From contig CALUQO010000008.1 in NCBI GenBank assembly GCA_944322935.1, forward strand, positions 1-64,000: 64,000 nucleotides of DNA. The letters run 5' to 3'. Shown here piece by piece: positions 1 through 64,000 of this stretch. A program made the translations under genes and the position numbers. The notes under the pieces are model-generated. The model was not told the origin of the DNA and did not search any database. It saw nothing but the letters and a program-made list of their open reading frames with translations. How positions within the stretch are numbered: position 1 is the stretch's first letter; each line of letters starts with the position of its first letter. Source of the stretch: Candidatus Gastranaerophilales bacterium (GTDB lineage Bacteria; Cyanobacteriota; Vampirovibrionia; Gastranaerophilales; Gastranaerophilaceae).

Positions 1-64
1 AGATTCTGAACACAAACGATTAATAAAGACCTAAAAGCCTGATGCTTCAGAATGATAATGCAGT
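1..64. repeat. Interspersed ~60-bp repeat, copy A
   Basis: The block contains AACACAAACGATT near its left end and GATGCTTCAGAATGA near its right end. The same two motifs at the same spacing occur at 27066-27126 (same strand) and 25944-26006 (opposite strand). The middle ~15 bases differ between copies. It begins at the window edge and may be cut. Confidence 0.7.
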
Positions 65-172
65 TTTTGAGAACAAATTAACAAATATCGTATAAAATAT
101 GTTATAATTTCGTATAATTATTTTACATTCAGTACGGGTGTTGATACAGCTATAGAAAGAAGAAAACAGAAA

Positions 173-1489
173 ATGACCGATTCCGAACATAAAATATATT
201 TTGTTGACGTAACAAACAGAGACGGCGTTCAGACTTCACGTCTGGGGCTTGCAAAGCTGCAAAAAACCATAATAAACATGATGCTCGATGATATGGGGAT
301 TACGCAATCGGAAATAGGTTTTCCTACAACAAGACACGAAATTAATTATCTGAATGCCAATCTTGAACTTGTGGACAGAGGCGTTATCAAAAGAACAAAA
401 TTTTCGGGTTGGGTGCGTGCGCTTTCCAAAGACGTTATACAGGCTATACAAAATGTTCCCCGCCTCAAGTTTTTAAACCTCTCGCAATCCACATCCGACC
501 AGATGATTCACGGCAAATACGGTGACAAAATGACAAAGGCAGATATACTTGCCCAAACCATAGAAGCTGTTGAAACCGCTAAAACCTACGGGGTGGAAAC
601 AATCGGAGTTAATGCCGAAGACGCATCAAGAAGTTCCATTGATTATTTGATTGAATACGCAAAAGAGTGCAAAAAACACGGTGCTTCACGTTTTAGATAC
701 TGCGATACTCTAGGTTATGAAGACCCCGGAACGACTTATGACAGAATTTACAAAATCGCAAAGGAAGCTCAAATTGATATGGAAATGCATTTTCATAACG
801 ATTTAGGGATGGCTGTTGGTTGTTCTGTTCTTGGGGCAAAGGCTGCTGTTGATGCCGGTGTTGACGCCTATATTGATACTGCAATCAACGGTATGGGAGA
901 ACGTGCGGGCAATGCGGATTTGATTTCATGCCTGCTTGCGGTAAAAAAATCTGCGGGGTTTGCCGGCAAATATGAAGTTGACCCTAATATTGATATGTCA
1001 AAAGCCTGGAAGCTTGCAAAGTACACTTCACACGCTTTTGGGGTTCCTATTCCCGTTAACCAGCCTGCCGTTGGTGCAAATGCTTTTGCGCACGAATCGG
1101 GTATTCACGCAGACGGTGCACTTAAAGACCGAAGAAATTACGAGCTGTATGACTTTGAAGAACTCGGCAGAGGTGAGCCGGAGATTGTTGAAACCGGCAG
1201 AATGATTACCATCGGTGAATATGGCGGTATTAAAGGTTTTAGAAATGTTTATAAAAACCTTGAGCTTGAATTCCACGATGAAGACGAGGCAAGAAACATC
1301 CTTGAACTTGCCAGATATGCAAACGTACATACTCAATTGCCTTTGACGGACAGTGAATTGAAGTTTATTTATTACTATCCCGATATTGCAGCAAAAATAA
1401 TGACCGTTACACCATACTACGAACCAAAAGGCGAGTTGAAAAAACGTCTGGAGCAATCGCCGGATATTGTTTCTTCTTCTATTGTGTAA
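173..1489 (+). CDS. Isopropylmalate/homocitrate synthase-like DRE-TIM metallolyase
   Basis: The 438-residue protein belongs to the acetyl-CoA-dependent aldol synthases (isopropylmalate, homocitrate and citramalate synthases). These condense acetyl-CoA with a 2-oxoacid on a divalent-metal site. Visible motifs are the N-terminal VTNRDGVQTSR (variant of the D-x-x-R-D-G-x-Q signature, ~13-23), the metal ligand HFHND near 205, GMGERAGN near 240 and HESGIHADG near 306. It is shorter than LeuA (~510) and no C-terminal leucine-binding domain is obvious, which favours a homocitrate or citramalate-type enzyme. Substrate cannot be told from sequence. Two TATAAT boxes lie at 103-118. It stands alone, converging on tsaC with 5 bp between stops. 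No leu or nif genes are nearby. Confidence 0.82.
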   Translation: MTDSEHKIYFVDVTNRDGVQTSRLGLAKLQKTIINMMLDDMGITQSEIGFPTTRHEINYLNANLELVDRGVIKRTKFSGWVRALSKDVIQAIQNVPRLKFLNLSQSTSDQMIHGKYGDKMTKADILAQTIEAVETAKTYGVETIGVNAEDASRSSIDYLIEYAKECKKHGASRFRYCDTLGYEDPGTTYDRIYKIAKEAQIDMEMHFHNDLGMAVGCSVLGAKAAVDAGVDAYIDTAINGMGERAGNADLISCLLAVKKSAGFAGKYEVDPNIDMSKAWKLAKYTSHAFGVPIPVNQPAVGANAFAHESGIHADGALKDRRNYELYDFEELGRGEPEIVETGRMITIGEYGGIKGFRNVYKNLELEFHDEDEARNILELARYANVHTQLPLTDSELKFIYYYPDIAAKIMTVTPYYEPKGELKKRLEQSPDIVSSSIV

Positions 1490-1494
1490 ACAGA

Positions 1495-2097
1495 TTATGT
1501 ATTTTTGATTACAACTTCGCCCTGACGCAAAACCTTTATATTATCGTCCAACGCAAGCGCCACCGTAGAAGCCAGACCCTGAGCTTTAAAACCGTAATCC
1601 TCAAATACATATTCCACATGATTACCAACATTCGCAACGGCTTCTTCATATGTTGAGGCGGCCACTTGCCCCGAGAGATTTGCGCTTGTGGTAGCAAGCA
1701 CATGCCCGTCTATTACCTCGCAAAGACTTTTAAAAAACGGATTGTCAGGCACACGTATGCCCACGGTGTTTTTAAAAGAGGTTACGTAATCGGGCGTTTT
1801 GTCCGACTTTTCAAATATCAAAGTCAGCGCACCGGGGAAGTGTTTTTCCATAAGAGCGTGAGCCCTCGGCGGAATGTTTTTTACATAAGGCAAAAGGTGC
1901 TCTACGCTGTCGGACATTAAAATAAGCGGTTTTGAACGGTCACGATTTTTGAGTTCGTAAATATTTTCAACACCCTTTTCGCTTTCGGGAAGGCAGCCCA
2001 CGCCCCAGACCGTATCGGTTACAAAGGAGATTACACCGCCATGTTTGAGTTTTTCGTTTAATTTTTTAACGTAAGTTGTATCACTGAAAATATCCAT
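1495..2097 (-). CDS. tsaC: Threonylcarbamoyl-AMP synthase (Sua5/YrdC/YwlC family)
   Basis: A 200-residue single-domain YrdC protein. The family makes threonylcarbamoyl-AMP from threonine, bicarbonate and ATP, the first step of t6A37 tRNA modification in the cytoplasm. Family motifs include VSFVTDTVWGVG-like text at the N terminus, KNRDRSKPLILM near 50 and TTSANLSGQ near 140. It lacks the extra Sua5 domain of ~350-residue forms, so it is the short TsaC type. It is the last gene of the leftward spoIID-murJ-tsaC operon: the ATG follows the murJ stop by 3 bp and its AAAGGA ribosome site lies inside the murJ 3' end. Confidence 0.9.
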   Translation of the reverse strand: MDIFSDTTYVKKLNEKLKHGGVISFVTDTVWGVGCLPESEKGVENIYELKNRDRSKPLILMSDSVEHLLPYVKNIPPRAHALMEKHFPGALTLIFEKSDKTPDYVTSFKNTVGIRVPDNPFFKSLCEVIDGHVLATTSANLSGQVAASTYEEAVANVGNHVEYVFEDYGFKAQGLASTVALALDDNIKVLRQGEVVIKNT

Positions 2098-2100
2098 AAA

Positions 2101-3717
2101 TTATCCTTTAAATTTCATCAATTTGCCTTTTACCCTGCCGTAAAGCTCAAATACGTACGGAATCCTTACCACTGCTGCAAACAGGCTGTAAACAACGCCG
2201 CAAATCAACGTAATTAAAATAATTTTTACTATCAATAAAAACTGCGTAGGCTCAAAATATTTGTCCCACAGCTTGTAAGCGCCAAGGCATACGTAATATG
2301 TTGCAATAGAGATTACTGCCATTTTAAACAGGTTTTTAAAATATACTCCATAATCCATGCTCATTTTTTTCTTTATTAAAAGCCCGAGCCAGAAACCGTT
2401 TATCAGGGTTACAAAAGAGGTTGATAATGTAATACCGCCAATTCCCAGCTGTTTTACAAACAGGAAGTTTAAAATAAATTTGATAACGATTGAGGACAAC
2501 GCAACCAGAAACGGCGTGCGTGAATCGTTAAACGCATAAAACACCCTTGTTATGGAATCTCTAAACACGTAAAAGATAATTGAAATCGACAGATAACAAA
2601 GCGCCTCGGACACCATCATAGTTGCAACTTCGTTAAAAGCTCCCCTTTGAAAAATCAATTGTATTGCATTTGTGGAAAGCAGCAAAATCAACACCAGTAT
2701 GGGAAACGCAACAAAGTTTAAAAGCCCCACGCCCTTGTTAAAATAGTATCTGATATTGTCGTAGTCCTTTTCTCCGACGAGTTTTGAAAAAATCGGAAAC
2801 AAAGGTACAAGAAACGCCGTCACAAGCACCCCCACGGGGAATTGGAACAACCTGTTTGCATAACCTATTGCAGACCACGCTCCCTCTTGCAGCTGCGAGG
2901 CAAAAAACATATCCACGTAAATATAGACCTGACCGACGGTAGAACTCAATATTGCGGGGAACAAAAGCTCAAGTATATTTTTAAACTGCGGGTTGTTCAT
3001 TACCTCAAGGTTAGGCTTAAATTTGAACCCCAGCTGTTTGAGCTTTGGCAATTGATAAACAAACTGGCACAAAGCTCCGACTGTTGTTGCCGCAGCAAGG
3101 ACTATGCCGGAATTGTCGTTGTGCACGAGAGAAATTATTGCAATAATCGCCACACTCATCAAAATCGGCGAGATGTTGGGGATTAAAAACTCCTTGTAAA
3201 CAATCAAAATCCCGTAATATATCCCGACAACGCCGCCGACCGTTAAAACCGGCGCCATTATTTTTAAGTGAAGACTTGCAAGTCTAATCAACTCCGGCGA
3301 GCCGTTGGAGATGATAATCTGCATAATCACGTCCGAAAACGCAAACACAAGCACACCCAAAAGCAAAAAGACAAGAAAAGAGCTTGTTAAAAAGGTGTTA
3401 AAAAGCTTGTTAACATTATCAGGCGCTTTTTCTTCGAGATTCGGTATCATTTTGGAAAAAACGGAAACCACAGCACTGTGGAAGGGTCCGCCGATTCCCC
3501 CGAGAAGAATAATTGATATTGCCGGGATTTGATAGGCATAAAAGTATGCATCGGACACCATGCCCGCACCGTAAAAGTTGGCAATCACAATGTCACGCAA
3601 AAAACCTATCAGTTTACTGACAATTGTAACAAAAGCTATTATCCATGCGGCTTTTAAAAGACTCTGTGTTTTGGAAGTGTTTGGCTGCTGTGCCGTGTTA
3701 TTAGCATTATCGGTCAT
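2101..3717 (-). CDS. murJ: Lipid II flippase MurJ (MviN)
   Basis: About 538 residues, very hydrophobic, with the roughly 14 membrane segments expected of the MOP-superfamily MviN/MurJ flippase. MurJ moves lipid II across the cytoplasmic membrane for peptidoglycan assembly. Typical text includes SKLIGFLRDIVIANFYG at the N terminus, FPVGVLVTAFLVPLFP mid-protein and YAFNDSRTPF. I chose the ATG at 3717 because GAGG stands 6 nt before it. An upstream in-frame ATG at 3729 has no such site. The start overlaps the 3' end of the spoIID-domain gene by 11 bp, indicating translational coupling in one operon. Confidence 0.92.
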   Translation of the reverse strand: MTDNANNTAQQPNTSKTQSLLKAAWIIAFVTIVSKLIGFLRDIVIANFYGAGMVSDAYFYAYQIPAISIILLGGIGGPFHSAVVSVFSKMIPNLEEKAPDNVNKLFNTFLTSSFLVFLLLGVLVFAFSDVIMQIIISNGSPELIRLASLHLKIMAPVLTVGGVVGIYYGILIVYKEFLIPNISPILMSVAIIAIISLVHNDNSGIVLAAATTVGALCQFVYQLPKLKQLGFKFKPNLEVMNNPQFKNILELLFPAILSSTVGQVYIYVDMFFASQLQEGAWSAIGYANRLFQFPVGVLVTAFLVPLFPIFSKLVGEKDYDNIRYYFNKGVGLLNFVAFPILVLILLLSTNAIQLIFQRGAFNEVATMMVSEALCYLSISIIFYVFRDSITRVFYAFNDSRTPFLVALSSIVIKFILNFLFVKQLGIGGITLSTSFVTLINGFWLGLLIKKKMSMDYGVYFKNLFKMAVISIATYYVCLGAYKLWDKYFEPTQFLLIVKIILITLICGVVYSLFAAVVRIPYVFELYGRVKGKLMKFKG

Positions 3718-5515
3718 TTTTTGCCTCATTAAGTTCTACAAATAATCTTACGGGTTTTTTATGCTGGTCGGAATACGGAAGCAGGAAGGTTATTCTGTTT
3801 TCACCGTCTGTAAGATATTGTGTAATATCAAATTTTTCGGTTTTAAACAATTGAGGCACCAATTCCAGTTTAAATTCCTGACCGTTTATTACTACTGTCA
3901 TTGTTGTGAACTGAAATTTGTTTTCTGCAACAAGATAAACCTTTTTATCTTTTCCTCGTGTTTTTTTGCTGGTATAAAAAATCTGTACCGCCGTATCTTG
4001 TCCGTTATTGCATGACAGTGTAACGGGATTTGTAGTAATAGCTGTATCGGCAAAATAGTGCTGAATAATTTCGGCATAAGTATAACCTTTGTTATTCATT
4101 TCACCTGCACCAAACTGACTCATTCCAACGCCATGTCCGTAACCGCCGCCATGGACAATTACTCTTGTCACTGTATCATTAGTATTTTTTGTTTTACGGT
4201 CTTTTTTGCTGTCCTGCGTTTTGGGGCTTGTTTCATTTTCATCCCAATTGGACCAGACAAGATTATCGGGTTCAAATTTTTCCTGTTTATTGTCTTTTAT
4301 TGTTTCAAAATCAAAGACAATATTGGCAGACGGCAGAGCTTTATTGTCTTTTTTAAAGGTTCTTCTTATAACAAGTTCTTTTTGAACATTAAAAACATTT
4401 TTGTCCGTAATTATGTTTATGGACATAGCTTTACCTGAAACACCCCTTTTTATGACTTTAATGTCCTTTAATGTTCCGAAATTGTCGGGATTTTCCAGTC
4501 TGGGTTTTACGAAACCCGTGGCGGATTGTGTTACCAGTGTCTTTTTTAATACGTCTTCAAGCTCTTTTATATCCCATTCTCTAACCCATCTGAAATACGG
4601 AGAGTTATTGTCAAAAGTTTCCGGTTCTGAGGTATAGAATTTTCTCGCCGCTTTTTCATCATTTAATACGGGGGTTTCCTTGTTATCAGGCACTCCCTTT
4701 AAAAATGGCTTTGAAACACCTGGGAACATTTTTATCCCGTTTGCCATATCAGTGGAAAATGCGTTTTCATAACTTTCCGTATACCCGCCTGCAGTCGAAC
4801 TGTATAGAGCAAGTATAAGTTCATTATTTTGCATTGCAACAATATTTTCAGTTTCTTTTATTGCAGTGTCTGCAAGTTCATTCTCTGTGTTTGCACCAAA
4901 ATAAACCTGACAAGCAACTGAATCGCATATATCATAGTTGTGTGAATTTGCTTCTCTCGGTTTTAATACATAGTTTCTTGCAAGTATTGCCTGTGCCTTC
5001 AGTGCTTCCGTACCGAATCTTACCGGCATTTCATTAGGCACAACACCCCTTAAATAAGACTCAACATCTATAACATTTATAATGTTAAACAGGTCATCTT
5101 TTTTGGGGGCTTTGGTTATTTGTATTGTTCCTCTGTAATAAGCCGGTTTGCCTGCTCTTTTTAAATTGGCAATTGAGACAAAACCGTTTTGTGAGTCTAT
5201 TTCGACAGGCCCTTTTATATCTTTTGCAATTTCTGTGCCGTCTTTGGTAAGCGTAAACAGATTGTTGTTTATGTCTATTTGTACAACCTCGTTTGCGTTA
5301 AAGCTGCCAAGAAGCTGATTAGTCGTTTTGTCGGTAAGTGAAAAAGAGTCGGTAGCTGTCAGGCATGTTTGTTTAAAATAATACTCGGAAAAATCCTGAC
5401 TGCTTATACCTACTTTTACAATAGTCCCTTCTAATGCGGCAACGGCATCGGCCTTTGCATTAAAGCCCATTGTGCAAACAATGACACACAATGATATAAA
5501 TAATTTTTTTATCAT
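3707..5515 (-). CDS. Exported SpoIID/LytB-domain protein
   Basis: 602 residues with an N-terminal signal peptide (lysines, then a hydrophobic stretch ending NAKA near residue 23). The SpoIID domain (~140-330, then ~450-490) is shown by DVESYLRGVVPNEMP, EALKAQAILARNYVL and, after a charged linker, GGGYGHGVGMSQFGAGEM and YAEIIQHYF. SpoIID proteins are peptidoglycan lytic transglycosylases, or in LytB amidase enhancers. There is no sign of sporulation genes here, so a general wall-remodelling role is likelier. A ~110-residue linker splits the domain and a ~110-residue C-terminal tail follows. It heads the operon with murJ and tsaC. Confidence 0.87.
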   Translation of the reverse strand: MIKKLFISLCVIVCTMGFNAKADAVAALEGTIVKVGISSQDFSEYYFKQTCLTATDSFSLTDKTTNQLLGSFNANEVVQIDINNNLFTLTKDGTEIAKDIKGPVEIDSQNGFVSIANLKRAGKPAYYRGTIQITKAPKKDDLFNIINVIDVESYLRGVVPNEMPVRFGTEALKAQAILARNYVLKPREANSHNYDICDSVACQVYFGANTENELADTAIKETENIVAMQNNELILALYSSTAGGYTESYENAFSTDMANGIKMFPGVSKPFLKGVPDNKETPVLNDEKAARKFYTSEPETFDNNSPYFRWVREWDIKELEDVLKKTLVTQSATGFVKPRLENPDNFGTLKDIKVIKRGVSGKAMSINIITDKNVFNVQKELVIRRTFKKDNKALPSANIVFDFETIKDNKQEKFEPDNLVWSNWDENETSPKTQDSKKDRKTKNTNDTVTRVIVHGGGYGHGVGMSQFGAGEMNNKGYTYAEIIQHYFADTAITTNPVTLSCNNGQDTAVQIFYTSKKTRGKDKKVYLVAENKFQFTTMTVVINGQEFKLELVPQLFKTEKFDITQYLTDGENRITFLLPYSDQHKKPVRLFVELNEAKNDR

Positions 5516-5595
5516 AATAACTCTCTCTTTTAATTCAATTCTATTATAAAAAGCAAAAAATCGTTATAAATCCTTAAAATTTTTAAGAGGTTAAG

Positions 5596-5634
5596 CAAAA
5601 AAATCGGCTTTTTCTCAAAAAGATTAAGCCGAGA
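5596..5634 (-). terminator. Leftward intrinsic terminator upstream of the spoIID operon
   Basis: Read leftward, a TCGGCTT/AAGCCGA stem with a ~15-nt loop is followed by ATTTTTTTG. No convincing leftward gene lies immediately upstream of it, so it either ends a short RNA starting in 5640-5740 or acts as a leader attenuator. A TATAAT-like box near 5545 would give the operon a promoter downstream of it. Confidence 0.55.
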
Positions 5635-5767
5635 TGGATAGAATTAGTATTACGGAGTTTATAGAGGAGTTTACACATGCATGAAATCTGACCATAAATT
5701 TTTTTGCTACTAAAGTCGTAAAATATTAAAAAATATTAAGTTGAATTTTATGTTATGCTTATTTATT

Positions 5768-6667
5768 ATGAAAAATTTACTTTTTTGGCTAGATTGTACA
5801 CGTGCATATGCACTGCCTATGTCTGTTACAGCCTGGGTAATAGCTTTTAGTGCTGGAATTGCGGCGCACGGTAATATAATTTACGGAGTTATTGCCCTTA
5901 TAGGTATTATTTGCGTTCATTTGGGCGGAAATCTTTTTGATGATGTAATGGATTACAAAAATTATCTTCGCAAACAAAAAGAAGATAAAGTCATTAACAT
6001 TAAAAAGGGAAAATGCAGATGTTTCAGAGACGGACAAATTACAATAAATAAGGCTCTTAAAGTGTGTGCCATTCTGTTTGGCATCGGTTTAATAACGGGG
6101 GCTTTTTTTATAGAAATATACGGGCTTGTGGTTTTTGAATTAATGCTGATAAGCGGAATTCTTTGTTTAATTTATCCAAAGTCGGCATATATTGGGCTGA
6201 GCGAGATTGTTATAGGTATTTTATTTGCGCCTTTGTTGTTTAGCGGTGTGTATTATGTAATGACAGGTCAATTTTCTTCTTCGCTGTTGTGGCTTTCTCT
6301 GTCGTTTGCGATTGTTACGGTTACTTTGCTTTATACTGACTTTTTCCTGGACTATAACAATGACAAAGAAGAAGGCAAAAAAACAATTCCGATTATTTGC
6401 GGCAATAAAAACAACGCCTATCATTTTTACATATTTTTGATTTTTTTAATCTACGCTGTTTTGTTTTCAGGCATACATGCACATTTGCTGACGGTAAAAT
6501 TCAGTATAATATTTTTATCAATATTTCCTGCTTTGAGCACGATAAAAAGACTGCAAAAATATACTGATAAAGAAATAAAAAACGAAAAAGAATTTATGTC
6601 GGCAATGAACAATGTACAAAGGTTTATTGCAATATTTGCCATCCTTTGTATTGTGAGTTTTTTTTAG
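5768..6667 (+). CDS. UbiA-family prenyltransferase (MenA-like)
   Basis: About 299 residues with eight or nine predicted membrane segments. The two aspartate-rich Mg-diphosphate motifs of the UbiA superfamily are visible: NLFDDVMDYKN near 55-65 and DFFLDYNNDKEEGKKT near 195-210. The family transfers a polyprenyl chain to an aromatic or similar acceptor in the membrane, as in menaquinone or ubiquinone synthesis. Acceptor not predictable: no men or ubi genes are adjacent. I prefer the ATG at 5768, which begins MKNLLFWLDC; ATGs at 5741 and 5750 would add residues with no clear ribosome site. No strong Shine-Dalgarno precedes any of the three. Confidence 0.8.
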   Translation: MKNLLFWLDCTRAYALPMSVTAWVIAFSAGIAAHGNIIYGVIALIGIICVHLGGNLFDDVMDYKNYLRKQKEDKVINIKKGKCRCFRDGQITINKALKVCAILFGIGLITGAFFIEIYGLVVFELMLISGILCLIYPKSAYIGLSEIVIGILFAPLLFSGVYYVMTGQFSSSLLWLSLSFAIVTVTLLYTDFFLDYNNDKEEGKKTIPIICGNKNNAYHFYIFLIFLIYAVLFSGIHAHLLTVKFSIIFLSIFPALSTIKRLQKYTDKEIKNEKEFMSAMNNVQRFIAIFAILCIVSFF

Positions 6668-6771
6668 TTTTTTAAGTTAATATATTTTTGTGTAACAATT
6701 TGTTAAACCCGTAACAAAATATTTTTTGTCCGGCGTTAAAGTATTAGAGTTGTATTTTTCAGGAGAGATAA

Positions 6772-7155
6772 ATGAATATATTACCAGTAAAAGCTATGTC
6801 TGTTGGTAGAGCCGGTACTTTGAATAACCGCTTAAAAAATAATTTTAAAGCCGGAGATGATACAAACAAAAAGGAGAACAAAAGAGCTAACGATAATTAT
6901 CAGCTTGCCAATGCAGTATCATTTGTCGCTTCCATGGCTGCGGTAACAGGCATGTGCGCAATGTACGGTATGGATACGTGGGATAGAAACCAAACATTAA
7001 AAAAATTTGAACAGGTAGTCAACAAACCTGAAATTAAAAAAGATACATTTCTTGTTAAAGATGTAACTGATGACAACAAACCGGATATTATTCTTTTTAA
7101 AAAAGACGGCTCAAAAGTTATATTTGATTTGGTTGACGGAACTGTTAAACAGTAA
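6772..7155 (+). CDS. Hypothetical single-pass membrane protein, 127 aa
   Basis: Not recognised. The N terminus is short and polar (MNILPVKAMSVGRAG), followed by a lysine/asparagine-rich stretch, a hydrophobic segment around 48-66 (VSFVASMAAVTGMCAMYG) and a charged C-terminal domain of ~60 residues with alternating beta-like text. AGGAGA lies 7 nt before the ATG. It is monocistronic, ending in a strong hairpin terminator. The layout (short M-x-I N terminus, basic linker, one membrane segment) resembles the open gene at 62753, which may be a lineage-specific class; no homology is proven. Confidence 0.72.
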   Translation: MNILPVKAMSVGRAGTLNNRLKNNFKAGDDTNKKENKRANDNYQLANAVSFVASMAAVTGMCAMYGMDTWDRNQTLKKFEQVVNKPEIKKDTFLVKDVTDDNKPDIILFKKDGSKVIFDLVDGTVKQ

Positions 7156-7192
7156 AAAAAGAGGTCTTTTTTAAGATAAGACCTCTTTTTTC
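7155..7192. terminator. Bidirectional terminator
   Basis: A perfect AAGAGGTCTT/AAGACCTCTT stem with A-runs before and T-runs after on both strands lies between two convergent genes. Confidence 0.85.
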
Positions 7193-7201
7193 TTGGTTAA
7201 G

Positions 7202-7375
7202 CTATTCAAATGACAGCATATCGTGTCCGGGAATCCTTTCAAGAGTTTTTTCTTTAAGCGAGGATGCCATTCTTTCTGCTATGCCTTTTCTGAATGTAGG
7301 TACTTTTTCAATAGTAGCTTCTTCTACTTTTGATAAAATTCTCCTAAACATTTTGTTACCATTGAAACCACTCAT
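7202..7375 (-). CDS. Hypothetical small basic protein, ~57 aa
   Basis: Not recognised. A short helical, basic protein with no cysteines or membrane segment (MSGFNGNKMFRRILSK at the N terminus). The ATG at 7375 is preferred because GAGGT stands 5 nt upstream; an ATG at 7387 is the alternative. It converges on the 127-aa gene and shares its bidirectional terminator, which supports it being transcribed. Confidence 0.5.
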   Translation of the reverse strand: MSGFNGNKMFRRILSKVEEATIEKVPTFRKGIAERMASSLKEKTLERIPGHDMLSFE

Positions 7376-7572
7376 TACAGACCTCATTTCTAACCTTTTC
7401 AAAAAGGCTTAATTAGTTAAAGTAAATAAACACAAATTAATATTTTAAATGACCATTTTATTTTATAATTATATTATGCATCTTTTTTTTGATTTTGCCA
7501 ATACATTTGTAGTAGTAAATTCAAAATTGTTACATTTACACTTTTAAAAATTACTCAAAGTTAACAAAAATA

Positions 7573-7601
7573 TAGACATTGGGATATGTTAATACTAAGA
7601 T
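7573..7601 (+). promoter_or_regulatory. Probable sigma-70 promoter of fabI
   Basis: TAGACA and TAAGAT are separated by 17 bp and lie about 30 bp before the fabI ATG, which has AAGGAG. Confidence 0.55.
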
Positions 7602-7629
7602 ACAATTATACTAATTAAGGAGATTTTCT

Positions 7630-8445
7630 ATGAAATTAATGGAAGGCAAAAAAGGTATTATTTTTGGTGTTTCTAACTCCAGAGGTATTGCTTATGCTAT
7701 TGCTAAACAAATTCACGAAGCAGGGGCTGAAATTGCATTTACTTATGCTAACGAAGCTATGGAATCAAGAGTACGTCCTCTGGCAGAAGAAATGAATGCA
7801 AAAATGATTGTTGAATGTGACGTTACAAACGAGGAACAGGTTAAAAGCGTTTTTGCTCAATACGAAAAAATTTACGGAAAATTGGACTTTGTTATCCACG
7901 CCGTTGCCTTTGCTCATAAAGAAGACCTGATGGGTGATTTTATTGATACTTCAAAAGAAGGCTGGGATACTGCATTGAGTGTTAGTGCATACTCTCTGGT
8001 ATCTCTTGCAAGAGCTGCAAAGCCGTTGTTTAACGAAGGCGGTGCCATCCTTGCTTTAACATACCTTGGCTCAGAAAAGGTTGTTGCAAATTACAATGTA
8101 ATGGGTGTTGCGAAAGCTACTCTTGAAGCCTCAGCAAGATATCTTGCTGATAACCTTGGCAAAATCGGTGTCAGAGTTAACTGTTTGTCCGCTGGTGCTG
8201 TTAAAACTCTTGCTGCAAAAGGCATTTCAGGATTTGATAGAATGCTTAAAGCAGCTATCTTGAAAGCTCCTTTAAGAAGAAATGTATCACTTGAAGATGT
8301 AGGCAAAACTGGTTTATACCTCGTTTCTGACCTTGCTTCCGGTGTTACAGGAGAAGTTGTCCACGTAGACTGTGGCTGCCATTGCGTTTATGCGTCGGTG
8401 GATGAAATGGAAGCTACTTACGCTTATCAAAAGGAACATCAATAA
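7630..8445 (+). CDS. fabI: Enoyl-[acyl-carrier-protein] reductase (NADH) FabI
   Basis: 271 residues, a short-chain dehydrogenase of the FabI subgroup. FabI reduces trans-2-enoyl-ACP with NAD(P)H in the last step of each fatty acid elongation cycle. The N-terminal nucleotide-binding text GVSNSRGIAYAIA is the FabI form of the glycine motif. The catalytic Tyr and Lys are in NYNVMGVAK near 154-162, with the further upstream Tyr of FabI in VSAYSLVSLA. The C terminus carries the usual DCGCHC-type tail. It has its own promoter and a terminator right after the stop, so it is monocistronic. Confidence 0.95.
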   Translation: MKLMEGKKGIIFGVSNSRGIAYAIAKQIHEAGAEIAFTYANEAMESRVRPLAEEMNAKMIVECDVTNEEQVKSVFAQYEKIYGKLDFVIHAVAFAHKEDLMGDFIDTSKEGWDTALSVSAYSLVSLARAAKPLFNEGGAILALTYLGSEKVVANYNVMGVAKATLEASARYLADNLGKIGVRVNCLSAGAVKTLAAKGISGFDRMLKAAILKAPLRRNVSLEDVGKTGLYLVSDLASGVTGEVVHVDCGCHCVYASVDEMEATYAYQKEHQ

Positions 8446-8454
8446 GTTTTTTAT

Positions 8455-8487
8455 AAGGGGCAAATTGTAGTGTTTGCCCCTTTAAAA
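8455..8487 (+). terminator. Intrinsic terminator after fabI
   Basis: AAGGGGCAAA pairs with TTTGCCCCTT across an 8-10-nt loop, about 10 bp after the fabI stop. Confidence 0.85.
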
Positions 8488-8541
8488 TAATTTTTTAATT
8501 TATAATTTAATTTTTAGTCGAAACTATAAGGAAGCAGAAAA

Positions 8542-9972
8542 ATGATGAAAAAGAACAAAACAAAAATTGTTGCCACGCTCGGGCCTTCCAGCTGTGAGGA
8601 ATCTATTATTGAAGAACTGGTGCTCTCCGGTGCTACAATGTTTAGAATTAACACTTCTCACAATACTGCAGAAGCTCATGCTGAAACAATTAAAAGAATC
8701 AGAAGTGTAGAAAAAAGATTAAAAACATTTATACCTGTAATGGTTGACCTTCAAGGGCCTAAAATCAGAGTAGGTAACTTAATCGAACCTATTCCGATTG
8801 AACCCGGCAAGGAACTTGTTCTGGAATACGGTCTTGAACAAACAGATCCGAACATTGTACCTGTTGACTACAAAGGTGTTGCAGACGATGTACGCGAAGG
8901 CGAATACATTCTTTTAGATGACGGTAAAATCAGAATACAGGTTATCAGAAAAGAAGGCACCAAAGTTCACGTAAAAGTTATTGACGGTGAATTGCTTAAA
9001 CCTAGAAAGGGTATCAATATCCCCGGCGGTACAAAGAGCCTCTCTGCAATCACAGAACGTGACGTAGATTTTATTAAATTTGCAGTAGACAATGATGCAG
9101 ATTATCTTGCATTATCTTTTGTAAGAGATAAAGATGATATCTTGCTTGCTAAGAAATATTTGAGCCACTTCGGTGCTGATATTCCTATAGTAGCTAAGAT
9201 TGAAAAACCTGAAGCAGTTAAGAATATCGAATCAATACTTGATGTAGTTGATGCTGTAATGGTTGCACGTGGTGACCTCGGTATTGAACTTGCTCCGGAA
9301 AAAGTTCCTATGGTACAAAAACAAATTGTTGACGCTGCATTTGCTCACAGAAAAACTTGTATCGTTGCTACTCAAATGCTTGAATCCATGATTGACAACC
9401 CAATTCCGACAAGAGCAGAAGCTTCAGACGTTGCTAACGCAATCCTTGACGGTGCAGACGCTGTTATGCTTTCAGGCGAAACTGCTGCAGGCAAACACCC
9501 TGTTGAAGCAGTAAAAATGATGGCAATGATTGCACATGAAGTTGAACAGAGCAATTTTGTAAGCTACAATCTTGATTTGCCAATGAATCCTAATTATGAA
9601 CCAACTCCGCAGGCTGTTGCAGGTGCCGCTGTTAAGATGGCTAAAGATTTGGGCGCAAAAGCTATTCTTGCATTCACTCACACAGGTTATACAGTAAAAC
9701 TGCTCTCTAAATTAAGACCGTCAGTTCCTGTAATGGCTATTTCTGACAGCGAAAAAGTCTGCAGAAAATTGAACCTGTTCTGGGATATGCACCCTTATCA
9801 GAAAGATTGGGATGTTGTTTTAAATGACGAATTGTTGAAAAAAATCGACAAATTGTTGTTAGAAAAAACAGAATTTAAAAAAGACGACAGAGTTATTATT
9901 ATCGGTTCTATTCCTAAACTTATTACAGGAAGAACAAACTTTGTACGTGTTCACAGAATGTGTGCTTTTTAA
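8542..9972 (+). CDS. pyk: Pyruvate kinase
   Basis: 476 residues covering the (beta/alpha)8 barrel, the small B domain and the C-terminal allosteric domain. It catalyses phosphoenolpyruvate + ADP to pyruvate + ATP in glycolysis. Motifs: TKIVATLGPSS at the N terminus, FRINTSHNT, VDLQGPKIRVG, the active-site signature VAKIEKPEAVKNI near 215, VARGDLGIE and MLSGETAAGKHP. The C-terminal PEP-utiliser-like domain is absent and the size is that of ordinary type I/II enzymes. A pyruvate phosphate dikinase at 32.2 kb catalyses the reverse direction, so the pyruvate/PEP node is reversible in this organism. Confidence 0.96.
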   Translation: MMKKNKTKIVATLGPSSCEESIIEELVLSGATMFRINTSHNTAEAHAETIKRIRSVEKRLKTFIPVMVDLQGPKIRVGNLIEPIPIEPGKELVLEYGLEQTDPNIVPVDYKGVADDVREGEYILLDDGKIRIQVIRKEGTKVHVKVIDGELLKPRKGINIPGGTKSLSAITERDVDFIKFAVDNDADYLALSFVRDKDDILLAKKYLSHFGADIPIVAKIEKPEAVKNIESILDVVDAVMVARGDLGIELAPEKVPMVQKQIVDAAFAHRKTCIVATQMLESMIDNPIPTRAEASDVANAILDGADAVMLSGETAAGKHPVEAVKMMAMIAHEVEQSNFVSYNLDLPMNPNYEPTPQAVAGAAVKMAKDLGAKAILAFTHTGYTVKLLSKLRPSVPVMAISDSEKVCRKLNLFWDMHPYQKDWDVVLNDELLKKIDKLLLEKTEFKKDDRVIIIGSIPKLITGRTNFVRVHRMCAF

Positions 9973-9994
9973 GCTTCTGTTTAAAACAATACAT

Positions 9995-10027
9995 AAAAAG
10001 GACTGTCGCACAACGGCAGTCTTTTTA
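9995..10027 (+). terminator. Intrinsic terminator after pyk
   Basis: AAAAAGGACTG and CAGTCTTTTT flank an 11-nt loop, ending in a T-run. Confidence 0.75.
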
Positions 10028-10065
10028 GTTATATAAGGTAATTTTTATTAAAAAATAAGATTACA

Positions 10066-10100
10066 AACGAAAAAACTGCCGCTCAAAAGGAAAAGGACAG
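10066..10100 (-). terminator. Leftward terminator after the 111-aa gene
   Basis: Read leftward, ACTG-CC pairs with GG-CAGT and is followed by TTTTTT, about 12 bp after the 111-aa gene's stop. Confidence 0.55.
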
Positions 10101-10111
10101 TCTTTTTGTGA

Positions 10112-10447
10112 TTACTCTTGAGGTTGTTTTTTTGCGTTTTTATCAATACCCATGGTTTCCAATGATTTGATAAAATTTTCCGCTGCGGATTTTTGAATTT
10201 CAGGCGGAACAACTCTTAAAAGTTCTATGGTTTTTGAAATTACAGGGTCTTTGTCGTACCATCTGTTGCCGTTTATCGGTTTTACCATTTCATAGAATTT
10301 GTCTATAGTTTCTTTAGAAACTTTTTCTTCTATTTTTGCAAGAAAGATTTCCGCTTGCGCCCTTAACTCATCCTGATAGTTACGCAAGAGTTCCACTACT
10401 TCCATTAAAACCGGATCATGATCATACCATCTTTTATATTGAGGCAT
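10112..10447 (-). CDS. Hypothetical protein with two internal 36-residue repeats
   Basis: 111 residues, family not recognised. The protein is an internal duplication: RWYDHDPVLMEVVELLR (6-22) and RWYDKDPVISKTIELLR (62-78) are each followed by a helix ending in an F-x-x-x-[IL]-E text. A linker of ~20 residues joins the copies, and a polar tail follows. No membrane segment or cysteine motif. Its ATG (AAGGAAG upstream) overlaps the murA 3' end by 14 bp, so it is probably translated from the murA transcript. Confidence 0.7.
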   Translation of the reverse strand: MPQYKRWYDHDPVLMEVVELLRNYQDELRAQAEIFLAKIEEKVSKETIDKFYEMVKPINGNRWYDKDPVISKTIELLRVVPPEIQKSAAENFIKSLETMGIDKNAKKQPQE

Positions 10448-11771
10448 TTATACTTCCTTTATTTGTTACCTCTGCAATATTTTTTGTTAAAATATCACTC
10501 TCATCATTGTATCTTACTATATTTGCCCCCAAATTGGCAAATTTTGTTTCAAAGAGTTCGTATCCTCTGTCTATATGATGGAGTGCTTCTATGTCGCTTT
10601 CACCTTCTGCCATAAGGGCTGCAATGATAAGAGAAGCTCCGGCTCTAAGGTCACTGGCTTTTACGTTGGCACCGGTGAGTCTTTCCACACCCCTAATAAG
10701 GGCATGGTTTCTTTCCTGATGAATATCAGCGCCCATACGGCGAAGTTCCGGTACTTGCATAAATCTGTTTTCATACAAGCTTTCCGTAACAATGCTGACA
10801 CCTTCTGCCGTTGTTAACATTGCCATTGCTATTGCCTGCAAGTCTGTCGGAAATCCGGGATAAGGCTGTGTGACTATGTTAACCGGATTTAATCTTTGAT
10901 TGCAGCTTACTTCTATAACTGTAGGTTCGATAAGTTTTATATTTGCGCCCATTTTTATGAGTTTTGAGTTATAGAATGTCAAATGGGAAGGCAGTACATT
11001 TCTTATAATACCTTTGCCTTTTGTAGCAATAATAGCAGCCATGTAAGTACCGGCTTCGATTCTATCTGGAATAGTTGTATATTCAATCGGATGCAGGTCT
11101 TCTTGTTTTACACCGTTGATAACAATTTCTGATGTACCGGCTCCGGAAACATCAGCGCCCATTGCGTTTAAGAAGTTCGCAAGGTCGACGATTTCCGGTT
11201 CTTGTGCAGCGTTTTGTATTCTTGTTGCGCCTTCTGCAAGAATAGAAGCGAGTATAAGGTTTTCAGTTGCTCCTACTGACGGGATATCAAGATAGATATC
11301 CGTACCGACAAGTTTTTGTGCATTGGCATGTACATAGCCGTTTTCTATTTTTATTTCAGCTCCGAGTGCTTCGAGTCCTTTTATGTGGAAATCGACTCTT
11401 CTTTCTCCTATCGCACAGCCGCCGGGGAGTGCAACAATGGCTTCTTTGCATCTTGAAACAAGTGCACCGAGTATGATAAATGAAGCACGCATTTTGCTTA
11501 CAAGTTCATATTTGGCAGTAATGCTTGATATATCGGTAGCGTCAATTGCCACTTTTTTGGCAATTTTGTCGTATTTTGTTTTTACGCCTAATTCTTCAAT
11601 TACCCGAAGCATTATATTAACATCGGTGAGCTCGGGTACGTTATGTATAACAGTTTCTCCTTTAGGCAGGATTGCAGCTGCCATAAGTTTTAAGACGGAG
11701 TTTTTTGCACCGCTTATGGAAACTTCGCCTTTTAATGTATTACCGCCAATTATTTTTAGTTTCTCAACCAA
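10434..11771 (-). CDS. murA: UDP-N-acetylglucosamine 1-carboxyvinyltransferase
   Basis: 445 residues. MurA transfers enolpyruvate from PEP to UDP-GlcNAc, the first committed step of peptidoglycan synthesis in the cytoplasm. The N-terminal SGAKNSVLKLMAA (Lys22 motif), the active-site loop PGGCAIGERRVDFH with the catalytic cysteine near 117, and the C-terminal DLRAGASLIIAALMAEG are all present. The loop cysteine predicts ordinary fosfomycin-type chemistry. A TTG start is supported by GGAGGG 6-7 nt upstream. The C terminus runs about 25 residues beyond the usual ~420. Confidence 0.95.
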   Translation of the reverse strand: MVEKLKIIGGNTLKGEVSISGAKNSVLKLMAAAILPKGETVIHNVPELTDVNIMLRVIEELGVKTKYDKIAKKVAIDATDISSITAKYELVSKMRASFIILGALVSRCKEAIVALPGGCAIGERRVDFHIKGLEALGAEIKIENGYVHANAQKLVGTDIYLDIPSVGATENLILASILAEGATRIQNAAQEPEIVDLANFLNAMGADVSGAGTSEIVINGVKQEDLHPIEYTTIPDRIEAGTYMAAIIATKGKGIIRNVLPSHLTFYNSKLIKMGANIKLIEPTVIEVSCNQRLNPVNIVTQPYPGFPTDLQAIAMAMLTTAEGVSIVTESLYENRFMQVPELRRMGADIHQERNHALIRGVERLTGANVKASDLRAGASLIIAALMAEGESDIEALHHIDRGYELFETKFANLGANIVRYNDESDILTKNIAEVTNKGSINASI

Positions 11772-11885
11772 GATATCCCTCCGGGATTATAAATTTTATC
11801 CGTATAATGTCTTTTCTTCTATCATAATATAACCAACATGAATTGTCGTACATAATTTAATTAATGTAAATTGTCCTAAAAATTT

Positions 11886-13187
11886 TTACATATTGCCTAT
11901 TTTTTGCAGATTTATGTTTTTTATGTTCCAATCATATTGCGGAAGCTTTTTGGGCTGTTGTTGAGTGTTGGTGTTTTGTTGTTTAGTGGTTTCCAGATTT
12001 GTTGTTTGTGTGTTTTGAGCCGGTGAAGTTTTTTTATTTGCTGCCGGTGTTGCATTTGAGTTTGTTGTTGGTTTATTCATTACAGGTGTTATTACTTCAG
12101 GTTCCTGCTTTTGAGTGTCTACTGCCGGAATAATTTTTTCACCTCTGAGTTTTGGCGGGTTATTTGACTGATTGTTTATATCATCCCTTATTGAGTCAAA
12201 CAGTCCTGATTCTGTTTGTTTTTTTTGATTTTTCATCAGTGCATTTTGTTCTTCGAGTTGTTTTCTTTCTAATTCCTGACGTTTTTGTTCCAGAAGTCTT
12301 ATATTTTCTATATGTTTTTGTTGTTCTTTTTCAAGACGGCGTTGTTCTCGTTTTGATTTGTAGTTTTGTTGTGCTTCGTTAATATTTTCTTTTATTACTT
12401 CACCATTGACGCTCGGGTAGTAAAGTTTTGTTCCTTCGTTAATGAATTTGCTTTTCATTTCTATGGATTTTTGTTTTTCTTCAGGTACTGTCCACGGGTT
12501 GACTCTTTTGTCAACTTCTTTGCTTACGTATTGAGACATTGTCATAGAATATTTTTTAATCTTTGACAACTGTGCATATCCGGGAGAAAACTGTGCAAAT
12601 CCGATATCATAATCCGCTGCTTTTAAATCTCTAAGATACAAATCCTGCCAGATTACAGAATAAGTTTTTTTGTCGATGAGTGAAACAAGGGTGCTTAGCT
12701 TGTATGTTGGTACAACAGGATCTCCTTCAGCAAGGCCGAGTTTGTTCCACCATGTAGTTTTTAAAAATCTGCTTTGTATATCCATACCGCTTGTTACAAG
12801 CAGAATGTAGTCCGCATTCATATTATTTGTTACACGTTTCAGGTTCACAAAATCTATGTTGTAGTTGTTTCTGTATTCTCTAAAGAAAGTCAGATAATAA
12901 AGCGGTATGTTTTTTTGTGTAATTTTTGACATTGTTTCGCCAAGCAGTGGAGCTTTTATTCGGCCTGTTTTGTTTAGCTCATTGATGATGTCTGCTGCTA
13001 TTAAATCCGCTGCTGCGCCGCAGGTTAAGTAGGTTGTGCCATTTCTTTGACCCGAGTCGCTCAATACAAGAACAGTCGGTATTTTATGTTCTTCTTTTGC
13101 AAAAGAAGGATTTGTAAAAAGTGTTGTAAATATTCCAAAAACGACTGACACAAATATTAATAATTTAATTATTCTGCTAAAAATCAT
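11886..13187 (-). CDS. Exported coiled-coil protein, unknown function
   Basis: About 433 residues, family not recognised. The N terminus is a signal peptide or anchor (IIKLLIFVSVVFGIF). A globular domain of ~200 residues follows (IPTVLVLSDSGQRNG, then NADYILLVTSGMD and TYSVIWQDLYLRDL). A charged coiled coil at about 275-335 is rich in E, K, Q and R. The C-terminal ~90 residues are low-complexity P/T/N/Q. The ATG at 13187 is chosen because GGGGA lies 5 nt before it; an ATG 12 bp further up has no site of its own. It is followed by the leftward murA but separated by 114 bp. Confidence 0.75.
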   Translation of the reverse strand: MIFSRIIKLLIFVSVVFGIFTTLFTNPSFAKEEHKIPTVLVLSDSGQRNGTTYLTCGAAADLIAADIINELNKTGRIKAPLLGETMSKITQKNIPLYYLTFFREYRNNYNIDFVNLKRVTNNMNADYILLVTSGMDIQSRFLKTTWWNKLGLAEGDPVVPTYKLSTLVSLIDKKTYSVIWQDLYLRDLKAADYDIGFAQFSPGYAQLSKIKKYSMTMSQYVSKEVDKRVNPWTVPEEKQKSIEMKSKFINEGTKLYYPSVNGEVIKENINEAQQNYKSKREQRRLEKEQQKHIENIRLLEQKRQELERKQLEEQNALMKNQKKQTESGLFDSIRDDINNQSNNPPKLRGEKIIPAVDTQKQEPEVITPVMNKPTTNSNATPAANKKTSPAQNTQTTNLETTKQQNTNTQQQPKKLPQYDWNIKNINLQKIGNM

Positions 13188-13339
13188 ACTTATCCCCATT
13201 GTCTTAATACTTATTATTACCTTTTTATAATATTTTTTTATCCCTTAAATACAGTATTTTAATATATTTAGGGTTAAATTTTTTTATGGTTGTAGTAAAA
13301 TAAATTTTACGGAAATTAATAACAACAGGTAATTTGCTT

Positions 13340-13732
13340 ATGTTGGACAATCAAGAACTTTTGAATTTAGCAAAACAGGCTTGTATTAATGCTTATGCTC
13401 CGTATTCAAAATTCAATGTCGGAGCGTGTGCACTTTACGATACAGGTAATTATTATTTGGGCTGCAATGTTGAAAATGCAAGTTACGGTCTTTCTTTGTG
13501 TGCGGAACGTAATGCAATGTCTAATGCAATTGTTGCCGGTGAAAAAGGGAAACTTGTTAAGATAGCAGTGTATTCAACAAATACAAAAAACTGTATGCCA
13601 TGCGGTGCCTGCAGGCAGTGGATGGCCGAGTTTAAAAAGGACAAAAATTTGCAGATTATACTGGAGAGTGAAGACTCAAAATGCGCGGTCTTTACAATTG
13701 ATGAACTTTTGCCTTACGGCTTTGAGTTGTAA
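13340..13732 (+). CDS. cdd: Cytidine deaminase
   Basis: About 130 residues, the homotetrameric type of cytidine deaminase, which converts cytidine and deoxycytidine to uridines in pyrimidine salvage. Zinc and catalytic residues are in CAERNAM (Cys and Glu near 53) and PCGACRQ (near 86). AYAPYSKFNVGA is the substrate-binding N-terminal motif. The ATG at 13340 is preferred to a TTG two codons upstream. Its last 19 bp overlap the convergent zinc-ribbon gene. Confidence 0.93.
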   Translation: MLDNQELLNLAKQACINAYAPYSKFNVGACALYDTGNYYLGCNVENASYGLSLCAERNAMSNAIVAGEKGKLVKIAVYSTNTKNCMPCGACRQWMAEFKKDKNLQIILESEDSKCAVFTIDELLPYGFEL

Positions 13733-13938
13733 TCCCACATATAAATCTGTCCACAGTATCTGCAAACAGCGTGTCTGTTCATAAAATTCAAATCGGGCAC
13801 AAATGTATAACCGTCTACGGTTATAACTATATCACCGTTTTTGTTGTATTCTTGCTTGTAGTTTTTGGCGCCCTTGTAGCTGGGTGCGAACATAAGCTCG
13901 AATTTATCTACGGATTTACAATTTTTGCAGACAAACAT
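13714..13938 (-). CDS. Small zinc-ribbon protein, 74 aa
   Basis: Not recognised beyond its metal site. CKNC at 4-7 and CRYC near 60 give a four-cysteine zinc ribbon around a beta-rich centre. The ATG shares one base with the stop of the upstream membrane-protein gene (TAATG), so the two are translationally coupled. It overlaps the end of cdd on the other strand by 19 bp. Confidence 0.7.
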   Translation of the reverse strand: MFVCKNCKSVDKFELMFAPSYKGAKNYKQEYNKNGDIVITVDGYTFVPDLNFMNRHAVCRYCGQIYMWDYNSKP

Positions 13939-14927
13939 TACTCCTCGTCATCCTCGTCTTTGATTCTGCGTTTTGACGGTTTTGCGGCTCTTTGTGCCAG
14001 CTTTTCAGCGGCGATTTTGCCTGCATAGTTTCTTTTGTTTATGTCTTTATATAATGCAGTGCAGCATAAGCTTCTTAAAGGAAGTGTAAAACCTGTGACG
14101 GCGAAGCTTACGGCCATAAGCACTATATGCTTTGCAATGGAATAGCTTTTCAGTGTAAACGGTATATTATTAGACGAAAGTATCGAATTGAAACCGTCTA
14201 AAGGCAGAAGTCTGATGTATTGTTCAACCGGATATGAGAAGAATCCGCCTAAATCCCCTATATCAAAACCCCAGCTTATCAACCCCGGCACAAGCCAGTA
14301 GGTTGTGATACCGAGCACAGCCAGAAGCATTGCCGTTTTCCAGAAGTTGAATTTTACGTATCCTATTGCTGATTTTATTGCTTCAAATGCGCTTTTATCT
14401 TCTTCAAGCGCAAAAACCTGAAAACATAGCGACATATATACAAACACTATAACAAGCAGTCCCCACAACAGCGGAAAAGACAGTATCAAATAAACAAATG
14501 AAATCAACAGTAAAAACCAGATATAAGAGCCGGTACGCCTTTTTATGAGTTCTGTATGCACCCCTGTGTCATCTATGTTTCCGCCTTCAAGAAGGGAACT
14601 GGCCATGGAGTTTAGCGCAGCAAGTGCTACTATGTAATCCCAGAAGGCTTTGCAGAAGATAAAAAATCCCGGCAATGTCAAGACAATCAGCATTAAAAAT
14701 ACAAGAGGAATATTGTCAAAAATCGGGTTTTTGTTGGTCAATGCTGACACATGCAGTGTAAAAATATAAGAAGCAAAAAATATTAAGGCAATTCCTATAA
14801 TTTGTCCGAATATAGGAAAAGCCATGTACTTAAAAAACTTTTCAAAGTTTAGAAAGTATAGTTTTACTCCGTTAAAAAATATTTTCATAACGCTTGCAAA
14901 AGCTGATTCTTTTTTCGTTTTTGCCAT
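13938..14927 (-). CDS. Multi-pass membrane protein, unknown
   Basis: 329 residues with about six hydrophobic segments (near 35-55, 70-90, 135-165, 195-215, 265-285) and a basic, acidic-tipped C-terminal tail (KPSKRRIKDEDDEE). Two cytoplasmic amphipathic stretches are present, one with FALEEDKSAFEAIKSAIGYV. That text resembles the repeated membrane domain of glycerophosphodiesterase-type or DUF4013-like proteins, but I cannot assign it. First gene of a two-gene leftward unit with the zinc-ribbon protein. It is divergent from the PHP gene with 51 bp between starts. Confidence 0.75.
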   Translation of the reverse strand: MAKTKKESAFASVMKIFFNGVKLYFLNFEKFFKYMAFPIFGQIIGIALIFFASYIFTLHVSALTNKNPIFDNIPLVFLMLIVLTLPGFFIFCKAFWDYIVALAALNSMASSLLEGGNIDDTGVHTELIKRRTGSYIWFLLLISFVYLILSFPLLWGLLVIVFVYMSLCFQVFALEEDKSAFEAIKSAIGYVKFNFWKTAMLLAVLGITTYWLVPGLISWGFDIGDLGGFFSYPVEQYIRLLPLDGFNSILSSNNIPFTLKSYSIAKHIVLMAVSFAVTGFTLPLRSLCCTALYKDINKRNYAGKIAAEKLAQRAAKPSKRRIKDEDDEE

Positions 14928-14978
14928 AATACTTATAATAGTCCTCTTTTAATTTATGTTTATATTAACATGTAAAGT

Positions 14979-15632
14979 ATGGACGAGCAAAGAAATATAA
15001 TAGAGATTTTGAGGGGATTAACGCAAGAAGATTTTAGAGGGCACGTTGATTTGCACATGCACTCAAATTTTTCTGATGGCAAATTAACCCCTGAAGAACT
15101 TTTAAAAGACGCACAGGACAAAGGTTACAGGCTTATTGCCATAGCTGACCATAACACGGTTGAAGCATACAAAAAAACAAACATACTCGAAAGCGCAATG
15201 GTTATAACCGCAATAGAATTCGACTGCTGGTATAAAGGTGTGCTTGTGCATCTGCTCGGCTACGGGGTGGATATAAATAACGAAGAGCTTTTAAAGCTTT
15301 GTGCTAAAACCAAAAAAGAAACGGAAGCCGATATTGTAAGGCTGTTTAATCACAGGCACCCCAAAGATGTAATAAAGGCAATACATTCTGCCGGCGGTGC
15401 TGCGGTGCTTGCGCATCCGGCATGTTACTGGGCTATTAATTTAGACCATTTTATAAAATCTTTAATTGATTTGGGCTTGGACGGTGTGGAATCATACTAC
15501 CCGTACAGACGTCACAGAGGGATAATTAAATTCCACAGTGCTAAAACTGTTCGAAAAATTGCGCAGAAGTATAAAGTTATAATGACCGGCGGGTCAGACT
15601 CACACGGTGAGATAGGGAGTATATTTCATTAG
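14979..15632 (+). CDS. PHP-domain phosphoesterase
   Basis: 217 residues of the polymerase-and-histidinol-phosphatase fold. Metal-binding motifs are DLHMHSNFSDG (~21-31), IAIADHNTVEAY (~52-63), a Glu in the AIEFDC block, AVLAHPACYW (~140) and GGSDSHGE near the end (~207). The order matches TrpH-like 3',5'-nucleotide/oligoribonucleotide phosphatases, but the protein is some 60 residues shorter than TrpH, with the C terminus stopping just after the last metal motif. Start ATG lacks a strong Shine-Dalgarno. The stop overlaps the convergent 72-aa gene by 4 bp. Confidence 0.85.
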   Translation: MDEQRNIIEILRGLTQEDFRGHVDLHMHSNFSDGKLTPEELLKDAQDKGYRLIAIADHNTVEAYKKTNILESAMVITAIEFDCWYKGVLVHLLGYGVDINNEELLKLCAKTKKETEADIVRLFNHRHPKDVIKAIHSAGGAAVLAHPACYWAINLDHFIKSLIDLGLDGVESYYPYRRHRGIIKFHSAKTVRKIAQKYKVIMTGGSDSHGEIGSIFH

Positions 15633-15847
15633 ATTTTTAGTACTTTGTGGATATAGTTAACATCATCTTTTATCTGTTTCAGAGTTTCATATAAAATTTT
15701 TGTAATTATTTGAGAGTCGTAGGGTTTGCAATCAATATCTTCTCGCAAACAACAGAGAAGTATTCTTGTTAAGCCTTCGGCATCAAATCTTTTGATTGCG
15801 ATATTGCACATTTTTTGTTTAATTGTGTTTAATTTTTTTGAGTTCAT
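15629..15847 (-). CDS. 72-aa helical protein, module partner
   Basis: No named family recognised. All-helical text without membrane segment; the core is GLTRILLCCLREDIDCKPYD. It has the same length (72) as the proteins at 41064 and 41729, with alignable landmarks: A-x-x-LT[KR]IL, then L[ER]-x-D and a second D seven residues later. It is divergent from a ribbon-helix-helix gene (15984), as those two are from XRE-like genes. A degraded relative lies at 16139-16192. It may be the effector or partner of a small two-gene system; function unknown. Confidence 0.6.
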   Translation of the reverse strand: MNSKKLNTIKQKMCNIAIKRFDAEGLTRILLCCLREDIDCKPYDSQIITKILYETLKQIKDDVNYIHKVLKI

Positions 15848-15879
15848 ATGCCACCTGTAATTTCTAAAATAGTTACTAA

Positions 15880-15982
15880 ATAGTTTGTAAACTATATAAT
15901 AACCATTTGCAATTTACTTTTCAAGATAACAAATATAAAATTTATAATAAGTTTACAAAAGAACTATAAAGGGTTTATAAAC
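15880..15982. promoter_or_regulatory. Divergent promoter region with two matching operator-like palindromes
   Basis: GTTTGTAAAC (15883-15892, inside the larger palindrome ATAGTTTGTAAACTAT) and GTTTATAAAC (15973-15982) are near-identical 10-bp palindromes 90 bp apart. They flank a TATAAT at 15943 and lie between the divergent 72-aa and ribbon-helix-helix genes. Such sites are typical of autoregulating ribbon-helix-helix proteins; binding is inferred. Confidence 0.5.
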
Positions 15983-15983
15983 T

Positions 15984-16136
15984 TTGACAATAAAAGAAGA
16001 AAATCAAAGATTTGTGGTTGTTATAGAAAAAGAAGTGATTGAGGCTTTTAAACTTCTTGCTAAAAAGGAAAATCGTTCTGCAAGTAATCTGGCTGCGACT
16101 CTGATTAAAAATTACGTAGAAAAACATTCTAAATAG
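15984..16136 (+). CDS. Ribbon-helix-helix (CopG/Arc-like) DNA-binding protein, 50 aa
   Basis: An open frame of 50 codons starting at TTG. The text RFVVVIEKEVIEAFKLLAKK followed by NRSASNLAATLIKNYVEKH reads as beta strand, helix, turn, helix, the pattern of CopG/Arc/MetJ regulators and of many antitoxins. AAAGGG lies 10 nt upstream. It is divergent from the 72-aa gene, with two matching palindromes between them. Antitoxin or autorepressor function is inferred from family and layout. Confidence 0.65.
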   Translation: MTIKEENQRFVVVIEKEVIEAFKLLAKKENRSASNLAATLIKNYVEKHSK

Positions 16137-16138
16137 TC

Positions 16139-16192
16139 TTAGAGTTTGCAATCAATATCTTTTCTTAAATCACAGAGAAATATTTTCGTCAT
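16139..16192 (-). pseudogene. Degraded fragment of the 72-aa module gene
   Basis: A 17-codon frame reads MTKIFLCDLRKDIDCKL and then stops. It matches the core of the 72-aa protein at 15629 (LTRILLCCLREDIDCKP), and the DNA of 16141-16185 is clearly similar to 15721-15767. The rest of the gene is missing. Confidence 0.55.
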
Positions 16193-16221
16193 ATTTAAAT
16201 TTATTGTTAATATTATTTATT

Positions 16222-16455
16222 ATGAATATAAATGATTGGTCAAATAAAGAGATAATTAAATACTCAAAAAGAACTTGTTAAAATGTTGAAAAAGCACTTT
16301 TAGAGGGAACTTTTTCTGGCAAACTTGCCGGAGAAGCTTTAAAAATGTCTGAATTGTATATGTTACGTCATTTAAGGATAAAAATTCTGTCTGACGTTTT
16401 TATAATATTTCTGAAACGCGGATTCTTCACTTCGCTCAGAATACCGTGTTTTTAA
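16222..16455 (+). pseudogene. Broken small gene, possibly UPF0175-like
   Basis: The frame begins MNINDWSNKEII, hits an in-frame TAA at 16279-16281, and continues NVEKALLEGTFSGKLAGEAL then KMSELYMLRHLRIKI. The second part resembles the helix-turn-helix-like core of UPF0175 antitoxin-type proteins (low confidence). From about 16415 the frame runs into an interspersed repeat, so the true 3' end is lost. It is divergent from the 72-aa fragment, mirroring the intact neighbour module. Confidence 0.4.
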
Positions 16456-16480
16456 TGACGGCAGACTTTAGTCTGCACTA
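16415..16480. repeat. Short interspersed hairpin repeats
   Basis: CGGATTCTTCACTTCGCTCAG is of the widespread 'attcttcacttcgctcagaat' intergenic type seen in many bacteria. Next to it, GCAGACTTTAGTCTGC forms a perfect hairpin. A related form, GTAGACTTTAGCCTAC, is at about 39907. Confidence 0.5.
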
Positions 16481-16547
16481 TAACTTTGAAAAGAGTTTCA
16501 TTTAAAAGATTGAGTATACACATACAGCAATTGCGGCTTGCTATATA

Positions 16548-16781
16548 TTATATATGAAGAAGTCCTCTGTTATAGTTTGCCTGCTGCGTGTAGAAGGCAT
16601 TTGCACTGCGCTGAATATCACTGGTGGGAATTTTTTCAATTTCGGGTATTGGGTTTTCAACAATTGTTCCCGGTTGTTGGGGTTGAATTTTAATCGGAGT
16701 CTTCACTTCTCCTAATTTTCTTTGTGCAATTGTTCCGATTTGTTTTTTATATTTCAGCCGTGTTACGTTATTTATTTGCAT
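16548..16781 (-). CDS. Hypothetical protein, ~77 aa
   Basis: Not recognised. Polar, proline- and glutamine-rich centre (KTPIKIQPQQPG), no cysteine or membrane segment. The ATG at 16781 (MQINNVTRLKYKKQIG) is chosen because AGGAA lies just upstream; the frame extends 7 codons further without such a site. It may belong with other short proteins of this genome that begin M-x-I, such as 6772. Confidence 0.45.
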   Translation of the reverse strand: MQINNVTRLKYKKQIGTIAQRKLGEVKTPIKIQPQQPGTIVENPIPEIEKIPTSDIQRSANAFYTQQANYNRGLLHI

Positions 16782-16995
16782 ATTTTTCCTATACTTTCTC
16801 AATTATTTTTTTATTCCATAGTATAAAAATATTATAGAAATTTTTTGGCAATATATTTGTTATATTAATAAATTTTTACATGTTTTTTAGTTGTAATGAA
16901 AAAGGCTCTTGCCTGAGAGCTGCTATCAAATAGTAAAATATTATTATCAAAAATATTAAATTTTTTAGAGGAAAGTTTTTATAGGAGAAATATTA

Positions 16996-18744
16996 ATGAC
17001 TATTTTGGAAAAAATAAACGGCACTCAGGATGTCAAAAAACTATCTGTTGCCGAAATGAACGAACTGGCACAGGATATAAGAGAAGCAATACTTAACCGT
17101 GTGAATACAATAGGCGGCCACTTGGGGCCTGATTTGGGTATAGCTGAGGCAACAATAGCAATGCATTATGTTTTCGATTCACCAAAGGACAAATTTGTTT
17201 TTGACGTATCACATCAGGTATACCCGCACAAAATGCTTACAGGAAGAAAACACGGGTTTATCGATAATGCACGCTTGCACGAAATTTCAGGGTATTCAAA
17301 CCCGACAGAAAGTGAACATGACCATTTTGTAATAGGGCACACATCAACTTCTGTCAGCCTTGCAACGGGTCTGGCAAAAGCAAGAGATTTAAAAGGTGAA
17401 AATTACAACGTTATAGCACTTATCGGTGACGGTTCTTTAAGCGGCGGCGAAGCTTACGAAGGTTTTAACAATGCGGCAGAGCTTAACAGCAATATGATTA
17501 TAATCGTGAACGATAATGAAATGTCTATTGCTCCGAATTACGGCGGGTTGTATAAAAACCTTGCTCAATTGCGTGAAACTAACGGACAGGCTCAAAATAA
17601 TGTATTTAAAGCAATAGGTTTTGATTATTACTATGTTGAAGAGGGTAATAATGTAGAAGCACTGATTGATGTATTTAAAAAAGTTAAAGATACCACAAAA
17701 CCCACGGTTGTACATATTCACACATTAAAGGGCAAAGGTTATGACCCTGCTGTTGCAGATAAAGAAAGTTATCACTGGCAGGTTCCGGGATTTTTAAACC
17801 CTCAAGAGGCTAATGCACCGGCTGAAACATATACTTCAATAACAAAAGATTTTCTTTTAAAGAAAAAACAGCAAAACGAACCGGTTATTACTATTACTGC
17901 TGCAACCCCAGGTGTATTTGATTTTAATCCTGAATTCAGAGCGCAAATGGGTGCAAATTTTACAGACGTTGGTATTGCAGAAGAACACGCGATTGCTTAT
18001 GCATCAGGGCTTGCTAAAAACGGCGCAAAACCCGTGCTTGCTTTAATGAGTTCTTTTGTACAAAGAACTTATGACCAGATGTCACAGGATTTGGCATTAA
18101 ACAATTCTCCTGCAACAGTCCTAATTTACTGGGGCGGAATTTCCGGCGCCGATATGACGCACCTTTGCACATTCGATATTCCTCTTATCAGCAACATTCC
18201 AAATATTGTGTATCTTGCACCGACAAACAAAGAAGAATATCTTGCCATGTTGGAATGGTCGTACAACCAGAATGAGCATCCCGTATTTATCAGGGTGCCG
18301 GCTGCTGAACTTGTATCAACCGGTAAACCGGACACAACGGATTATTCAAAACTAAACAAATACAAACTCGAGCAAAGCGGTGAAAAAGTGGCTATCATTG
18401 CGGCTGGAAACTTCTTTGGGTTGGGAGAACAGGTCAGAGAAGAAATTAAAAATCAGTTAGGTTTTGATGCAACATTGATTAACCCGAGATTCCTGACCGG
18501 AGTGGATACAGAAATGCTGGAAAACTTAAAGAATACTCACAGTGTGGTTATAACTCTAGAAAACGGAGAAATTGACGGCGGTTTTGGCGAAAAGGTTACA
18601 AGATTCTACGGAAATTCTGATATGAAGGTCTTAAACTTCGGCTCAAAGAAAGAATTTACAGACCGCGTACCGCTTGAAGAGCTTTACAACCGTTATCATT
18701 TGACAAAAGAACTTATTGTTAAAGATATAAAAGAGGTATTGTAG
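16996..18744 (+). CDS. dxs: 1-deoxy-D-xylulose-5-phosphate synthase-like transketolase
   Basis: 582 residues with all three transketolase domains. DXS condenses pyruvate and glyceraldehyde 3-phosphate (thiamine diphosphate-dependent) to start the MEP isoprenoid pathway; ispH, the last step, is at 53.8 kb. DXS-type text: TIGGHLGPDLGIAEATIAMH (His near 40), HQVYPHKMLTGR, GHTSTSVSLATGLA, the ThDP motif GDGSLSGGEAYEGFNNA, NDNEMSI and AEEHAIAYASGLA. It is ~40 residues shorter than E. coli Dxs. The GADMTHLCTFDI block departs from the usual GADG-TH-GxFD, so a divergent DXS or a DXS-like transketolase of other specificity is possible. AGGAGA precedes the ATG. The next gene starts directly after its stop. 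Confidence 0.8.
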   Translation: MTILEKINGTQDVKKLSVAEMNELAQDIREAILNRVNTIGGHLGPDLGIAEATIAMHYVFDSPKDKFVFDVSHQVYPHKMLTGRKHGFIDNARLHEISGYSNPTESEHDHFVIGHTSTSVSLATGLAKARDLKGENYNVIALIGDGSLSGGEAYEGFNNAAELNSNMIIIVNDNEMSIAPNYGGLYKNLAQLRETNGQAQNNVFKAIGFDYYYVEEGNNVEALIDVFKKVKDTTKPTVVHIHTLKGKGYDPAVADKESYHWQVPGFLNPQEANAPAETYTSITKDFLLKKKQQNEPVITITAATPGVFDFNPEFRAQMGANFTDVGIAEEHAIAYASGLAKNGAKPVLALMSSFVQRTYDQMSQDLALNNSPATVLIYWGGISGADMTHLCTFDIPLISNIPNIVYLAPTNKEEYLAMLEWSYNQNEHPVFIRVPAAELVSTGKPDTTDYSKLNKYKLEQSGEKVAIIAAGNFFGLGEQVREEIKNQLGFDATLINPRFLTGVDTEMLENLKNTHSVVITLENGEIDGGFGEKVTRFYGNSDMKVLNFGSKKEFTDRVPLEELYNRYHLTKELIVKDIKEVL

Positions 18745-19584
18745 ATGATTAAAAAATTATTTGCACTTATTTTGACACTATTTGTGCTGCAGGGCTCTAT
18801 GACTATTGCGGCACCGGCAAAGAAGAAGGACAAAAATATGACAAGAACGGAAATTTGTAACAAAAACATGCAGGAACTTTTCGGCGGTTCCATGGCCACA
18901 ACCGGCAATGATGTTGAGATGATGCAGATTCTTCAAAAATACATCTTCGGCGAGGTCTTTACTATCGGTAATCTGGACAACAAAACAAGAGAACTCATAA
19001 CTGTTGTGTGTTTAACTACAATGCAGACTCTGCCGCAGTTGAAATCACACATTAACGGCGCTTTAAATGCGGGTAACAGTCCGCTTGAAGTAAGAGAAGC
19101 AATTTATCAATGCGCACCGTTTATCGGTTTTCCAAAAACTTTAAACGCTCTCGGTGTTTTAAACGAAGTGTTTAAAGAAAGAGGAATCCAAACTCCGCTT
19201 GAATCCGGTGTAACAGTTTCAGAAGAAGACCGCTACCAGAAGGGTAAAGAAATTCAGGAAAAATTATACGGTGATGAAATCAAACAGGCAATGAAAGGAC
19301 TGCCTGATAATATCGGCGATGATGCGGCAAGATTCCTTACCGAAGTTTGTTTTGGTGATTTTTATACAAGAAAAGGTCTCGATATAAAAACAAGAGAAAT
19401 CCTTGCTCTGGCTGTGCTTGTTACAAAAGACGATGACATTACTTTAAAAAGCCATATCAAAGGCAGTTTAAAGGCCGGAAATTCTCCTGAAACAGTCGCA
19501 GCTGTTATATTGCAATGTATGCCTTATACGGGCATGCCCAATGCTCTGCACGCTTTTAACTATTTAAAGGCTGAACTTAAATAG
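18745..19584 (+). CDS. Exported tandem carboxymuconolactone decarboxylase-family protein
   Basis: 279 residues: a signal peptide (KKLFALILTLFVLQGSM), then two repeats of the CMD/AhpD fold (~50-140 and ~165-275). Each has a K-T-R-E-[IL]-[IL] helix, K-S-H-I-[NK]-G-[AS]-L-x-A-G-N-S-P and a ...C-x-P-[FY]-x-G-[FM]-P text. CMD proteins include decarboxylases and AhpD-type peroxidase partners; here a paired CxxC is not evident, so redox function is uncertain. The ATG abuts the dxs-like stop and uses GAGGT inside that gene, so they are co-transcribed. Location outside the cytoplasm is predicted. Confidence 0.82.
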   Translation: MIKKLFALILTLFVLQGSMTIAAPAKKKDKNMTRTEICNKNMQELFGGSMATTGNDVEMMQILQKYIFGEVFTIGNLDNKTRELITVVCLTTMQTLPQLKSHINGALNAGNSPLEVREAIYQCAPFIGFPKTLNALGVLNEVFKERGIQTPLESGVTVSEEDRYQKGKEIQEKLYGDEIKQAMKGLPDNIGDDAARFLTEVCFGDFYTRKGLDIKTREILALAVLVTKDDDITLKSHIKGSLKAGNSPETVAAVILQCMPYTGMPNALHAFNYLKAELK

Positions 19585-19606
19585 TTATATAATGAACGAT
19601 AATACC

Positions 19607-19638
19607 GCAGTCGGTTATTTAAACCGGCTGCTTTTTTT
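19607..19638 (+). terminator. Intrinsic terminator after the CMD-family gene
   Basis: GCAGTCGGTT and AACCGGCTGC (G-U tolerated) flank a short loop, followed by seven T. Confidence 0.85.
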
Positions 19639-19761
19639 ATTTTTTAGTCTTGTATGAGTCCAATATTTTTCGGCTTCCGCTTATATTCCCAAAGGATAAT
19701 TATTGTTCCTGCAGTTTATTAAATATGTTTTATAAAATTAGAAAAAATTATTTCACAAAAT

Positions 19762-19795
19762 AAAACTGCCCGGGAAAATCCCGAGCAGTTTTTAC
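19762..19795. terminator. Bidirectional terminator, probable tuf terminator
   Basis: AAAACTGCCCGGGA pairs with TCCCGAGCAGTTTT (one mismatch) over a 3-nt loop. It is the first terminator-like structure leftward of tuf, about 345 bp past the tuf stop. Confidence 0.75.
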
Positions 19796-19814
19796 AATTG
19801 TACTCACAAAATCT

Positions 19815-20140
19815 GATGTCTTGGATTATTGGCGTTCACAAGGTTTAGTATTTCGTTTTGAATTTTTATTCTAAAAATTCTTCGTCTTGAAATCGGACAC
19901 TCCGGCGGAGTAACATCCGCCTACGTATGGGGCGTTCCCGTTGGTCAGCCCCGTCCGATTCCGCTCTTCATTAACCTTGCTCACATGGCTGTTCGCTCGT
20001 CTGTTTCTCAGACTCGACTACACAGCCGCACAAAATCCGCTGTCTTGAATTTGCTTATCGCTCGGTACTGCCGTTCGCCGCGCTTTGCTCTGGCTCACTT
20101 CATACCTCGCTTTCCGGATTTCATCCGTCCGCAAAATTCG
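19815..20140. repeat. Composite interspersed repeat abutting the tuf stop codon
   Basis: The block 19980-20045 (CACATGGCTGTTCGCTCG and on) is found inverted at about 57362-57420. The 19850-19880 (TTTATTCTAAAAATTCTTC) part is inverted at 57436-57465. GCGGACGGATGAAATCCGG-type text follows the tuf TAG directly. GC content is visibly higher than the flanks. Frames here such as 19985-20524 are repeat artefacts. Confidence 0.75.
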
Positions 20141-21349
20141 CTACGCAATGATTTTGTCTACAACGCCGGCGCCAACTGTACGTCCGCCTTCTCTGATAGC
20201 GAATCTCATACCTTGTTCGATAGCTACAGGAGCAATCAATTCAACGTCCATTACAACGTTGTCACCAGGCATAACCATTTCGCCGTCAAATTTGATAGAA
20301 CCGGTAACGTCAGTTGTTCTGATGTAGAACTGAGGTCTGTAACCGGGGAAGAAAGGAGTGTGACGTCCGCCTTCTTCTTTTGTCAAAACGTAAACGTTAG
20401 CTGTGAATTTAGTGTGAGGTGTGATAGAACCGGGAGCAGCCAATACTTGACCTCTCTGAACTTCAGTTTTATCGATACCACGGAGCAATGCACCGATGTT
20501 ATCACCTGCAAGACCTTCGTCTAACAGTTTTCTGAACATTTCAACACCTGTAACAGTTGTTTTCTTAGTTTCGCCGAAACCAACGATTTCAACTTCTTGA
20601 CCAACTTTAACTTTACCTCTTTCAACACGGCCGGTAGCAACAGTACCACGACCTGTGATAGAGAATACGTCTTCAACCGGCATCAAGAAAGGTTTGTCTA
20701 AATCACGTTCAGGAGTCGGGATGTAAGAGTCAACTGCATCCATCAATTCCCAAATTTTGTCAACCCATTTGTCTTGGCCTCTTTGAATGCTTGGGTTAGC
20801 TTGAACAGCTTCTAATGCTTTCAATGCAGAACCTTTGATAACAGGGATGTTATCACCATCGAATTCATAAGAAGTTAACAATTCTCTTGTTTCCATTTCA
20901 ACGAGTTCGAGAAGTTCTTCATCATCAACCATATCGCATTTGTTCAAGAATACAACCAATCTGGGAACACCAACCTGTCTTGCCAACAAGATGTGTTCAC
21001 GAGTTTGGGGCATCGGACCGTCTGTAGCAGCGATAACGAGGATACCGCCGTCCATCTGAGCAGCACCTGTAATCATGTTTTTAACATAGTCAGCGTGGCC
21101 GGGGCAGTCAACGTGAGCATAGTGTCTAGTTGCTGTTTCGTATTCTACGTGAGCAGTAGAGATAGTAATACCTCTTGCTTTTTCTTCCGGTGCAGCATCG
21201 ATTTCATCGAATTTTTTAGCTTGAGCTTGACCAGCTGCTGCCAAAACAGAAGTGATAGCTGCTGTCAATGTAGTTTTACCGTGGTCAACGTGGCCTACTG
21301 TACCAATGTTAACGTGCGGTTTCGTACGTTCATACTTTTCGCGTGCCAT
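20141..21349 (-). CDS. tuf: Elongation factor Tu
   Basis: 402 residues. EF-Tu is the GTPase that delivers aminoacyl-tRNA to the ribosome. G1 [10 protein letters not shown] (~18), switch [15 protein letters not shown]3 [12 protein letters not shown] and G4 NKCDMV are intact, and domains II and III follow through the C-terminal [15 protein letters not shown]. Shine-Dalgarno AAAGGAGA lies ahead of the ATG. It stands alone, away from fusA, rps or tRNA genes. Its stop codon is followed at once by a composite repeat, and the nearest terminator is about 345 bp on. Confidence 0.98.
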
Positions 21350-21606
21350 GAGAGTAATCTCCTTTTTTTAATAATATTCTACTACGTCTATTGTATTTCA
21401 AATAGGTGGAGCCAAAGTTGGCATTAAGGGCATAATATGCCCATCCATTATACAATCTTATATGCTCATTCTCATTTGTCAAGCAAAACCATGTCTTTTC
21501 GGTATTTTACCGTGAATTATTTAAAACAAATCGGTTATTTTTTTAATTGACTTTAGTTAAAAATTTATTAATAAAAAAATTGTCAGATAACTGCGGGGTA
21601 AATGAA

Positions 21607-21978
21607 ATGTTTGGTTTTCGCAAAAAAGAATGTACACATCCAAAAATTTCTCCGGATAAAGATGCGGGCTACTGTCCGGATTGCGGAAAATATATAGAAA
21701 ACAGATGGTATCTTACCCGTTGCGACTGCTGCAACGTTAAGAGAAAAAGCATTATAAAATTCGATACAATAATCCCCGAATCAAAATACTGTCCCAACTG
21801 CGGCTCCGAACATTACCATGTTGAAGAAATAAGGACTATAAATTTTATAGATATAAATTTTGCAGTGCTTGTAAAGCAGGTGAATGAACAACGTTCAATG
21901 AACAGAACACAAACCTGGCTGGAAAGAGAAAACACGGAACCCATTAAACTGCTCGGGTTTAATTTGAATTTGGGTTAA
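21607..21978 (+). CDS. Double zinc-ribbon hypothetical protein, ~123 aa
   Basis: Not recognised. Cysteine pairs CPDCG, CDCC and CPNCG in the first 70 residues imply two zinc ribbons; the C-terminal half is helical and polar. I start at the ATG at 21607 (MFGFRKKECTHP) because GGGGT precedes it; the frame is open 20 codons further up, but that stretch holds a promoter-like TTGACT...AATAAA (17-bp spacing, 21547-21575). Monocistronic, between tuf and tpiA. Confidence 0.65.
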   Translation: MFGFRKKECTHPKISPDKDAGYCPDCGKYIENRWYLTRCDCCNVKRKSIIKFDTIIPESKYCPNCGSEHYHVEEIRTINFIDINFAVLVKQVNEQRSMNRTQTWLERENTEPIKLLGFNLNLG

Positions 21979-21999
21979 TTTGAGGATACACAATTATCC

Positions 22000-22028
22000 T
22001 TGATAAATCTCCTTGTTTTGTCTACTAT
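22000..22028 (+). promoter_or_regulatory. Sigma-70 promoter of tpiA
   Basis: TTGATA and TACTAT are separated by exactly 17 bp, 36 bp before the tpiA ATG. Confidence 0.7.
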
Positions 22029-22064
22029 TCAATTGTAATACGGTACAAAAAAGGAGATTTTATT

Positions 22065-22844
22065 ATGTCAAGAAGACCTGTTATCGCCGGTAACTGGAAA
22101 ATGCACAAGTTACAGGCAGAATCCGCTCAATTAGTTAACGATTTAATGGCGGAATTAAAAGATATGGACAAAGCAACTATGCCGGAAGTTGTTGTTGCTC
22201 CTGTATTTACATCATTGTATGCTGTAAACAAAGCTATGACAGATTGCGGCTGTGGCAGAGTAAGACTCGCCTGCCAGAATTGTTATTTCGAAACTCAAGG
22301 CGCTTTCACGGGTGAAGTTTCTGTTGAAATGGCAAAAGATGCCGGCTGTGAATACATCATCATCGGCCACTCTGAAAGAAGACAGTACTTCGGCGAAACT
22401 GATGAAATGGTTAACAAAAAAGCTAAAAAAATCCTGTCAGAAGGACTTGTTCCTATCATCTGCTGCGGCGAATCTCTTGAACAAAGAGAAGCAGGTGTTA
22501 CGGATTCTCACATAGCTTCTCAGATTAAAGCTGCATTGAACGGACTTACACCGGATGAAGTTGCTAAATCAATCATTGCTTATGAACCTATCTGGGCTAT
22601 CGGCACAGGCAAAACCTGCGACTCTGTTGAAGCTAACAGAGTAATCGCTATGATTAGAGGCGTTGTAAAAGATATCGCAGGCGCTAATGCTGCTGATTCT
22701 ATCAGAATCCTCTACGGCGGAAGCGTGAAACCTGAAACAATCGAAGAACAAATGGCTCAATCTGACATCGACGGCGCACTTGTCGGTGGTGCAAGCCTTA
22801 AAGCTGACAGCTTTGCTAAAATTGTTAAAGGCGCTTTAAAGTAA
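22065..22844 (+). CDS. tpiA: Triosephosphate isomerase
   Basis: 259 residues, full-length TIM barrel interconverting dihydroxyacetone phosphate and glyceraldehyde 3-phosphate. Active-site residues are present: Lys in GNWKMHK (~13), His in IIGHSERRQYFGE (~100), and Glu in AYEPIWAIGTGK (~172). The phosphate-binding YGGSVKPE and GALVGGASL motifs close the barrel. AAGGAG precedes the ATG and a strong terminator follows. It is not clustered with gapA or pgk. Confidence 0.97.
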   Translation: MSRRPVIAGNWKMHKLQAESAQLVNDLMAELKDMDKATMPEVVVAPVFTSLYAVNKAMTDCGCGRVRLACQNCYFETQGAFTGEVSVEMAKDAGCEYIIIGHSERRQYFGETDEMVNKKAKKILSEGLVPIICCGESLEQREAGVTDSHIASQIKAALNGLTPDEVAKSIIAYEPIWAIGTGKTCDSVEANRVIAMIRGVVKDIAGANAADSIRILYGGSVKPETIEEQMAQSDIDGALVGGASLKADSFAKIVKGALK

Positions 22845-22885
22845 AAAATTATAAGCCTGAACTTTAGAACGCTTTATATAAGTTA

Positions 22886-22919
22886 AAAAGCCCTGTGAAT
22901 AAAAACACAGGGCTTTTGA
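22886..22919 (+). terminator. Intrinsic terminator after tpiA
   Basis: A perfect 12-bp stem AAAAGCCCTGTG/CACAGGGCTTTT with an 8-nt loop; usable from both sides. Confidence 0.85.
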
Positions 22920-22972
22920 CTGTATTGATAAAGCGGTAATTTTATATGTTGCATAACACATAACCGCGTTTT

Positions 22973-24349
22973 TTACTTCTTATCTTTCAAAAATTTCTGC
23001 ATTTCCAAAAGTGCGGTATAAGTAGGCATAATCAAAAGCTGTTCACCCTCGTTTATACTGTCAATTGCGGAAAAAACAGCCTCTTTAATATCTTCAATAA
23101 CTTCAATTTTTTCCTGGGCAAAACCTGCATACTTCATCCTTACCGCCATATCATAAGCCCTGATTCCGCTGACGGATATGGTGTTGGGGTAATCCTTTAA
23201 AAGCTCAAAATCAGCGTCCCAAAGCCACGAAACGTCACGTCCGTCGGCATAGTTGTCGTTAATTATAATCAAAAGCTTTGCACAGGTATTTTTATTAATG
23301 GTTCTTATAACTTCGGAAGCTCCCGTGGGGTTTTTTATAAGCTGCACAAGAACATTTCTGCCGTTGTATTCGAACTTCTCCGCCCTGCCGAAAACAGATT
23401 TGTAAGAATGAAGCCCCTGTTGGATAATGTAAGGAGATATTCCCGATTCCAGTGCCGCACTGATTGCAGCCAGTGCATTATAGGCATTATACAGCCCGAC
23501 AAGAGGCACCCTGAAATATAAGTTCCTTGTTAATTCGTTTGCAGCATGGTCATTTTGGAGGTTTATATAAACTTCCGAAAAATTGTCATAAATAACTACT
23601 GAACCCTTATAATCAGGTTCAACTCTTGTTCTTCCGCAATTTTCGCATTTGTATCTGCCGATATGTGCGTAGTATCTTTGCTCATAAGTTAAATCATTGC
23701 CGCAGGAACAGTTAACCGCCTCAGCCGGAGCCTGAGAATCAACCGTTGCGGTTTTGTACGTTATTTTTTCAAACCCGTAAAAAATCCTTTTGTTGCTGCT
23801 GCCAAGGTCATATAACATTGGGTCGTCAGCGTTGATAAAAATTTTAAGCTCCGGATTTTTGTCTATTGCCTGTTGTATCTTTTTTGCGGTGGTATCCAGC
23901 TCTCCGTATCTGTCCAACTGGTCGCGGAAAAGATTGGTCACAAGCAGATAATCGGCATTTATGTAATCATACAATTTTGTCAGATAAGCTTCGTCCGACT
24001 CTAAAACAGCGTAATCAAATTTTGAAAAAGGCTTGTAATTGACGGCAAGGGAACTTGCAATGCCCGATAGCATATTTGCGCCTTTTTCGTTGTGCAATAC
24101 GGTGTTTTTTGCGGTTTTTAAAATATGTGCAAACAAACCGGCCGTAGTAGTTTTTCCGTTTGTGCCCGTAACAGTTATGATGCTTTTTTCACAGTATTTT
24201 GATAAAAAAGATAAAAAGTTTTTTGACAATTTTAGTGCCGTCACTCCCGGCAGAGAGGTGCCGGAACTCTTTAACAAACGGAGCCCGAAATTAACCGATT
24301 TTGCCGTAAACAGCGCACTATAAAAACTTAGCTTTTCCATCGTTTCCAT
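22973..24349 (-). CDS. murT: Lipid II isoglutaminyl synthase, glutamate ligase subunit MurT
   Basis: About 459 residues. MurT with its glutaminase GatD amidates D-Glu of the lipid II stem peptide. The Mur-ligase P-loop VTGTNGKTTTAGL (~45), a four-cysteine ribbon (CSCG...CENCG, ~205-245) typical of MurT, and the C-terminal DUF1727 region with NPTGASEVIR are seen. The start is the ATG at 24349, or the one three codons on (GGAA upstream). A TATAAT box stands only 7 bp before 24349, so the message may be nearly leaderless. No gatD is adjacent: the next leftward space is the tpiA terminator. The gene is divergent from folC with 29 bp between starts. Confidence 0.88.
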   Translation of the reverse strand: METMEKLSFYSALFTAKSVNFGLRLLKSSGTSLPGVTALKLSKNFLSFLSKYCEKSIITVTGTNGKTTTAGLFAHILKTAKNTVLHNEKGANMLSGIASSLAVNYKPFSKFDYAVLESDEAYLTKLYDYINADYLLVTNLFRDQLDRYGELDTTAKKIQQAIDKNPELKIFINADDPMLYDLGSSNKRIFYGFEKITYKTATVDSQAPAEAVNCSCGNDLTYEQRYYAHIGRYKCENCGRTRVEPDYKGSVVIYDNFSEVYINLQNDHAANELTRNLYFRVPLVGLYNAYNALAAISAALESGISPYIIQQGLHSYKSVFGRAEKFEYNGRNVLVQLIKNPTGASEVIRTINKNTCAKLLIIINDNYADGRDVSWLWDADFELLKDYPNTISVSGIRAYDMAVRMKYAGFAQEKIEVIEDIKEAVFSAIDSINEGEQLLIMPTYTALLEMQKFLKDKK

Positions 24350-24378
24350 ATTGTCGATTATATCGTAAAATGTAAAGT

Positions 24379-25641
24379 ATGGAAAATACAAACTACGAAA
24401 AAGCGATAAATCTGATTACATCAAGAGAAAAATTCCACATCTGTCTTGGTCTTGAGCGGATATTAAAGGTGCTGGAGCTTTTGGGCAATCCGCAGGAAAA
24501 ACTTAACATTATTCATGTTGCGGGCACAAACGGTAAGGGCTCTACCTGTGCAATACTTTCTAAAATACTAACCTGTGCGGGTTATAAAACGGGGCTTTAC
24601 ACAAGCCCGCATATACTGGAATACACGGAAAGAATAAAAATAAATCAAAAGGATATCTCAAAAAACGATTTTGCGGATTTGATAACGGAAATCGCCGTAC
24701 TGGCAAAGATAAACGGAATTTATCTCACGGAGTTTGAGCTTTTGACAGCCGCAGCTTACAAGCATTTTGCCGACAAAGAAACAGACATCTGCGTAATAGA
24801 AACGGGGCTGGGCGGAAGATTGGACGCAACCTCTGCCATAAGCAAAAACCTTTTATCGATAATCACATCAATAAGCCTTGACCACGTTGACAGGCTCGGA
24901 GACACAATCGAAAAAATAGCCTATGAAAAAGCGGGCATAATAAAAAGCGGATACCCTGTTTTAATCGGCAGCCAAAACAAAGGCTTTGAAACTGTTAAAA
25001 ACATAGCAAACGAAAAAAGCAGCACTGTATTAACCCCGCAAAAAAGTGTTGAACTTTCTTATGAAAATAAAAAGAACTACGCTGTTTATGATAATCAAAA
25101 ATACGAATTCAATCTGCTTGGTTTATGGCAAAAAGAGAATCTGGAGCTTGTTTTTGAGGCTGTAAATTACTTAAATCAAAACGGATATGAAATTTCGCAA
25201 GCCGCAATAATAAAGGCGCTTAAACAAGTAAGCTGGGTTTGCCGTATGCAGTATATTCCCAAATTCAACCTGCTTATAGACGGCACGCACAATCCTGACG
25301 GAGCAAGAGTTTTAAGGCAGAGTCTTGATTATTATTTTCCCGAAACAAAAAGAGTCTGGATATACGGTTCTTTGCAAACCAAAGATTATAAAAAGGTTAT
25401 GTCAACTCTGTTCAGGCAAGAAGACGAGGTCTATTTTTACAATTTTGAATACCCAAACAGTGTTCCATTTAAAACCCTGAAAGAATTCGTCCCCGCAGGG
25501 CTGCCCATAAACTTGAGAGAGCTGGAATACCTCATAACCGAAAACAAGCAGTCGCTGATAATAATTTCGGGTTCTTTTTATATGATTGGGCAGATACTGA
25601 ATTCAAGTTTTTCTTATAGTCAAGTGATACCGGCACAATAA
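24379..25641 (+). CDS. folC: Folylpolyglutamate/dihydrofolate synthase
   Basis: 420 residues. FolC adds glutamate to dihydropteroate and folates. Motifs: INL-I-S-R-E-K-F N terminus, P-loop HVAGTNGKGSTCAIL (~45-60), TSPHILEYTERIKIN, GLGGRLDATSA near 140, and SLDHVDRLGDTIEKIA with KAGIIKSG. The C-terminal Mur-ligase domain carries DGTHNPDGARVL. It is divergent from murT, a related Mur-superfamily ligase; the two are not copies. No folP or folK is near. Repeats start a few bases after its stop. Confidence 0.92.
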   Translation: MENTNYEKAINLITSREKFHICLGLERILKVLELLGNPQEKLNIIHVAGTNGKGSTCAILSKILTCAGYKTGLYTSPHILEYTERIKINQKDISKNDFADLITEIAVLAKINGIYLTEFELLTAAAYKHFADKETDICVIETGLGGRLDATSAISKNLLSIITSISLDHVDRLGDTIEKIAYEKAGIIKSGYPVLIGSQNKGFETVKNIANEKSSTVLTPQKSVELSYENKKNYAVYDNQKYEFNLLGLWQKENLELVFEAVNYLNQNGYEISQAAIIKALKQVSWVCRMQYIPKFNLLIDGTHNPDGARVLRQSLDYYFPETKRVWIYGSLQTKDYKKVMSTLFRQEDEVYFYNFEYPNSVPFKTLKEFVPAGLPINLRELEYLITENKQSLIIISGSFYMIGQILNSSFSYSQVIPAQ

Positions 25642-25644
25642 CCA

Positions 25645-25930
25645 TACTGTAGGCGAAAGCTGCGCTTTTGACCTTACTCATCTCTTATGGTGCGGATTTG
25701 CCTTCTTTTGCCGTTGAGCTGTAGCGAAACGTGCAAAATGGCTTCACGAAAAAGCTTTAAGTTTCCGAAAATAAAGAGATATCTGTAAATAGTGAACGGA
25801 CGTATGGAGTGAACAAAGTGAACGAATTGACAAAACGCCCTCCCCCCCAATTTTTTAATTAGGGAGGGCCGGACGGGGAGCGTCAAAAGCAATGAGGGAA
25901 GGTCGGTTGGGTACACTTCATACCTGCCCA
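25645..25930. repeat. Composite interspersed repeat after folC
   Basis: Begins with hairpin CGAAAGC-TGC-GCTTTTG (25654-25670). The part 25690-25830 (GGCAAAAGAAGGCAAATCCG-type on the reverse strand, TGCAAAATGGCTTCACGAAA) also occurs at 52190-52300, 55770-55880 and about 40425-40480. No gene is credible here. Confidence 0.7.
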
Positions 25931-25943
25931 AAGCAAAATTCTG

Positions 25944-26006
25944 CTGTCATTCTGAAGCATCGGGTTTTCAATACACTCACCAAACGTTTGTGTTCAGAAT
26001 CTGAAC
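25944..26006. repeat. Interspersed ~60-bp repeat, copy C (inverted)
   Basis: Contains TCATTCTGAAGCATC and CAAACGTTTGTGTTC, the reverse complements of the conserved ends of copies at 1-64 and 27066-27126. Confidence 0.75.
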
Positions 26007-26114
26007 AATGGTGGAATTGTTAGTTTTTGTGATTTAAAAGTTAGGAAAATATAACATAAATTTTTGCTTCATGTTCCACCCATTCTTTGAAGCAAAGAAC
26101 GGGTGGAGCCCAAG

Positions 26115-26560
26115 AAACTTCCGACCAGTTGTTCCGTTCATACAGAAAGTAACACGTCTTACTCGTTCGCCTTAAACGGCGTTACGCCTTCCGCCTACGC
26201 GTAAGGCTTCAGCCTCGGCTCACTCGCGCAAACCTGTGCTCGGCAACTCGGGCTATATAAATTGCTTTTCTTAGATAAATTAAAGTGATTGTTATAATTA
26301 CATAGCCCTCAAACAAACCTCGCTTGTAGTTGTTTGGCGGAATCGAACGGGGCTTTGCCCCATGCGAAGGCGGACGTTACTCCGCCGGAGCGTTCGTATT
26401 CCAAGACTCGTTTCTTAATTGTTATACGGCACGCAGATACTGCGTATCTGGCTTATTACCTCTCACAAAACAATACTCAATTGTTTTGTTCGGCAGAGTC
26501 TCCACTGCGCACGATACTCAATCGTGCTTGTGGAGTCCTTACAAAGGTCGGTTTTGGGAT
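26115..26560. repeat. Long inverted repeat, left arm (~430 bp)
   Basis: The reverse complement is found at 40020-40427 with very high identity. The main difference is a ~40-bp insertion here, near 26456-26500, that contains its own hairpin (CAAAACAAT-ACTCA-ATTGTTTTG). Other hairpins: CAGATAC-TGC-GTATCTG (26434-26450) and GCACGAT-ACTCA-ATCGTGC (26509-26527). No transposase frame lies in either arm. Confidence 0.8.
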
Positions 26561-26639
26561 GATTTTTTCAACTGACCGAAAAACTCTGATTACAACGGCT
26601 CACTTTGTGAGCCGTTATTGTGTATTGCCACACGCGGAA

Positions 26640-26830
26640 ATGAAAATTAAATAACAACCTTTACCGCGTAAGCGGTGTGCGAATTTGCGGACGGATGGAG
26701 TGAACAAAGTGAACGAATCCGGTAAGCGAGGGGTGCAGTGAGCTAAGGCGAAGCGCAGCGAACGACAGCACCGAGCGTAAAGCAAATTCAAGACAGCGGC
26801 TTTGCCGCTGGAATACGGCTAAACACTGTT
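26640..26830. repeat. GC-richer repeat block
   Basis: Text of the type GCGGACGGATGGAGTGAACAA and AGCGAAGCGCAGCGAACGAC is shared (with changes or inverted) with 20060-20140, 55880-55975 and 57505-57550. Confidence 0.6.
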
Positions 26831-26937
26831 AGTTTTTAGAGTGAATTTTGACAGACCGTAACGTAGTGAAGTGGATGCAAAATTTATTCTAAAAATTTAC
26901 AGTGTTTTTTGATTAGCGCCGGTGTTCTTTCTTTTGC

Positions 26938-26983
26938 GATACTTTTCTTTCTTTGCCTGCGCAATACAAAGAAAGAAAAGTAT
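26938..26983. repeat. 18-bp inverted repeat hairpin
   Basis: GATACTTTTCTTTCTTTG and CAAAGAAAGAAAAGTATC are perfect reverse complements with an 11-nt loop. A related hairpin is at 40672-40720. Both lie beside a CCGGCGCT-containing block (26913 and 40792). Confidence 0.75.
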
Positions 26984-27065
26984 CTAAAAAAAAATAAATC
27001 GTATAATAAATGCACACATTTTAGTGCATAAAAGATTTTACATAAACAATTAAAACCAGATTCCC

Positions 27066-27126
27066 CCATTGTTCAGATTCCAAACACAAACGATTGAGGT
27101 GTACCTCAAATGCCTGATGCTTCAGA
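27066..27126. repeat. Interspersed ~60-bp repeat, copy B
   Basis: Carries AACACAAACGATTGAGG and GATGCTTCAGAATGACAG; compare 1-64 and 25944-26006. Confidence 0.75.
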
Positions 27127-27129
27127 ATG

Positions 27130-27370
27130 ACAGTAGGATTTTTGCAGGCATGTGACGATATGTTTACGGCAGACTGAAGTCTCCCCTACGATACCGGCTT
27201 TTTGTTTTACATTGCAAGAAATTGACTGGATTGCCACGTCGGCTTGCACCTCCTCGCAATGACAGGTAATTTTATTGTTTCTTTTACGCGGTTTGGGTTT
27301 TGCCAACCCCTACCAGCCCCTCCCTAATTAAAAAATCGGAGGAAGGGTGTTACGGTAGACTAATGTCCAC
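27130..27370. other. Gene-free repeat debris
   Basis: Imperfect GGCAGACTGAAGTC and GGTAGACTAATGTC hairpin forms, and GAGGAAGGGTGTTACGG-type text. A weak relative of 27140-27190 lies at 54830-54885 (GCCTGCAAAAAACATGCGG). I see no coding sequence. Confidence 0.45.
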
Positions 27371-27503
27371 CCTGTGCCTGCACTGTGGCAAAAAACAAAT
27401 GCAAAACAAAAAATAAAAACAGGCGCAAAAAGCAGAGCAGACTATTGGTCTGCTCTGTTTTTTGTCATTTCTTTCATTATTTATATATTAATCATTCAAT
27501 ACG

Positions 27504-29480
27504 TTATTCTTCTGCTGCTTTAGGTTTTGCGCCGAAGATGCGCTCTGCCAGTGCTTTTATTTTGTCAAAGTCAAACGGAGCGTCTTCTATTTTTTCTTTA
27601 TAGCCACCGCTTCCAGTATATTTTCCGTCAGGGTCAAAAAATACAGTTCCGCTTGCATTGTAGCGTATATCATAATAGTTATCCGGTCCTCCAGGGTTTA
27701 GAATCTGTACTGAAATGATATTACCTTCTTTATCACGTTTTATAAAAATTTCGGTGCCATCTTCAAGACTGCAGTATTCACTACCCTTTTCAGTTGTCCC
27801 GCGTGTTACACTGTCAGGATTATTTTCTGCCATGTCAACAACACGGGCAAGAGACAGGTTGGATTTTCTGAATAATTCTTTATTATCTATAACTTTCTGT
27901 ATCGAATCTTTTGCTTTGTAATATTTCTGCTCGTCGACTTCTGCCGCAGAGACTGTTTGGGCATCGGCATGCTTAATTTCATCTGATAGCATGCTTATCC
28001 ATTTTTGCATTTCTTCCAGTTCCATGTCAGGATTCAGCGCGCTCATATCTCTGTTGAGTCCGATTTCTTCCGCACGGGCTTTTAGCGGGGTTAAGATATA
28101 CTCATACACATCTTTTTTGTCCAGACCCATCACGTTGTCAATTCTTTGGGCAATGTCATCACCAGTCACATAGGCAACGTTTTGCGGTGTTACATTGGCC
28201 TTAAGGAAATCTTCTATACCGGAAGCACCAACAACATCACTTTTTAATCTGTTATACAAGTCATTTTTTACATGGACTGCTTTATCCGAAGCCATTTTTA
28301 TATCAACAGCCTTTGACTGCAGCTCATCATCAAGCGGATGTTGATTTATGAAATTGGGTTCTATTTCATCAGCCATTGCTATTTGTTCTTTGGTATAAGT
28401 CGGAGATTCAACAACTACTTCGTCCAGTATGGTTGAACCGTTGGCAAGTTCTTCAAGTTCTTCACGTTCTGCCTTAGCCTGCGGGTCTTCTTCCACAGCG
28501 GCTTCTTCCTGAACATCTTCTGTTTCAGGTTTCCACACTTTATCAGGGTTGTCTTGCGCCCACTGTGCAACAGCTTCCTGTGAGTTTTTGGCGTATTCAA
28601 CTTCGCCGCGCAGTTTTACCTGTTCGCCTACCATCAAAAATTCGTAACCTGAGGAAGTTGTTCTTATTGCGTTGGGGTTATCTTTTTTGAATTGTTCTTT
28701 TGCCTCAGCTATCTGTTCTTCTGTCGGGTTTTCTATGCCCTGTGCCTGTAGAACTTTTGTCATCACTTCCGTGAATTTGTCACCGGATTGAACAACGTAT
28801 CCGTATGTTTTGTTCTTTGCTTCTTCGTCTGCAGCTTCCTGTTGCGCTCTTTGTTTTTCCAGCGCGGCATTGAGTTCTGCCAGTTCTTCCGCCGACATTA
28901 CTTTGAATCTTTGTTCTGAATCTGACCAGTGGACTTCTACAAACTCTGTGCCTTCTGCGTTGGGCAGATAGTATTTATTGTCTTCTTTATCCCAGTATGC
29001 ACCGTCTTGTGACCATTCCCAGCCGCGTCTTTTGGCGTCATCATCTATGAGCCTTTGTTTTTCTTCCAGTTGGATATTTTGCTGTTCTTTCAGGTATTGA
29101 CTGAGAAGTTTTTGGGTTTCTTCTGTCGGGTCGTTTTTTGTTGCGGAGAAAAGATTTTTTATAAATGTTTTTAAATCTTTAGCGTCCACTTTATCTTTGC
29201 CTGTAAGCTGCATTTCTTCGTTAAAGGCTTCTGCTGCTTCTTGAAATTCTTTTTTAGAAATCTTGTCGTCTCCGCTTTCATCGAGAGAATAGAAATAGTC
29301 CATTGCCATGGCCATTTCTGTTGAATCGAGTTTTCCGTCTTTTGATATATCGAAACGTTTAAAAATTTCTATCAATTTTGCGTTCTTTTTTGCTACTTCT
29401 TCCTGATTTACGCTTTCTGTTGATACTTTTGTTACGTCATATTTTTGGCCTTCACCAATTTCTATTTTTTTGCCGAACAT
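27504..29480 (-). CDS. EF-hand protein with LysM-like segment, ~658 aa
   Basis: Not a named protein. Two canonical EF-hand loops sit near the N terminus: D46 to E57 (DISKDGKLDSTE) and D69 to E80 (DESGDDKISKKE), predicting Ca binding. A segment at ~228-300 (YGYVVQSGDKFTEVM ... FLMVGEQVKL) looks like a LysM-type or related motif. The rest is acidic and helical, and the C terminus (~560-650) is beta-rich with YNASGTVFFDPDGKYTG. No signal peptide is evident, so location is unclear. The ATG at 29480 is chosen: AAAGG is 7 nt upstream, too close to the ATG at 29486. Monocistronic. Confidence 0.72.
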   Translation of the reverse strand: MFGKKIEIGEGQKYDVTKVSTESVNQEEVAKKNAKLIEIFKRFDISKDGKLDSTEMAMAMDYFYSLDESGDDKISKKEFQEAAEAFNEEMQLTGKDKVDAKDLKTFIKNLFSATKNDPTEETQKLLSQYLKEQQNIQLEEKQRLIDDDAKRRGWEWSQDGAYWDKEDNKYYLPNAEGTEFVEVHWSDSEQRFKVMSAEELAELNAALEKQRAQQEAADEEAKNKTYGYVVQSGDKFTEVMTKVLQAQGIENPTEEQIAEAKEQFKKDNPNAIRTTSSGYEFLMVGEQVKLRGEVEYAKNSQEAVAQWAQDNPDKVWKPETEDVQEEAAVEEDPQAKAEREELEELANGSTILDEVVVESPTYTKEQIAMADEIEPNFINQHPLDDELQSKAVDIKMASDKAVHVKNDLYNRLKSDVVGASGIEDFLKANVTPQNVAYVTGDDIAQRIDNVMGLDKKDVYEYILTPLKARAEEIGLNRDMSALNPDMELEEMQKWISMLSDEIKHADAQTVSAAEVDEQKYYKAKDSIQKVIDNKELFRKSNLSLARVVDMAENNPDSVTRGTTEKGSEYCSLEDGTEIFIKRDKEGNIISVQILNPGGPDNYYDIRYNASGTVFFDPDGKYTGSGGYKEKIEDAPFDFDKIKALAERIFGAKPKAAEE

Positions 29481-29486
29481 ACGCAT

Positions 29487-29881
29487 ACCTTTCTTTTTAC
29501 TTCATTACCACTATGTTTCTGTTATCGGCACACTCGGTTAAAAGTTTAAGAAAAAATGAAAATCAAAGGCCGGCAAAATGCGCATGAGACAGTGGGCAAA
29601 AGCTTTTTAGATATTGTAAAATTATGTTAAGATTTTACATGTTTGCAATTTGGGGGCTTAATCCGTACTTTTTAAGGTTAAAAATAGCATTAAATTATAA
29701 ACTTTTGTAAACAATTTATACAAAACAGTAAATTTTTAACTTTGAGGATTCTTGTAAAAGCAGGAAAACCTAAAGTTTTAAAAGTGTGAAAGTTAATTAT
29801 TTTAAATTTTATAAGTGTGAAAATTTTTTACTAACTCCATAAATTCTATAACCTAACTACCAAAATTACTAACCGAATCAT
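29487..29881. other. AT-rich intergenic region, possible small RNA
   Basis: No frame with a ribosome site. A GTAAAAT/ATTTTAC dyad lies at about 29617-29639. The rightward terminator at 29882 has no gene upstream on that strand for ~400 bp, so a non-coding transcript from this region is possible. Confidence 0.35.
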
Positions 29882-29912
29882 AGCCTTTGATAACCGTCAA
29901 AGGCTTTTTATT
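29882..29912 (+). terminator. Orphan rightward terminator before dapF
   Basis: A perfect 9-bp stem AGCCTTTGA/TCAAAGGCT with a 6-nt loop is followed by TTTTATTTT. Confidence 0.75.
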
Positions 29913-29923
29913 TTGTCTATATA

Positions 29924-29932
29924 TGCTATAAT
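29924..29932 (+). promoter_or_regulatory. Extended -10 promoter of dapF
   Basis: TGCTATAAT is an extended -10; no good -35 at the right distance. It lies 30 bp before the dapF ATG. Confidence 0.55.
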
Positions 29933-29962
29933 GCGACAGTACACTACAATGGGGAAACACTT

Positions 29963-30817
29963 ATGACTCAGGTAAAATTTACAAAAATGCACGGTGCGGG
30001 CAATGATTTTATTTTAATGGAATACAATGAATATAAAAAAATAGAGGATAAATTTCCGCAAATCGCTGTTCAACTGTGCGACAGACACTTTGGCATAGGT
30101 GCTGACGGAATTTTTGTTCCGATTGAAAACCCCAAAACATACTCAGACTTGGAATGGCTGTTCTATCAGGCAGACGGCTCAACCGCCCAGATGTGCGGAA
30201 ACGGTATGAGATGTTTTGCACGTTTTTGCTACGATAAAAAAATCGTCAACAAAAGACAATTCACCGTCCACACCGGTGCGGGCAAAATTGTACCGGAAGT
30301 TCTTGAGGATATGAGAGTAAAAGTCAACATGGGCAAACCGATACTCGAGCCTGAAAAAATTCCGTTTAAAGGCAGCAAAAATCTGAATTATCCTTTGTGG
30401 GACGGTGTTAAAAAATTCGTTGTAAATGCTGTCAGCATGGGCAATCCGCACTGCGTTATCTTTGTTAAAGAAGACGAAGACATACACGAACTTGCTAAAA
30501 AATACGGCAATGACATTGAACACGACAACCTTTTCCCTGAAAAAACAAATGTAGAATTTGTTAAAGTTAAAAGCAAAAATGAAATTGATGTTGCGGTCTG
30601 GGAAAGAGGCTGCGGCATTACTCTTGCCTGTGGCACGGGAGCCTGCGCAAGCGTAGTTGCGGCAATATTAAACGACCTGTGCGATAACAAAGTTAACGTC
30701 AACCTTCCGGGCGGCATACTGACTATTGAATGGGCGGGCAATTCAAAAAATGCAGATTTTGATGTATTTATGACAGGTGAAGCTCAGTACGTTTATACGG
30801 GTGTTATTGATATTTAA
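29963..30817 (+). CDS. dapF: Diaminopimelate epimerase
   Basis: 284 residues. DapF interconverts LL- and meso-diaminopimelate for lysine and peptidoglycan, cofactor-free with two cysteines. Both are present: MCGNGMRCF near 76-84 and ACGTGACAS near 222-230. The N-terminal KMHGAGNDFI and the GNPHCVIF block are standard. GGGGAAA precedes the ATG. Its TAA shares a base with the ATG of the next gene (TAATG). Confidence 0.96.
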   Translation: MTQVKFTKMHGAGNDFILMEYNEYKKIEDKFPQIAVQLCDRHFGIGADGIFVPIENPKTYSDLEWLFYQADGSTAQMCGNGMRCFARFCYDKKIVNKRQFTVHTGAGKIVPEVLEDMRVKVNMGKPILEPEKIPFKGSKNLNYPLWDGVKKFVVNAVSMGNPHCVIFVKEDEDIHELAKKYGNDIEHDNLFPEKTNVEFVKVKSKNEIDVAVWERGCGITLACGTGACASVVAAILNDLCDNKVNVNLPGGILTIEWAGNSKNADFDVFMTGEAQYVYTGVIDI

Positions 30818-31770
30818 TGTCAAAGATATTAGAAGTAAAAAACTTAAACATAGGCTTTAACCTTGCTGACGGCTTCAGACAGGCGATATATGACGTCAGC
30901 TTTTCTCTTGAAAAGGGTGAAACTCTCGCTATTGTAGGAGAATCCGGCTGCGGAAAAACCGTTTCCACTATGTCAATTTTGCAGCTTTTGCCGCCGGGTG
31001 CGCAAATAAAAAGCGGAGAGATTATCTATAACGGTCAAAATTTGCTCAATTTCAACCAAAAACAAATGCAGCAAATCAGGGGCAAAAAGATTGCTCTGAT
31101 ACCGCAGGATCCGATGACCTCGCTAAATCCGCTTTATACTATAGGCAATCAGCTTTTAGAGGTTATAGAATTGCATCAGGGACTTAAAGGAAAAGAGGCT
31201 GTTGAAGTTGCGATAAAGGCGCTTGAGCGTGTAAAAATTCCCGATGCAAAAGAAAAAATGAAAGCTTATCCCCATGAGTTTTCCGGCGGGATGAAACAGC
31301 GGGTTATTATTGCCATGGCGCTTGCCTGCAATGCAGAAATTATTATAGCGGATGAGCCTACTACCGCACTGGATGTTACGGTACAGGCTCAGATTATGGA
31401 AATCTTGAGAGAGATTAAAGAAAAGTACAATATTTCGATAATTTTGATTACCCATGACCTCGGTGTAGTGGCGCAAAATGCGGATAAAATAGCCGTAATG
31501 TATGCGGGACGCATTGTTGAATATGCTTCAAATGAACAGCTTTTTAATTCACCGAAACACCCTTATACAAAAGCTTTGTTAAACGTGATTCTTGATATAA
31601 ATACTGACACCGTGCAGACTATAGAAGGGCACCCGCCTTCAATCACCGATGATATTTCAGGCTGTCCGTTCCACCCCAGATGCAAGGATTGTATGGAAAT
31701 TTGCACTCAAAATGACCCGAAATTAAAGCCTGTAGGGGATTCTTTGGCTGCGTGTCATTTGTATGATTGA
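30817..31770 (+). CDS. Oligopeptide/dipeptide ABC transporter ATPase (OppD/DppD-like)
   Basis: 317 residues. Walker A GESGCGKT (41-48), Q-loop IPQDPMTSLNP, signature FSGGMKQR and Walker B with IADEPTTALDVTVQAQI are intact. The C-terminal extension with FHPRCKDCMEIC is the cysteine-containing tail of OppD/DppD/OppF ATPases. The family energises uptake of peptides or nickel. No permease, second ATPase or binding protein is adjacent; it is coupled to dapF instead, so its partners must be elsewhere or it serves another role. The small-peptide cassette starts 24 bp after its stop. Confidence 0.88.
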   Translation: MSKILEVKNLNIGFNLADGFRQAIYDVSFSLEKGETLAIVGESGCGKTVSTMSILQLLPPGAQIKSGEIIYNGQNLLNFNQKQMQQIRGKKIALIPQDPMTSLNPLYTIGNQLLEVIELHQGLKGKEAVEVAIKALERVKIPDAKEKMKAYPHEFSGGMKQRVIIAMALACNAEIIIADEPTTALDVTVQAQIMEILREIKEKYNISIILITHDLGVVAQNADKIAVMYAGRIVEYASNEQLFNSPKHPYTKALLNVILDINTDTVQTIEGHPPSITDDISGCPFHPRCKDCMEICTQNDPKLKPVGDSLAACHLYD

Positions 31771-31793
31771 GAGTTTTTTGATATAACATTTTT

Positions 31794-31862
31794 GGGTAAG
31801 CTCCCGTTTACCACCTCCGACACAGACTTGTTAAGGGAATGAAGCGGAAAGGTGGTGATGAA
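31794..31862 (+). promoter_or_regulatory. Structured leader of small-peptide cassette, copy 1
   Basis: GGTAA (31795) and TTACC (31808) form a hairpin. ACCACCT (31810-31816) is the exact complement of AGGTGGT (31850-31856) in the ribosome site AAAGGTGGTGA, itself one base from the ideal. It can therefore mask the start. The same layout occurs at 39629-39699, sharing ACACAGACTTGTTAAG and GAATGAAGCGGAAAGGTGG. Confidence 0.7.
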
Positions 31863-31937
31863 ATGCAATTTAGCGTAACTGAAAAAGCGCTATTTCTTAT
31901 CTTTTTGATAATAATAGCGCTCGCTTTTGCAAAATAG
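31863..31937 (+). CDS. 24-residue hydrophobic peptide, type I toxin-like, copy 1
   Basis: An ATG frame of 24 codons 7 nt after a near-perfect Shine-Dalgarno. Six polar N-terminal residues and TEKAL precede a single membrane helix (core FLIFLIIIAL) that ends in lysine. Copy 2 (39700) has the same length and 15 of 24 identical residues, and most other changes are conservative (K/R, V/I, F/W), so the frame is under protein-level selection. Size and topology recall Ldr, Ibs and Fst toxins, but no named family is recognised and no antisense promoter was found. Confidence 0.68.
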   Translation: MQFSVTEKALFLIFLIIIALAFAK

Positions 31938-31996
31938 GGAGTTAAGAAGAGCTTTAAGAGAATGGCGCCTCTTAAGGCTCTTTCCCTATATTTTTA
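31935..31996 (+). terminator. Conserved 3' hairpin of the peptide cassette, copy 1
   Basis: Inner stem GAGCTTTAAGAG (31949-31960) pairs with CTCTTAAGGCTC (31969-31980), 12 bp with one G-U. An outer TAGGGA/TCCCTA clamp (31935, 31983) includes the peptide's stop codon. TATTTTTATTA follows. In copy 2 the inner stem has a different sequence but pairs fully. Confidence 0.75.
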
Positions 31997-32168
31997 TTAT
32001 AGCTTGTTTTTTTGTTTTTTCAACAGGTGTATTTATATGGGGATTTTTCCGCAAAAATCGTTTGTGTATTCTTAAAAAATATGCTAGTCTAGAACTGTGT
32101 AATAATAATGGTTTCATGACATATATAAAAAACACGATATACTCAGTTTATTAAAAGGAGACACAATT

Positions 32169-34847
32169 ATGACAGCAAAACGAGTATGGTTATTTGAAGA
32201 GGGTAACGCACAGATGCGTGATCTTCTGGGCGGTAAAGGTGCAAACCTTGCTGAAATGACTAATTTGGGGCTTCCCGTTCCCCCGGGGTTAACAATTACT
32301 ACAGAAACTTGTATGGATTATATAAACCACGGTAACAGAATGCCTGCAGGCGTTATGGATGAAGTAAAAGCAGCTTTGAGAAAAGTTGAAGAAAAAGCAG
32401 GCAAAAAGTTTGGCGACCCCGAAAACCCGCTGCTCGTTTCGGTTCGTTCAGGTGCAAGACTCTCCATGCCAGGTATGATGGAAACAATCCTTAACCTCGG
32501 TATGAACGACCAGACAGTCGAAGGTATGATTAAACTCACCAACAACCCGAGATTCTGCTATGATTCTTACCGTCGTTTCTTAACAATGTTCGGCTCCGTT
32601 GCTTGGGACATTGAAAGAATGAAGTTTGAAGAATACATCGACAAAATTAAAGCTGAAAAAGGCTACAAACAAGACGTAGACCTGACTGCAGAGGATTGGA
32701 AATCTTTAATCGAACCTTACAAAGCTTTGATTAAAGCCGAAACAGGAAAAGAATTCCCGCAGGATCCGTTTGTACAATTGGAAGAAGCTATTGAAGCCGT
32801 ATTCCGTTCATGGAACATCCCACGTGCGGTTGCTTACAGAAACCACTACAAAATTGACCACAACTACGGTACTGCCGTAAACGTTCAAACAATGGTATTC
32901 GGCAACATGGGCGATGACTGTGCAACAGGTGTATCCTTCACAAGAAACCCGTCCACGGGTGAAAACAAATTCTACGGCGAATACCTGACAAATGCTCAGG
33001 GTGAAGACGTTGTAGCAGGTATCAGAACACCTCACCCGATTGCAGACCTCGAAAAAGAAATGCCCGAACAGTACAAACAATACGTTGATATTGCAAAAAA
33101 ATTGGAAGAAGGCTACAGAGATGTTCAGGATATGGAATTTACGATTGAAAGAGGCAAACTCTATATCTTGCAAACAAGAAACGGTAAAAGAACTGCAAAA
33201 GCTTCCGTAAGAATTGCCGTTGAAATGGCTGAAGAAGGCATTATCGATAAGGAAAGAGCAATCGAACTTGTTGACCCGAATCAGTTGTATCAGGTTCTTT
33301 TGCCTGACTTTGACCCTGCCGCTAAAAAAGAAGCTCACAAAATTGCTCAGGGTCTTGCAGCTTCTCCGGGTGCTGCTGTAGGTAAAATCGTATTCGATAC
33401 TGAAGAAGCAGCAGAAAGAGGCAAAGCAGGCGAAAAAGTTATCCTTGTACGTTTGGAAACCTGCCCTGATGATATCCACGGTATGATTGCTTCTCAAGGT
33501 GTTCTTACTTTAAGAGGCGGTATGACTTCTCACGCAGCAGTAGTTGCAAAAGGTATGGGCAAACCCTGCGTTGCAGGCTGCGAAGATTTGAAAATTGACC
33601 TTAAAAACGGTACTTTAACAGACGGAAGCGGTAAAGTTTACCACGAAAACGATATCATCTCGTTAGACGGCGGTACCGGTGAAGTATTCGAAGGTGCAGT
33701 ACATCTTGTTCCGCCTACGCTGGATGACAACTTCAAAAAACTCTTTGAATGGGTTAACGATGTAAAACTCTTGAGCGTACGTGCTAACGCAGATACTCCT
33801 GCCGATGTTGCAAAAGCATTGGAAATGGGCGCTGAAGGTGTAGGTCTTTGCAGAACCGAACACATGTTTATGGATCCTGAAAGACTTCCTTGGGTTCAAA
33901 AAATGATTATCGCTGAAAATACAGAACAAAGAAAAGAAGCTCTTGAACACCTGCTTCCTATGCAGTATAAAGACTTCTACGAAATGTTCAAGGCTCTCGG
34001 CGACAAACCTATGACCATCCGTCTTTTAGACCCGCCGCTTCACGAATTCTTACCTTCTAAAGAAGAATTGATTGCGACAGTTGCTACTAAAAAAGCATTG
34101 AATCAGGATTACAAAAAAGATGAAGAAATGCTCCACCTTGTAGAAAACATGTCGGAATCCAACCCGATGATGGGCTTGAGAGGCTGCCGTCTGGGTCTTA
34201 CATTCCCTGAAATTAACGAAATGCAGGTTAAAGCTATTTTTTACGCAGCCTGCGATTTGAAAAAAGAAGGGCTGGATGTAAAACCTGAAGTTATGATTCC
34301 TCTTGTAGGCCACGTAAACGAACTTAAAGAAGCAAAAGCAGTTTGTGAACGTGTTGCAAAAGAAGTTATGGCTGAAAAAGGCGTTGGCGTAGATTATATG
34401 ATTGGTACCATGATAGAAATTCCTCGTGCTGCATTAACTGCTGATCAGATTGCAGAATACGCAGAATTCTTCTCATTCGGTACAAACGACCTTACACAGA
34501 TGACCTTTGGTTATTCAAGAGACGATGCGGAAGGTAAATTCTTACAGAAATATGTAGATAACAAAATCCTTCCTGCTAACCCGTTCCAGACATTAGATCA
34601 GGAAGGTGTCGGACAGTTAATGAAACTGGCTCTTGATAAAGCATTGTCCGTAAAACCGCATCTCAAACGCGGTATCTGCGGCGAACACGGCGGCGACCCT
34701 GCTTCCGTTAAATTCTGCCACAGAATCGGCTTGAACTATGTATCCTGCTCTCCTTTCAGAGTTCCGCAGGCAAGACTTGCCGCTGCTCAGGCTGTTATTG
34801 AGTTCAAACACAGCAAGGAAGAAGAAGGTACATTAGGATGTAAATAA
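32169..34847 (+). CDS. ppdK: Pyruvate, phosphate dikinase
   Basis: 892 residues, full length. PPDK interconverts pyruvate + ATP + phosphate and PEP + AMP + PPi. Domains in order: N-terminal ATP-grasp (LLGGKGANLAEM, SVRSGARLSMPGMM), the swivelling phosphohistidine domain with catalytic His in GGMTSHAAVVAKG (~455), and the C-terminal PEP-binding barrel with GVGLCRTEHMF, SFGTNDLTQM and the catalytic cysteine in RGICGEHGGDP (~836). AAAGGAGA precedes the ATG and a strong terminator follows. The regulator of the PPDK-RP type is not nearby. With pyk it makes the PEP/pyruvate step bidirectional, common in anaerobes. Confidence 0.97.
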   Translation: MTAKRVWLFEEGNAQMRDLLGGKGANLAEMTNLGLPVPPGLTITTETCMDYINHGNRMPAGVMDEVKAALRKVEEKAGKKFGDPENPLLVSVRSGARLSMPGMMETILNLGMNDQTVEGMIKLTNNPRFCYDSYRRFLTMFGSVAWDIERMKFEEYIDKIKAEKGYKQDVDLTAEDWKSLIEPYKALIKAETGKEFPQDPFVQLEEAIEAVFRSWNIPRAVAYRNHYKIDHNYGTAVNVQTMVFGNMGDDCATGVSFTRNPSTGENKFYGEYLTNAQGEDVVAGIRTPHPIADLEKEMPEQYKQYVDIAKKLEEGYRDVQDMEFTIERGKLYILQTRNGKRTAKASVRIAVEMAEEGIIDKERAIELVDPNQLYQVLLPDFDPAAKKEAHKIAQGLAASPGAAVGKIVFDTEEAAERGKAGEKVILVRLETCPDDIHGMIASQGVLTLRGGMTSHAAVVAKGMGKPCVAGCEDLKIDLKNGTLTDGSGKVYHENDIISLDGGTGEVFEGAVHLVPPTLDDNFKKLFEWVNDVKLLSVRANADTPADVAKALEMGAEGVGLCRTEHMFMDPERLPWVQKMIIAENTEQRKEALEHLLPMQYKDFYEMFKALGDKPMTIRLLDPPLHEFLPSKEELIATVATKKALNQDYKKDEEMLHLVENMSESNPMMGLRGCRLGLTFPEINEMQVKAIFYAACDLKKEGLDVKPEVMIPLVGHVNELKEAKAVCERVAKEVMAEKGVGVDYMIGTMIEIPRAALTADQIAEYAEFFSFGTNDLTQMTFGYSRDDAEGKFLQKYVDNKILPANPFQTLDQEGVGQLMKLALDKALSVKPHLKRGICGEHGGDPASVKFCHRIGLNYVSCSPFRVPQARLAAAQAVIEFKHSKEEEGTLGCK

Positions 34848-34866
34848 TCCTGTTAAAAGCAAATGT

Positions 34867-34901
34867 AAAAGACCTGAGAAATTTTCTCAGGTCTTTTTTT
34901 A
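34867..34901 (+). terminator. Bidirectional terminator between ppdK and glutaredoxin
   Basis: A 14-bp stem AAAAGACCTGAGAA/TTCTCAGGTCTTTT with a 3-nt loop and a T-run. Confidence 0.88.
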
Positions 34902-35162
34902 ATTTAAAATTTCGTCTAATTTTTTTGTTTTGTATAAATGTTCCAAATCGTCATATCCTCCGACATAATGGTCGTTGATAATAATTTGCGGAACAGTTGA
35001 GATGCAAGGCTGGTTGTATTTTTCACTCAGGTTTGCACACATTTCGTCAAAATTGTCGTCGCAGTTGATTTCTTCAAAGTCCAGATTAAGCATTTTTAAA
35101 AGTCTTTTCGCTTTGACACAATACGGGCATGTAGTTGATGTGTAAATTGTAATTTTATTCAT
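34899..35162 (-). CDS. Glutaredoxin (dithiol, GrxC-like)
   Basis: 87 residues, thioredoxin fold. The dithiol active site CPYC is at 12-15, the cis-proline is in STVPQIIIN and the glutathione-binding GGYDDL follows. The family reduces protein and low-molecular-weight disulfides with glutathione or analogous thiols. Extra cysteines at 39, 48 and 58 or so are unusual for so short a protein and could affect metal or redox behaviour. Its 3' end sits in the terminator shared with ppdK. Confidence 0.9.
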   Translation of the reverse strand: MNKITIYTSTTCPYCVKAKRLLKMLNLDFEEINCDDNFDEMCANLSEKYNQPCISTVPQIIINDHYVGGYDDLEHLYKTKKLDEILN

Positions 35163-35502
35163 TTCAAAACTCCTTATAAACGGTATAACATTATATCACA
35201 AAAAAATGTGAAAAATCGTACCTTTTCGGGTATAAAAATTTATATAACCACTATCTCTGTTTTTTCTCATAAATAACAAAAAATAAATGAAACTTTTTTG
35301 TAAAACAAATGTCTAGTATATTAATTTACTATAATTTTTGTTGAGAATTGCTCCTTGTATCCGATACCACAAAATCGGTGCTTTATGATATTATATTTTA
35401 TAAAAAGTGAAACAGCCGACAACTGTGGAAAATGTTGGAACTGAAACACCGGATTATAATTCGGAAAAAAATCTTTTACTTAGAAAACACGAGGTATATG
35501 TT
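35163..35502. other. Intergenic region, divergent promoters
   Basis: AT-rich. A small CCGAT/ATCGG hairpin lies near 35360-35378, and TATATTTTATAAAAA ends just before 35407, where a GTG could alternatively start ctpA. No other frame has a ribosome site. Confidence 0.4.
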
Positions 35503-36732
35503 TTGAAAAATATTTTAAAAAAATACTGGCTTACTGCGTTAACATTATTGATGGTTATTGTTGCAGGAACACTGACAAACTCATCGGGGGTTTTTGCTTC
35601 TTCTCCGCAGCAGCTATATGATCAGGTTTGGAAACTTGTTAATTCAAAGTATGTTGACCACACTAACAACCAGCAGGATTGGAAACGTTGGAAATGTAAA
35701 TATGACAAGGTAATAAAAACCGACGAAGATGCTTATGTAGCAATACAAACCATGCTTGCAAGTTTGAATGACCCTTATACAAAATTTCTTGATCCTAAAG
35801 AATTTGAAGAAGAAACAAGTTCTATTAAAGGTTCTTTAAAAGGTATTGGTGTACAAATAGGCCTTAGAGATGGAAAGCTCCTTATTATCGCGCCAATAGA
35901 AGATACTCCCGGTGAAAAAGCAGGATTGTTAGCAGAAGATGAAATTCTTGAGATTGACGGAAAATCTACAAAAGGTATAACTATTGACAAAGCTGCTGAT
36001 AGAATCAGAGGTGAAGAGGGTACTTATGTAACACTTTTGATTAAAAGAAAAAATCAACCTAATAAAGAGTACAAAATTCAACGTGCTGAAATTGAAATAA
36101 AATCAGTGTCAACAAAAGTTCCTGAAAAGGCAAAACTTGATGATAGTGTCGGTTATATCAGACTCAGTTCTTTTATAAGTAAAAATGCAACAACTGAATT
36201 TGAAAATGCACTGAATTATTATAAAGATAAAAAAGGTTATATTATAGATCTTCGTTCGAACCCCGGCGGGTTGTTAAGCAACGCAATTTTGATTTCGGAT
36301 ATGTTCCTTGACGGCGGTATTATTGTAAGTACTGTTGACAGAGACGGTTATAAAGAAACAACCAGAGCAACAAGAAAATATATTACGGACAAACCCATTG
36401 TTATTCTTATAAACAAAGGCAGCGCATCTGCCAGCGAGATTTTTTCAGGTGCAATGAAAGACAATAAACGTGCATTGCTTGTTGGTGAAAATACTTTTGG
36501 TAAAGGGCTCGTTCAAGAGGTTAACAAACTTATGGGCGGTTCTGGTGCAAATATTACAATCCAAAAATATTTAACACCTAACGGAACAGATATTAACAAA
36601 AAAGGTATTGCTCCCGATGTTACAGTAGAATTGACAGAGGAAGATATCAAAACCAAAAATGATGTTCAACTGCAAAAAGCTAACGAACTTCTTGTACAAA
36701 TGATTAAAAATCAAAAAGTTTGTGTTAAATAG
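35503..36732 (+). CDS. ctpA: C-terminal processing peptidase (S41 family, CtpA-like)
   Basis: About 409 residues: signal peptide or anchor (KYWLTALTLLMVIVAGTL), an N-terminal lid helix region, a PDZ domain (~105-195; LKGIGVQIGLRDGKL to EDEILEIDG), then the S41 protease core. Catalytic Ser is in NKGSASASEIFSGAMKDN and Lys in NTFGKGLVQ. The family trims the C termini of exported proteins. I start at TTG 35503 because GAGGT is 7 nt before it and it gives a normal signal peptide. A GTG at 35407 gives a 32-residue cytoplasmic extension without ribosome site. Monocistronic, with a strong terminator. Confidence 0.88.
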   Translation: MKNILKKYWLTALTLLMVIVAGTLTNSSGVFASSPQQLYDQVWKLVNSKYVDHTNNQQDWKRWKCKYDKVIKTDEDAYVAIQTMLASLNDPYTKFLDPKEFEEETSSIKGSLKGIGVQIGLRDGKLLIIAPIEDTPGEKAGLLAEDEILEIDGKSTKGITIDKAADRIRGEEGTYVTLLIKRKNQPNKEYKIQRAEIEIKSVSTKVPEKAKLDDSVGYIRLSSFISKNATTEFENALNYYKDKKGYIIDLRSNPGGLLSNAILISDMFLDGGIIVSTVDRDGYKETTRATRKYITDKPIVILINKGSASASEIFSGAMKDNKRALLVGENTFGKGLVQEVNKLMGGSGANITIQKYLTPNGTDINKKGIAPDVTVELTEEDIKTKNDVQLQKANELLVQMIKNQKVCVK

Positions 36733-36749
36733 TTATATATAATTTATAA

Positions 36750-36790
36750 AAACAGCCTCTTTATTTTAACGAAGAGGCTGTTTTTTTTAT
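36750..36790 (+). terminator. Terminator after ctpA, shared with the XRE-like gene
   Basis: AAACAGCCTCTT/AAGAGGCTGTTT (12 bp, 10-nt loop) followed by T8. Confidence 0.88.
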
Positions 36791-36993
36791 TTTTTTTCAA
36801 ATTTGATTAAATACCCTAATTTATCCAGAATCATTTCTAATTCATTAAAATTTGCTGTGCCTTTTTTTAATTTTGTTGAAAGATTTTGTACAGAGTATGG
36901 TTTTTGTTTTCTTTCGCTGATGTATTCAGCCAGCTGTGTTAATGTAACAGCATTGTCTATAGCAAGTTTCTTTATTTCGTTACCTAAGCTCAT
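36787..36993 (-). CDS. Small XRE-like helix-turn-helix protein, 68 aa
   Basis: Helix-turn-helix text TLTQLAEYISERKQKPYSVQNLS followed by KLKKGTANFNELEMILDKLG and YLIKFEKK. It shares the pattern L-x-x-[IL]-A-x-x-[IL]-S-E-[RK]-K-Q-K ... IL-D-x-LGY-x-I-x-F with the two module proteins at 41443 and 42111, so it is a third, more distant paralog. It has no 72-aa partner beside it. A TATAAT ends about 8 bp before the ATG and no Shine-Dalgarno is visible, so a leaderless message is likely. It converges on ctpA. Confidence 0.65.
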   Translation of the reverse strand: MSLGNEIKKLAIDNAVTLTQLAEYISERKQKPYSVQNLSTKLKKGTANFNELEMILDKLGYLIKFEKK

Positions 36994-37069
36994 AATTTAA
37001 ATTATACTTTAAAAAATTGATTTTAGATATAAAGGCACTTATATCGGCCTGTCATTAATAAGTTTTATT

Positions 37070-37097
37070 TTGTTATAAAATTTTTTTTATCTATAAT
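37070..37097 (+). promoter_or_regulatory. Promoter of leuS
   Basis: TTGTTA and TATAAT are spaced 16 bp, 36 bp before the GTG start. Confidence 0.65.
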
Positions 37098-37132
37098 TTA
37101 ATTATGTACAATTAAGAACAGGTGGATAAACG

Positions 37133-39622
37133 GTGATAAAAGATCAATATTTTCCTCAGGAGATAGAAAAAAACTGGCAAAAAGTTTGGGAAGAAAACAA
37201 ATTCGGAAAAACATACGACGACAGCGACAAACCAAAATACTATGCTCTGTCTATGTTTCCTTACCCGTCAGGCAAACTCCACATGGGGCACGTAAGAAAT
37301 TATACTATTACGGATGTTATTGCAAGATTTAAAAAAATGCATGGCTTTAACGTTCTTCATCCGATAGGATGGGACAGCTTCGGGCTTCCTGCAGAAAACG
37401 CAGCAATCCAGCACGGCGAAAGCCCCGAAAAATGGACTGATGAAAATATTTCTTATATGAAAATGCAGCTTAAAAAACTCGGTCTTATGTACGATTGGGA
37501 CAGAGAAGTCGCAACCTGCAAACCCGACTATTACAAATGGACACAGTGGCTGTTTTTGCAGCTTTATAAAAAAGGTCTTGCTTATAAAAAAGAAGCAGCC
37601 GTTAACTGGTGTGACGAGTGTGCAACCGTTCTGGCCAACGAACAGGTTATTGACGGAAAATGCTGGAGATGCGACAGCGTTGTTGAGAAAAAATATCTTT
37701 CTCAATGGTTCTTAAAAATTACCGATTACGCCGAACAGCTTTTGCAGGATATTGACAAACTCGAGGGCTGGCCCGACAGCGTTAAAATAATGCAAAAAAA
37801 CTGGATTGGAAAATCTCAGGGTGCGATTTTAAAATTTAAAGTTAAAGAAATTGAAGGACTGGAAGTTCCCGTTTATACAACAAGACCCGATACCGTACAC
37901 GGCATTACTTATCTTGTTGTTGCACCCGAATATCACGATATAGAAAAACTTACAACACCTGAAAATAAAGACGCAGTTGAAGCTTACAGAGCTAACGCAC
38001 GTAAAATGACTGAAATCGAAAGACTTTCTACGGAACGTGTAAAAACAGGTGTTCCTTTAGGTACTCACTGTATTAACCCTTACACGGGCGAAGAGTTTCC
38101 TCTCTGGACAGCAGATTATGCCCTTGTTGAATACGGTACGGGTGCTGTTATGGCTGTACCTGCTCACGACGAAAGAGATTTTGATTTTGCTAAAAAATAC
38201 AATCTTCCGCTAAAAGTTGTTATCCAAAATCCAGAAAATCCGTCGGATTGCAAGGATGCTGCTTATACGGAACCTGGGGTTCTTATAAACTCCAACGAAT
38301 TTGACGGAATGAATAACGAAGAAGCCAAAAAGGCTATTACACAAAAGGCTGTGGACGGCGGCTTCGGCGAGTTTAAAACACAGTACAGACTGCGTGACTG
38401 GTTGATTTCAAGACAAAGATACTGGGGCGCTCCGATTCCGATTGTTTATTGCGAAAAATGCGGCGCTCAGCCTGTTCCTGAAGACCAGCTTCCCGTAAGA
38501 CTTCCGGAAGATGTTGACTTTAGCGTAAAAGGTAAGTCGCCGATTTTAACTTCAAAAACTTTCCTTGAAACAACCTGCCCTTGCTGCGGCGGCAAAGCAA
38601 CAAGAGAAACGGATACCATGGATACCTTCATTTGCTCAAGCTGGTATTACCTGCGTTATGCGGATGCCAAAAATGCAAATGCTCCGTTCAGTAAAGAACT
38701 TGTTAACAAATGGCTGCCTGTTGACCAGTATGTAGGCGGTATTGAGCATGCTATTTTACACCTGTTGTATTCAAGATTTTTCACAAAAGCTTTAAAAGAT
38801 TTGGGTCTTGTTGATTTTGACGAGCCGTTTAAAAATCTTTTGACACAGGGTATGGTGTTAAAAGACGGTTCAAAAATGTCTAAATCCAAAGGCAACACGG
38901 TTGACCCTGATGAAATCTTTGAAAACTACGGGGCTGATACGGCAAGATTGTTTATCCTTTCCGATTCACCGCCGGCAAGAGATTTTGACTGGTCTGATGC
39001 AGGTGTGGAAGGCTGCTACAAATTCTTGAACAGAGTTTGGAGATTGTTCGCCTCAAATCAGGCAAATTTAATGCTTGATTACAAATTACCTGAGGACGTT
39101 TCTACACTTACAAAAGAAAATAACGACCTTGTGCGTACAACTCACATTGCCATTAAAGGTATTACACAGGATATTTCTAACGAATTCCAGTTTAACACCG
39201 TTATTTCAAAATACCGTGAGTTTGTTAACGCAATCTATGACTACACTGCAAAGAAAACTCAATACACTGATGAGGACAAAAACGTGTTGAGCTTTGCTCT
39301 TGTCACTTTGTTAAAACTTATGGCACCGACAACAGTGCATTTGACAGAAGAAATTTATCACCAGATAGGCGGTAAGGGTTCTATCCATGAAACCCAGTGG
39401 CCGGAGTATGAAGAAAAACTCGCAAAAACTTCTGCAATAACACTTGTTGTACAGGTTAACGGCAAGGTTAAAGACAAGATAGAAGTTGATTCCGAATCTA
39501 CAAAAGAGGAGCTTGAAAAACACGCCCTTGAAAGCGAAAAGGTTAAACAGGCAACGGAAGGCAAGACAATTGTTAAAATAATTGTTGTTCCCGGCAGACT
39601 GGTTAACATTGTAGTGAAATAA
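37133..39622 (+). CDS. leuS: Leucyl-tRNA synthetase
   Basis: 829 residues, class I. It charges tRNA-Leu in the cytoplasm. Signature HMGH in PYPSGKLHMGHVRNY (~42-56) and KMSKS in KMSKSKGNTVDPDE (~580). The CP1 editing domain (~220-410) has TTRPDTVHGITY and the conserved APAHDERDFDFA-like block (VPAHDERDF). A zinc-like CPCCG near 485 lies in the second insertion. GTG start with AGGTGG upstream. The peptide cassette begins only 6 bp after its stop, so it may be read from the leuS transcript. Confidence 0.97.
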   Translation: MIKDQYFPQEIEKNWQKVWEENKFGKTYDDSDKPKYYALSMFPYPSGKLHMGHVRNYTITDVIARFKKMHGFNVLHPIGWDSFGLPAENAAIQHGESPEKWTDENISYMKMQLKKLGLMYDWDREVATCKPDYYKWTQWLFLQLYKKGLAYKKEAAVNWCDECATVLANEQVIDGKCWRCDSVVEKKYLSQWFLKITDYAEQLLQDIDKLEGWPDSVKIMQKNWIGKSQGAILKFKVKEIEGLEVPVYTTRPDTVHGITYLVVAPEYHDIEKLTTPENKDAVEAYRANARKMTEIERLSTERVKTGVPLGTHCINPYTGEEFPLWTADYALVEYGTGAVMAVPAHDERDFDFAKKYNLPLKVVIQNPENPSDCKDAAYTEPGVLINSNEFDGMNNEEAKKAITQKAVDGGFGEFKTQYRLRDWLISRQRYWGAPIPIVYCEKCGAQPVPEDQLPVRLPEDVDFSVKGKSPILTSKTFLETTCPCCGGKATRETDTMDTFICSSWYYLRYADAKNANAPFSKELVNKWLPVDQYVGGIEHAILHLLYSRFFTKALKDLGLVDFDEPFKNLLTQGMVLKDGSKMSKSKGNTVDPDEIFENYGADTARLFILSDSPPARDFDWSDAGVEGCYKFLNRVWRLFASNQANLMLDYKLPEDVSTLTKENNDLVRTTHIAIKGITQDISNEFQFNTVISKYREFVNAIYDYTAKKTQYTDEDKNVLSFALVTLLKLMAPTTVHLTEEIYHQIGGKGSIHETQWPEYEEKLAKTSAITLVVQVNGKVKDKIEVDSESTKEELEKHALESEKVKQATEGKTIVKIIVVPGRLVNIVVK

Positions 39623-39628
39623 AGTAAA

Positions 39629-39699
39629 GGGTAAGCTCCTGTTTACCACCGCCGACACAGACTTGTTAAGAGAATGAAGCGGAAAGGTGGTGATATGAT
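39629..39699 (+). promoter_or_regulatory. Structured leader of small-peptide cassette, copy 2
   Basis: GGTAA...TTACC hairpin, ACCACC opposing GGTGGT of the ribosome site AAAGGTGGTGA, as in copy 1 (31794). An ATG-ATG-TGA minimal frame overlaps the GTG start of the peptide. Confidence 0.68.
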
Positions 39700-39774
39700 G
39701 TGAAATTCTGTATAACAGAAAGAGCGCTATGGCTTATCTTGTTGATAATCATAGCACTCATCTTCACTAAATAG
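39700..39774 (+). CDS. 24-residue hydrophobic peptide, type I toxin-like, copy 2
   Basis: GTG-started frame of 24 codons. Reads KFCITERALW then the membrane core LILLIIIALIF and ends in lysine. Fifteen of 24 residues match copy 1 at 31863, with the T-E-[KR]-A-L motif and the I-I-I-A-L core fixed. The leader, ribosome site and 3' stem are also conserved, so the unit as a whole is maintained. Role unknown; a membrane-acting toxin or regulatory small protein are the main options. Confidence 0.65.
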   Translation: MKFCITERALWLILLIIIALIFTK

Positions 39775-39835
39775 GGAGTTAAGAAAGCTCTAAAGGTATA
39801 GCCCACCTTTAGGGCTTTTCCCTATACTTTTATTA
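39772..39835 (+). terminator. Conserved 3' hairpin of the peptide cassette, copy 2
   Basis: AGCTCTAAAGGT (39786-39797) pairs with ACCTTTAGGGCT (39805-39816), 12 bp with one G-U, inside a TAGGGA/TCCCTA clamp that again includes the stop codon. TACTTTTATT follows. Compared with copy 1 most stem positions differ yet pairing is kept. Confidence 0.75.
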
Positions 39836-39899
39836 TAAACAATTTATTTTTTTATTCAAGGCTTCAGTTTTTTATTCAAAAAGCCACAGTGTATTTTTG

Positions 39900-40019
39900 T
39901 TAGGCAGGTAGACTTTAGCCTACTGATAACAAGCATCACCCGAAGGCAAAAATCGTGCAGTCATTCTTGTATATGTTACGTAATTCGATGACAGAAATAA
40001 TTTTTTCTTAACATAAATA
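39900..40019. repeat. Hairpin repeat and spacer
   Basis: GTAGACTTTAGCCTAC (39907-39922) is a variant of the GCAGACTTTAGTCTGC hairpin at 16463. The rest shows no gene. TATGTTACGTAATTCGATG near 39967 recurs in part at 41003 (TTACGTAACATATAC). Confidence 0.5.
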
Positions 40020-40427
40020 ATCAAAAAATCCGACCTTTGTAAGGACTCCACAAGCACGATTGAGTATCGTGCGCAGTGGAGGCAGGCTAAGCCAGATACG
40101 CAGTATCTGCGTGCCGTATAACAATTAAGAAACGAGTCTTGGAATACGAACGCTCCGGCGGAGTAACGTCCGCCTTCGCATGGGGCAAAGCCCCGTTCGA
40201 TTCCGCCAAACAACAACAAGCGAGGTTTGTTTGAGGGCTATGTAATTATAACAATCACTTTAATTTATCTAAGAAAAGCAATTTATATAGCCCGAGTTGC
40301 CGAGCACAGGTTTGCGCGAGTGAGCCGAGGCTGAAGCCTTACGCGTAGGCGGAAGGCGTAACGCCGTTTAAGGCGAACGAGTAAGACGTGTTACTTTCTG
40401 TATGAACGGAACATCAGGTCGGGAGTT
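40020..40427. repeat. Long inverted repeat, right arm (~405 bp)
   Basis: Reverse complement of 26115-26560 at very high identity, 13.5 kb apart, lacking the ~40-bp insertion of the left arm. Frames in it (for example 39920-40219 leftward) are matched by equally spurious frames in the left arm. Confidence 0.8.
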
Positions 40428-40640
40428 TGCCTTCTTTTTCGGCTGAGCCTGAGCGAAGCCTGAAAAATGGCTTCACGATAACTAAAGGATAAAACAAATA
40501 CATCATTGTCTTTTAATAGTGAACTTGGGCTCCACAATTACTATACGGCACGCAAAAGCTACGCTTTTGACTTAGCCTGCTTCTATTCAAAATGATACTC
40601 AATCATTTTGAACAGAGTTCTTTCCAAAGAATGGGTAACA
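40428..40640. repeat. Composite repeat with variable-stem hairpins
   Basis: Holds a GGCTTCACGA block shared with 25740, hairpin CAAAAGC-TAC-GCTTTTG (40553-40569) and TTCAAAATGAT-ACTCA-ATCATTTTGAA (40586-40612). These match by structure, not by stem sequence, the hairpins at 26434 and 26509. Confidence 0.65.
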
Positions 40641-40669
40641 AATAAAGCATAAATCTATGTTTTTATTTT

Positions 40670-40830
40670 TTCTTATGTTCATTTTCTTTCTTTGTATCTT
40701 GCAGGCAAAGAAAGAAAACGAACCATACCCTAAAGGGCATCCTGATTCGTACGGCTCGTACCTCGCCTACGACTCAAGCAAAGAAAGAAACCGGCGCTTA
40801 TCAAAAGAAACAGTAAAGTGTTTTATCAAA
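40670..40830. repeat. Inverted-repeat element with CCGGCGCT block
   Basis: TTTTCTTTCTTTG/CAAAGAAAGAAAA hairpin (40675-40718), extended by GTTC/GAAC, then AAGAAAGAAACCGGCGCT. It is homologous in inverted order to 26890-26983. The 100-codon frame across it is not credible as a gene. Confidence 0.6.
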
Positions 40831-41063
40831 GATTTTGCCACGACAAGCTGCGGTCAAAATCTTCTTAAAACACAACTGTTTCTAGCCAAAGTTCCATCGG
40901 GGCTCCGCCCCGAACCCCCCTACGGCTTACTTTGTAAGCCGTGTATAATAAAACAGTGAAAATCAAACTGTATAGAATAGTTGTAATAATTTTGGGAATC
41001 AAATTACGTAACATATACAAGGATGATATCTTTTTGTTGGGCTGAAAGCCCGAACTACAATCT

Positions 41064-41282
41064 TTATAATCCGAACATGTCTTTTTTAATATCCGAGAGT
41101 TTGTATTTTTGTTTGTCCGTATAGGCAGCAAGTGCAGAAGCAAGATAAAGGCGGTCAAGTTTGCGCATTTCGTAATTGTACTCTAAGGAGTCTTTGAGAA
41201 TATGTGCCAGACTGGCTATTATCCAGATGTCATTAATAGACTCTTCAAATTCTTTTTTTGTTTTTTCAAGATTTTTTACCAT
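41064..41282 (-). CDS. 72-aa helical module protein, unit 1
   Basis: No named family. Helical, with core DIWIIASLAHILKDSLEYN, then KLDRLYLASAL, and the C terminus YKLSDIKKDMFGL. Paralog of 41729 (the tail Q-K-Y-[KR]-L-S-[DN]-I-K-K-D-[MI]-F-G-L is nearly identical) and more distantly of 15629. AAGGA precedes the ATG. It is divergent from the XRE-like gene at 41443, with 160 bp between; that gap holds a GTTGTTTTT/AAAAACAAC inverted repeat (41324-41355). Confidence 0.68.
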   Translation of the reverse strand: MVKNLEKTKKEFEESINDIWIIASLAHILKDSLEYNYEMRKLDRLYLASALAAYTDKQKYKLSDIKKDMFGL

Positions 41283-41442
41283 AATAATTTCCTTTTTTTG
41301 TTAAGTTTTGTTTTTTAATAAACGTTGTTTTTGTATGTTTTCATTTAAAAACAACTTGTATCTTACAGTTAAAATTTAAAAATGTCAATTTTCTATTAAA
41401 AATATAAGATAATTATTAAAAAAGTGTTTTTAAGGTGTTTTT

Positions 41443-41655
41443 ATGTCTATAAGAAAAAAAATTAAAAATATTTTAACAAATGAAGATTTGACGATAAAAA
41501 AGCTCGCCGAAGCGTTATCTGAAAAAAAACAAAAACATATAAACCCTGATACAATTTCTCAAAAATTAATCAGAGATTCTATTAAATACAAAGATGTAGA
41601 AGAAATTCTTGACGTTCTCGGCTATGAGATAGTTTTTCAAAAGAAAAAGTTCTAA
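41443..41655 (+). CDS. Small XRE-like DNA-binding protein, unit 1
   Basis: 70 residues. Basic N-terminal helix (MSIRKKIKNIL), then a helix-turn-helix DLTIKKLAEALSEKKQ ... NPDTISQKLI and the C-terminal VEEILDVLGYEIVFQKK. This layout matches short XRE-family repressors of the 'LAEKLNxSxxNLSxKLKR' type. AAGGTG is just upstream. Paralog of 42111, with which it shares a 57-bp identical block at the 3' end (41589-41645). Probably represses the divergent pair; inferred. Confidence 0.7.
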   Translation: MSIRKKIKNILTNEDLTIKKLAEALSEKKQKHINPDTISQKLIRDSIKYKDVEEILDVLGYEIVFQKKKF

Positions 41656-41728
41656 ACATACGCTGATATGCTGACATAATCCGACTAAACCGGTTATTAT
41701 ATGGAAAATTTTTTCAATCAAACAATCT

Positions 41729-41947
41729 TTATAACCCGAATATATCCTTTTTAATGTTCGAGAGCCTGTATTTTTGTTTTTGTATTAAATCTTCAATAGT
41801 GCAAACAAGATAAACCGTATCGAGTCTGTTGATATTGTTATCATACTCAAGCGTTGCTTTTAGTATTTTTGTAAGACTTGCTATTTTCCATATTTCGTAT
41901 ACAGAATTTGAGAAATTGCGTTTTAGTTTTTTATTTCTTTTTATCAT
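41729..41947 (-). CDS. 72-aa helical module protein, unit 2
   Basis: Same length and layout as unit 1: EIWKIASLTKILKATLEYD, RLDTVYLVCTI, then KQKYRLSNIKKDIFGL. About 40-45% identical to 41064 by eye. The LTKIL...LEYD...RLD spacing also matches the 15629 protein. It is divergent from 42111 with 163 bp between. Function unknown. Confidence 0.68.
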   Translation of the reverse strand: MIKRNKKLKRNFSNSVYEIWKIASLTKILKATLEYDNNINRLDTVYLVCTIEDLIQKQKYRLSNIKKDIFGL

Positions 41948-42110
41948 CGTCAGCTCTTTGTTAAGATTTATTTTTGTTTATCGGACTAAATGTCCTATAC
42001 TGGATTTATTTTCATAAATTGTATACCCATTGTGATTATATGTCAACTAAGTGCCAAAAATGTACAATAAAGGACAATATTTCATTAAAATATAATTTAA
42101 AGGAGATACC

Positions 42111-42320
42111 ATGTCGGTTAAAAACAGAATAAAATCAATCCTGGCTTTAGAAGGGATAAAAATTAACGAATTGTCGGTTTTGTTAAAAGAAAAATACAAT
42201 AAAGATATTTTACCTAACACTCTTTCCAAGCAGTTAAACAGAGAGATTATAAGATTCAAAGATGTAGAAGAAATTCTTGACGTTCTCGGCTATGAGATAG
42301 TTTTTCAAAAGAAGCAGTAG
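42111..42320 (+). CDS. Small XRE-like DNA-binding protein, unit 2
   Basis: 69 residues, MSVKNRIKSILALEGIKINE then LSVLLKEKYNKDILPNTLSK and the shared VEEILDVLGYEIVFQKK. AAAGGAGA lies ahead of the ATG. The N-terminal two thirds differ widely from unit 1 while the last 57 bp are identical at DNA level. The gap to its divergent partner contains a GGAC-TAAAT-GTCC dyad near 41977. Confidence 0.7.
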   Translation: MSVKNRIKSILALEGIKINELSVLLKEKYNKDILPNTLSKQLNREIIRFKDVEEILDVLGYEIVFQKKQ

Positions 42321-42501
42321 GATGTGCTAAATCCGCGGTTTTTTGCGCATCCCTAAAAAGTAGTGCAGGTTTTAGGCAAACTTGAATTAATTGGGCAGAG
42401 CTGAAAAACAGCAATATAAATTTTATTTTTGTATTGAACTTTCCTGTACGCAGGCAGGGATTCCTCAACAGTAAATTCTATGCACATTTTACTATAGTAA
42501 C

Positions 42502-42536
42502 AAAAAGCCTCCGATAATTTTCGGAAGCTTTTTGTT
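42502..42536 (-). terminator. Terminator, probably of tsf read through repeats
   Basis: AAAAAGC-TCCGA and TCGGA-GCTTTTT stem; the first terminator-like structure leftward of tsf, about 520 bp beyond its stop. It could also serve the rightward XRE-like gene. Confidence 0.7.
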
Positions 42537-42549
42537 TGAATTTTAAAGC

Positions 42550-42781
42550 ACTCACCGGCTCGATTATCCTACGTCGCTGTTATTATGTTGCGCCCTTTGG
42601 GCTTCGAGTTCTCGAACCCCGACGGGCTGCACATCGGCTTACGCGTTTTTCCGCCTGTCGAATCGAAGATTCGTTCGTTTCGTTAACTGCGTTAACTCAA
42701 CAACGGCGGCATTTGATTGTTCGGCTTTACGGTCTTTCAGTTCTGAAAGCCCTGCAAGCCTATACACCGCTTACGCGTTTT
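42550..42781. repeat. 232-bp direct repeat, copy 1
   Basis: Identical to 42827-43058 except one base (TTCTGAAAG versus TTCTGGAAG). It contains a chain of small hairpins: GCCC-TTT-GGGC, AGTTC-TC-GAACC, CGAATC-GAA-GATTCG, GTTAAC-TGC-GTTAAC. The 45-bp spacer between copies has CGTAACGTTACACCCG. Confidence 0.9.
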
Positions 42782-42826
42782 CGCTCCTGTGGGTATCTCG
42801 CCTTTGTTCGTAACGTTACACCCGTT

Positions 42827-43058
42827 ACTCACCGGCTCGATTATCCTACGTCGCTGTTATTATGTTGCGCCCTTTGGGCTTCGAGTTCTCGAACCCCGAC
42901 GGGCTGCACATCGGCTTACGCGTTTTTCCGCCTGTCGAATCGAAGATTCGTTCGTTTCGTTAACTGCGTTAACTCAACAACGGCGGCATTTGATTGTTCG
43001 GCTTTACGGTCTTTCAGTTCTGGAAGCCCTGCAAGCCTATACACCGCTTACGCGTTTT
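42827..43058. repeat. 232-bp direct repeat, copy 2, reaching the tsf stop codon
   Basis: Same sequence as copy 1. Its right end overlaps the tsf stop codon by two bases, so the repeat boundary coincides with the end of the coding sequence. Confidence 0.9.
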
Positions 43059-43923
43059 ACTTGCCGGCCATCTGGCTTGCTACTTCTTCAGCAAAATTGT
43101 CTTGTCTTTTTTCAAGACCTTCGCCCAATACGTAGCGAACAAATGATTTGATTTGCAATTTGCCTTCAATCAATTGAGCAACTGTTTCGTCAGGATTTTT
43201 AACAAACGGCTGTTCCAACAAGCATCTTGAAGCCATCAATTTGTTAATTCTGCCTTCAACGATTTTTGCTCTGATGTTTTCAGGTTTTTTAGCAAGGTCT
43301 TCTTTACCCATTTCGATTCTTGTTTCTTCATCGATAACGGATTGCGGAATTTCATCTCTTGAAACAAATTCAGGAGCATTAGAAGCGATGTGCAAGCAGA
43401 TATCTTTTTCTAATGTTTCATCAGCTTTGTCTGTATTTAACAGAACACCGATTTTACCGTTGTGAATATAAGTAGCGGGGTTGCCTTCAACGATTACAAA
43501 TCTTCTGACAGTGATTTTTTCACCGATTGTAGCAACTTTTTCTTTAACGATATCTTCGATTTTTTTGCCGCATTTAGCGCATGTAGAAGCTAACAATTCT
43601 TCAACATTGGCAGGTTTTGTTGCAACAACCTGTTTTGCAAGGTTAGAAACAAGTTCTTTAAACTCATCATTTTTTGCAACGAAGTCAGTTTCGCAGTTTA
43701 CTTCAATCATTGCACCGACATTGCCTTCAATATATGAACCTACCAAACCTTCAGCAGCAATTCTGCCCATTTTCTTTTCAGCGGAAGCAATACCTTTTTG
43801 ACGAAGGAATTCCATTGCTTTTTCCATATCACCGTTGTTTTCAACAAGAGCTTTTTTTGCATCAAGAATACCTGCACCGGTTTTTTCTCTGAGTTCTTTT
43901 ACCATAGCAGCAGTTATTGTCAT
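43057..43923 (-). CDS. tsf: Elongation factor Ts
   Basis: 288 residues. EF-Ts is the nucleotide exchange factor for EF-Tu. N-terminal MVKELREKTGAGILDAKKAL and the core VNCETDFVAKNDEFK (TDFVA motif ~80-84) are diagnostic; the dimerisation/core domain runs to the C terminus. A CAKC pair near 115 is not typical and may be incidental. The gene follows rpsB in the usual order but with a terminator between, so it probably has its own promoter. Its stop is overlapped by a 232-bp repeat. Confidence 0.95.
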   Translation of the reverse strand: MTITAAMVKELREKTGAGILDAKKALVENNGDMEKAMEFLRQKGIASAEKKMGRIAAEGLVGSYIEGNVGAMIEVNCETDFVAKNDEFKELVSNLAKQVVATKPANVEELLASTCAKCGKKIEDIVKEKVATIGEKITVRRFVIVEGNPATYIHNGKIGVLLNTDKADETLEKDICLHIASNAPEFVSRDEIPQSVIDEETRIEMGKEDLAKKPENIRAKIVEGRINKLMASRCLLEQPFVKNPDETVAQLIEGKLQIKSFVRYVLGEGLEKRQDNFAEEVASQMAGK

Positions 43924-44035
43924 AATAGTTATCCTCTCTGTTTGTTTTAATAAACTTTAGATGTCTACCCAAAACTTAATCGGGGTGTGAACAATCTCAA
44001 AAATACTTACTTTCTGTCCGGAAAGATATTAAATT

Positions 44036-44073
44036 TAAAAAAAGCAGGCAGGAGTTTTCCAACCTGCTTTTTA
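44036..44073 (-). terminator. Terminator between rpsB and tsf
   Basis: Read leftward, AGCAGG pairs with CCTGCT and is followed by T7, 10 bp past the rpsB stop. Confidence 0.7.
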
Positions 44074-44081
44074 ATTAACAA

Positions 44082-44864
44082 TTATGCTTCAGCCGGAGCT
44101 TCTTCAGCTTTAGCTTCTTCTGTAACGCCTGCATCTTCTGCTTTAATAGTTTCTGCTTTAGCGCCTACAGCTTTGTTTTCTCTTAATTGTTTGCCTTCTA
44201 AAACAGCATCAGCTAATTTAGCGGCTATCAATCTGATTGAACGAATAGCATCATCGTTACCGGGGATGATGTAATCGATTCCGTCAGGGTTTGCGTTTGT
44301 ATCAGCAAGACAAATTACAGGAATGTGCAATTTGTTAGCTTCTGCAATAGCAATGTCTTCTTTTTTCTGGTCAACAACAAAGATAATGTCGGGCATACCG
44401 CGCATTTCTTTGATACCGCCTAATGTTTTAGACAATTTTTCGAGTTTTTTAGTCATTTGAACAACTTCTTTTTTGGGAAGTTTGTCGATGTGACCGGAAT
44501 TTACGAAGTCTTCGAGTTCTCTCAATTTATTAACTCTTCCTCTGATAGTTTCAAAGTTAGTTAACAAACCGCCGAGCCATCTTCTGTTGATATAATACAT
44601 TCCGCATCTTTGTGCTTCCTGTGCAACAACTTCTGTAGCTTGTTTTTTAGTACCTACGAAAAGAACGTTTTTGCCTCTTGCTGCAAATTCTTTAACGATT
44701 TCGTAAGCTTCATCCAATTTATCGGAAGTTTTTCTTAAATCTATTACATAGATTCCGTTTCTTGCACCGTAAATATACGGTTTCATTTTGGGGTTCCATC
44801 TTTGTGTCTGGTGACCGAAGTGTACTCCGGCTTCGAGTAAATCAATCATTGATGCTACCGGCAT
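44082..44864 (-). CDS. rpsB: 30S ribosomal protein S2
   Basis: 260 residues. S2 binds the head-body junction of the 30S subunit. [22 protein letters not shown] at the N terminus, [18 protein letters not shown] and the C-terminal [24 protein letters not shown]-type text are universal S2 motifs. An Ala/Glu-rich tail of about 30 residues follows the domain. AAAAGGAGA precedes the ATG. Confidence 0.97.
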
Positions 44865-45128
44865 CTTTTTCTCCTTTTCTTGCGGACTTTAACTTACTAG
44901 GAAGGGTGTTTCGCTTTGAAGACCTGCTTCTTGGCCCCGACTGGTTCCGTCTAAAGTCCAATTACTGTACTACAATAAAAATTATATCCCAAACAAAATA
45001 TAAGAAAACATGGGCTGTTTATATTGCTTAATAATTCAACACTAAAAATTTTTATTTAATATATAATTAGGAAAAATACCTATTAAATATTTTGAATCAT
45101 TATACATTTTTAGACAAGGGTCAGGAGT

Positions 45129-46268
45129 ATGGCAGACAAAAAAACAAAGAAAAAAATTAAAGTTGCATTCCCTCATATGGGAAATATTTATATTGCTTGG
45201 GGGTCAGCATTAAGAAGACTGGGAATAGAACCTTTTATCCCGCCGTATTCAAGTAAAAGGACTCTTTCTTTAGGTACAAAAAACAGCCCTGAGTCAATTT
45301 GTCTGCCTTATAAATTAATTTTGGGCAACTTTATAGAAGCTATCGAGGGCGGTGCAGATTATGTAGCTATGATTTCTTCCCCCGGTATCTGTCGTCTTGG
45401 TGAGTATGGAGCGGGTATCCAAAACACTCTTGAGGATATGGGATATCATGCAAATTACATTGAACTCCAACTCTATGACGGAGTAAAAGGTATGTATAAG
45501 TTCCTGACGGAATTAAGCGGAGTAAAAAACCCGATAACCATTTTAAGAGCTATTGTTTTTGCTTTTAGAAAAGTGTTTGCCACTGACAGAATGGAAAATT
45601 TGCTTTCTTATTACAGAGCAAGAGAAATACATCCTGGTGATGCTGAAAAGGCTTTTAAAAAGGGGATGAAACTTATTTATGAAGCCAACCACTACAAAGA
45701 ATTAAAAAAAGCGGAAAAACAGGCTTCTGCAGAAATTAAAAAAGTACAAATTGACCCGAAACGAGATGTTTTACATGTCGATTTAACAGGCGAAATTTAT
45801 CTGGTTCAAGACCCGTTTTCAAACCAGAATATTGAGCGAGAACTCGGGAAAATGGGTGTGCAGACAAGAAGAACCCTCACTGTTTCAAGCTTTTTAAGAG
45901 ATGCAATCATCCCTAAGATGTTTGTTAAAGGCGAAACACATCTTGAAAGAGCAATAAGACTTGCAAAACCTTACCTTGCAAGAGATATAGGCGGTGACTC
46001 ATTGGAATGTGTATCTGATATTGTTTATGCAAATGAAAATGGGAAAGACGGTATTATTCACGTAAGCCCGTTCACCTGCATGCCGGAAATTATGTCACAA
46101 AACTTTTTTCCTGCTATAAGAGAAAACTGCGAAATTCCTATTTTGCCTCTGATTCTCGATGAACAAACGGGTAAAGCAGGTTATATTACACGTCTAGAGG
46201 CATTTGTTGACTTGATGAGAAGACGCAAAAGAAAAAAAGAAATGGAACTTGCGCAGTCGGCAAAATAA
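45129..46268 (+). CDS. 2-hydroxyacyl-CoA dehydratase-related protein (COG3581/DUF2229-like)
   Basis: 379 residues. It resembles the second-half subunit of the 'acyl-CoA dehydratase activase-related' proteins: an early FPHMGNIYIAWGSALRRLG, cysteines in SPESICLPYKLILGN, SSPGICRLGEYG and SPFTCMPEI that could hold an iron-sulfur cluster, and a GDSLECVSD block. It lacks the ASKHA ATPase motifs of HgdC itself. In other genomes such genes pair with an activase homologue; none is adjacent here. AGGAG precedes the ATG. Substrate unknown; the dehydratase link is by family only. Confidence 0.75.
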   Translation: MADKKTKKKIKVAFPHMGNIYIAWGSALRRLGIEPFIPPYSSKRTLSLGTKNSPESICLPYKLILGNFIEAIEGGADYVAMISSPGICRLGEYGAGIQNTLEDMGYHANYIELQLYDGVKGMYKFLTELSGVKNPITILRAIVFAFRKVFATDRMENLLSYYRAREIHPGDAEKAFKKGMKLIYEANHYKELKKAEKQASAEIKKVQIDPKRDVLHVDLTGEIYLVQDPFSNQNIERELGKMGVQTRRTLTVSSFLRDAIIPKMFVKGETHLERAIRLAKPYLARDIGGDSLECVSDIVYANENGKDGIIHVSPFTCMPEIMSQNFFPAIRENCEIPILPLILDEQTGKAGYITRLEAFVDLMRRRKRKKEMELAQSAK

Positions 46269-46297
46269 CAGCACTGCGGTATCATTAAGACAAAATT

Positions 46298-46336
46298 AAA
46301 AACGACAAGGCAGCTAAAATTCGCCTTTGTGTTGTC
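46298..46336 (-). terminator. Weak leftward terminator
   Basis: AAGGC/GCCTT with flanking partial pairing and a leftward TTTTTAATTTT tract, about 115 bp past the 46452 gene's stop. Confidence 0.4.
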
Positions 46337-46451
46337 AGAAAACATTTTTTTACGTAATTTGCAACTACTGCCAAAACCCATTGCTTCGTACGTATTGTGC
46401 AGTGACGTAATTTGATAACAAAAATGCACGGTATAACATTATGCAGCAAAA

Positions 46452-46637
46452 TCAACCGGCGTAGAAAAATCTTGAGTCAATGCCGCCTTTGCCAATTTTC
46501 AACCTTACCGGCTTCAAACATTTGGGGCATCTGCCGACATACGCCGTACCGTCTTTATTTTTGTAAACCCTGCCGTATACATTGCAGCAGGTAAACATTA
46601 CGCCCACAAAATTTTTAGTGGAAGGATTATCGTACAC
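46452..46637 (-). CDS. Small conserved Cys protein, 61 aa
   Basis: GTG start with a strong GGAGGTG site 5 nt ahead. CCNVYGRVYKNKDGTAY, GRCPKCLKPVRLKIG and GGIDSRFF read as a zinc-ribbon-like beta domain. The pattern looks like a conserved bacterial small protein but I cannot name it. It lies 42 bp after the 72-aa Cys-rich gene at 46680, probably in one leftward unit. Confidence 0.7.
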   Translation of the reverse strand: MYDNPSTKNFVGVMFTCCNVYGRVYKNKDGTAYVGRCPKCLKPVRLKIGKGGIDSRFFYAG

Positions 46638-46679
46638 ACAACACCTCCGTGTAATCAGTTACGATAAAATTATAGCACC

Positions 46680-46898
46680 TTATTCCGACAACACTTGCGG
46701 AATATCCACATCCGGCTTGCCAAGAACTCTAACAAGCTCAAGAACGGATGCTTTCATCTGACATTTTTGAGATGTACCGTTAAAAAAGTCTGTATAAAAA
46801 CATCCTTCGCACACACAACCTCTTTTATAACATTCCAGAGCCGTATTAGTCCATCTTCTTACAGCTATAGATCTTCCCATATCTCTGCTTCTTAACAC
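46680..46898 (-). CDS. Small Cys-rich protein, 72 aa
   Basis: GTG start, GAGGA 8 nt ahead. The dense cysteine run ECYKRGCVCEGCFY, followed by KCQMKASVLELVRVLGKP, suggests an iron-sulfur or zinc site with a C-terminal helix. I recall similar text in clostridial proteins but cannot name a family. Heads the small leftward unit with 46452. Confidence 0.65.
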   Translation of the reverse strand: MLRSRDMGRSIAVRRWTNTALECYKRGCVCEGCFYTDFFNGTSQKCQMKASVLELVRVLGKPDVDIPQVLSE

Positions 46899-47406
46899 TT
46901 AAGTTTCCTCCCGAATTTGCCCCTGTCTTTCTCTATCATCTATATTTGCATCCAAACAGGACCATTCCCCAATTTTTAAACCCTTAGTTAATCCGCTCAA
47001 AAGCCGAAAAAATAAAGTTCTTTCTTTATTATAAAGACAAAAACCCTTTTTACAAGGCAATTGCGCACAATTGTAACGTTTTGTTTCGAAACTCGTTTTC
47101 CTTGAAATGCAGGCATTTCAGACTTTTTAGATACTTGTATTTCAATCTGTGACATGATTTCAGAGCTTTAACAACATGCAAACCATGTCAGCACCCATGT
47201 TTTCATGTGTAAGTCTATATGTTAAGAATTGTAAATATTTACAAATATCCATTACCGAATCAGTCGAATTTAACGTAATTTAACATATTTGAATCGGTCT
47301 GAAAAATAGTCTATATTTTTAATATAGGTGAATAGTATGTATACGAATTTGCCGTTAGAAAAATACAATAAAAAATCTAATATATAAAATACACAAAGGG
47401 GATAAA
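46899..47406. promoter_or_regulatory. Upstream region of the flagellar operon with three dyads
   Basis: No gene. Three operator-like dyads: TGAAATGC-AG-GCATTTCA (47103-47120), the perfect 16-bp palindrome TTGTAAATATTTACAA (47229-47244), and ACCGAATCA...TGAATCGGT (47254-47298, one mismatch). They lie 110-300 bp before the fliF start. TATATAAAATAC near 47380 could be a -10. Regulator binding is inferred. Confidence 0.45.
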
Positions 47407-48993
47407 TTGGAAAACAATTATTTTAAGCTGTTTTTAGACGATTTGACAAAGTTGTGGAATGGCTTAGATACGGGACAAAAATTTGGAATAGTCGTACTCA
47501 GTGCGGCAACACTGATAATTTCAGGATTTTTTATTATGAAATCCATGGAACCGAACTGGTCGGTACTTTATTCTGATTTATCACCGCAGGACGCTGCTGC
47601 AGTGTCTGAAAGTTTGAAAAAAAGCGGATACGCCTACAAACTATCTCAGGACAAAAAATCAGTTCTTGTTCCTCAAGAACTGCAAGACGAGTTGAGAATC
47701 TACGTTGCAGAAAACGATTTGATACAGGATTCGTCACCGGGGTTTGAATTGTTGGATGACATGCAGCTCGGTTCAACCGATTTTAAAAACAAACTTACAA
47801 AACAAAGAATTTATCAGGGCGAATTAACCCGTTCAATCGAAAAAATGAGCGGAGTAAGAAAAGCAAGAGTCCAGATTGCAGACCCGGAACGTTCTGTATT
47901 TCAAGAAAGAGATGAAGTCCCGACAGCATCGGTTATGCTCATCTTAGAGCCGGGGTATAAACTGAAAACATCCCAAATAAAAGCTATAAAAAATCTTGTT
48001 GCTTATGCAATTCCGAGATTAACACCGGAAAAAGTATTTTTAACAGACCAATCCGGCAACAACCTTTCTGATGATATAGAAAAAAATTCAAATGATATAG
48101 AAACCTACAAAACAAATTTTGAAAATCAGACCGCAAAAAAAATTCAAAGCGTTCTGGATAAAATTGTAGGTGCGGATAACGCTTCCGTTCAGGTAAGTGC
48201 TGATATTGATTTTAACTCAACACGTTCCACAATAGAAAGTTATCTGCCGGTCGGTGATTCTCAACAGGGTGTGTTAACATCAACCCAAACAGAATCAGAA
48301 AATTACGAAAATCCGTATCCCAACACAACCGGAGCAATGACAGGTACAAACAATCCTCCTGCTGTTAACCCGCAAAACACAACCCAGCCTAGAAATCTTA
48401 ATTACCAGAAACAAAAAACAGCTTCCACATACAGTGTATCAAAAGAAATTAAACAGATTGTTTATGCTCCCGGTACGGTAAAAAGAATGACAATCGCAGT
48501 TGCTGTAAATAAGATACTTACTTCAGAAGAAAAAAACGAACTTGAAAAACTCATTGCTTCGGCAAGCGGCGCCGACACAACAAGAGGGGATGTAATCAAC
48601 GTAACAAGCCTTGAGTTTTCTGCTAAAGACGCTGACAAAGCAGCAGAAACTGCAGAAGCCAAAGCAATACAAAAAGAAAGAACTCAGGAAATCGTTATCA
48701 ACAAACTCATTCCTATGTTTGTTATACTTGTTCTCGGTCTTGTTGCATTGTTTATATTCCGTTCATTGTTCGGAAAATCTGATGAAAACATTGATGACTT
48801 TGAATCACGCTATCAGGAACAACAACAGGCTATTACAGATAACCTGATTGACAAATTTGAGGTTGAGGCATTGCCGCAAATCGAAGCAAGATTGAATCCC
48901 GAGCTGGACAAACTTCGTAACGATTTGACCGACACAATTATGTCAGACCCGTCTGAAGCAGCAAAACTACTTATTTCATACATTAAGGATTAA
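47407..48993 (+). CDS. fliF: Flagellar M-ring protein FliF
   Basis: 528 residues. FliF forms the MS ring in the cytoplasmic membrane. An N-terminal membrane segment (~25-45) and a C-terminal one (~435-455, VILVLGLVALFIF) bracket the periplasmic ring domains; LYSDLSPQDAAAVSESLKKSGY is the secretin-like RBM1 motif and ARVQIADPERSVF the YscJ/FliF motif. The C-terminal tail that binds FliG follows. TTG start with AAAGGGG ahead. First gene of fliF-fliG-fliH-fliI. Confidence 0.95.
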   Translation: MENNYFKLFLDDLTKLWNGLDTGQKFGIVVLSAATLIISGFFIMKSMEPNWSVLYSDLSPQDAAAVSESLKKSGYAYKLSQDKKSVLVPQELQDELRIYVAENDLIQDSSPGFELLDDMQLGSTDFKNKLTKQRIYQGELTRSIEKMSGVRKARVQIADPERSVFQERDEVPTASVMLILEPGYKLKTSQIKAIKNLVAYAIPRLTPEKVFLTDQSGNNLSDDIEKNSNDIETYKTNFENQTAKKIQSVLDKIVGADNASVQVSADIDFNSTRSTIESYLPVGDSQQGVLTSTQTESENYENPYPNTTGAMTGTNNPPAVNPQNTTQPRNLNYQKQKTASTYSVSKEIKQIVYAPGTVKRMTIAVAVNKILTSEEKNELEKLIASASGADTTRGDVINVTSLEFSAKDADKAAETAEAKAIQKERTQEIVINKLIPMFVILVLGLVALFIFRSLFGKSDENIDDFESRYQEQQQAITDNLIDKFEVEALPQIEARLNPELDKLRNDLTDTIMSDPSEAAKLLISYIKD

Positions 48994-49000
48994 TTAAACA

Positions 49001-50026
49001 ATGGTAAGTGAATTAACATACGAATCCATGACACAAAGGCAAAAAGTCGCAGCATTATTGATTGCGCTTGGCCCGAATACGGCTTCAGAAGTGTTAAAGC
49101 ATATAAAAGATGATGATATACTTGAACAAATCACTTTCGATATCGCAAGTTTAAATAAAGTACCGACTGAAATTTTAAACCGCGTTCTGGAAGAATTTCA
49201 CTCTTTGTTTCTCGCCAGCGACTACCTTTCATCAGGCGGTACACAATACGCAAGAACAATTTTAGAAAAGGCATACGGCGCTGATCAGGCGCAGCAAATG
49301 CTGGGCAGACTGGTTAATCTTTTGACAACTAACCCGTTTCAATTTTTTAACGATGCAGACCCGTCACAGCTGGCTACATCGTTTCAAAACGAAAACCCGC
49401 AATTGACTGCACTTATTCTTGCTTATTTAAAACCGGAAAGCTCGGCCAAAGTTTTAAACAGCCTTCCGCCTGACGTTCAGGCGCAGGTAGCGTTTAAAAT
49501 TGCAGATATGAGTTCAACAAACCCTGAAATTATTTCGGAAATTGAAAAAATTGTAGAAAGCAAATTCTCCTCTGTTGTGGCCCAAGACTTTTCTAAAGCA
49601 GGCGGTGTCGGTGCTCTTGCCAACATCTTGAACCGCTCTGACCGTGCAACAGAAAAGAACGTACTGGAATATCTTGAAGTTAAAAACCTTGAACTCGCTG
49701 AAGGTGTAAGAGAGTTGATGTTCGTATTTGAAGATATTATTCAGCTTAAGGATAACGCTATTCAAAGAATCATCAGAGAGGTCGACACAAGAGACCTTGC
49801 TATATCACTTAAAGGTGTTCGTGAAGAATTAAAAGAAAAAATATACAGCAATATGTCAGAACGTGCTCAGGCAATGTTAAAAGAAGAACTCGAATACATG
49901 GGCCCGGTAAGAGCAAAAGAAGTTCAGGAAAAACAAACAAAAATTGTCGGTATTATCCGTGCTCTGGAATCTGCCGGTGAAATCATCATAACAAGAGATT
50001 CAGCTGAGGACGAATACATTGAGTAG
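49001..50026 (+). CDS. fliG: Flagellar motor switch protein FliG
   Basis: 341 residues. FliG couples the stator to the rotor in the C-ring. The N-terminal domain has QRQKVAALLIALGP, the middle domain ALILAYLKPESSAKVLNSLP, and the C-terminal domain the charged torque helix (VREL, then VDTRDLAISLKG and KIYSNMSERAQ). It follows fliF by 7 bp and overlaps fliH by 8 bp. Confidence 0.96.
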   Translation: MVSELTYESMTQRQKVAALLIALGPNTASEVLKHIKDDDILEQITFDIASLNKVPTEILNRVLEEFHSLFLASDYLSSGGTQYARTILEKAYGADQAQQMLGRLVNLLTTNPFQFFNDADPSQLATSFQNENPQLTALILAYLKPESSAKVLNSLPPDVQAQVAFKIADMSSTNPEIISEIEKIVESKFSSVVAQDFSKAGGVGALANILNRSDRATEKNVLEYLEVKNLELAEGVRELMFVFEDIIQLKDNAIQRIIREVDTRDLAISLKGVREELKEKIYSNMSERAQAMLKEELEYMGPVRAKEVQEKQTKIVGIIRALESAGEIIITRDSAEDEYIE

Positions 50027-50816
50027 AATCAAAAGCGAAAATGTAAACTTCGGCAATTCATTTGTACTAAGCTCCGAAGGGAAAAAAATATTAAATAAAG
50101 AAATCACGGATGCACAGCTTATTGCGGATTCTATAATCGCAGAAGCCAAAAAGCGTGCTCAGGAATTAATCAATCAAACAAACCAGCAATGCAGTGCTAA
50201 AATTGCACAGGCAACAACAGAAGCGGAGAATTCGAGAGAACAGGTCACGGCAGACGCAAGACGTCAGGGTTATGAAGAAGGCTACGCTGACGGACAGCAA
50301 AAGATTACACAAGAGCTGCAAGACATAATCGAAAACGTCAATAACTTTGCCAAATGTGAATTCGATATAAAGCACAGAATAATTAAATCTTTGCATACTG
50401 ATATTCTTGATCTTGTTTTGAATATTTCCGAAAAAATATGCAAAAAACAGCTGATGCTGGACAATAAAACTCTTGAAAATGTTGTAGAAAACGCAATTTC
50501 ACAGCTAAAAGAAAAAGAAAATGTCACAATCATTGTCAATCCGCAGATGGCGGAAAAGATTTATGCAATCTCGGACGGAATTAAAGAAAAAATTCATACA
50601 TTAGAATCCGTAAAAATCATTGAGGACAATTCAATTTCACCTGACGGAACAATTGTAGAATCCGTAGGTTCAAGAGTAGACGCCAGAGTAAGCGCCCAGA
50701 TTGAACAGCTTTCACAAAAACTCTTTGAAGAACTAAATTCAACCAACGAGCGTGAACTTGCCAAAGAACTTGATAATATTGACGAAAACATAAATGATAA
50801 ACCTGACTCGATATAA
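50019..50816 (+). CDS. fliH: Flagellar export ATPase regulator FliH
   Basis: 265 residues, TTG start overlapping fliG. FliH binds and regulates the FliI ATPase. A long coiled-coil region (~30-120) rich in Ala, Glu and Gln contains EEGYADGQQ, the GxxxG-like region of FliH/YscL. The C-terminal half with LVLNISEKICKKQLMLD and IVNPQMAEKI matches the family. A V-G-S-R-V-D-A text near 220 is the usual end of the core. Overlaps fliI by 23 bp. Confidence 0.88.
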   Translation: MSRIKSENVNFGNSFVLSSEGKKILNKEITDAQLIADSIIAEAKKRAQELINQTNQQCSAKIAQATTEAENSREQVTADARRQGYEEGYADGQQKITQELQDIIENVNNFAKCEFDIKHRIIKSLHTDILDLVLNISEKICKKQLMLDNKTLENVVENAISQLKEKENVTIIVNPQMAEKIYAISDGIKEKIHTLESVKIIEDNSISPDGTIVESVGSRVDARVSAQIEQLSQKLFEELNSTNERELAKELDNIDENINDKPDSI

Positions 50817-52116
50817 AAACATAATTAACAGGACAAACACACTGCAAGAGGTCGGAAAGGTCATACAAATTATCGGACTGATAATAGAAGCCGACGGCCC
50901 TCAAGCCAGTATTGGCGACCTGTGTTATATTTATAACAAACTGGATGCACAACCCATCTGGGCGGAAGTTGTAGGTTTTAAAACAGGTAAAATCCTGCTT
51001 ATGCCTCTGGGTTCAATGGACGGACTTATGCCCGGAGCCGTAGTAATCAACACGGGCGGGTCAATGAAAATAAAAGTAGGACCGCAGCTTTTAGGCAGAG
51101 TTTTAGACGGACTCGGCAGACCGATTGACAACCTCGGAGAAATTAACTCACAGTCATTGTATTCAACACAGGCGGATATCATTAACCCGCTGGCAAGACA
51201 GTTAATCAGAACACCGCTCTCTTTAGGTATACGCTCTATAGACGGATTTATTACGGCTGGCAAAGGGCAAAGGCTGGGTATATTTGCGGGTTCAGGGGTC
51301 GGCAAAAGTACAACTCTTGCTATGATGGCAAAAAACACAAACGCAGACCTCAACGTTATTGCACTTATTGGCGAACGCGGACGTGAAGTAAGAGAGTTTA
51401 TAGAAACAACACTCGGCCCCGAAGGAATGAAACGTTCGGTAGTTGTTGTAGCCACATCGGAACAGCCATCACTTGTTAAGATAAAAGCGGGTTTTGTTGC
51501 CACGGCAATTGCTGAATATTTCAGAGATCAGGGCAAAGATGTTTTGTTCATGCTCGACAGTGTAACCCGTATCGCTATGGCGCAAAGGGAAGTCGGGCTT
51601 GCTGTAGGAGAACCGCCCGCAACCAGAGGTTACACACCTTCTGTTTTTGCACTTATGCCCAAACTGCTTGAAAGAGCGGGCAGCAACGAATACGGTACCA
51701 TCACAGGGTTATATACGGTGCTTGTTGAAGGTGATGATTTTAACGAGCCTATCTCTGATACGGCGAGAAGTATCCTTGACGGACACATTATGCTTTCAAG
51801 AGAACTTGCTCACAAAAACCACTATCCCGCAGTAGACGTGCTGCAAAGCGTCAGCCGTGTAATGAAAGAGGTTACGGAAAAAGACCACACAACTGCAGCA
51901 GGAAAAATAAGGACACTGCTTGCGGCATACAAAAAGAATGAAGATTTAATAAACATCGGAGCGTATGTTAACGGAGCAGACCCCGTAACAGATCAGGCAA
52001 TAAAGCTTATGCCCAAAATTAACGCATTTTTACAGCAAAAAGTGGATGAAGCTTCCCCCTATGAAGATACAGTTAACAAGCTTATTGCACTTGGCAATCA
52101 GGTGAACGGACTTTAA
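50794..52116 (+). CDS. fliI: Flagellum-specific ATP synthase FliI
   Basis: 440 residues. FliI is the F1-beta-like ATPase of the flagellar type III exporter. Walker A GIFAGSGVGKST (~162-173), IGERGREVREF, Walker B VLFMLDSVTRIAMAQRE and the GEPPATRGYTPSVFA motif are all present. It ends the fliFGHI operon; fliJ is not adjacent. Repeats start about 15 bp after its stop. Confidence 0.96.
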   Translation: MINLTRYKNIINRTNTLQEVGKVIQIIGLIIEADGPQASIGDLCYIYNKLDAQPIWAEVVGFKTGKILLMPLGSMDGLMPGAVVINTGGSMKIKVGPQLLGRVLDGLGRPIDNLGEINSQSLYSTQADIINPLARQLIRTPLSLGIRSIDGFITAGKGQRLGIFAGSGVGKSTTLAMMAKNTNADLNVIALIGERGREVREFIETTLGPEGMKRSVVVVATSEQPSLVKIKAGFVATAIAEYFRDQGKDVLFMLDSVTRIAMAQREVGLAVGEPPATRGYTPSVFALMPKLLERAGSNEYGTITGLYTVLVEGDDFNEPISDTARSILDGHIMLSRELAHKNHYPAVDVLQSVSRVMKEVTEKDHTTAAGKIRTLLAAYKKNEDLINIGAYVNGADPVTDQAIKLMPKINAFLQQKVDEASPYEDTVNKLIALGNQVNGL

Positions 52117-52129
52117 CAGGCACAACCCG

Positions 52130-52300
52130 GTGCCCTTATGAAGGGCGCTCTATCTGCCCTTCACTTTATTCACTACATCCGTCCGTTCACTATTTACTGA
52201 TATCTGTTTATTTTGGGAAACTTGATGCTTTTTCGTGAAGCCATTTTGCACGCTTCGCCTAAATTTGTCTTGCTCAGCGGCAAAAGAAGGCAAATCCGCA
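52130..52300. repeat. Composite interspersed repeat after fliI
   Basis: GCCCTTATGAAGGGC and GCCCTTCAC hairpin text, then ATCCGTCCGTTCACTATTTA and GTGAAGCCATTTTGCACGC, shared with 25700-25830 and 55770-55880 in reverse orientation. Confidence 0.7.
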
Positions 52301-52338
52301 AAAAAAAAACGGCTTAATCAAAGTTGATCAAGCCGTTG
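52299..52338 (-). terminator. Leftward terminator of the 59-aa gene
   Basis: AACGGCTTGAT pairs with ATTAAGCCGTT (G-U/mismatch tolerated), followed on the leftward strand by ten T. Confidence 0.7.
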
Positions 52339-52374
52339 GAATGAAAATTTCTTTTGCATTCCTCGCCATTGTGT

Positions 52375-52433
52375 GGATTTTGTGAAGTGTGTAGTGTGAA
52401 GTGAAGTGTGAAGTAAATTAAGTAAGTAGTAAA
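52375..52433. repeat. GTGAAGT-type low-complexity tandem
   Basis: Degenerate tandem GTGAAGT/GTGTAGT units grade into AAGTAAATTAAGTAAG. It begins immediately 3' of the 59-aa frame's stop. Confidence 0.6.
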
Positions 52434-52613
52434 TTAAATCTTTTTTATTTTTTCTTTCTCTAATATTTGATTAATATCTCTAATATGTTTATGTGGTGGT
52501 TTAACCGATGTGGTCTGCTTTTCTGTCTCTTTATATCTCTCGTACTTATATAAACAATTTTTTTTATAAAAAATTGCCATATTAAAGTGATAAAAAGTAT
52601 ATATCTGTAACAT
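52434..52613 (-). CDS. Possible small protein, 59 aa
   Basis: Unrecognised lysine-rich frame (MLQIYTFYHFNMAIFYKKN at the start, then KPPHKHIRDINQILEKEK). Support is contextual: it lies between two leftward terminators (52655-52679 and 52299-52338), so some leftward transcript exists. Ribosome site weak (AAGAA). An internal ATG at codon 12 is an alternative. It may be spurious. Confidence 0.35.
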   Translation of the reverse strand: MLQIYTFYHFNMAIFYKKNCLYKYERYKETEKQTTSVKPPHKHIRDINQILEKEKIKKI

Positions 52614-52654
52614 TTCTTAATAAATTGGTTTGACTTTATATTTAATAAAAACTA

Positions 52655-52680
52655 AAAAGGCGGGATTTACCCGCCTTTTG
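52655..52680. terminator. Terminator after rpsA
   Basis: Perfect AAAAGGCGGG/CCCGCCTTTT stem with a 5-nt loop, 20 bp past the rpsA stop. Confidence 0.9.
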
Positions 52681-52699
52681 ACAATATGAACAAAATTAA

Positions 52700-53752
52700 T
52701 TATTCGTTGATGTCTTTTACACTCAATGCGATTCTGTGTTCTTGAGGAGTGAATTTTTTGATAAGAACTTTGATTTCTTCACCGTTTTTGTAAACATCGA
52801 ACGGATTAACATCAGAGTCTTTCATTTCAGCAACCGGCAGTAATGCTTCAACGCCGGGGAATATATTGATAAATGCGCCGAAGGAGGTAACTTTGTTAAC
52901 TGTACCTGTGATAACTTCGCCTTCTTTAAATTTATCTTCGATTTCTTCCCAAGGATTGTCACCGATTCTCTTCAAGCTTAAGCTGATTCTCTTAAGGTCT
53001 TCGTCGATTTTTAATACTTTAACTTCGAGTTTTTGACCGAGTGTCAAAACATCTGACGGATGTTTAATTCTCTGCCATGAAATTTCAGAGATAGGAAGCA
53101 AACCATCAACGCCGTTGATATCAATGAATGCACCGAAATCAGCTATTCTTACAACTTCGCCTTCTACAATCTGGTCAACTGCGAGGTTAGAAATAACTTC
53201 ATCAACGAGTTGTTCTCTCTGTTCAGCAAGAGCCTGTCTTTGAGAGAGGATGAGTTTGTTTCTTTTTGCATCAGCTTCAAGAACTTTGGCTTCGATTTCT
53301 TGATTCATAAGACCGTCAAACGGCATACCTGTTCTTAATTGAGAAGCAGGAATGAAACCTCTTAAATCCTGAACTTCAACAATTACGCCGCCTTTAACAA
53401 GAGAAACGACCTTAGCCATAACTGTTTCTCCGGAGATTTTAGCATTTTGAAGAATCTGCCATGCTTGAGCGCAAGCAACTCTTTTAAGAGAAAGAAGCAT
53501 ACCGCTTTTTTCATCTTCATCTTCTTTTAAAATATAAAACTCTTTGCAGTCGCCGATATTAAGTTCATCAACCATAGAAGTCGGGATTTCTCTGATAGGA
53601 AGAAAACCTTCAGATTTAGCACCTATATCAACAAGGTAGCCGTCGTTTTCTTTTTTTACAATCTGGCCTCTTACAACGTCAGCAACGCTGAGTTTTGAGG
53701 TGAAAGATTCTTCTAATAATTTTTCAAATTCATCTAATTGAGCTGTTGTCAT
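52700..53752 (-). CDS. rpsA: 30S ribosomal protein S1-type RNA-binding protein
   Basis: 350 residues with four S1 OB-fold repeats (~22-92, ~108-173, ~192-260, ~275-345). Each has the V-x-x-G-x-V ... G-[AG]-x-[IV]-x-[ILV] ... G-[FL]-[LI]-P pattern. S1 recruits mRNA to the 30S subunit. Four domains is the size common outside Proteobacteria. It follows ispH by 18 bp and AAAGGAAA precedes the ATG. In Clostridia ispH and S1 repeats are often fused; here they are separate but coupled. Confidence 0.92.
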   Translation of the reverse strand: MTTAQLDEFEKLLEESFTSKLSVADVVRGQIVKKENDGYLVDIGAKSEGFLPIREIPTSMVDELNIGDCKEFYILKEDEDEKSGMLLSLKRVACAQAWQILQNAKISGETVMAKVVSLVKGGVIVEVQDLRGFIPASQLRTGMPFDGLMNQEIEAKVLEADAKRNKLILSQRQALAEQREQLVDEVISNLAVDQIVEGEVVRIADFGAFIDINGVDGLLPISEISWQRIKHPSDVLTLGQKLEVKVLKIDEDLKRISLSLKRIGDNPWEEIEDKFKEGEVITGTVNKVTSFGAFINIFPGVEALLPVAEMKDSDVNPFDVYKNGEEIKVLIKKFTPQEHRIALSVKDINE

Positions 53753-53770
53753 TTTTTATTTTTCCTTTCT

Positions 53771-54637
53771 TTAGTATTGATTTAATTTTTTTATTACGTT
53801 GTCTATGATGGCATCAGGTGTAGAAGCACCGGCTGTAACGCCGATATTTTGAGCTTTTTTTATAAGCTCTTCATAATCCCTGAGCTCATCTACGGTTTCA
53901 ATATGTATAGTCGGGGTGATTCCCGTTAAAATTTCTGCAAGGTGTGTTGTGTTAGCACTTTTTTTACTGCCGACCACAACCATTAAGTCAGATTCCTGCG
54001 CAAGGTTTCTAGCTTCTGACTGACGAAGCGATGTCGAAGCACAAATCGTATTGAAAACCTTTAGCTCTTTTGCCAGAGGTATCAGATAATCCACAATGGA
54101 TTTCAAATTTTCAATACGCTGTGTTGTCTGCACAACAACACCGATTTTTTTATGGTCTTTTAACTCTTTTTCAAAATCTTTAAGAGCCTGTACATCCGGC
54201 GCAACTATAATTTTATCGCCGAATATTTGAGCATTGGCTTTGATTGCACAGACCTCGGGGTGTTCCGGCTTGCCCACTATAACCAGCATAAAGCCCTCTT
54301 CAACGAGCTGTATTGCTTTTTGCTGAACCTTTTTCACATCCGGACAGGTCAAATCCACAGTTTCGTACCCCTTTTGTTTTATATCATCAAAAACAGCCGG
54401 AGAAGCGCCGTGGCTGCGCACAATACATATTCCCGTACCGTCATCGGGAAGCGAGTCAACCGTATGTATACCGAGTTCGGACAGTTCATTGATAACATGC
54501 GAATTGTGAATCAATTCGCCAAGAACAAAAATTTCTTTATCCTTATTTTCGGCTTTAAGTTTTTTGGTTGTTAAGACGGCTCTTTTTACGCCATAACAAA
54601 AACCTGCATGTTTTGCGAGTTTTATATTTTTTTTCAA
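53771..54637 (-). CDS. ispH: 4-hydroxy-3-methylbut-2-enyl diphosphate reductase
   Basis: 288 residues. IspH reduces HMBPP to IPP and DMAPP with a [4Fe-4S] cluster, the last MEP step. The three cluster cysteines are in AGFCYGVKRA (13), DLTCPDVKKVQ (~96) and NTICASTSLRQ (~196). HGASP with the conserved His, GKPEHPEV and the ATTHLAEI-type ANTTHLAEI are also seen. It is upstream of rpsA in one leftward unit. Confidence 0.96.
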   Translation of the reverse strand: MKKNIKLAKHAGFCYGVKRAVLTTKKLKAENKDKEIFVLGELIHNSHVINELSELGIHTVDSLPDDGTGICIVRSHGASPAVFDDIKQKGYETVDLTCPDVKKVQQKAIQLVEEGFMLVIVGKPEHPEVCAIKANAQIFGDKIIVAPDVQALKDFEKELKDHKKIGVVVQTTQRIENLKSIVDYLIPLAKELKVFNTICASTSLRQSEARNLAQESDLMVVVGSKKSANTTHLAEILTGITPTIHIETVDELRDYEELIKKAQNIGVTAGASTPDAIIDNVIKKLNQY

Positions 54638-54902
54638 ACGTTAATACGTCCATTCTTTAAGACTCACCGCAAAATACGGTGGTAAATTGTTTATATCATG
54701 AACATTTTTTTTATACAAGGCATACACCTGTAGTGTTTAACAGTTGATTGCCGCAAACATCAGGCAGTCTGTATAAATTCGGACAGATTTACCCGAAAGA
54801 TAAAAAGTTTAGTTTTAACTTGCCCACGCCCCATGCCTGCAAAAAACATGCGGTGATATGTTAACGACAAACTAAGGTTTATCCTGTATTTCCGTGCGAA
54901 GT
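54638..54902. other. Intergenic gap between infC and ispH
   Basis: Positions where rpmI and rplT usually follow infC hold no gene. A weak relative of the 27140 repeat is at 54830-54885. CCGCAAAATACGG near 54668 is a small dyad. Confidence 0.4.
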
Positions 54903-55439
54903 CTAATTAGCAGGTGCCAAAATTATAATAAGGTTTCTGCCTTCCATGGAAGGTTTTTTTTCAACATTGATAGGTTCACCTTCAAGGTCAGCAATAAATC
55001 TGTTGGCAAGGTCAAAAGCCAGCTCTGTATGCTGCATTTCACGACCTCTTAGCATAATAACAATTTTAACCTTGTCGCCTGCGGCAATGAATTTTTTTAT
55101 ATTTTTAATTCTTACGTTGTAATCATGAACATCTATTTTGTATCTGATTTTAATTTCTTTAATTTCTATGGTATGTTGTTTTTTCTTGGCTTCTTTAGCC
55201 TTTTTTTCCATCTCGTATTTATATTTGCCGTAGTTCATGATTTTTGCTACGGGGGGATTTTGGTTTGGTGACACAATTACTAAATCGAGGTCTTTTTCAT
55301 CGGCAAGTTTCTGGGCTTCTGTTGTAGGTATAACTCCGAAGTTTTCTCCTTCACTGCCTATTAATCTAACTTCTTTACATCTGATGTTCCTGTTAATTAG
55401 GGCTGCATCCTTGCTGCCGTTTGAAAAATCTCTGCTAAT
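54903..55439 (-). CDS. infC: Translation initiation factor IF-3, AUU start
   Basis: 178 residues when begun at ATT 55439. From the first ATG (55274) the protein would be only 123 residues and lack the N-terminal domain. The upstream frame is uninterrupted and reads INRNIRCKEVRLIGSEGENF and GVIPTTEAQKLADEKDLDLV, the IF-3 N-domain. AAAGGAG lies 7 nt before the ATT. Rare start codons are the classic basis of infC autoregulation. The C-domain has MNYGKYKYE and KVKIVIMLRGREMQH. IF-3 prevents premature subunit joining and checks the start codon. Confidence 0.93.
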   Translation of the reverse strand: MSRDFSNGSKDAALINRNIRCKEVRLIGSEGENFGVIPTTEAQKLADEKDLDLVIVSPNQNPPVAKIMNYGKYKYEMEKKAKEAKKKQHTIEIKEIKIRYKIDVHDYNVRIKNIKKFIAAGDKVKIVIMLRGREMQHTELAFDLANRFIADLEGEPINVEKKPSMEGRNLIIILAPAN

Positions 55440-55500
55440 AATTGTTCTCCTTTATTGTACTGTTTTTAATTATTGTAATGTGCTGAATATACATATGTCA

Positions 55501-55770
55501 AGCGGATTTTTACGGGCACGCCGTGTCGTAAGACCCAGTGCCCAAGTGAAGGGCTTACGTTTCAGGAAGCCCGAAACGTAAAAATCCAAGACAGCGGATT
55601 TTTACGGGCACGCCGTGTCGTAAGACCCAGTGCCCAAGTGAAGGGCTTACGTTTCAGGAAGCCCGAAACGTAAAAATCCAAGACAGCGGATTTTGACGGG
55701 CGCGTATCGAAGAGAGCGCCCATGTGAAGGGCGGACGTTACTCCGCCCGAAACGTAAAAATCCAAGACCG
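55501..55770. repeat. Three 92-bp tandem repeats
   Basis: Units begin AGCGGATTTTTACGGG at 55501, 55593 and 55685. The first two are essentially identical; the third diverges in the middle (GCGCGTATCGAAGAGAGCGC). Each ends CCCGAAACGTAAAAATCCAAG. Each unit has an inverted pair, GGATTTTTACG at the start and CGTAAAAATCC at the end, so it can fold as a long hairpin. Confidence 0.9.
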
Positions 55771-55979
55771 CGGATTTGCCTTCTTTTGCCGCTGAGCAAG
55801 GCAAATTCTGGCGAAGCGTGCAAAATGGTTTCACGAAACAATCGCTAAGCCCTGTAAAACACACAATAGTCCGTAAATAGTGAACGGACGAAGCACAGTT
55901 AGGAAAGCGATGACAGAAGTGAGCAAAAGCAAAGCGCAGTGAACGACGGTACTAAACGATAAGCAAATCCGTAAAAAAA
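55771..55979. repeat. Composite repeat adjoining the 3' end of rnpB
   Basis: TTGCCTTCTTTTGCCGCTGAG and CAAAATGGTTTCACGAAAC as at 25700 and 52200, then GAAGTGAGC and AAGCGCAGTGAACGACGG as at 20060 and 26750. Confidence 0.7.
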
Positions 55980-56332
55980 GGAGCAGCTCATAAGCCGGGT
56001 TCTGTTTTTAGATAATCATCTGTCTGGGATTGCAGTTGCCTGCAAGCTCAAGCGGTTTGTCAAAAGACGGCGGGTCACCTTAACCTTTTTGTCAACCTTG
56101 CACCCGACCGGGGTTTACCTGGCCAAGACCTCTCAGCCTTGCCGGTGAGCTCTTACCTCGCCGTTGCACCATCGCCTGTATTCGCTGATAAATCAGGAAC
56201 CATCGGCAGTCTTCATTTCTGTGGCACTGTCCTCACGGTCGCCCGCACCTGACGTTATCAGGCGGTCTGCCCTTGGGTGCCCGGACTTTCCTCACGGAGT
56301 ATTCCATCCGCGCGATTATCCGGCTGCTCCTG
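55980..56332 (-). ncRNA. rnpB: RNase P RNA
   Basis: About 352 nt on the leftward strand. The P1 helix is GAGCAGC at the 5' end pairing with GCTGCTC at the 3' end. CR-I/CR-V text: GGAGGAAAGTCCGGGC-like GTGAGGAAAGTCCGGGC near the 5' end and ACAGAACCCGGCTTA near the 3' end. The layout with helices carrying GGTGAGC, GACCGGG and AAGGTTGACAAAAAGG fits bacterial type A RNase P. The ribozyme matures tRNA 5' ends. T7 follows the 3' end. Confidence 0.95.
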
Positions 56333-56649
56333 ATTTAAAATTTAACATAATAAATCAGCTTTTTAAAGGGGAGCTAGTACATTGTGTCTAATTTAAATTA
56401 AGTAGTTCAAATTTGAAAAATAATACTAATAAATTATTTTTAAATAAAGCTCAAATGCCTGTCACTGTAAGCAAAAACACCTATTTATAGGCCATGTGGT
56501 CTAAATCTTTTAGAATATACGCTTATGACTTTATTTCAATCTTATAGCCGATGAGAGTCTACTGCATTTAGGGGTAATATACCATGTGTAAATAATACGA
56601 TTATACGATTATCAATTTTTATTAAAAATAAAAATCTTGGGGGGAGTAG
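56333..56649. other. Intergenic region between rnpB and the response regulator
   Basis: Divergent promoter space. Dyads TTCAAATTTGAA (about 56407), CCTATTTATAGG (about 56491) and a direct repeat TACGATTATACGATTAT (about 56596). GGGGGGAG is the ribosome site for the next gene. No coding frame seen. Confidence 0.4.
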
Positions 56650-57360
56650 ATGAGAAGAGGGATTGAATTCAAGAAGAAAGCCAGAATCATCATAGTGGAT
56701 GACAACTATGAACATTTGTCAGGAATCAAAGAGTTGATTGAAATTGAAAGCGATTTTGATGTTGTGGCAACAGCAACAAGCGCAAGTGTTGCAATCAGTC
56801 TTATTAAGAAGTATCGTCCTGAAATCGTTTTGATGGATATCAACATGCCTGAAAAAGACGGTCTGACTGCAATAGCAGAGATTGAAAAACTTGAATTGGG
56901 AGTGCGTATTATCGCTTTGACAGGTTACGATGATCCTGATTTAATCTTCAGAGCTATGAAAATTGGTGCTAAAGGCTATATCTTAAAAACAATGGCATCT
57001 GCTCAACTCATCTATGCAATAGACGAAGTTGCAGCGGGCAAGATTTATCTTCCTGCAACTTTGTCCTCAAGATTTTTCGAATATTTTCAACGTTCCTTCA
57101 AAGAAGAAACAGAAGAAGTAGAGGACGAAGAAAACCTCTTGAACTATCTTACGCAAAGAGAAGAAGAGGTACTTGACCTGTTAACGCAGGGCATAACATA
57201 CAAAGGCGTGGCAAAAAAACTGTTTATTTCTGAAACAACAGTAAAAACACACGTCAACAACATCTTTCAAAAATTGCAGGTCAATGACAGAACACAGGCT
57301 GTTTTGTACGCATTGAACAACGGATTTTTGAACAAAAGAAAAGTCAAAATCGCTATATAG
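56650..57360 (+). CDS. NarL/LuxR-family response regulator
   Basis: 236 residues. Receiver domain: IIIVDDNYEH (acidic pair ~21-22), phospho-acceptor Asp in VLMDINMPEKDG (~63), LTGYDD and Lys in GYILKTMA. DNA-binding domain: LTQREEEVLDLLTQGITYKG then VAKKLFISETTVKTHVNNIF and KLQVNDRTQAVLYAL, a GerE-type helix-turn-helix. A ~20-residue acidic linker joins them. With the histidine kinase 360 bp downstream and flagellar rod genes after that, it may control flagellar expression; target inferred only. Confidence 0.92.
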   Translation: MRRGIEFKKKARIIIVDDNYEHLSGIKELIEIESDFDVVATATSASVAISLIKKYRPEIVLMDINMPEKDGLTAIAEIEKLELGVRIIALTGYDDPDLIFRAMKIGAKGYILKTMASAQLIYAIDEVAAGKIYLPATLSSRFFEYFQRSFKEETEEVEDEENLLNYLTQREEEVLDLLTQGITYKGVAKKLFISETTVKTHVNNIFQKLQVNDRTQAVLYALNNGFLNKRKVKIAI

Positions 57361-57700
57361 CAGATTTTGTGCGGCTGTGGAGTCGAGTCTGTGAAACAGA
57401 CGAGCGAACAGCCATGTGAGCAAGGTTAATGAAGAGAAGAATTTTTAGAATAAAAATTCGAAACGAAATGCTTAACCTTGTGAACGTCAATAATCCAAGA
57501 GCGGATTTGCGGACGGACGGAGCGAACGAAGCGAGCGAGTCCGGTGAGCAAGGACTCCGTGCGAAAGGTGCCAGTGGCACGTTTCGGATGGAGGCAAGCT
57601 AAGTCAGAAGCGAAGCTTCTGCGTGCTGTATAGAAATTAAAAAGCAAAGCGGAGCGAACAAAACGAATCCAAAAAGCAAGGGACAATCAAACAAGTCCCG
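57361..57700. repeat. Composite repeat between response regulator and kinase
   Basis: Starts directly at the response regulator's TAG. The first ~160 bp are the inverse of 19850-20045. Hairpins GTGCCA-GT-GGCAC (about 57570) and CAGAAGC-GAA-GCTTCTG (57605-57621), then a CTGTATAGAAATTAAAAA block matching TATACGGCACGC-type text at 26423. Confidence 0.75.
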
Positions 57701-57722
57701 CATTTAAATAATGGTATGATTA

Positions 57723-58988
57723 ATGAGCGGAGCAAACTTTAGACAAAAAAATCTTTTAAAAGATTTAATTTATCTGGGGCAAACAAAACCCGTAACGAAA
57801 CAAACCGTTAAAGGTTTGTTTCGCTTTGCGCTTGAACCGCTTTTGGAAGCCCAAACCCAAAAAGCCGTTGTTCTTATTAGGGTTTTTGATACAAAAGAGC
57901 TTGACGGTGTTTTAAAAAGACTTGAGTTTACAAATGCCGAAGTTTACTCCTTTGACGATGTAACAAACGGAGAAAATCTTACAAAAGACGATATCTGGGG
58001 TCAGACGGAATTTCTTGTGTTGCTTTCACCCAGATATTCTGCCTGTATTTTGTGGGATTATTCCACAGAACCCGTAAAAGACACCTCTTGCCTGTATTAT
58101 CTGCTTAACTCAAAAGAGGTTAACAACGTAATACGTATTATCTCTCAAAATTCCAAAATCGATTTAATGAGATATACACAGGAATACACTCCGGAGCGCA
58201 GAGGCAACGAGCTTTTAAATCAGGCTGTGCATAAATTTATCAACTTTGCCGATTCCTTTGTGGAAGAAGCTGCACTTACACAGGCAGAAGCAGGGCTGCT
58301 CGGAGAAAGCGATGATATTGTAAAAAAATATGAGTACATTTCAACAAAAACTAAAGTAATCTCACACGACATAAAAAATCACCTTTCAATTATTGATTTG
58401 TATTCAAAAATAATCGAAAAAAGACTTGAAATGGTCAAAAATGCAGAGCTGCACGATTCCATTACAAATGCCGTATCAAGCATTAAAAAATCAAAAGATG
58501 CCATTGGAGTACTCTTAACCGAGCTTAGAACAATTCAGAGTGCTAAGCTGGAAACCCATAATTTTTCTAAAATTTTGCAAAATGCAATTGAACTTGTTAA
58601 CGCAAAAGCCCAGCAGCATGAAGTCAGATTTGAGGTATCAAACAGCTATGACGGCAATATTCTGGCTGACGAAAACAAACTGCTTAACGTAATGATAAAC
58701 CTTTTCTACAACGCTATTGATGCGGTAGATAAAAATGGTGTTATTAAAGTTAAAACAGAAATCACCGAAGATAATATGCTTAAAATTCTTATCTCCGACA
58801 ATGGCTGCGGCATAGAAAAAGACAACCGTGAAAAAGTTTTTGAAGAAGGCTACACATCCAAAGTTACGGGCAGCGGACTCGGTTTATATATATCAAAAGA
58901 AGCAATGCAGGAACAATACGGCGATTTAAAACTTGTAAGTTCTAATAAAAAAGGTACTACCTTTGAAATATCAATACCAAAACTTTAA
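57723..58988 (+). CDS. Cytoplasmic sensor histidine kinase
   Basis: 421 residues, no membrane segment. The N-terminal ~160 residues form a sensor region I cannot name (VVLIRVFDTKELDGVLKRL, YSFDD); a resemblance to cyanobacterial DICT domains is possible. A helical dimerisation region holds the H-box ISHDIKNHLSI (~213-223). The ATPase has N-box NLFYNAIDAV, G1 ISDNGCGIEK and G2 GSGLGLYISKEAM. No ribosome site before the ATG; the preceding repeat may have displaced it. Partner of the upstream response regulator by position, followed by flgB. Confidence 0.88.
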   Translation: MSGANFRQKNLLKDLIYLGQTKPVTKQTVKGLFRFALEPLLEAQTQKAVVLIRVFDTKELDGVLKRLEFTNAEVYSFDDVTNGENLTKDDIWGQTEFLVLLSPRYSACILWDYSTEPVKDTSCLYYLLNSKEVNNVIRIISQNSKIDLMRYTQEYTPERRGNELLNQAVHKFINFADSFVEEAALTQAEAGLLGESDDIVKKYEYISTKTKVISHDIKNHLSIIDLYSKIIEKRLEMVKNAELHDSITNAVSSIKKSKDAIGVLLTELRTIQSAKLETHNFSKILQNAIELVNAKAQQHEVRFEVSNSYDGNILADENKLLNVMINLFYNAIDAVDKNGVIKVKTEITEDNMLKILISDNGCGIEKDNREKVFEEGYTSKVTGSGLGLYISKEAMQEQYGDLKLVSSNKKGTTFEISIPKL

Positions 58989-59010
58989 AAAAACAGAGAG
59001 GAGGTAAAAA

Positions 59011-59523
59011 TTGGATTTGTTTAATGTAAGAGCCATTGAAGTATCAAAACTTGCAATGGACGGACTTGTTAAAAGACAAACAGCTATTGCCTCTAATACA
59101 GCTAACGCAATGACACCCGAATATCAGAGAAAACAGGTTGCATTCGAAGACCAGTTAAGAGAAATCATTGCAAAAGACGATGTAAGACGTGACTTAAGAC
59201 AAATAAACAGTCAGGCATACAAAAATGAAACTTATAAAACAGGCTATGCCCCGTCGACAAATCCTGTGCAAAATATAGCACAAAGACTTCCTCAGGAGCA
59301 GTTTATGTATATCCAGCAAACACAATCCGACTTAAACAACTACGCTCCTGAGGTAATAAGAGATACAAGCTGGATTGACTACGGAAACGGAAACAACGTA
59401 AACGTGGAAGAAGAAATGATGGACATGGCCAAAGCAGGTGCCCAGTACAATGTTCTCGCTACTTTGGAGGGACGTTTTATGTCAAACCTGCTTGATGTAG
59501 TAAGAGGCGGAGGGAATTCATAA
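59011..59523 (+). CDS. flgB: Flagellar basal-body rod protein FlgB
   Basis: 170 residues. FlgB is the proximal rod subunit outside the inner membrane. ALDGLVKRQTAIASNTAN-type text near the N terminus is the rod/hook motif (K-R-Q-T-A-I-A-S-N-T-A-N), and the C terminus MMDMAKAGAQYNVLATLEGRFM is the family's coiled-coil end. TTG start behind GAGGAGG. Followed by flgC after 3 bp. Confidence 0.93.
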   Translation: MDLFNVRAIEVSKLAMDGLVKRQTAIASNTANAMTPEYQRKQVAFEDQLREIIAKDDVRRDLRQINSQAYKNETYKTGYAPSTNPVQNIAQRLPQEQFMYIQQTQSDLNNYAPEVIRDTSWIDYGNGNNVNVEEEMMDMAKAGAQYNVLATLEGRFMSNLLDVVRGGGNS

Positions 59524-59526
59524 TAG

Positions 59527-60033
59527 ATGAGTTTTAGTGCATTCGACATTTCAGGCAGCGGCATGTACGCCCAGAGAACAATGATGGACAACATCGCCAG
59601 CAACATTGCCAACGTTAACACAACAAGAAACCCTGATGGTACACCGGGGGTTTATATCAAAAAGAACGTAAGCTTCAAAGCAATATACGCGGACAGACTG
59701 GGCTCGCACGCTCCGGCATTTCCTGACGGACAGCACGAGGTATTTTTCAGCCCCACAAACAACACCATGATGTTAAAAGGCGGCATATCCTATGACGACA
59801 GAACAATATCTCAAGGGGTTGAAGTAGCAGAAATAACACCGGCAAATGACCCGTATAAAACAATTTTTGACCCGTCAAACCCCGAAGCTGACGCTGACGG
59901 ATTTGTTACCTTGCCAAACATAAATGTTGTGGAAGAAATGGTAAACATGGTATCAGCCTCCCGAGCTTACGAAGCTAACGTTACCACAGCAGAAACCACC
60001 AAAGGCATGATTAATGCCGCATTAAGAATCTAA
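59527..60033 (+). CDS. flgC: Flagellar basal-body rod protein FlgC
   Basis: 168 residues. Rod subunit exported by the flagellar type III system. ISGSGMYAQRTMMDNIASNI and ANVNTTR at the N terminus and the C-terminal NVVEEMVNMVSASRAYEANV are diagnostic. A CCGGAAT/ATTCCGG hairpin lies in the 70-bp gap to fliE and may tune or protect the message. Confidence 0.95.
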   Translation: MSFSAFDISGSGMYAQRTMMDNIASNIANVNTTRNPDGTPGVYIKKNVSFKAIYADRLGSHAPAFPDGQHEVFFSPTNNTMMLKGGISYDDRTISQGVEVAEITPANDPYKTIFDPSNPEADADGFVTLPNINVVEEMVNMVSASRAYEANVTTAETTKGMINAALRI

Positions 60034-60102
60034 TCATCGTTGAACCGGAATTTTGGAAATCCCGAAGATTCCGGCAAAAATAAAAAAACAGGAGTATAAA
60101 AA

Positions 60103-60633
60103 TTGCAATTTAACCAGATAGCAAACAATTCCATACAAAATTACAACAAAATCTTCAGCCAGAATATGGAAGCTTTCAACATAACTTCCGACAAAAACGG
60201 CATGACCGCTTTTGATAATATTTTGAACGGAAAAATGCAGGAGATGAGCAATATTCCTCAAGGACCGATTATAAACACAGGCATTCAAATGAATGTAGGA
60301 CTCGAGAATATGGGTATTTCTCCGATTGAAAGATTGGATAACGTTGCCCAACCTCAAGAAAGCTCAATGGACACAAACAAAAAACGTTCAAACTCTCCTG
60401 TTGAAAATATGGCAAACGACATAGGCAACGCTTTTTCTAAAAGTTTAAATGACGTAAACGCTTCTCAAAATGCAGCTTACGAAGCAGCAGAAACCTTTGC
60501 CTCAGGCGGAGATATCAGTGTTCACGAAGTAATGCTGGCATCTCAAAAAGCAAACCTGACAATGCAAATGGCACTGCAAATGAGAAACAGGCTCATTAAC
60601 GCATACAATGAAATCTACAATGTACGTGTTTAG
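60103..60633 (+). CDS. fliE: Flagellar hook-basal body protein FliE
   Basis: 176 residues, TTG start with CAGGAG ahead. FliE joins the MS ring to the rod. The C-terminal ~90 residues carry the FliE domain (FSKSLNDVNASQNAA, then VHEVMLASQKANLTMQMAL and RNRLINAYNEIYNVRV). The N-terminal half is about 70 residues longer than E. coli FliE (~104) and low-complexity. Last gene of the rod cluster. Confidence 0.92.
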   Translation: MQFNQIANNSIQNYNKIFSQNMEAFNITSDKNGMTAFDNILNGKMQEMSNIPQGPIINTGIQMNVGLENMGISPIERLDNVAQPQESSMDTNKKRSNSPVENMANDIGNAFSKSLNDVNASQNAAYEAAETFASGGDISVHEVMLASQKANLTMQMALQMRNRLINAYNEIYNVRV

Positions 60634-60676
60634 CAGATTTTGTATGGTCTATACCCATTAATACGATAACGCTAAA

Positions 60677-62563
60677 CTATTCACTGTCAGAAGTATCTTC
60701 TTCCGGTTTAGTTTCCTGTGCATCTGCAAATGGCGTTTCTTTATACATTTTTATGCGGGAAATTCTTCTGCCGTCCATTTCCAAAATGGTGTATGTAATA
60801 TTTTTATCTTCTATAACATCGTTTAATTCCGGTTCTCTGCCTAAAAGACCGAATACATAACCGCCTATGGTTTGGAAATCTTCTGCGGGAATGTCCAAAT
60901 CAAAGCGTTCATTTATGTCATCAATATCCATTTTGCATGAAACATTTAATGTGTTATCGTCTATTTTTACAACTTCCGGAGTTTCCACCTTATCAAATTC
61001 ATCGTAAATTTCTCCGACGATTTCTTCTAAAATGTCTTCAATTGTAACAATACCGGCAACACCGCCGTGCTCATCCACAACAGCCGCCATCTGATTTTTT
61101 GATGAAGTAAAATCACTTAACAAATCAGATATAAATTTGTTTTCAGGTACAATTAACAATTCTCTTGCAAGCAATTCTATGGAAAAATTATCATCAACAT
61201 GATTGTTTTTTATGACCTTCAACACATCTTTTGCGTTAATGATACCGATTATGTTATCCACATTATCTCTGTATACGGGAATGCGGGTATGCCCGGAATT
61301 GATAATTAAATCAGCGAGTTCGTTTATGTTTTGTTCAACACTTATCATAAAGATTTCCGTTCTGGGAATCATGATTTCTTTAACAACGGTATTGGCAAAA
61401 CCATAGAAGTTAGAAAGCATCTGGGCCTCGTGGCTGTCGATTGTTTCTAATTTTTCGCCTTCTTTAATCAGTTTGTCGAATTTTTCTTCCCAGTTGTCCT
61501 CGGCATCATGCGCCTGCAATTCTATTGTTATATGTGCAATATTTTTGATAACTTTTCTGATTTTTCGCTCAAGCATATCCGCAATATCATCGGCATCTTT
61601 CATTTGTGTTTCGGGGTCAACTTCTATTGTCATGTTGATGATTACACCCGAAGAGCCCAAATCTATTGTTTTTAATTCAATAACATCGGTTACGCCATGT
61701 ATTGTTGCGGCAACCTGTCTTATTTTTTCTTCAACTTTAGGTTCTGCCGATTGAACAGTCAAACTGCTTACATTATTTTTTAACAAATAAATTGCAAGGA
61801 AAAACAAAATAGTACCGATGATAATAGATGCAATAGCATCAGGTACATATGCAAGTGCCGGCGGCATTACAAACTTTGCAAGAGTCAATGCTATAAAAGC
61901 AACTATAACACCTGTCAAAGCGGCAGTATCTTCATACCACACGAACTTTGTTGTCGGGCTTTTGATTTTGCCTATGTATTTTATTGAAATAAAGAATTCT
62001 TTGATTATATTTTTTTCTTCAATACCCACTTCATGCAAAACAGCCTTAGATGCACTGACTACAGCCCAGGCTTCAAAACATATACTGCAAATAAGCGCAG
62101 CAGCAATATACGGATAATTTCTTAAGAGTTCTGCAGCTTCTTCGGCGTGAACAAGTTTTTCAAACCCGTGATACAGAGCAACAAAAGTACCGCCGAGCAT
62201 TAAGATAGAAGCAAACATAGCCCAGACATTGGCTTCCAGCCCGTAGCCGAACGGATGCACATTGTCAGCAGGCCTTGCTCCTCTTTTTATTCCGACAAGC
62301 AGACATATACTGTTGAAGGAATCCACACCGGAGTGTATTGCCTCCGCCAACATTGCGGAACTTGATGAAAACAAAAAGCAAATAAACTTAACAAGTGCTA
62401 TACCCAAATTAGCTATCAGGGCTTTTATTACAGCCATAAATTTTGAGTTTTCCGCATCCTCGTGTGATATGTTGTTTTCAATTTTTAATGAAATTGTTTC
62501 TTTATTATCCTGTAAATTTTCCGTGTTATTAGCAGATTCAATATTTTTACTGTCTGATGACAT
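60677..62563 (-). CDS. Cation diffusion facilitator fused to CorC/HlyC CBS protein
   Basis: 628 residues. Residues ~40-350 form a CDF (SLC30-like) transporter: about six membrane segments, AEAIHSGVDSFNSI with the HxxxD metal motif, HPFGYGLEANVW, WYEDTAALTGVI in place of the second motif (SLC30A9-like form), and a cytoplasmic ZT-dimer segment. Residues ~385-510 carry the CorC signature IMIPRTEIFMISV and a CBS pair with VYRDNVDNIIGIINAKDVL and VVDEHGGVAGIVTIEDILEEIVG. The C-terminal ~520-615 is a CorC_HlyC domain. CorC normally follows a DUF21 membrane part, so the fusion to CDF is unusual. Metal unknown. Confidence 0.88.
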   Translation of the reverse strand: MSSDSKNIESANNTENLQDNKETISLKIENNISHEDAENSKFMAVIKALIANLGIALVKFICFLFSSSSAMLAEAIHSGVDSFNSICLLVGIKRGARPADNVHPFGYGLEANVWAMFASILMLGGTFVALYHGFEKLVHAEEAAELLRNYPYIAAALICSICFEAWAVVSASKAVLHEVGIEEKNIIKEFFISIKYIGKIKSPTTKFVWYEDTAALTGVIVAFIALTLAKFVMPPALAYVPDAIASIIIGTILFFLAIYLLKNNVSSLTVQSAEPKVEEKIRQVAATIHGVTDVIELKTIDLGSSGVIINMTIEVDPETQMKDADDIADMLERKIRKVIKNIAHITIELQAHDAEDNWEEKFDKLIKEGEKLETIDSHEAQMLSNFYGFANTVVKEIMIPRTEIFMISVEQNINELADLIINSGHTRIPVYRDNVDNIIGIINAKDVLKVIKNNHVDDNFSIELLARELLIVPENKFISDLLSDFTSSKNQMAAVVDEHGGVAGIVTIEDILEEIVGEIYDEFDKVETPEVVKIDDNTLNVSCKMDIDDINERFDLDIPAEDFQTIGGYVFGLLGREPELNDVIEDKNITYTILEMDGRRISRIKMYKETPFADAQETKPEEDTSDSE

Positions 62564-62752
62564 CTTATATCCTTATTATTTTTAACAGTATATATAATAC
62601 CGAGAATCTTTGGTATATGCAATATGTTTAAGTTTTTAGTAATTGTTATGAATTGTAAAATATAAATGTTTTTAATAGCAAAATTTGTTTTGTTTGCCGG
62701 TTTAATAGTTGTATTATTGAACATAGATGCTTATATATCAAAAGGGATTTAT

Positions 62753-64000
62753 ATGGAAATTACCGCGATTAACTCATTATCACCGTCAATGAAAGGAAAT
62801 TTGGTTGCCGCAACAAAAGCTAAAATGGAGGCCGAGGCGGCATTAAATGTAAAAAATACTGTTGATAAAAAAGAATTTGCATCCGTACAAACACAACAGC
62901 CCGATAATGAAAAAACATCAAAATCTAATACGGATGTTCAACAATCGCCGATAAAAAATAATAAAGCTTCTAAAAATTTTAAAAAAGCACTTCCCTATGC
63001 AGCCGGTGTCGTTGTGCTGGCAGGTTTGGGTTTTTATTTGTTAAATGGCAGGGGCAAAAATGTTGTTGACAAAAATTTAAAAGAAAAAGCTAAAGAGGAA
63101 CTTAAAGAAGAGTTAAAAGAAATAGGCGAAGAAATAAGAGAAGAATTTATAGAAAATAAAAATGATATACTGCAGGCAGCGCGTAAAAAACCGTTGCTGC
63201 TGGAAAATAAGAAAAATCCGTTTAATATTTCCGCAAAAATACTTCCACAGAATAGAAAAGAAACAATAGAAAATATGCGATTTAATATTCCGGAGGAAAA
63301 ACTTCGTGTTGTTACGCCGGAAAATAAACCTAAAAAAACTGAAGCAAAACAAACGCTACGGGTCGAGGCTGATAAAATTACTCAGAGATTGGCCTTGCCT
63401 GCCCCAAAAGAAGAGTATATCTGTATCGGATTTTCAAACGGCCAACCTGTTTACGTAAAAAAATCTGAGGTTGTAAGCGCTGCTATTACTCCGGCCATAG
63501 ACGGATATAAAGAGATTAAAAATAAAATAAACCCTTTAAATGACGAAATCATTGCCAAAATAATTAAAAACAAAAATGAAAAGTCTGATGAAATTAACAG
63601 AATCATTGCAGAAAACACAAAAGACGGACATATAGATTTTAATATAATGAAAAAAGTTGCCCGTGATTTTTCAACGGACGAGGCCGGCAGAGGTGCGGAC
63701 AGATTCCATCAGGCAGCGGAAATTCTTGAACAATCTTATATCAGAGAGTACATAAAACCCGACGGTTTTGAGAAAAAAGGATTATATAACCTGTTTGATA
63801 CCATGAAATCCGACACGGAGCTAATGTCAATTTACGGTCAAATGCCGCTTGAAGAAGCCGTAAACAGAATTAACTATTTGCGCTACAATGACCTTTTAAA
63901 ATGCAACGCGGCTAATGACATGACTAAAGAAACATTTTTTAACAAAATGTTTGACAGACTGATAGAAAAACGCCAATTTAAAAAATATAATGATACCTTT
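62753..64000 (+). CDS. Open-ended hypothetical membrane-anchored protein (partial)
   Basis: At least 416 codons without a stop to the window edge. Not recognised. N terminus MEITAINSLSPSMKGNL, polar linker, a single membrane segment at ~84-100 (LPYAAGVVVLAGLGFYLL), then a charged Lys/Glu coiled-coil region (~105-140) and a helical body. AAAGGGA lies 5 nt before the ATG. The 6772 protein has the same plan. The C terminus lies outside the window. Confidence 0.7.
   Translation, partial: MEITAINSLSPSMKGNLVAATKAKMEAEAALNVKNTVDKKEFASVQTQQPDNEKTSKSNTDVQQSPIKNNKASKNFKKALPYAAGVVVLAGLGFYLLNGRGKNVVDKNLKEKAKEELKEELKEIGEEIREEFIENKNDILQAARKKPLLLENKKNPFNISAKILPQNRKETIENMRFNIPEEKLRVVTPENKPKKTEAKQTLRVEADKITQRLALPAPKEEYICIGFSNGQPVYVKKSEVVSAAITPAIDGYKEIKNKINPLNDEIIAKIIKNKNEKSDEINRIIAENTKDGHIDFNIMKKVARDFSTDEAGRGADRFHQAAEILEQSYIREYIKPDGFEKKGLYNLFDTMKSDTELMSIYGQMPLEEAVNRINYLRYNDLLKCNAANDMTKETFFNKMFDRLIEKRQFKKYNDTF

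Follow-up and report, generated by a model that had tools for sequence, protein, structure and literature searches.

Duplicated units and their setting

The window, a 64,000-nucleotide stretch of a Candidatus Gastranaerophilales contig, carries two copies of a small structured unit. Copy 1 occupies positions 31794 to 32023 and copy 2 positions 39629 to 39859, antisense promoters included; they are 81% identical across 208 bp and were the sole good DNA matches in a search of the 2.3-Mb genome. Copy 1 lies between the gene for the ATPase of an oligopeptide ABC transporter and that for pyruvate phosphate dikinase; copy 2 starts 7 bases past the stop codon of an 829-residue open reading frame (ORF) that reads as leuS.

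The original prediction described a duplicated unit with a hairpin leader, an ACCACC element, a small frame, and a 3′ stem, and both copies are as it described them. The 24-codon frames agree at 15 of 24 peptide positions (start codon not counted). The 3′ stems differ between the copies yet still pair, and family-wide each unit's own stem arms pair better than swapped arms. The statement that no antisense promoter was present proved wrong, as each copy has a minus-strand promoter just beyond the 3′ end then reported; a conserved hairpin within the coding sequence (CDS) had also gone unlisted. The features of copy 1 are as follows.

31759-31787, plus strand: candidate sense promoter, TTGTAT-17-TATAAC (from sequence)
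31794-31988, plus strand: predicted toxin mRNA, beginning at GGGTAAGC and ending with the 3′ stem, TTTCCCTA (sequence, fold)
31810-31815, plus strand: anti-Shine-Dalgarno (anti-SD) ACCACC, pairing with 31851-31856
31830-31835, plus strand: leader direct repeat GTTAAG in a hairpin loop, co-varying with 31941-31946
31851-31856, plus strand: Shine-Dalgarno (SD) GGTGGT (from sequence)
31863-31937, plus strand: peptide 1, MQFSVTEKALFLIFLIIIALAFAK, ATG start (dN/dS of 0.33 in the subfamily; family HMM E value of 4e-13)
31880-31992, minus strand: predicted antisense RNA (antitoxin), about 110 nt (promoter, terminator, fold z of -6.0)
31886-31921: hairpin inside the CDS, then TTTTTC on the minus strand; predicted antisense terminator (129/129 units)
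31937-31988, plus strand: 3′ stem-loop of the mRNA, doubling as the 5′ hairpin of the antisense RNA (native arms pair better than swapped ones, z of -15)
31941-31946, plus strand: 3′ direct repeat GTTAAG, CUUAAC in the antisense RNA (co-variation, fold)
31996-32023, minus strand: antisense promoter, -10 TATAAT at 32001-31996, -35 TTGAAA at 32023-32018, spacer of 16 (from sequence)

Those of copy 2 are as follows.

39629-39824, plus strand: predicted toxin mRNA (from sequence)
39645-39650, plus strand: anti-SD ACCACC, pairing with 39686-39691
39665-39670, plus strand: leader direct repeat GTTAAG (from sequence)
39686-39691, plus strand: SD GGTGGT (from sequence)
39700-39774, plus strand: peptide 2, (M)KFCITERALWLILLIIIALIFTK, GTG start (family profile match, dN/dS)
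39774-39824, plus strand: 3′ stem-loop (sequence, arm swaps)
39778-39783, plus strand: 3′ direct repeat GTTAAG (from sequence)
39832-39859, minus strand: antisense promoter, -10 TATAAT at 39837-39832, -35 TTGAAT at 39859-39854, spacer of 16 (from sequence)

Other repeats are present in the window. A dispersed repeat of ~300 bp occurs in at least two places (26330-26654 and 39920-40219), and the ORFs that match it are probably spurious (GGIERGFAPCEGGRYSAGAFVFQDSFLNCYTARRYCVSGL); the segment at 42536-43151 has internal repeats of about 250 bp, again with matching ORFs (GSIILRRCYYVAPFGLRVLEPRRAAHRLTRFSACRIEDSFVSLTALTQQRRHLIVRLYGL). An HTH-like small protein of ~70 residues is found in three copies (36787-36993, 41443-41655, and 42111-42320). 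Near two of these, on the other strand, lie ORFs of ~72 residues ending KKDMFGL/KKDIFGL (41064-41282 and 41729-41947), and the HTH-like protein and the ~72-residue ORF may be another duplicated two-gene module.

Relatives and the peptide frame

The computational tests set by the original prediction included a search for further copies with covarying stems and an estimate of dN/dS. Such copies were found in many relatives. DNA searches recovered relatives in 24 of 97 family genomes and a peptide profile matched 119 of 383, the genomes compared being mostly metagenome assemblies. The sole match outside the family in the wider order was weak and contained a stop codon, and in a 292-genome sample of the phylum every match fell within the same GTDB family. 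Named records carrying the leader motif were Candidatus Gastranaerophilales or uncultured-bacterium bins. Among viral contigs, phages, and plasmids, no relatives were matched in searches that a 24-residue query makes weak, and no record of the present family was found in the open-access literature, which does not prove absence.

From Gastranaerophilales genomes we extracted 136 distinct related units; because these are related by descent, unit counts are not counts of independent events, and the arm-swap tests and repeat table given below guard against shared descent in part. Subfamily 1 (59 units, 3′ end GGGAGTTAAG) holds both window copies, subfamily 2 has 70 units (3′ end GGGCTTTTAA), and 7 of the 136 fell into neither. 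Some genomes have up to nine units, some of them in tandem. Tandem arrays of two to four subfamily 2 units, ~300 to 390 bp apart, were observed in L023, L026, L030, L106, L115, L135, and L154, the peptide and stem varying slightly from one unit to the next.

Pairwise dN/dS in subfamily 1 was 0.33 in the peptide frame versus 0.93 to 1.10 in the other two frames; the corresponding values in subfamily 2 were 0.40 versus 0.80 to 1.28. Values this far below 1 indicate that the frame is not neutral, and comparison among relatives shows it, as judged by these substitution rates, to be under purifying selection, i.e., a genuine gene. The possibility that the frame is a mere palindrome artifact was considered and rejected, since dN/dS is low in the true frame only.

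Peptides of the family are mostly 21 to 25 residues long, with a mean GRAVY of about 1.7 and a net charge mostly of 0 to +2. They have a charged T-E-K start and a C-terminal end that is usually basic or polar. By these predicted properties, the product is a short hydrophobic membrane peptide, as expected of a type I toxin. Searches of Pfam and NCBIfam with the peptides gave nothing above the cutoff and matched no known toxin family; in Rfam, RNase P was the sole match in the window at the gathering score, with no meaningful weak match for the units.

A masked mRNA and its predicted antisense gene

The predicted toxin mRNA has a 5′ GGGTA that is kept in most relatives, and the copy 1 RNA folds with an energy of -72.7 kcal/mol (z = -6.0; 0 of 200 shuffles were as good). 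Its sense promoter is the least certain part of the unit, because across the family it stands weakly above shuffled sequences; conservation of sense promoters is weak, and support is weakest for copy 2.

Helices were tested by exchanging arms among units in 5,000 permutations, for comparison with the arms native to each unit. Own pairs won in 5,000 of 5,000 permutations, in both subfamilies, for the leader-SD helix, the CDS hairpin, the 3′ stem, and the pairing of the 5′ end with sequence after the stop codon; this long-distance 5′-3′ pairing scored a z of about -6 in each. By eye, the SD and its partner switch together (ACCACC/GGTGGT, TTCCCC/GGGGG, and CCTCC/GGAGG). The comparison thus shows a covarying anti-SD/SD helix and, with it, a toxin mRNA whose ribosome site is masked, as in type I systems. 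A blind column-pair covariation scan placed the 3′ stem, CDS hairpin, and leader helices of subfamily 1, and the matching helices of subfamily 2, at or near the top, with weaker helices near the control level. In copy 2, an upstream mini-frame, ATG ATG TGA, comes right behind the ribosome site and overlaps the GTG start (39694-39702), an arrangement seen likewise in L050 and L086; this mini-frame could couple or dampen translation of the copy 2 peptide.

Both antisense promoters are of the sigma-70 type and lie directly past the 3′ stem. Across the family, such a promoter was present in 127 of 128 testable units, compared with about 30% of shuffled sequences, and its spacer was 16 or 17 in every case. 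The -10 element lies downstream of the stop codon, mostly by 55 to 61 bases in subfamily 1 and by 44 to 51 in subfamily 2. The CDS hairpin was followed by an antisense U tract in all 129 units, mostly with 5 or 6 U residues among the next 8 nt; units that carry other peptides on the same scaffold also have a perfect CDS hairpin with an A run in front. From the minus-strand promoter and this hairpin with its U tract, we predict an antisense RNA of ~110 nt, in which the 3′ stem is transcribed first and the CDS hairpin second. The copy 1 antisense RNA is predicted to fold with a z of -6.0, leaving CUUAAC unpaired in a bulge. Conservation of promoter and terminator, as the comparison shows it, predicts an antisense gene complementary to the toxin mRNA, which is a hallmark of type I loci.

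In subfamily 1, the 6-mer of the leader loop recurs past the stop codon, and the two positions change in step. Both read GTTAAG in 47 cases, GTTATG in 7, GTTACG in 2, and GTGAAG in 2, with 2 mismatches (table of 47/0/2/11; Fisher P = 2e-10), a signal that comes from this targeted test; in the blind column-pair scan, repeat covariation lies at the alignment-wide background. Units with other peptides have different repeats that are still shared between the two positions (GGCGAA, CTGTAAA, CTGTAAC, ACGAAGAA, and TGATAG), and in group B the longest own match was 6.4 versus 4.5 when swapped (0 of 10,000 permutations). Identical repeats cannot pair together, but the leader copy can serve as a pairing partner for the antisense RNA, whose sequence is complementary to that of the 3′ copy. 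Repeats changing in step are what would be expected if the antisense RNA pairs with the leader too, as in par/fst, and of all the observations here this coupling, visible in sequence comparison, argues most strongly for a functional antisense RNA. An antisense-leader repeat was also sought in subfamily 2 by swap and repeat tests, and no co-varying repeat was found; leader contact is therefore not universal, and subfamily 2 may use the 3′ overlap alone.

Site turnover, interpretation, and known type I systems

The same RNA scaffold is found with other peptides (MKREIIKKVLATLGLLIQILAEFV, MKRHLIKKALLGIRLFIDLIVYFI, MKRQIIKSALVVLDALLKVLLIFI, and MKTMIIIKAIIIAVIMALKFVLLLL), and a profile of the MKR-type peptide (MKR-IIK) matched 81 of 383 family genomes. 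In congeners G154 and G171, a unit of the MKRQIIKSALVVL type stands at the leuS site, in the position that copy 2 takes in the window genome. In G072 (L034:787-912, contig C43), the leuS site holds a truncated chimera that keeps the 3′ part of the peptide and the stem and has lost the leader, the ribosome site, and probably the antisense -35 element; it reads as a decayed or chimeric copy. Comparison of the copy 1 site (31778-32043) with L013, L061, L070, L079, L199, L201, and L202 showed that four congeners (G072, G275, G154, and G098) have the unit in the opposite orientation to that of the window genome and that in three (G171, G043, and G206) the site is empty. A segment of ~250 bp seems to have been flipped in place, with no transposase gene inside. 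Together, the comparisons at the two sites indicate that units are gained, lost, and inverted and exchange their peptides, with the RNA frame as the part that lasts. We lean slightly toward viewing the unit as a modular type I chassis. A single RNA regulatory frame would take in unrelated toxin peptides by exchange, the antisense terminator hairpin would be rebuilt within each new coding sequence, and leader and 3′ repeats switching together (GTTAAG, GTTATG, GTTACG, GTGAAG, and those of the other-peptide units above) would yield antitoxins of different specificity.

On the comparisons above, we think it likely that these units are a new family of type I toxin-antitoxin loci with par-like logic and nonhomologous toxins. 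The type I idea put forward in the original prediction survives the computational tests, and a putative antisense gene has been found for both copies. We infer transcription of both RNAs, antisense action, toxicity, and a biological role along the following lines. The sense strand would produce an mRNA of ~200 nt for a single-helix hydrophobic membrane peptide of 21 to 25 residues, silenced twice, by the leader anti-SD and by a 5′ end paired to sequence just past the stop codon. The minus strand would produce the ~110-nt antisense RNA from a strong promoter beyond the mRNA 3′ stem, ending at the CDS hairpin. In the window's subfamily, this RNA would be fully complementary to the 3′ half of the toxin mRNA and would also present, in an exposed bulge, the sequence CUUAAC, which complements GUUAAG in the leader loop, so that the RNA could seize both mRNA ends. 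It would keep the toxin mRNA silent by blocking translation or would trigger its cleavage. Should transcription stop or the locus be lost, antisense RNA would fall, and the longer-lived toxin mRNA would become available for translation into a peptide that would harm the membrane. An early step may resemble that of AapA, in which full-length mRNA is inert through 5′-3′ pairing and requires trimming (PMC6733600); the swap test supports 5′-3′ pairing of the predicted full-length mRNA here, and trimming is possible.

The sequence evidence bears on an antisense-controlled peptide and not on its toxicity, and the copies are chromosomal, with no plasmid, phage, or viral-contig match. Both points would suit a nontoxic small membrane protein, such as a regulator of a membrane complex, kept under tight antisense-RNA control. 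We consider this unlikely, although worth keeping in mind: unrelated peptides fill the same scaffold, even at one site downstream of leuS, presence is patchy within the genus, and double silencing of an mRNA is typical for peptides that must never be made accidentally. A copy 1 site empty in three congeners and inverted in four, and genomes with up to nine units, some in tandem, might instead suggest a short MITE-like mobile repeat with palindromes and promoters as by-products and a frame that is no gene. This is very improbable given a dN/dS of 0.33 to 0.40 in the frame only, the covarying SD/anti-SD, and the fixed promoter geometry; the window genome, moreover, has just two copies, and neither terminal repeats nor a target duplication was noticed. 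Least probable is a locus whose chief product is the antisense RNA, acting in trans on other targets, with the peptide secondary: the antisense promoter surpasses the sense promoter in strength and conservation, but antisense excess is a requirement of type I antitoxins, the conserved complementarity follows the unit's own leader and 3′ end, and the peptide frame is under selection.

Read as type I toxin-antitoxin loci, the units can be set beside par(pAD1)/Fst and Fst-like systems, type I systems found in Firmicutes, of which par(pAD1) has the direct repeats DRa and DRb (PMC7472228). Shared with these are convergent promoters, a short membrane toxin, a leader stem-loop masking the SD, a 5′ end paired inside the mRNA, and direct repeats for antisense-leader pairing (PMC7472228). 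That repeat architecture is found in the window's subfamily and group B and not in subfamily 2. The conserved peptide here is without proline or PXXXG and has no Pfam match, whereas Fst/Ldr toxins have PXXXG(C) and a charged C-terminal tail. In par/Fst, a bidirectional terminator is common to both RNAs; here, in contrast, the antisense RNA starts past the toxin 3′ stem, which falls within its 5′ end, overlaps most of the frame, and has its terminator in the toxin frame.

AapA is a basic peptide of 30 residues. The AapA/IsoA systems of Helicobacter likewise have a cis-overlapping antisense RNA, anti-SD sequences, and 5′-3′ mRNA pairing (PMC6733600). They differ from the present units in antisense position and direct-repeat logic, and the peptide is different by description. 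In TxpA/RatA and BsrG/SR4 of Bacillus, the antisense RNA comes from beyond the toxin gene and overlaps its 3′ part. These are closest for subfamily 2, which also has no repeats; their toxins are longer, sequence similarity was undetected, and leader repeats are absent.

MsoT1/MsoA1 of Microcystis (Cyanobacteria), from the same broad phylum as the present family, is a type I-like system with a two-helix toxin of 63 residues, compared with 21 to 25 here, and the sections of the report cited describe no such repeats (PMC12390103). According to the same sections, no type I system was known outside Proteobacteria, Firmicutes, and Tenericutes until this case in 2025 (PMC12390103). If our reading is true, the present family, which has no match in the family libraries searched, would be a large multicopy type I family in an uncultured gut lineage related to cyanobacteria. 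Its co-varying repeats would supply naturally occurring sets of matched RNA pairs with which to test how antitoxin specificity evolves, and in its coding hairpin one sequence would serve as both membrane helix and antisense terminator.

Follow-up and report, generated by a model that had tools for sequence, protein, structure and literature searches.

Divergent regulator-target pairs with overlapping promoters are a textbook arrangement, in which the regulator controls the opposite gene through the shared intergenic region. Among published systems, the phage TF-smORF modules (Silpe et al. 2023, PMC10432266) consist of a small transcription factor beside a divergent, domain-less small protein; these phage modules have a common logic and little shared sequence, the factor activating the smORF and the smORF inactivating cI. 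The Streptomyces XRE-DUF397 and WhiJ-BldB pairs were proposed to be toxin-antitoxin systems and act as regulators (PMC10364602, PMC10294661).

Here, we analysed a 64,000-nt stretch of DNA (the window) from a gut-dwelling relative of cyanobacteria, Candidatus Gastranaerophilales, in which two diverged units stand side by side, each composed of a gene for a 72-aa helical protein (SHP) divergent from a gene for a DNA-binding protein of about 70 aa (HTH) (Table 1). The reading that we favour, and hold to be fairly probable, is that each unit forms a compact module of a dedicated local regulator (HTH) and a fast-evolving small helical cargo (SHP). In contrast to the textbook pairs, one HTH family is attached here to many small targets, in one order and with a stereotyped -35 element. 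The module resembles TF-smORFs in the divergent placement of a factor and a small protein, in its XRE regulators, and in having C.AhdI and C.Esp1396I as structural neighbours. It differs from them in that the checked sites are chromosomal, beside housekeeping genes (leuS/tsf, ahcY-gpsA, dxs-leuC, kdsC and a PitA-like transporter gene) and not in prophages, and in that the SHP promoter is near consensus, which makes repression more likely. With XRE-DUF397/WhiJ-BldB it shares many diverged copies per genome and a regulator with a partner of about 60-90 aa; there, however, the XRE protein has 250-300 aa with DUF5753 and the partner gene lies downstream, whereas here the regulator is a DNA-binding domain only and the genes are divergent. 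None of the 33 SHP members matched DUF397. TF-smORF modules are thus the closest published logic and XRE-DUF397/WhiJ-BldB the closest published multiplicity, and we file the module under neither.

Table 1. Positions of the features in the window
Feature	Position	Strand	Basis or remark
Third SHP gene of the window, 72 aa	15629..15847	-	Found independently by profile A1, E 0.0024
Promoter-like site of third SHP: TTGAAA - 17 bp - TATTAT	15896..15924	-	
Ribbon-helix-helix (RHH) gene, 50 aa, divergent from third SHP	15984..16136	+	PF07878 RHH_5, E 1.4e-8
SHP gene remnant	16135..16184	-	84% identity over 50 nt to part of 15629-15847
Further HTH-family gene opposite leuS	36790..36993	-	140-bp gap
Dispersed mosaic repeat block between leuS and module	39960..41060		140 partial matches in genome
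Unit 1 SHP gene, 72-aa two-helix-hairpin protein	41064..41282	-	ORF; AF2; same-geometry relatives
Unit 1 shared intergenic region, 160 bp	41283..41442		
Promoter-like site of unit 1 SHP: TTGACA (41383-41388) - 17 bp - TAAGAT (41360-41365)	41360..41388	-	
Unit 1 HTH gene, 70-aa minimal Cro/CI(XRE)-fold protein	41443..41655	+	
Unit 2 SHP gene, 72-aa two-helix-hairpin protein	41729..41947	-	ORF; unit 1 paralogue
Unit 2 intergenic region between SHP and HTH genes, 163 bp	41948..42110		
Unit 2 operator-like dyad GGACTAAATGTCC	41983..41995		
Promoter-like site of unit 2 SHP: TTGACA (42041-42046) - 17 bp - TACAAT (42018-42023)	42018..42046	-	
Unit 2 weak HTH-strand site: ATGTCA (42040) - 17 bp - TACAAT (42063)			Overlaps SHP -35 hexamer
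Unit 2 HTH gene, 69-aa minimal XRE-fold protein	42111..42320	+	Probable conversion of the 3' end by unit 1
Two identical 232-bp direct repeats beside tsf, 42550-42781 and 42827-43058	42550..43058		100% copies

The four open reading frames match the original prediction to the base in order, orientation, size and spacing, and the paralogy which it claimed for both proteins is borne out by identities between the units of 49% for SHP (E 1e-23) and 57% for HTH (E 6e-25). Comparison of unit 2 with its orthologues in two other species (G072 and G194) gave dS of 0.28-0.60 and dN of 0.01-0.03 for both genes (dN/dS approximately 0.04-0.06), so both are real and under purifying selection.

Structure prediction, suggested earlier as a check, gave a Cro/CI(XRE) fold for the smaller protein and a two-helix hairpin for SHP. 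The AF2/AlphaFold model of HTH has four helices (pLDDT 89.8), and its nearest solved folds are HipB (4z5h; Z 8.0, rmsd 1.9, 63 residues), DdrO (6rnz; Z 7.8, rmsd 1.6), TP901-1 CI and C.Esp1396I; matches at Z 7-8 may mean a common arrangement only, but the sequence profiles agree. Profile matches among 29 members of the family were to DUF6471 (PF20075) in 20, all weak (best E 3.6e-6), and to HTH_26 in five. The window proteins themselves scored 14.2 (P0002) and 13.3 bits (P0004) against DUF6471, below its gathering cut-off of 26.8 bits, and no named NCBIfam family was found for HTH. Judged by model and profiles together, HTH is a minimal Cro/CI(XRE)-fold DNA-binding protein, in line with its first description as small and XRE-like; in fold and size it is alike to DUF6471, to which it looks related without being filed as a member. 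Matches by phmmer to designed PPR and alpha-solenoid proteins were dropped, as no stretch passed the threshold alone. Relatives of HTH with 28-36% identity were noticed on two unannotated human-faecal phage scaffolds and in a Clostridioides phage (L210, L211, L212).

The unit 1 SHP is modelled as an antiparallel hairpin of helices 2-34 and 41-70 (pLDDT 92.8). Nothing significant was found for the family in Pfam, NCBIfam, PHROGs or PADLOC, nor in a sequence search of the PDB, and the protein stays as nameless as it was first called. Its fold matches (Foldseek, VIA) are generic hairpins; the model fits TraM (2q0o_C) with Z 9.0 and rmsd 1.4 over 70 residues, a score which hundreds of unrelated hairpins reach alike. 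Matches to TraM, CsoR/FrmR and seryl-tRNA synthetase arms were not taken as signs of kinship. By comparison of orthologue identities, SHP changes at 3-6 times the rate of its HTH: between unit 1 and the leuS-linked orthologue in G223, HTH is 94% and SHP 62% identical, and the corresponding values for two other module pairs are 80/33 and 81/47, dS being saturated beyond the closest SHP pairs.

The intergenic regions have a common anatomy. On the SHP strand, each of the 36 HTH-SHP regions has a site that departs from TTGACA-N16/18-TATAAT at no more than two bases (13% expected), and 29 of them have a perfect TTGACA (1.4 expected); the shuffles behind these expectations moved two-base blocks, full dinucleotide statistics not being kept. 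Perfect TTGACA was likewise found in 34 of the 44 regions between HTH and prepilin genes (1.1 expected, from the same shuffles), and on the regulator strand in none of the 80 regions of both sets. At HTH loci with other partners, a stricter test found the element in 41 of 74 (0.58 expected). In many regions a TATAAT-like element of the opposite strand lies 10-20 bp from the aligned TTGACA, so that the promoters are back to back. Perfect dyads number 21 in the HTH-SHP regions against 6.4 ± 3.0 in shuffles (0 of 100 as high) and 22 against 6.1 in the prepilin set; a perfect dyad with 5-bp arms is absent from 23 of the 36 HTH-SHP regions, and unit 1 is without a clear one. The G194 orthologue of the unit 2 dyad reads GGACTAGGTGTCC, with the arms kept and the centre changed. 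From one subfamily to another the dyads have different sequences, which is what separate specificities would demand.

The strength of the SHP promoter, the minimal DNA-binding protein encoded opposite to it, the dyads, and the exchangeability of the regulator described below together argue for local transcriptional control of SHP. HTH would be the dedicated local regulator, whose probable binding sites are the operator dyads of the 130-165 bp intergenic region. The near-consensus, sigma70-type promoter of the SHP gene stands with its -35 element back to back with the weaker HTH promoter, overlapped in some modules, and polymerase at one promoter may exclude polymerase at the other. Binding of HTH would normally keep SHP off, and release of the regulator would switch on strong SHP production; repression is the most likely mode, but HTH could instead activate SHP, by analogy with the phage TF-smORF modules (PMC10432266). 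The SHP hairpin, perhaps dimerising into a four-helix bundle, would act by binding another cell component. The module is kept at a few chromosomal sites, where it is duplicated and lost, and its regulator can give way to an unrelated one (XRE or RHH).

The analogy with TF-smORFs can be carried further, SHP then inactivating the repressor of a resident prophage or mobile element. The layout and logic are the same, the XRE structural relatives C.AhdI and C.Esp1396I are named in that work (PMC10432266), SHP changes fast, and HTH has relatives on phage scaffolds of faecal origin and in phages of C. difficile. We nevertheless consider it improbable, since all identified flanks are the housekeeping genes listed above and not prophages, no SHP relative was found in phage records or in a single-sequence scan of viral contigs, and a near-consensus SHP promoter should need no activator.

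A census of the gene opposite SHP covered 84 loci. HTH stands there in 35 of them, a canonical XRE gene in 9 and a ribbon-helix-helix gene in 3; the other 37 have no neighbour recognised as DNA-binding, and of these two are at a contig edge and at least one (L183) has an HTH-like ORF missed by the small profiles. The window's own RHH case at 15.6 kb is additional to this census. Loci of both families, SHP and HTH, were sampled by their likeness to proteins of the window, and the counts are not unbiased frequencies. The original prediction leaned on a DNA-binding neighbour: in the close SHP clade one is always opposite, in the distant clades often none, so the expectation holds for the former only. 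The 37 orphan SHPs fall mostly into syntenic groups, opposite dapB or beside a nusB-like gene (names read from sequence). The dapB clade includes L053-L055, L059, L159, L189-L191 and others, and in the loci of this type that were read SHP is followed by a conserved protein of about 85 aa (VLVFLKGTTAPLVLYVENP); the SHPs of L062, L065 and L066 lie immediately upstream of the nusB-like gene.

In the best SHP tree the partner label changes 15 times; branches with strong support demand few of these changes (2 for HTH, 2 for XRE) because 74 alignment columns resolve little. In G090, four SHP paralogues joined at 98 have three XREs and one HTH as partners, and the RHH-linked SHPs make one supported group, the third window SHP with those of three other species. 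Independently of any tree, replacement of the regulator itself is shown by the ahcY-gpsA site, which in four species occurs in three states: SHP opposite HTH (G005, G216), SHP opposite XRE-HTH (G194) and SHP opposite XRE (G223).

HTH, in turn, is not restricted to SHP. Among 115 HTH loci, the gene opposite is prepilin-like in 39, SHP in 19 and another small ORF in 14, and the Pfam N-methylation motif (N_methyl) was found in both prepilins tested; that the same family faces N-methylated prepilin genes points to a general local regulator. A prepilin-like gene with its own divergent HTH copy and the same -35 arrangement was seen in L015, L017, L034, L116 and about 40 other loci, possibly many separately switched pilins. 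Other HTH copies (L033, L038, L023) stand opposite an approximately 111-aa HAD-like protein (weak NIF/HAD match), and a 96%-identical relative of the HTH gene opposite leuS faces, in G043 (L121), a different 65-aa small ORF.

SHP might also be an antirepressor or co-regulator, which binds HTH and removes it from the shared operator in a feedback loop, as in SinI-SinR or TraM-TraR. Pair distances of HTH and SHP are correlated (mirror-tree r 0.75, 0 of 2000 permutations), so the modules are mostly inherited together; shared descent explains the correlation, and direct contact would too. The hairpin is compatible in shape with the antiactivator TraM, and the close clade always adjoins a DNA-binding gene. 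On the other hand, the TraM match is one among hundreds of generic ones, SHP outpaces the very protein which it is supposed to bind, it also stands beside XRE or RHH regulators that differ from HTH in family or fold, and 37 of the 86 SHP rows have no recognised regulator neighbour. This leaves the co-regulator unlikely in our judgement. The tolerance of three kinds of regulator, the orphan relatives and the faster change suggest instead that SHP would be cargo.

Much of the same evidence bears on a toxin-antitoxin pair, with SHP as toxin and HTH as antitoxin and autoregulator, which we regard as very improbable. In its favour are the small size of both genes, an XRE fold with HipB as its closest match, tandem arrays, several copies that have diverged and the fast change of SHP. 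However, the genes are divergent, each with its own promoter side, and do not form one operon; SHPs that lack an HTH partner are common, and they are conserved; XRE, up to a lone-XRE end state, or RHH takes the place of the supposed antitoxin; HTH proteins of the same family also pair with prepilins; and no significant match to a toxin or antitoxin family was found in PADLOC, Pfam or NCBIfam. Of the alternatives offered in the original prediction, the toxin-antitoxin or phage-defence-like pair is for these reasons, together with the housekeeping flanks, not upheld, and a compact regulatory pair maintained in several diverged copies is supported by the anatomy of the promoters, by the partner census and by the joint inheritance of the two genes.

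In the window genome both units and the repeat block follow leuS, whereas in G223 an orthologue of unit 1 and in G194 an orthologue of unit 2 each lie alone right behind leuS, without the block; the G223 contig ends 238 bp past the module, where unit 2 at window spacing should have begun to show. The repeat-free junction in these two species makes the repeats look like later insertions and rules out that repeats and units form one inserted mobile island. The 232-bp repeat has 17 partial matches in the genome, its second copy ending at the 3' end of tsf; synteny on the tsf side is rearranged within the genus and uninformative. An island bounded by repeats, as first described, is therefore correct in that repeats lie on both sides, but they are no module boundary, the left block being absent in two relatives. 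Tandem duplication also needs care: the two units are paralogous, but modules like unit 1 and modules like unit 2 are already distinct in different species, each standing alone behind leuS elsewhere. The HTH genes of the two units are identical at 58 of 60 bases in positions 148-207 against 83 of 147 before, and the unit 2 orthologues in G072 and G194 differ in this tail, which in unit 2 was probably overwritten by unit 1 via gene conversion. A second, decayed array at 15.6-16.2 kb holds SHP, RHH and an SHP remnant; in G194 (L171) the order is SHP-RHH-degenerate SHP-HTH, the degenerate copy being longer than the window remnant and adjoining the HTH gene.

Most of the named records in which near relatives occur are MAGs of Candidatus Gastranaerophilales, and the SHP profile matches 92 of 286 genomes of this group. 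In phylum-wide samples both families are confined to it, barring one doubtful match for SHP and one genome for HTH, of which up to 20 copies per genome were found. Tentatively, and with rather less assurance than a single module deserves, a minimal 70-aa HTH family with about 20 copies per genome, repeatedly attached to fast-evolving small proteins and prepilins via a stereotyped back-to-back promoter, may constitute a Ca. Gastranaerophilales toolkit of separate local switches, and the SHPs a new family of small helical effectors able to change regulator.

Obtained results turn two nameless protein families into a widespread, order-specific regulatory module of uncultured gut bacteria, in which gene regulation is almost unstudied. 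The replacement series at a fixed site is unusually clean evidence that SHP needs control, and not control by one particular protein, which argues against calling every pair of a small protein and an XRE regulator toxin-antitoxin. From the common promoter geometry follows a prediction that can be tested directly at roughly a hundred loci, many prepilin genes among them.
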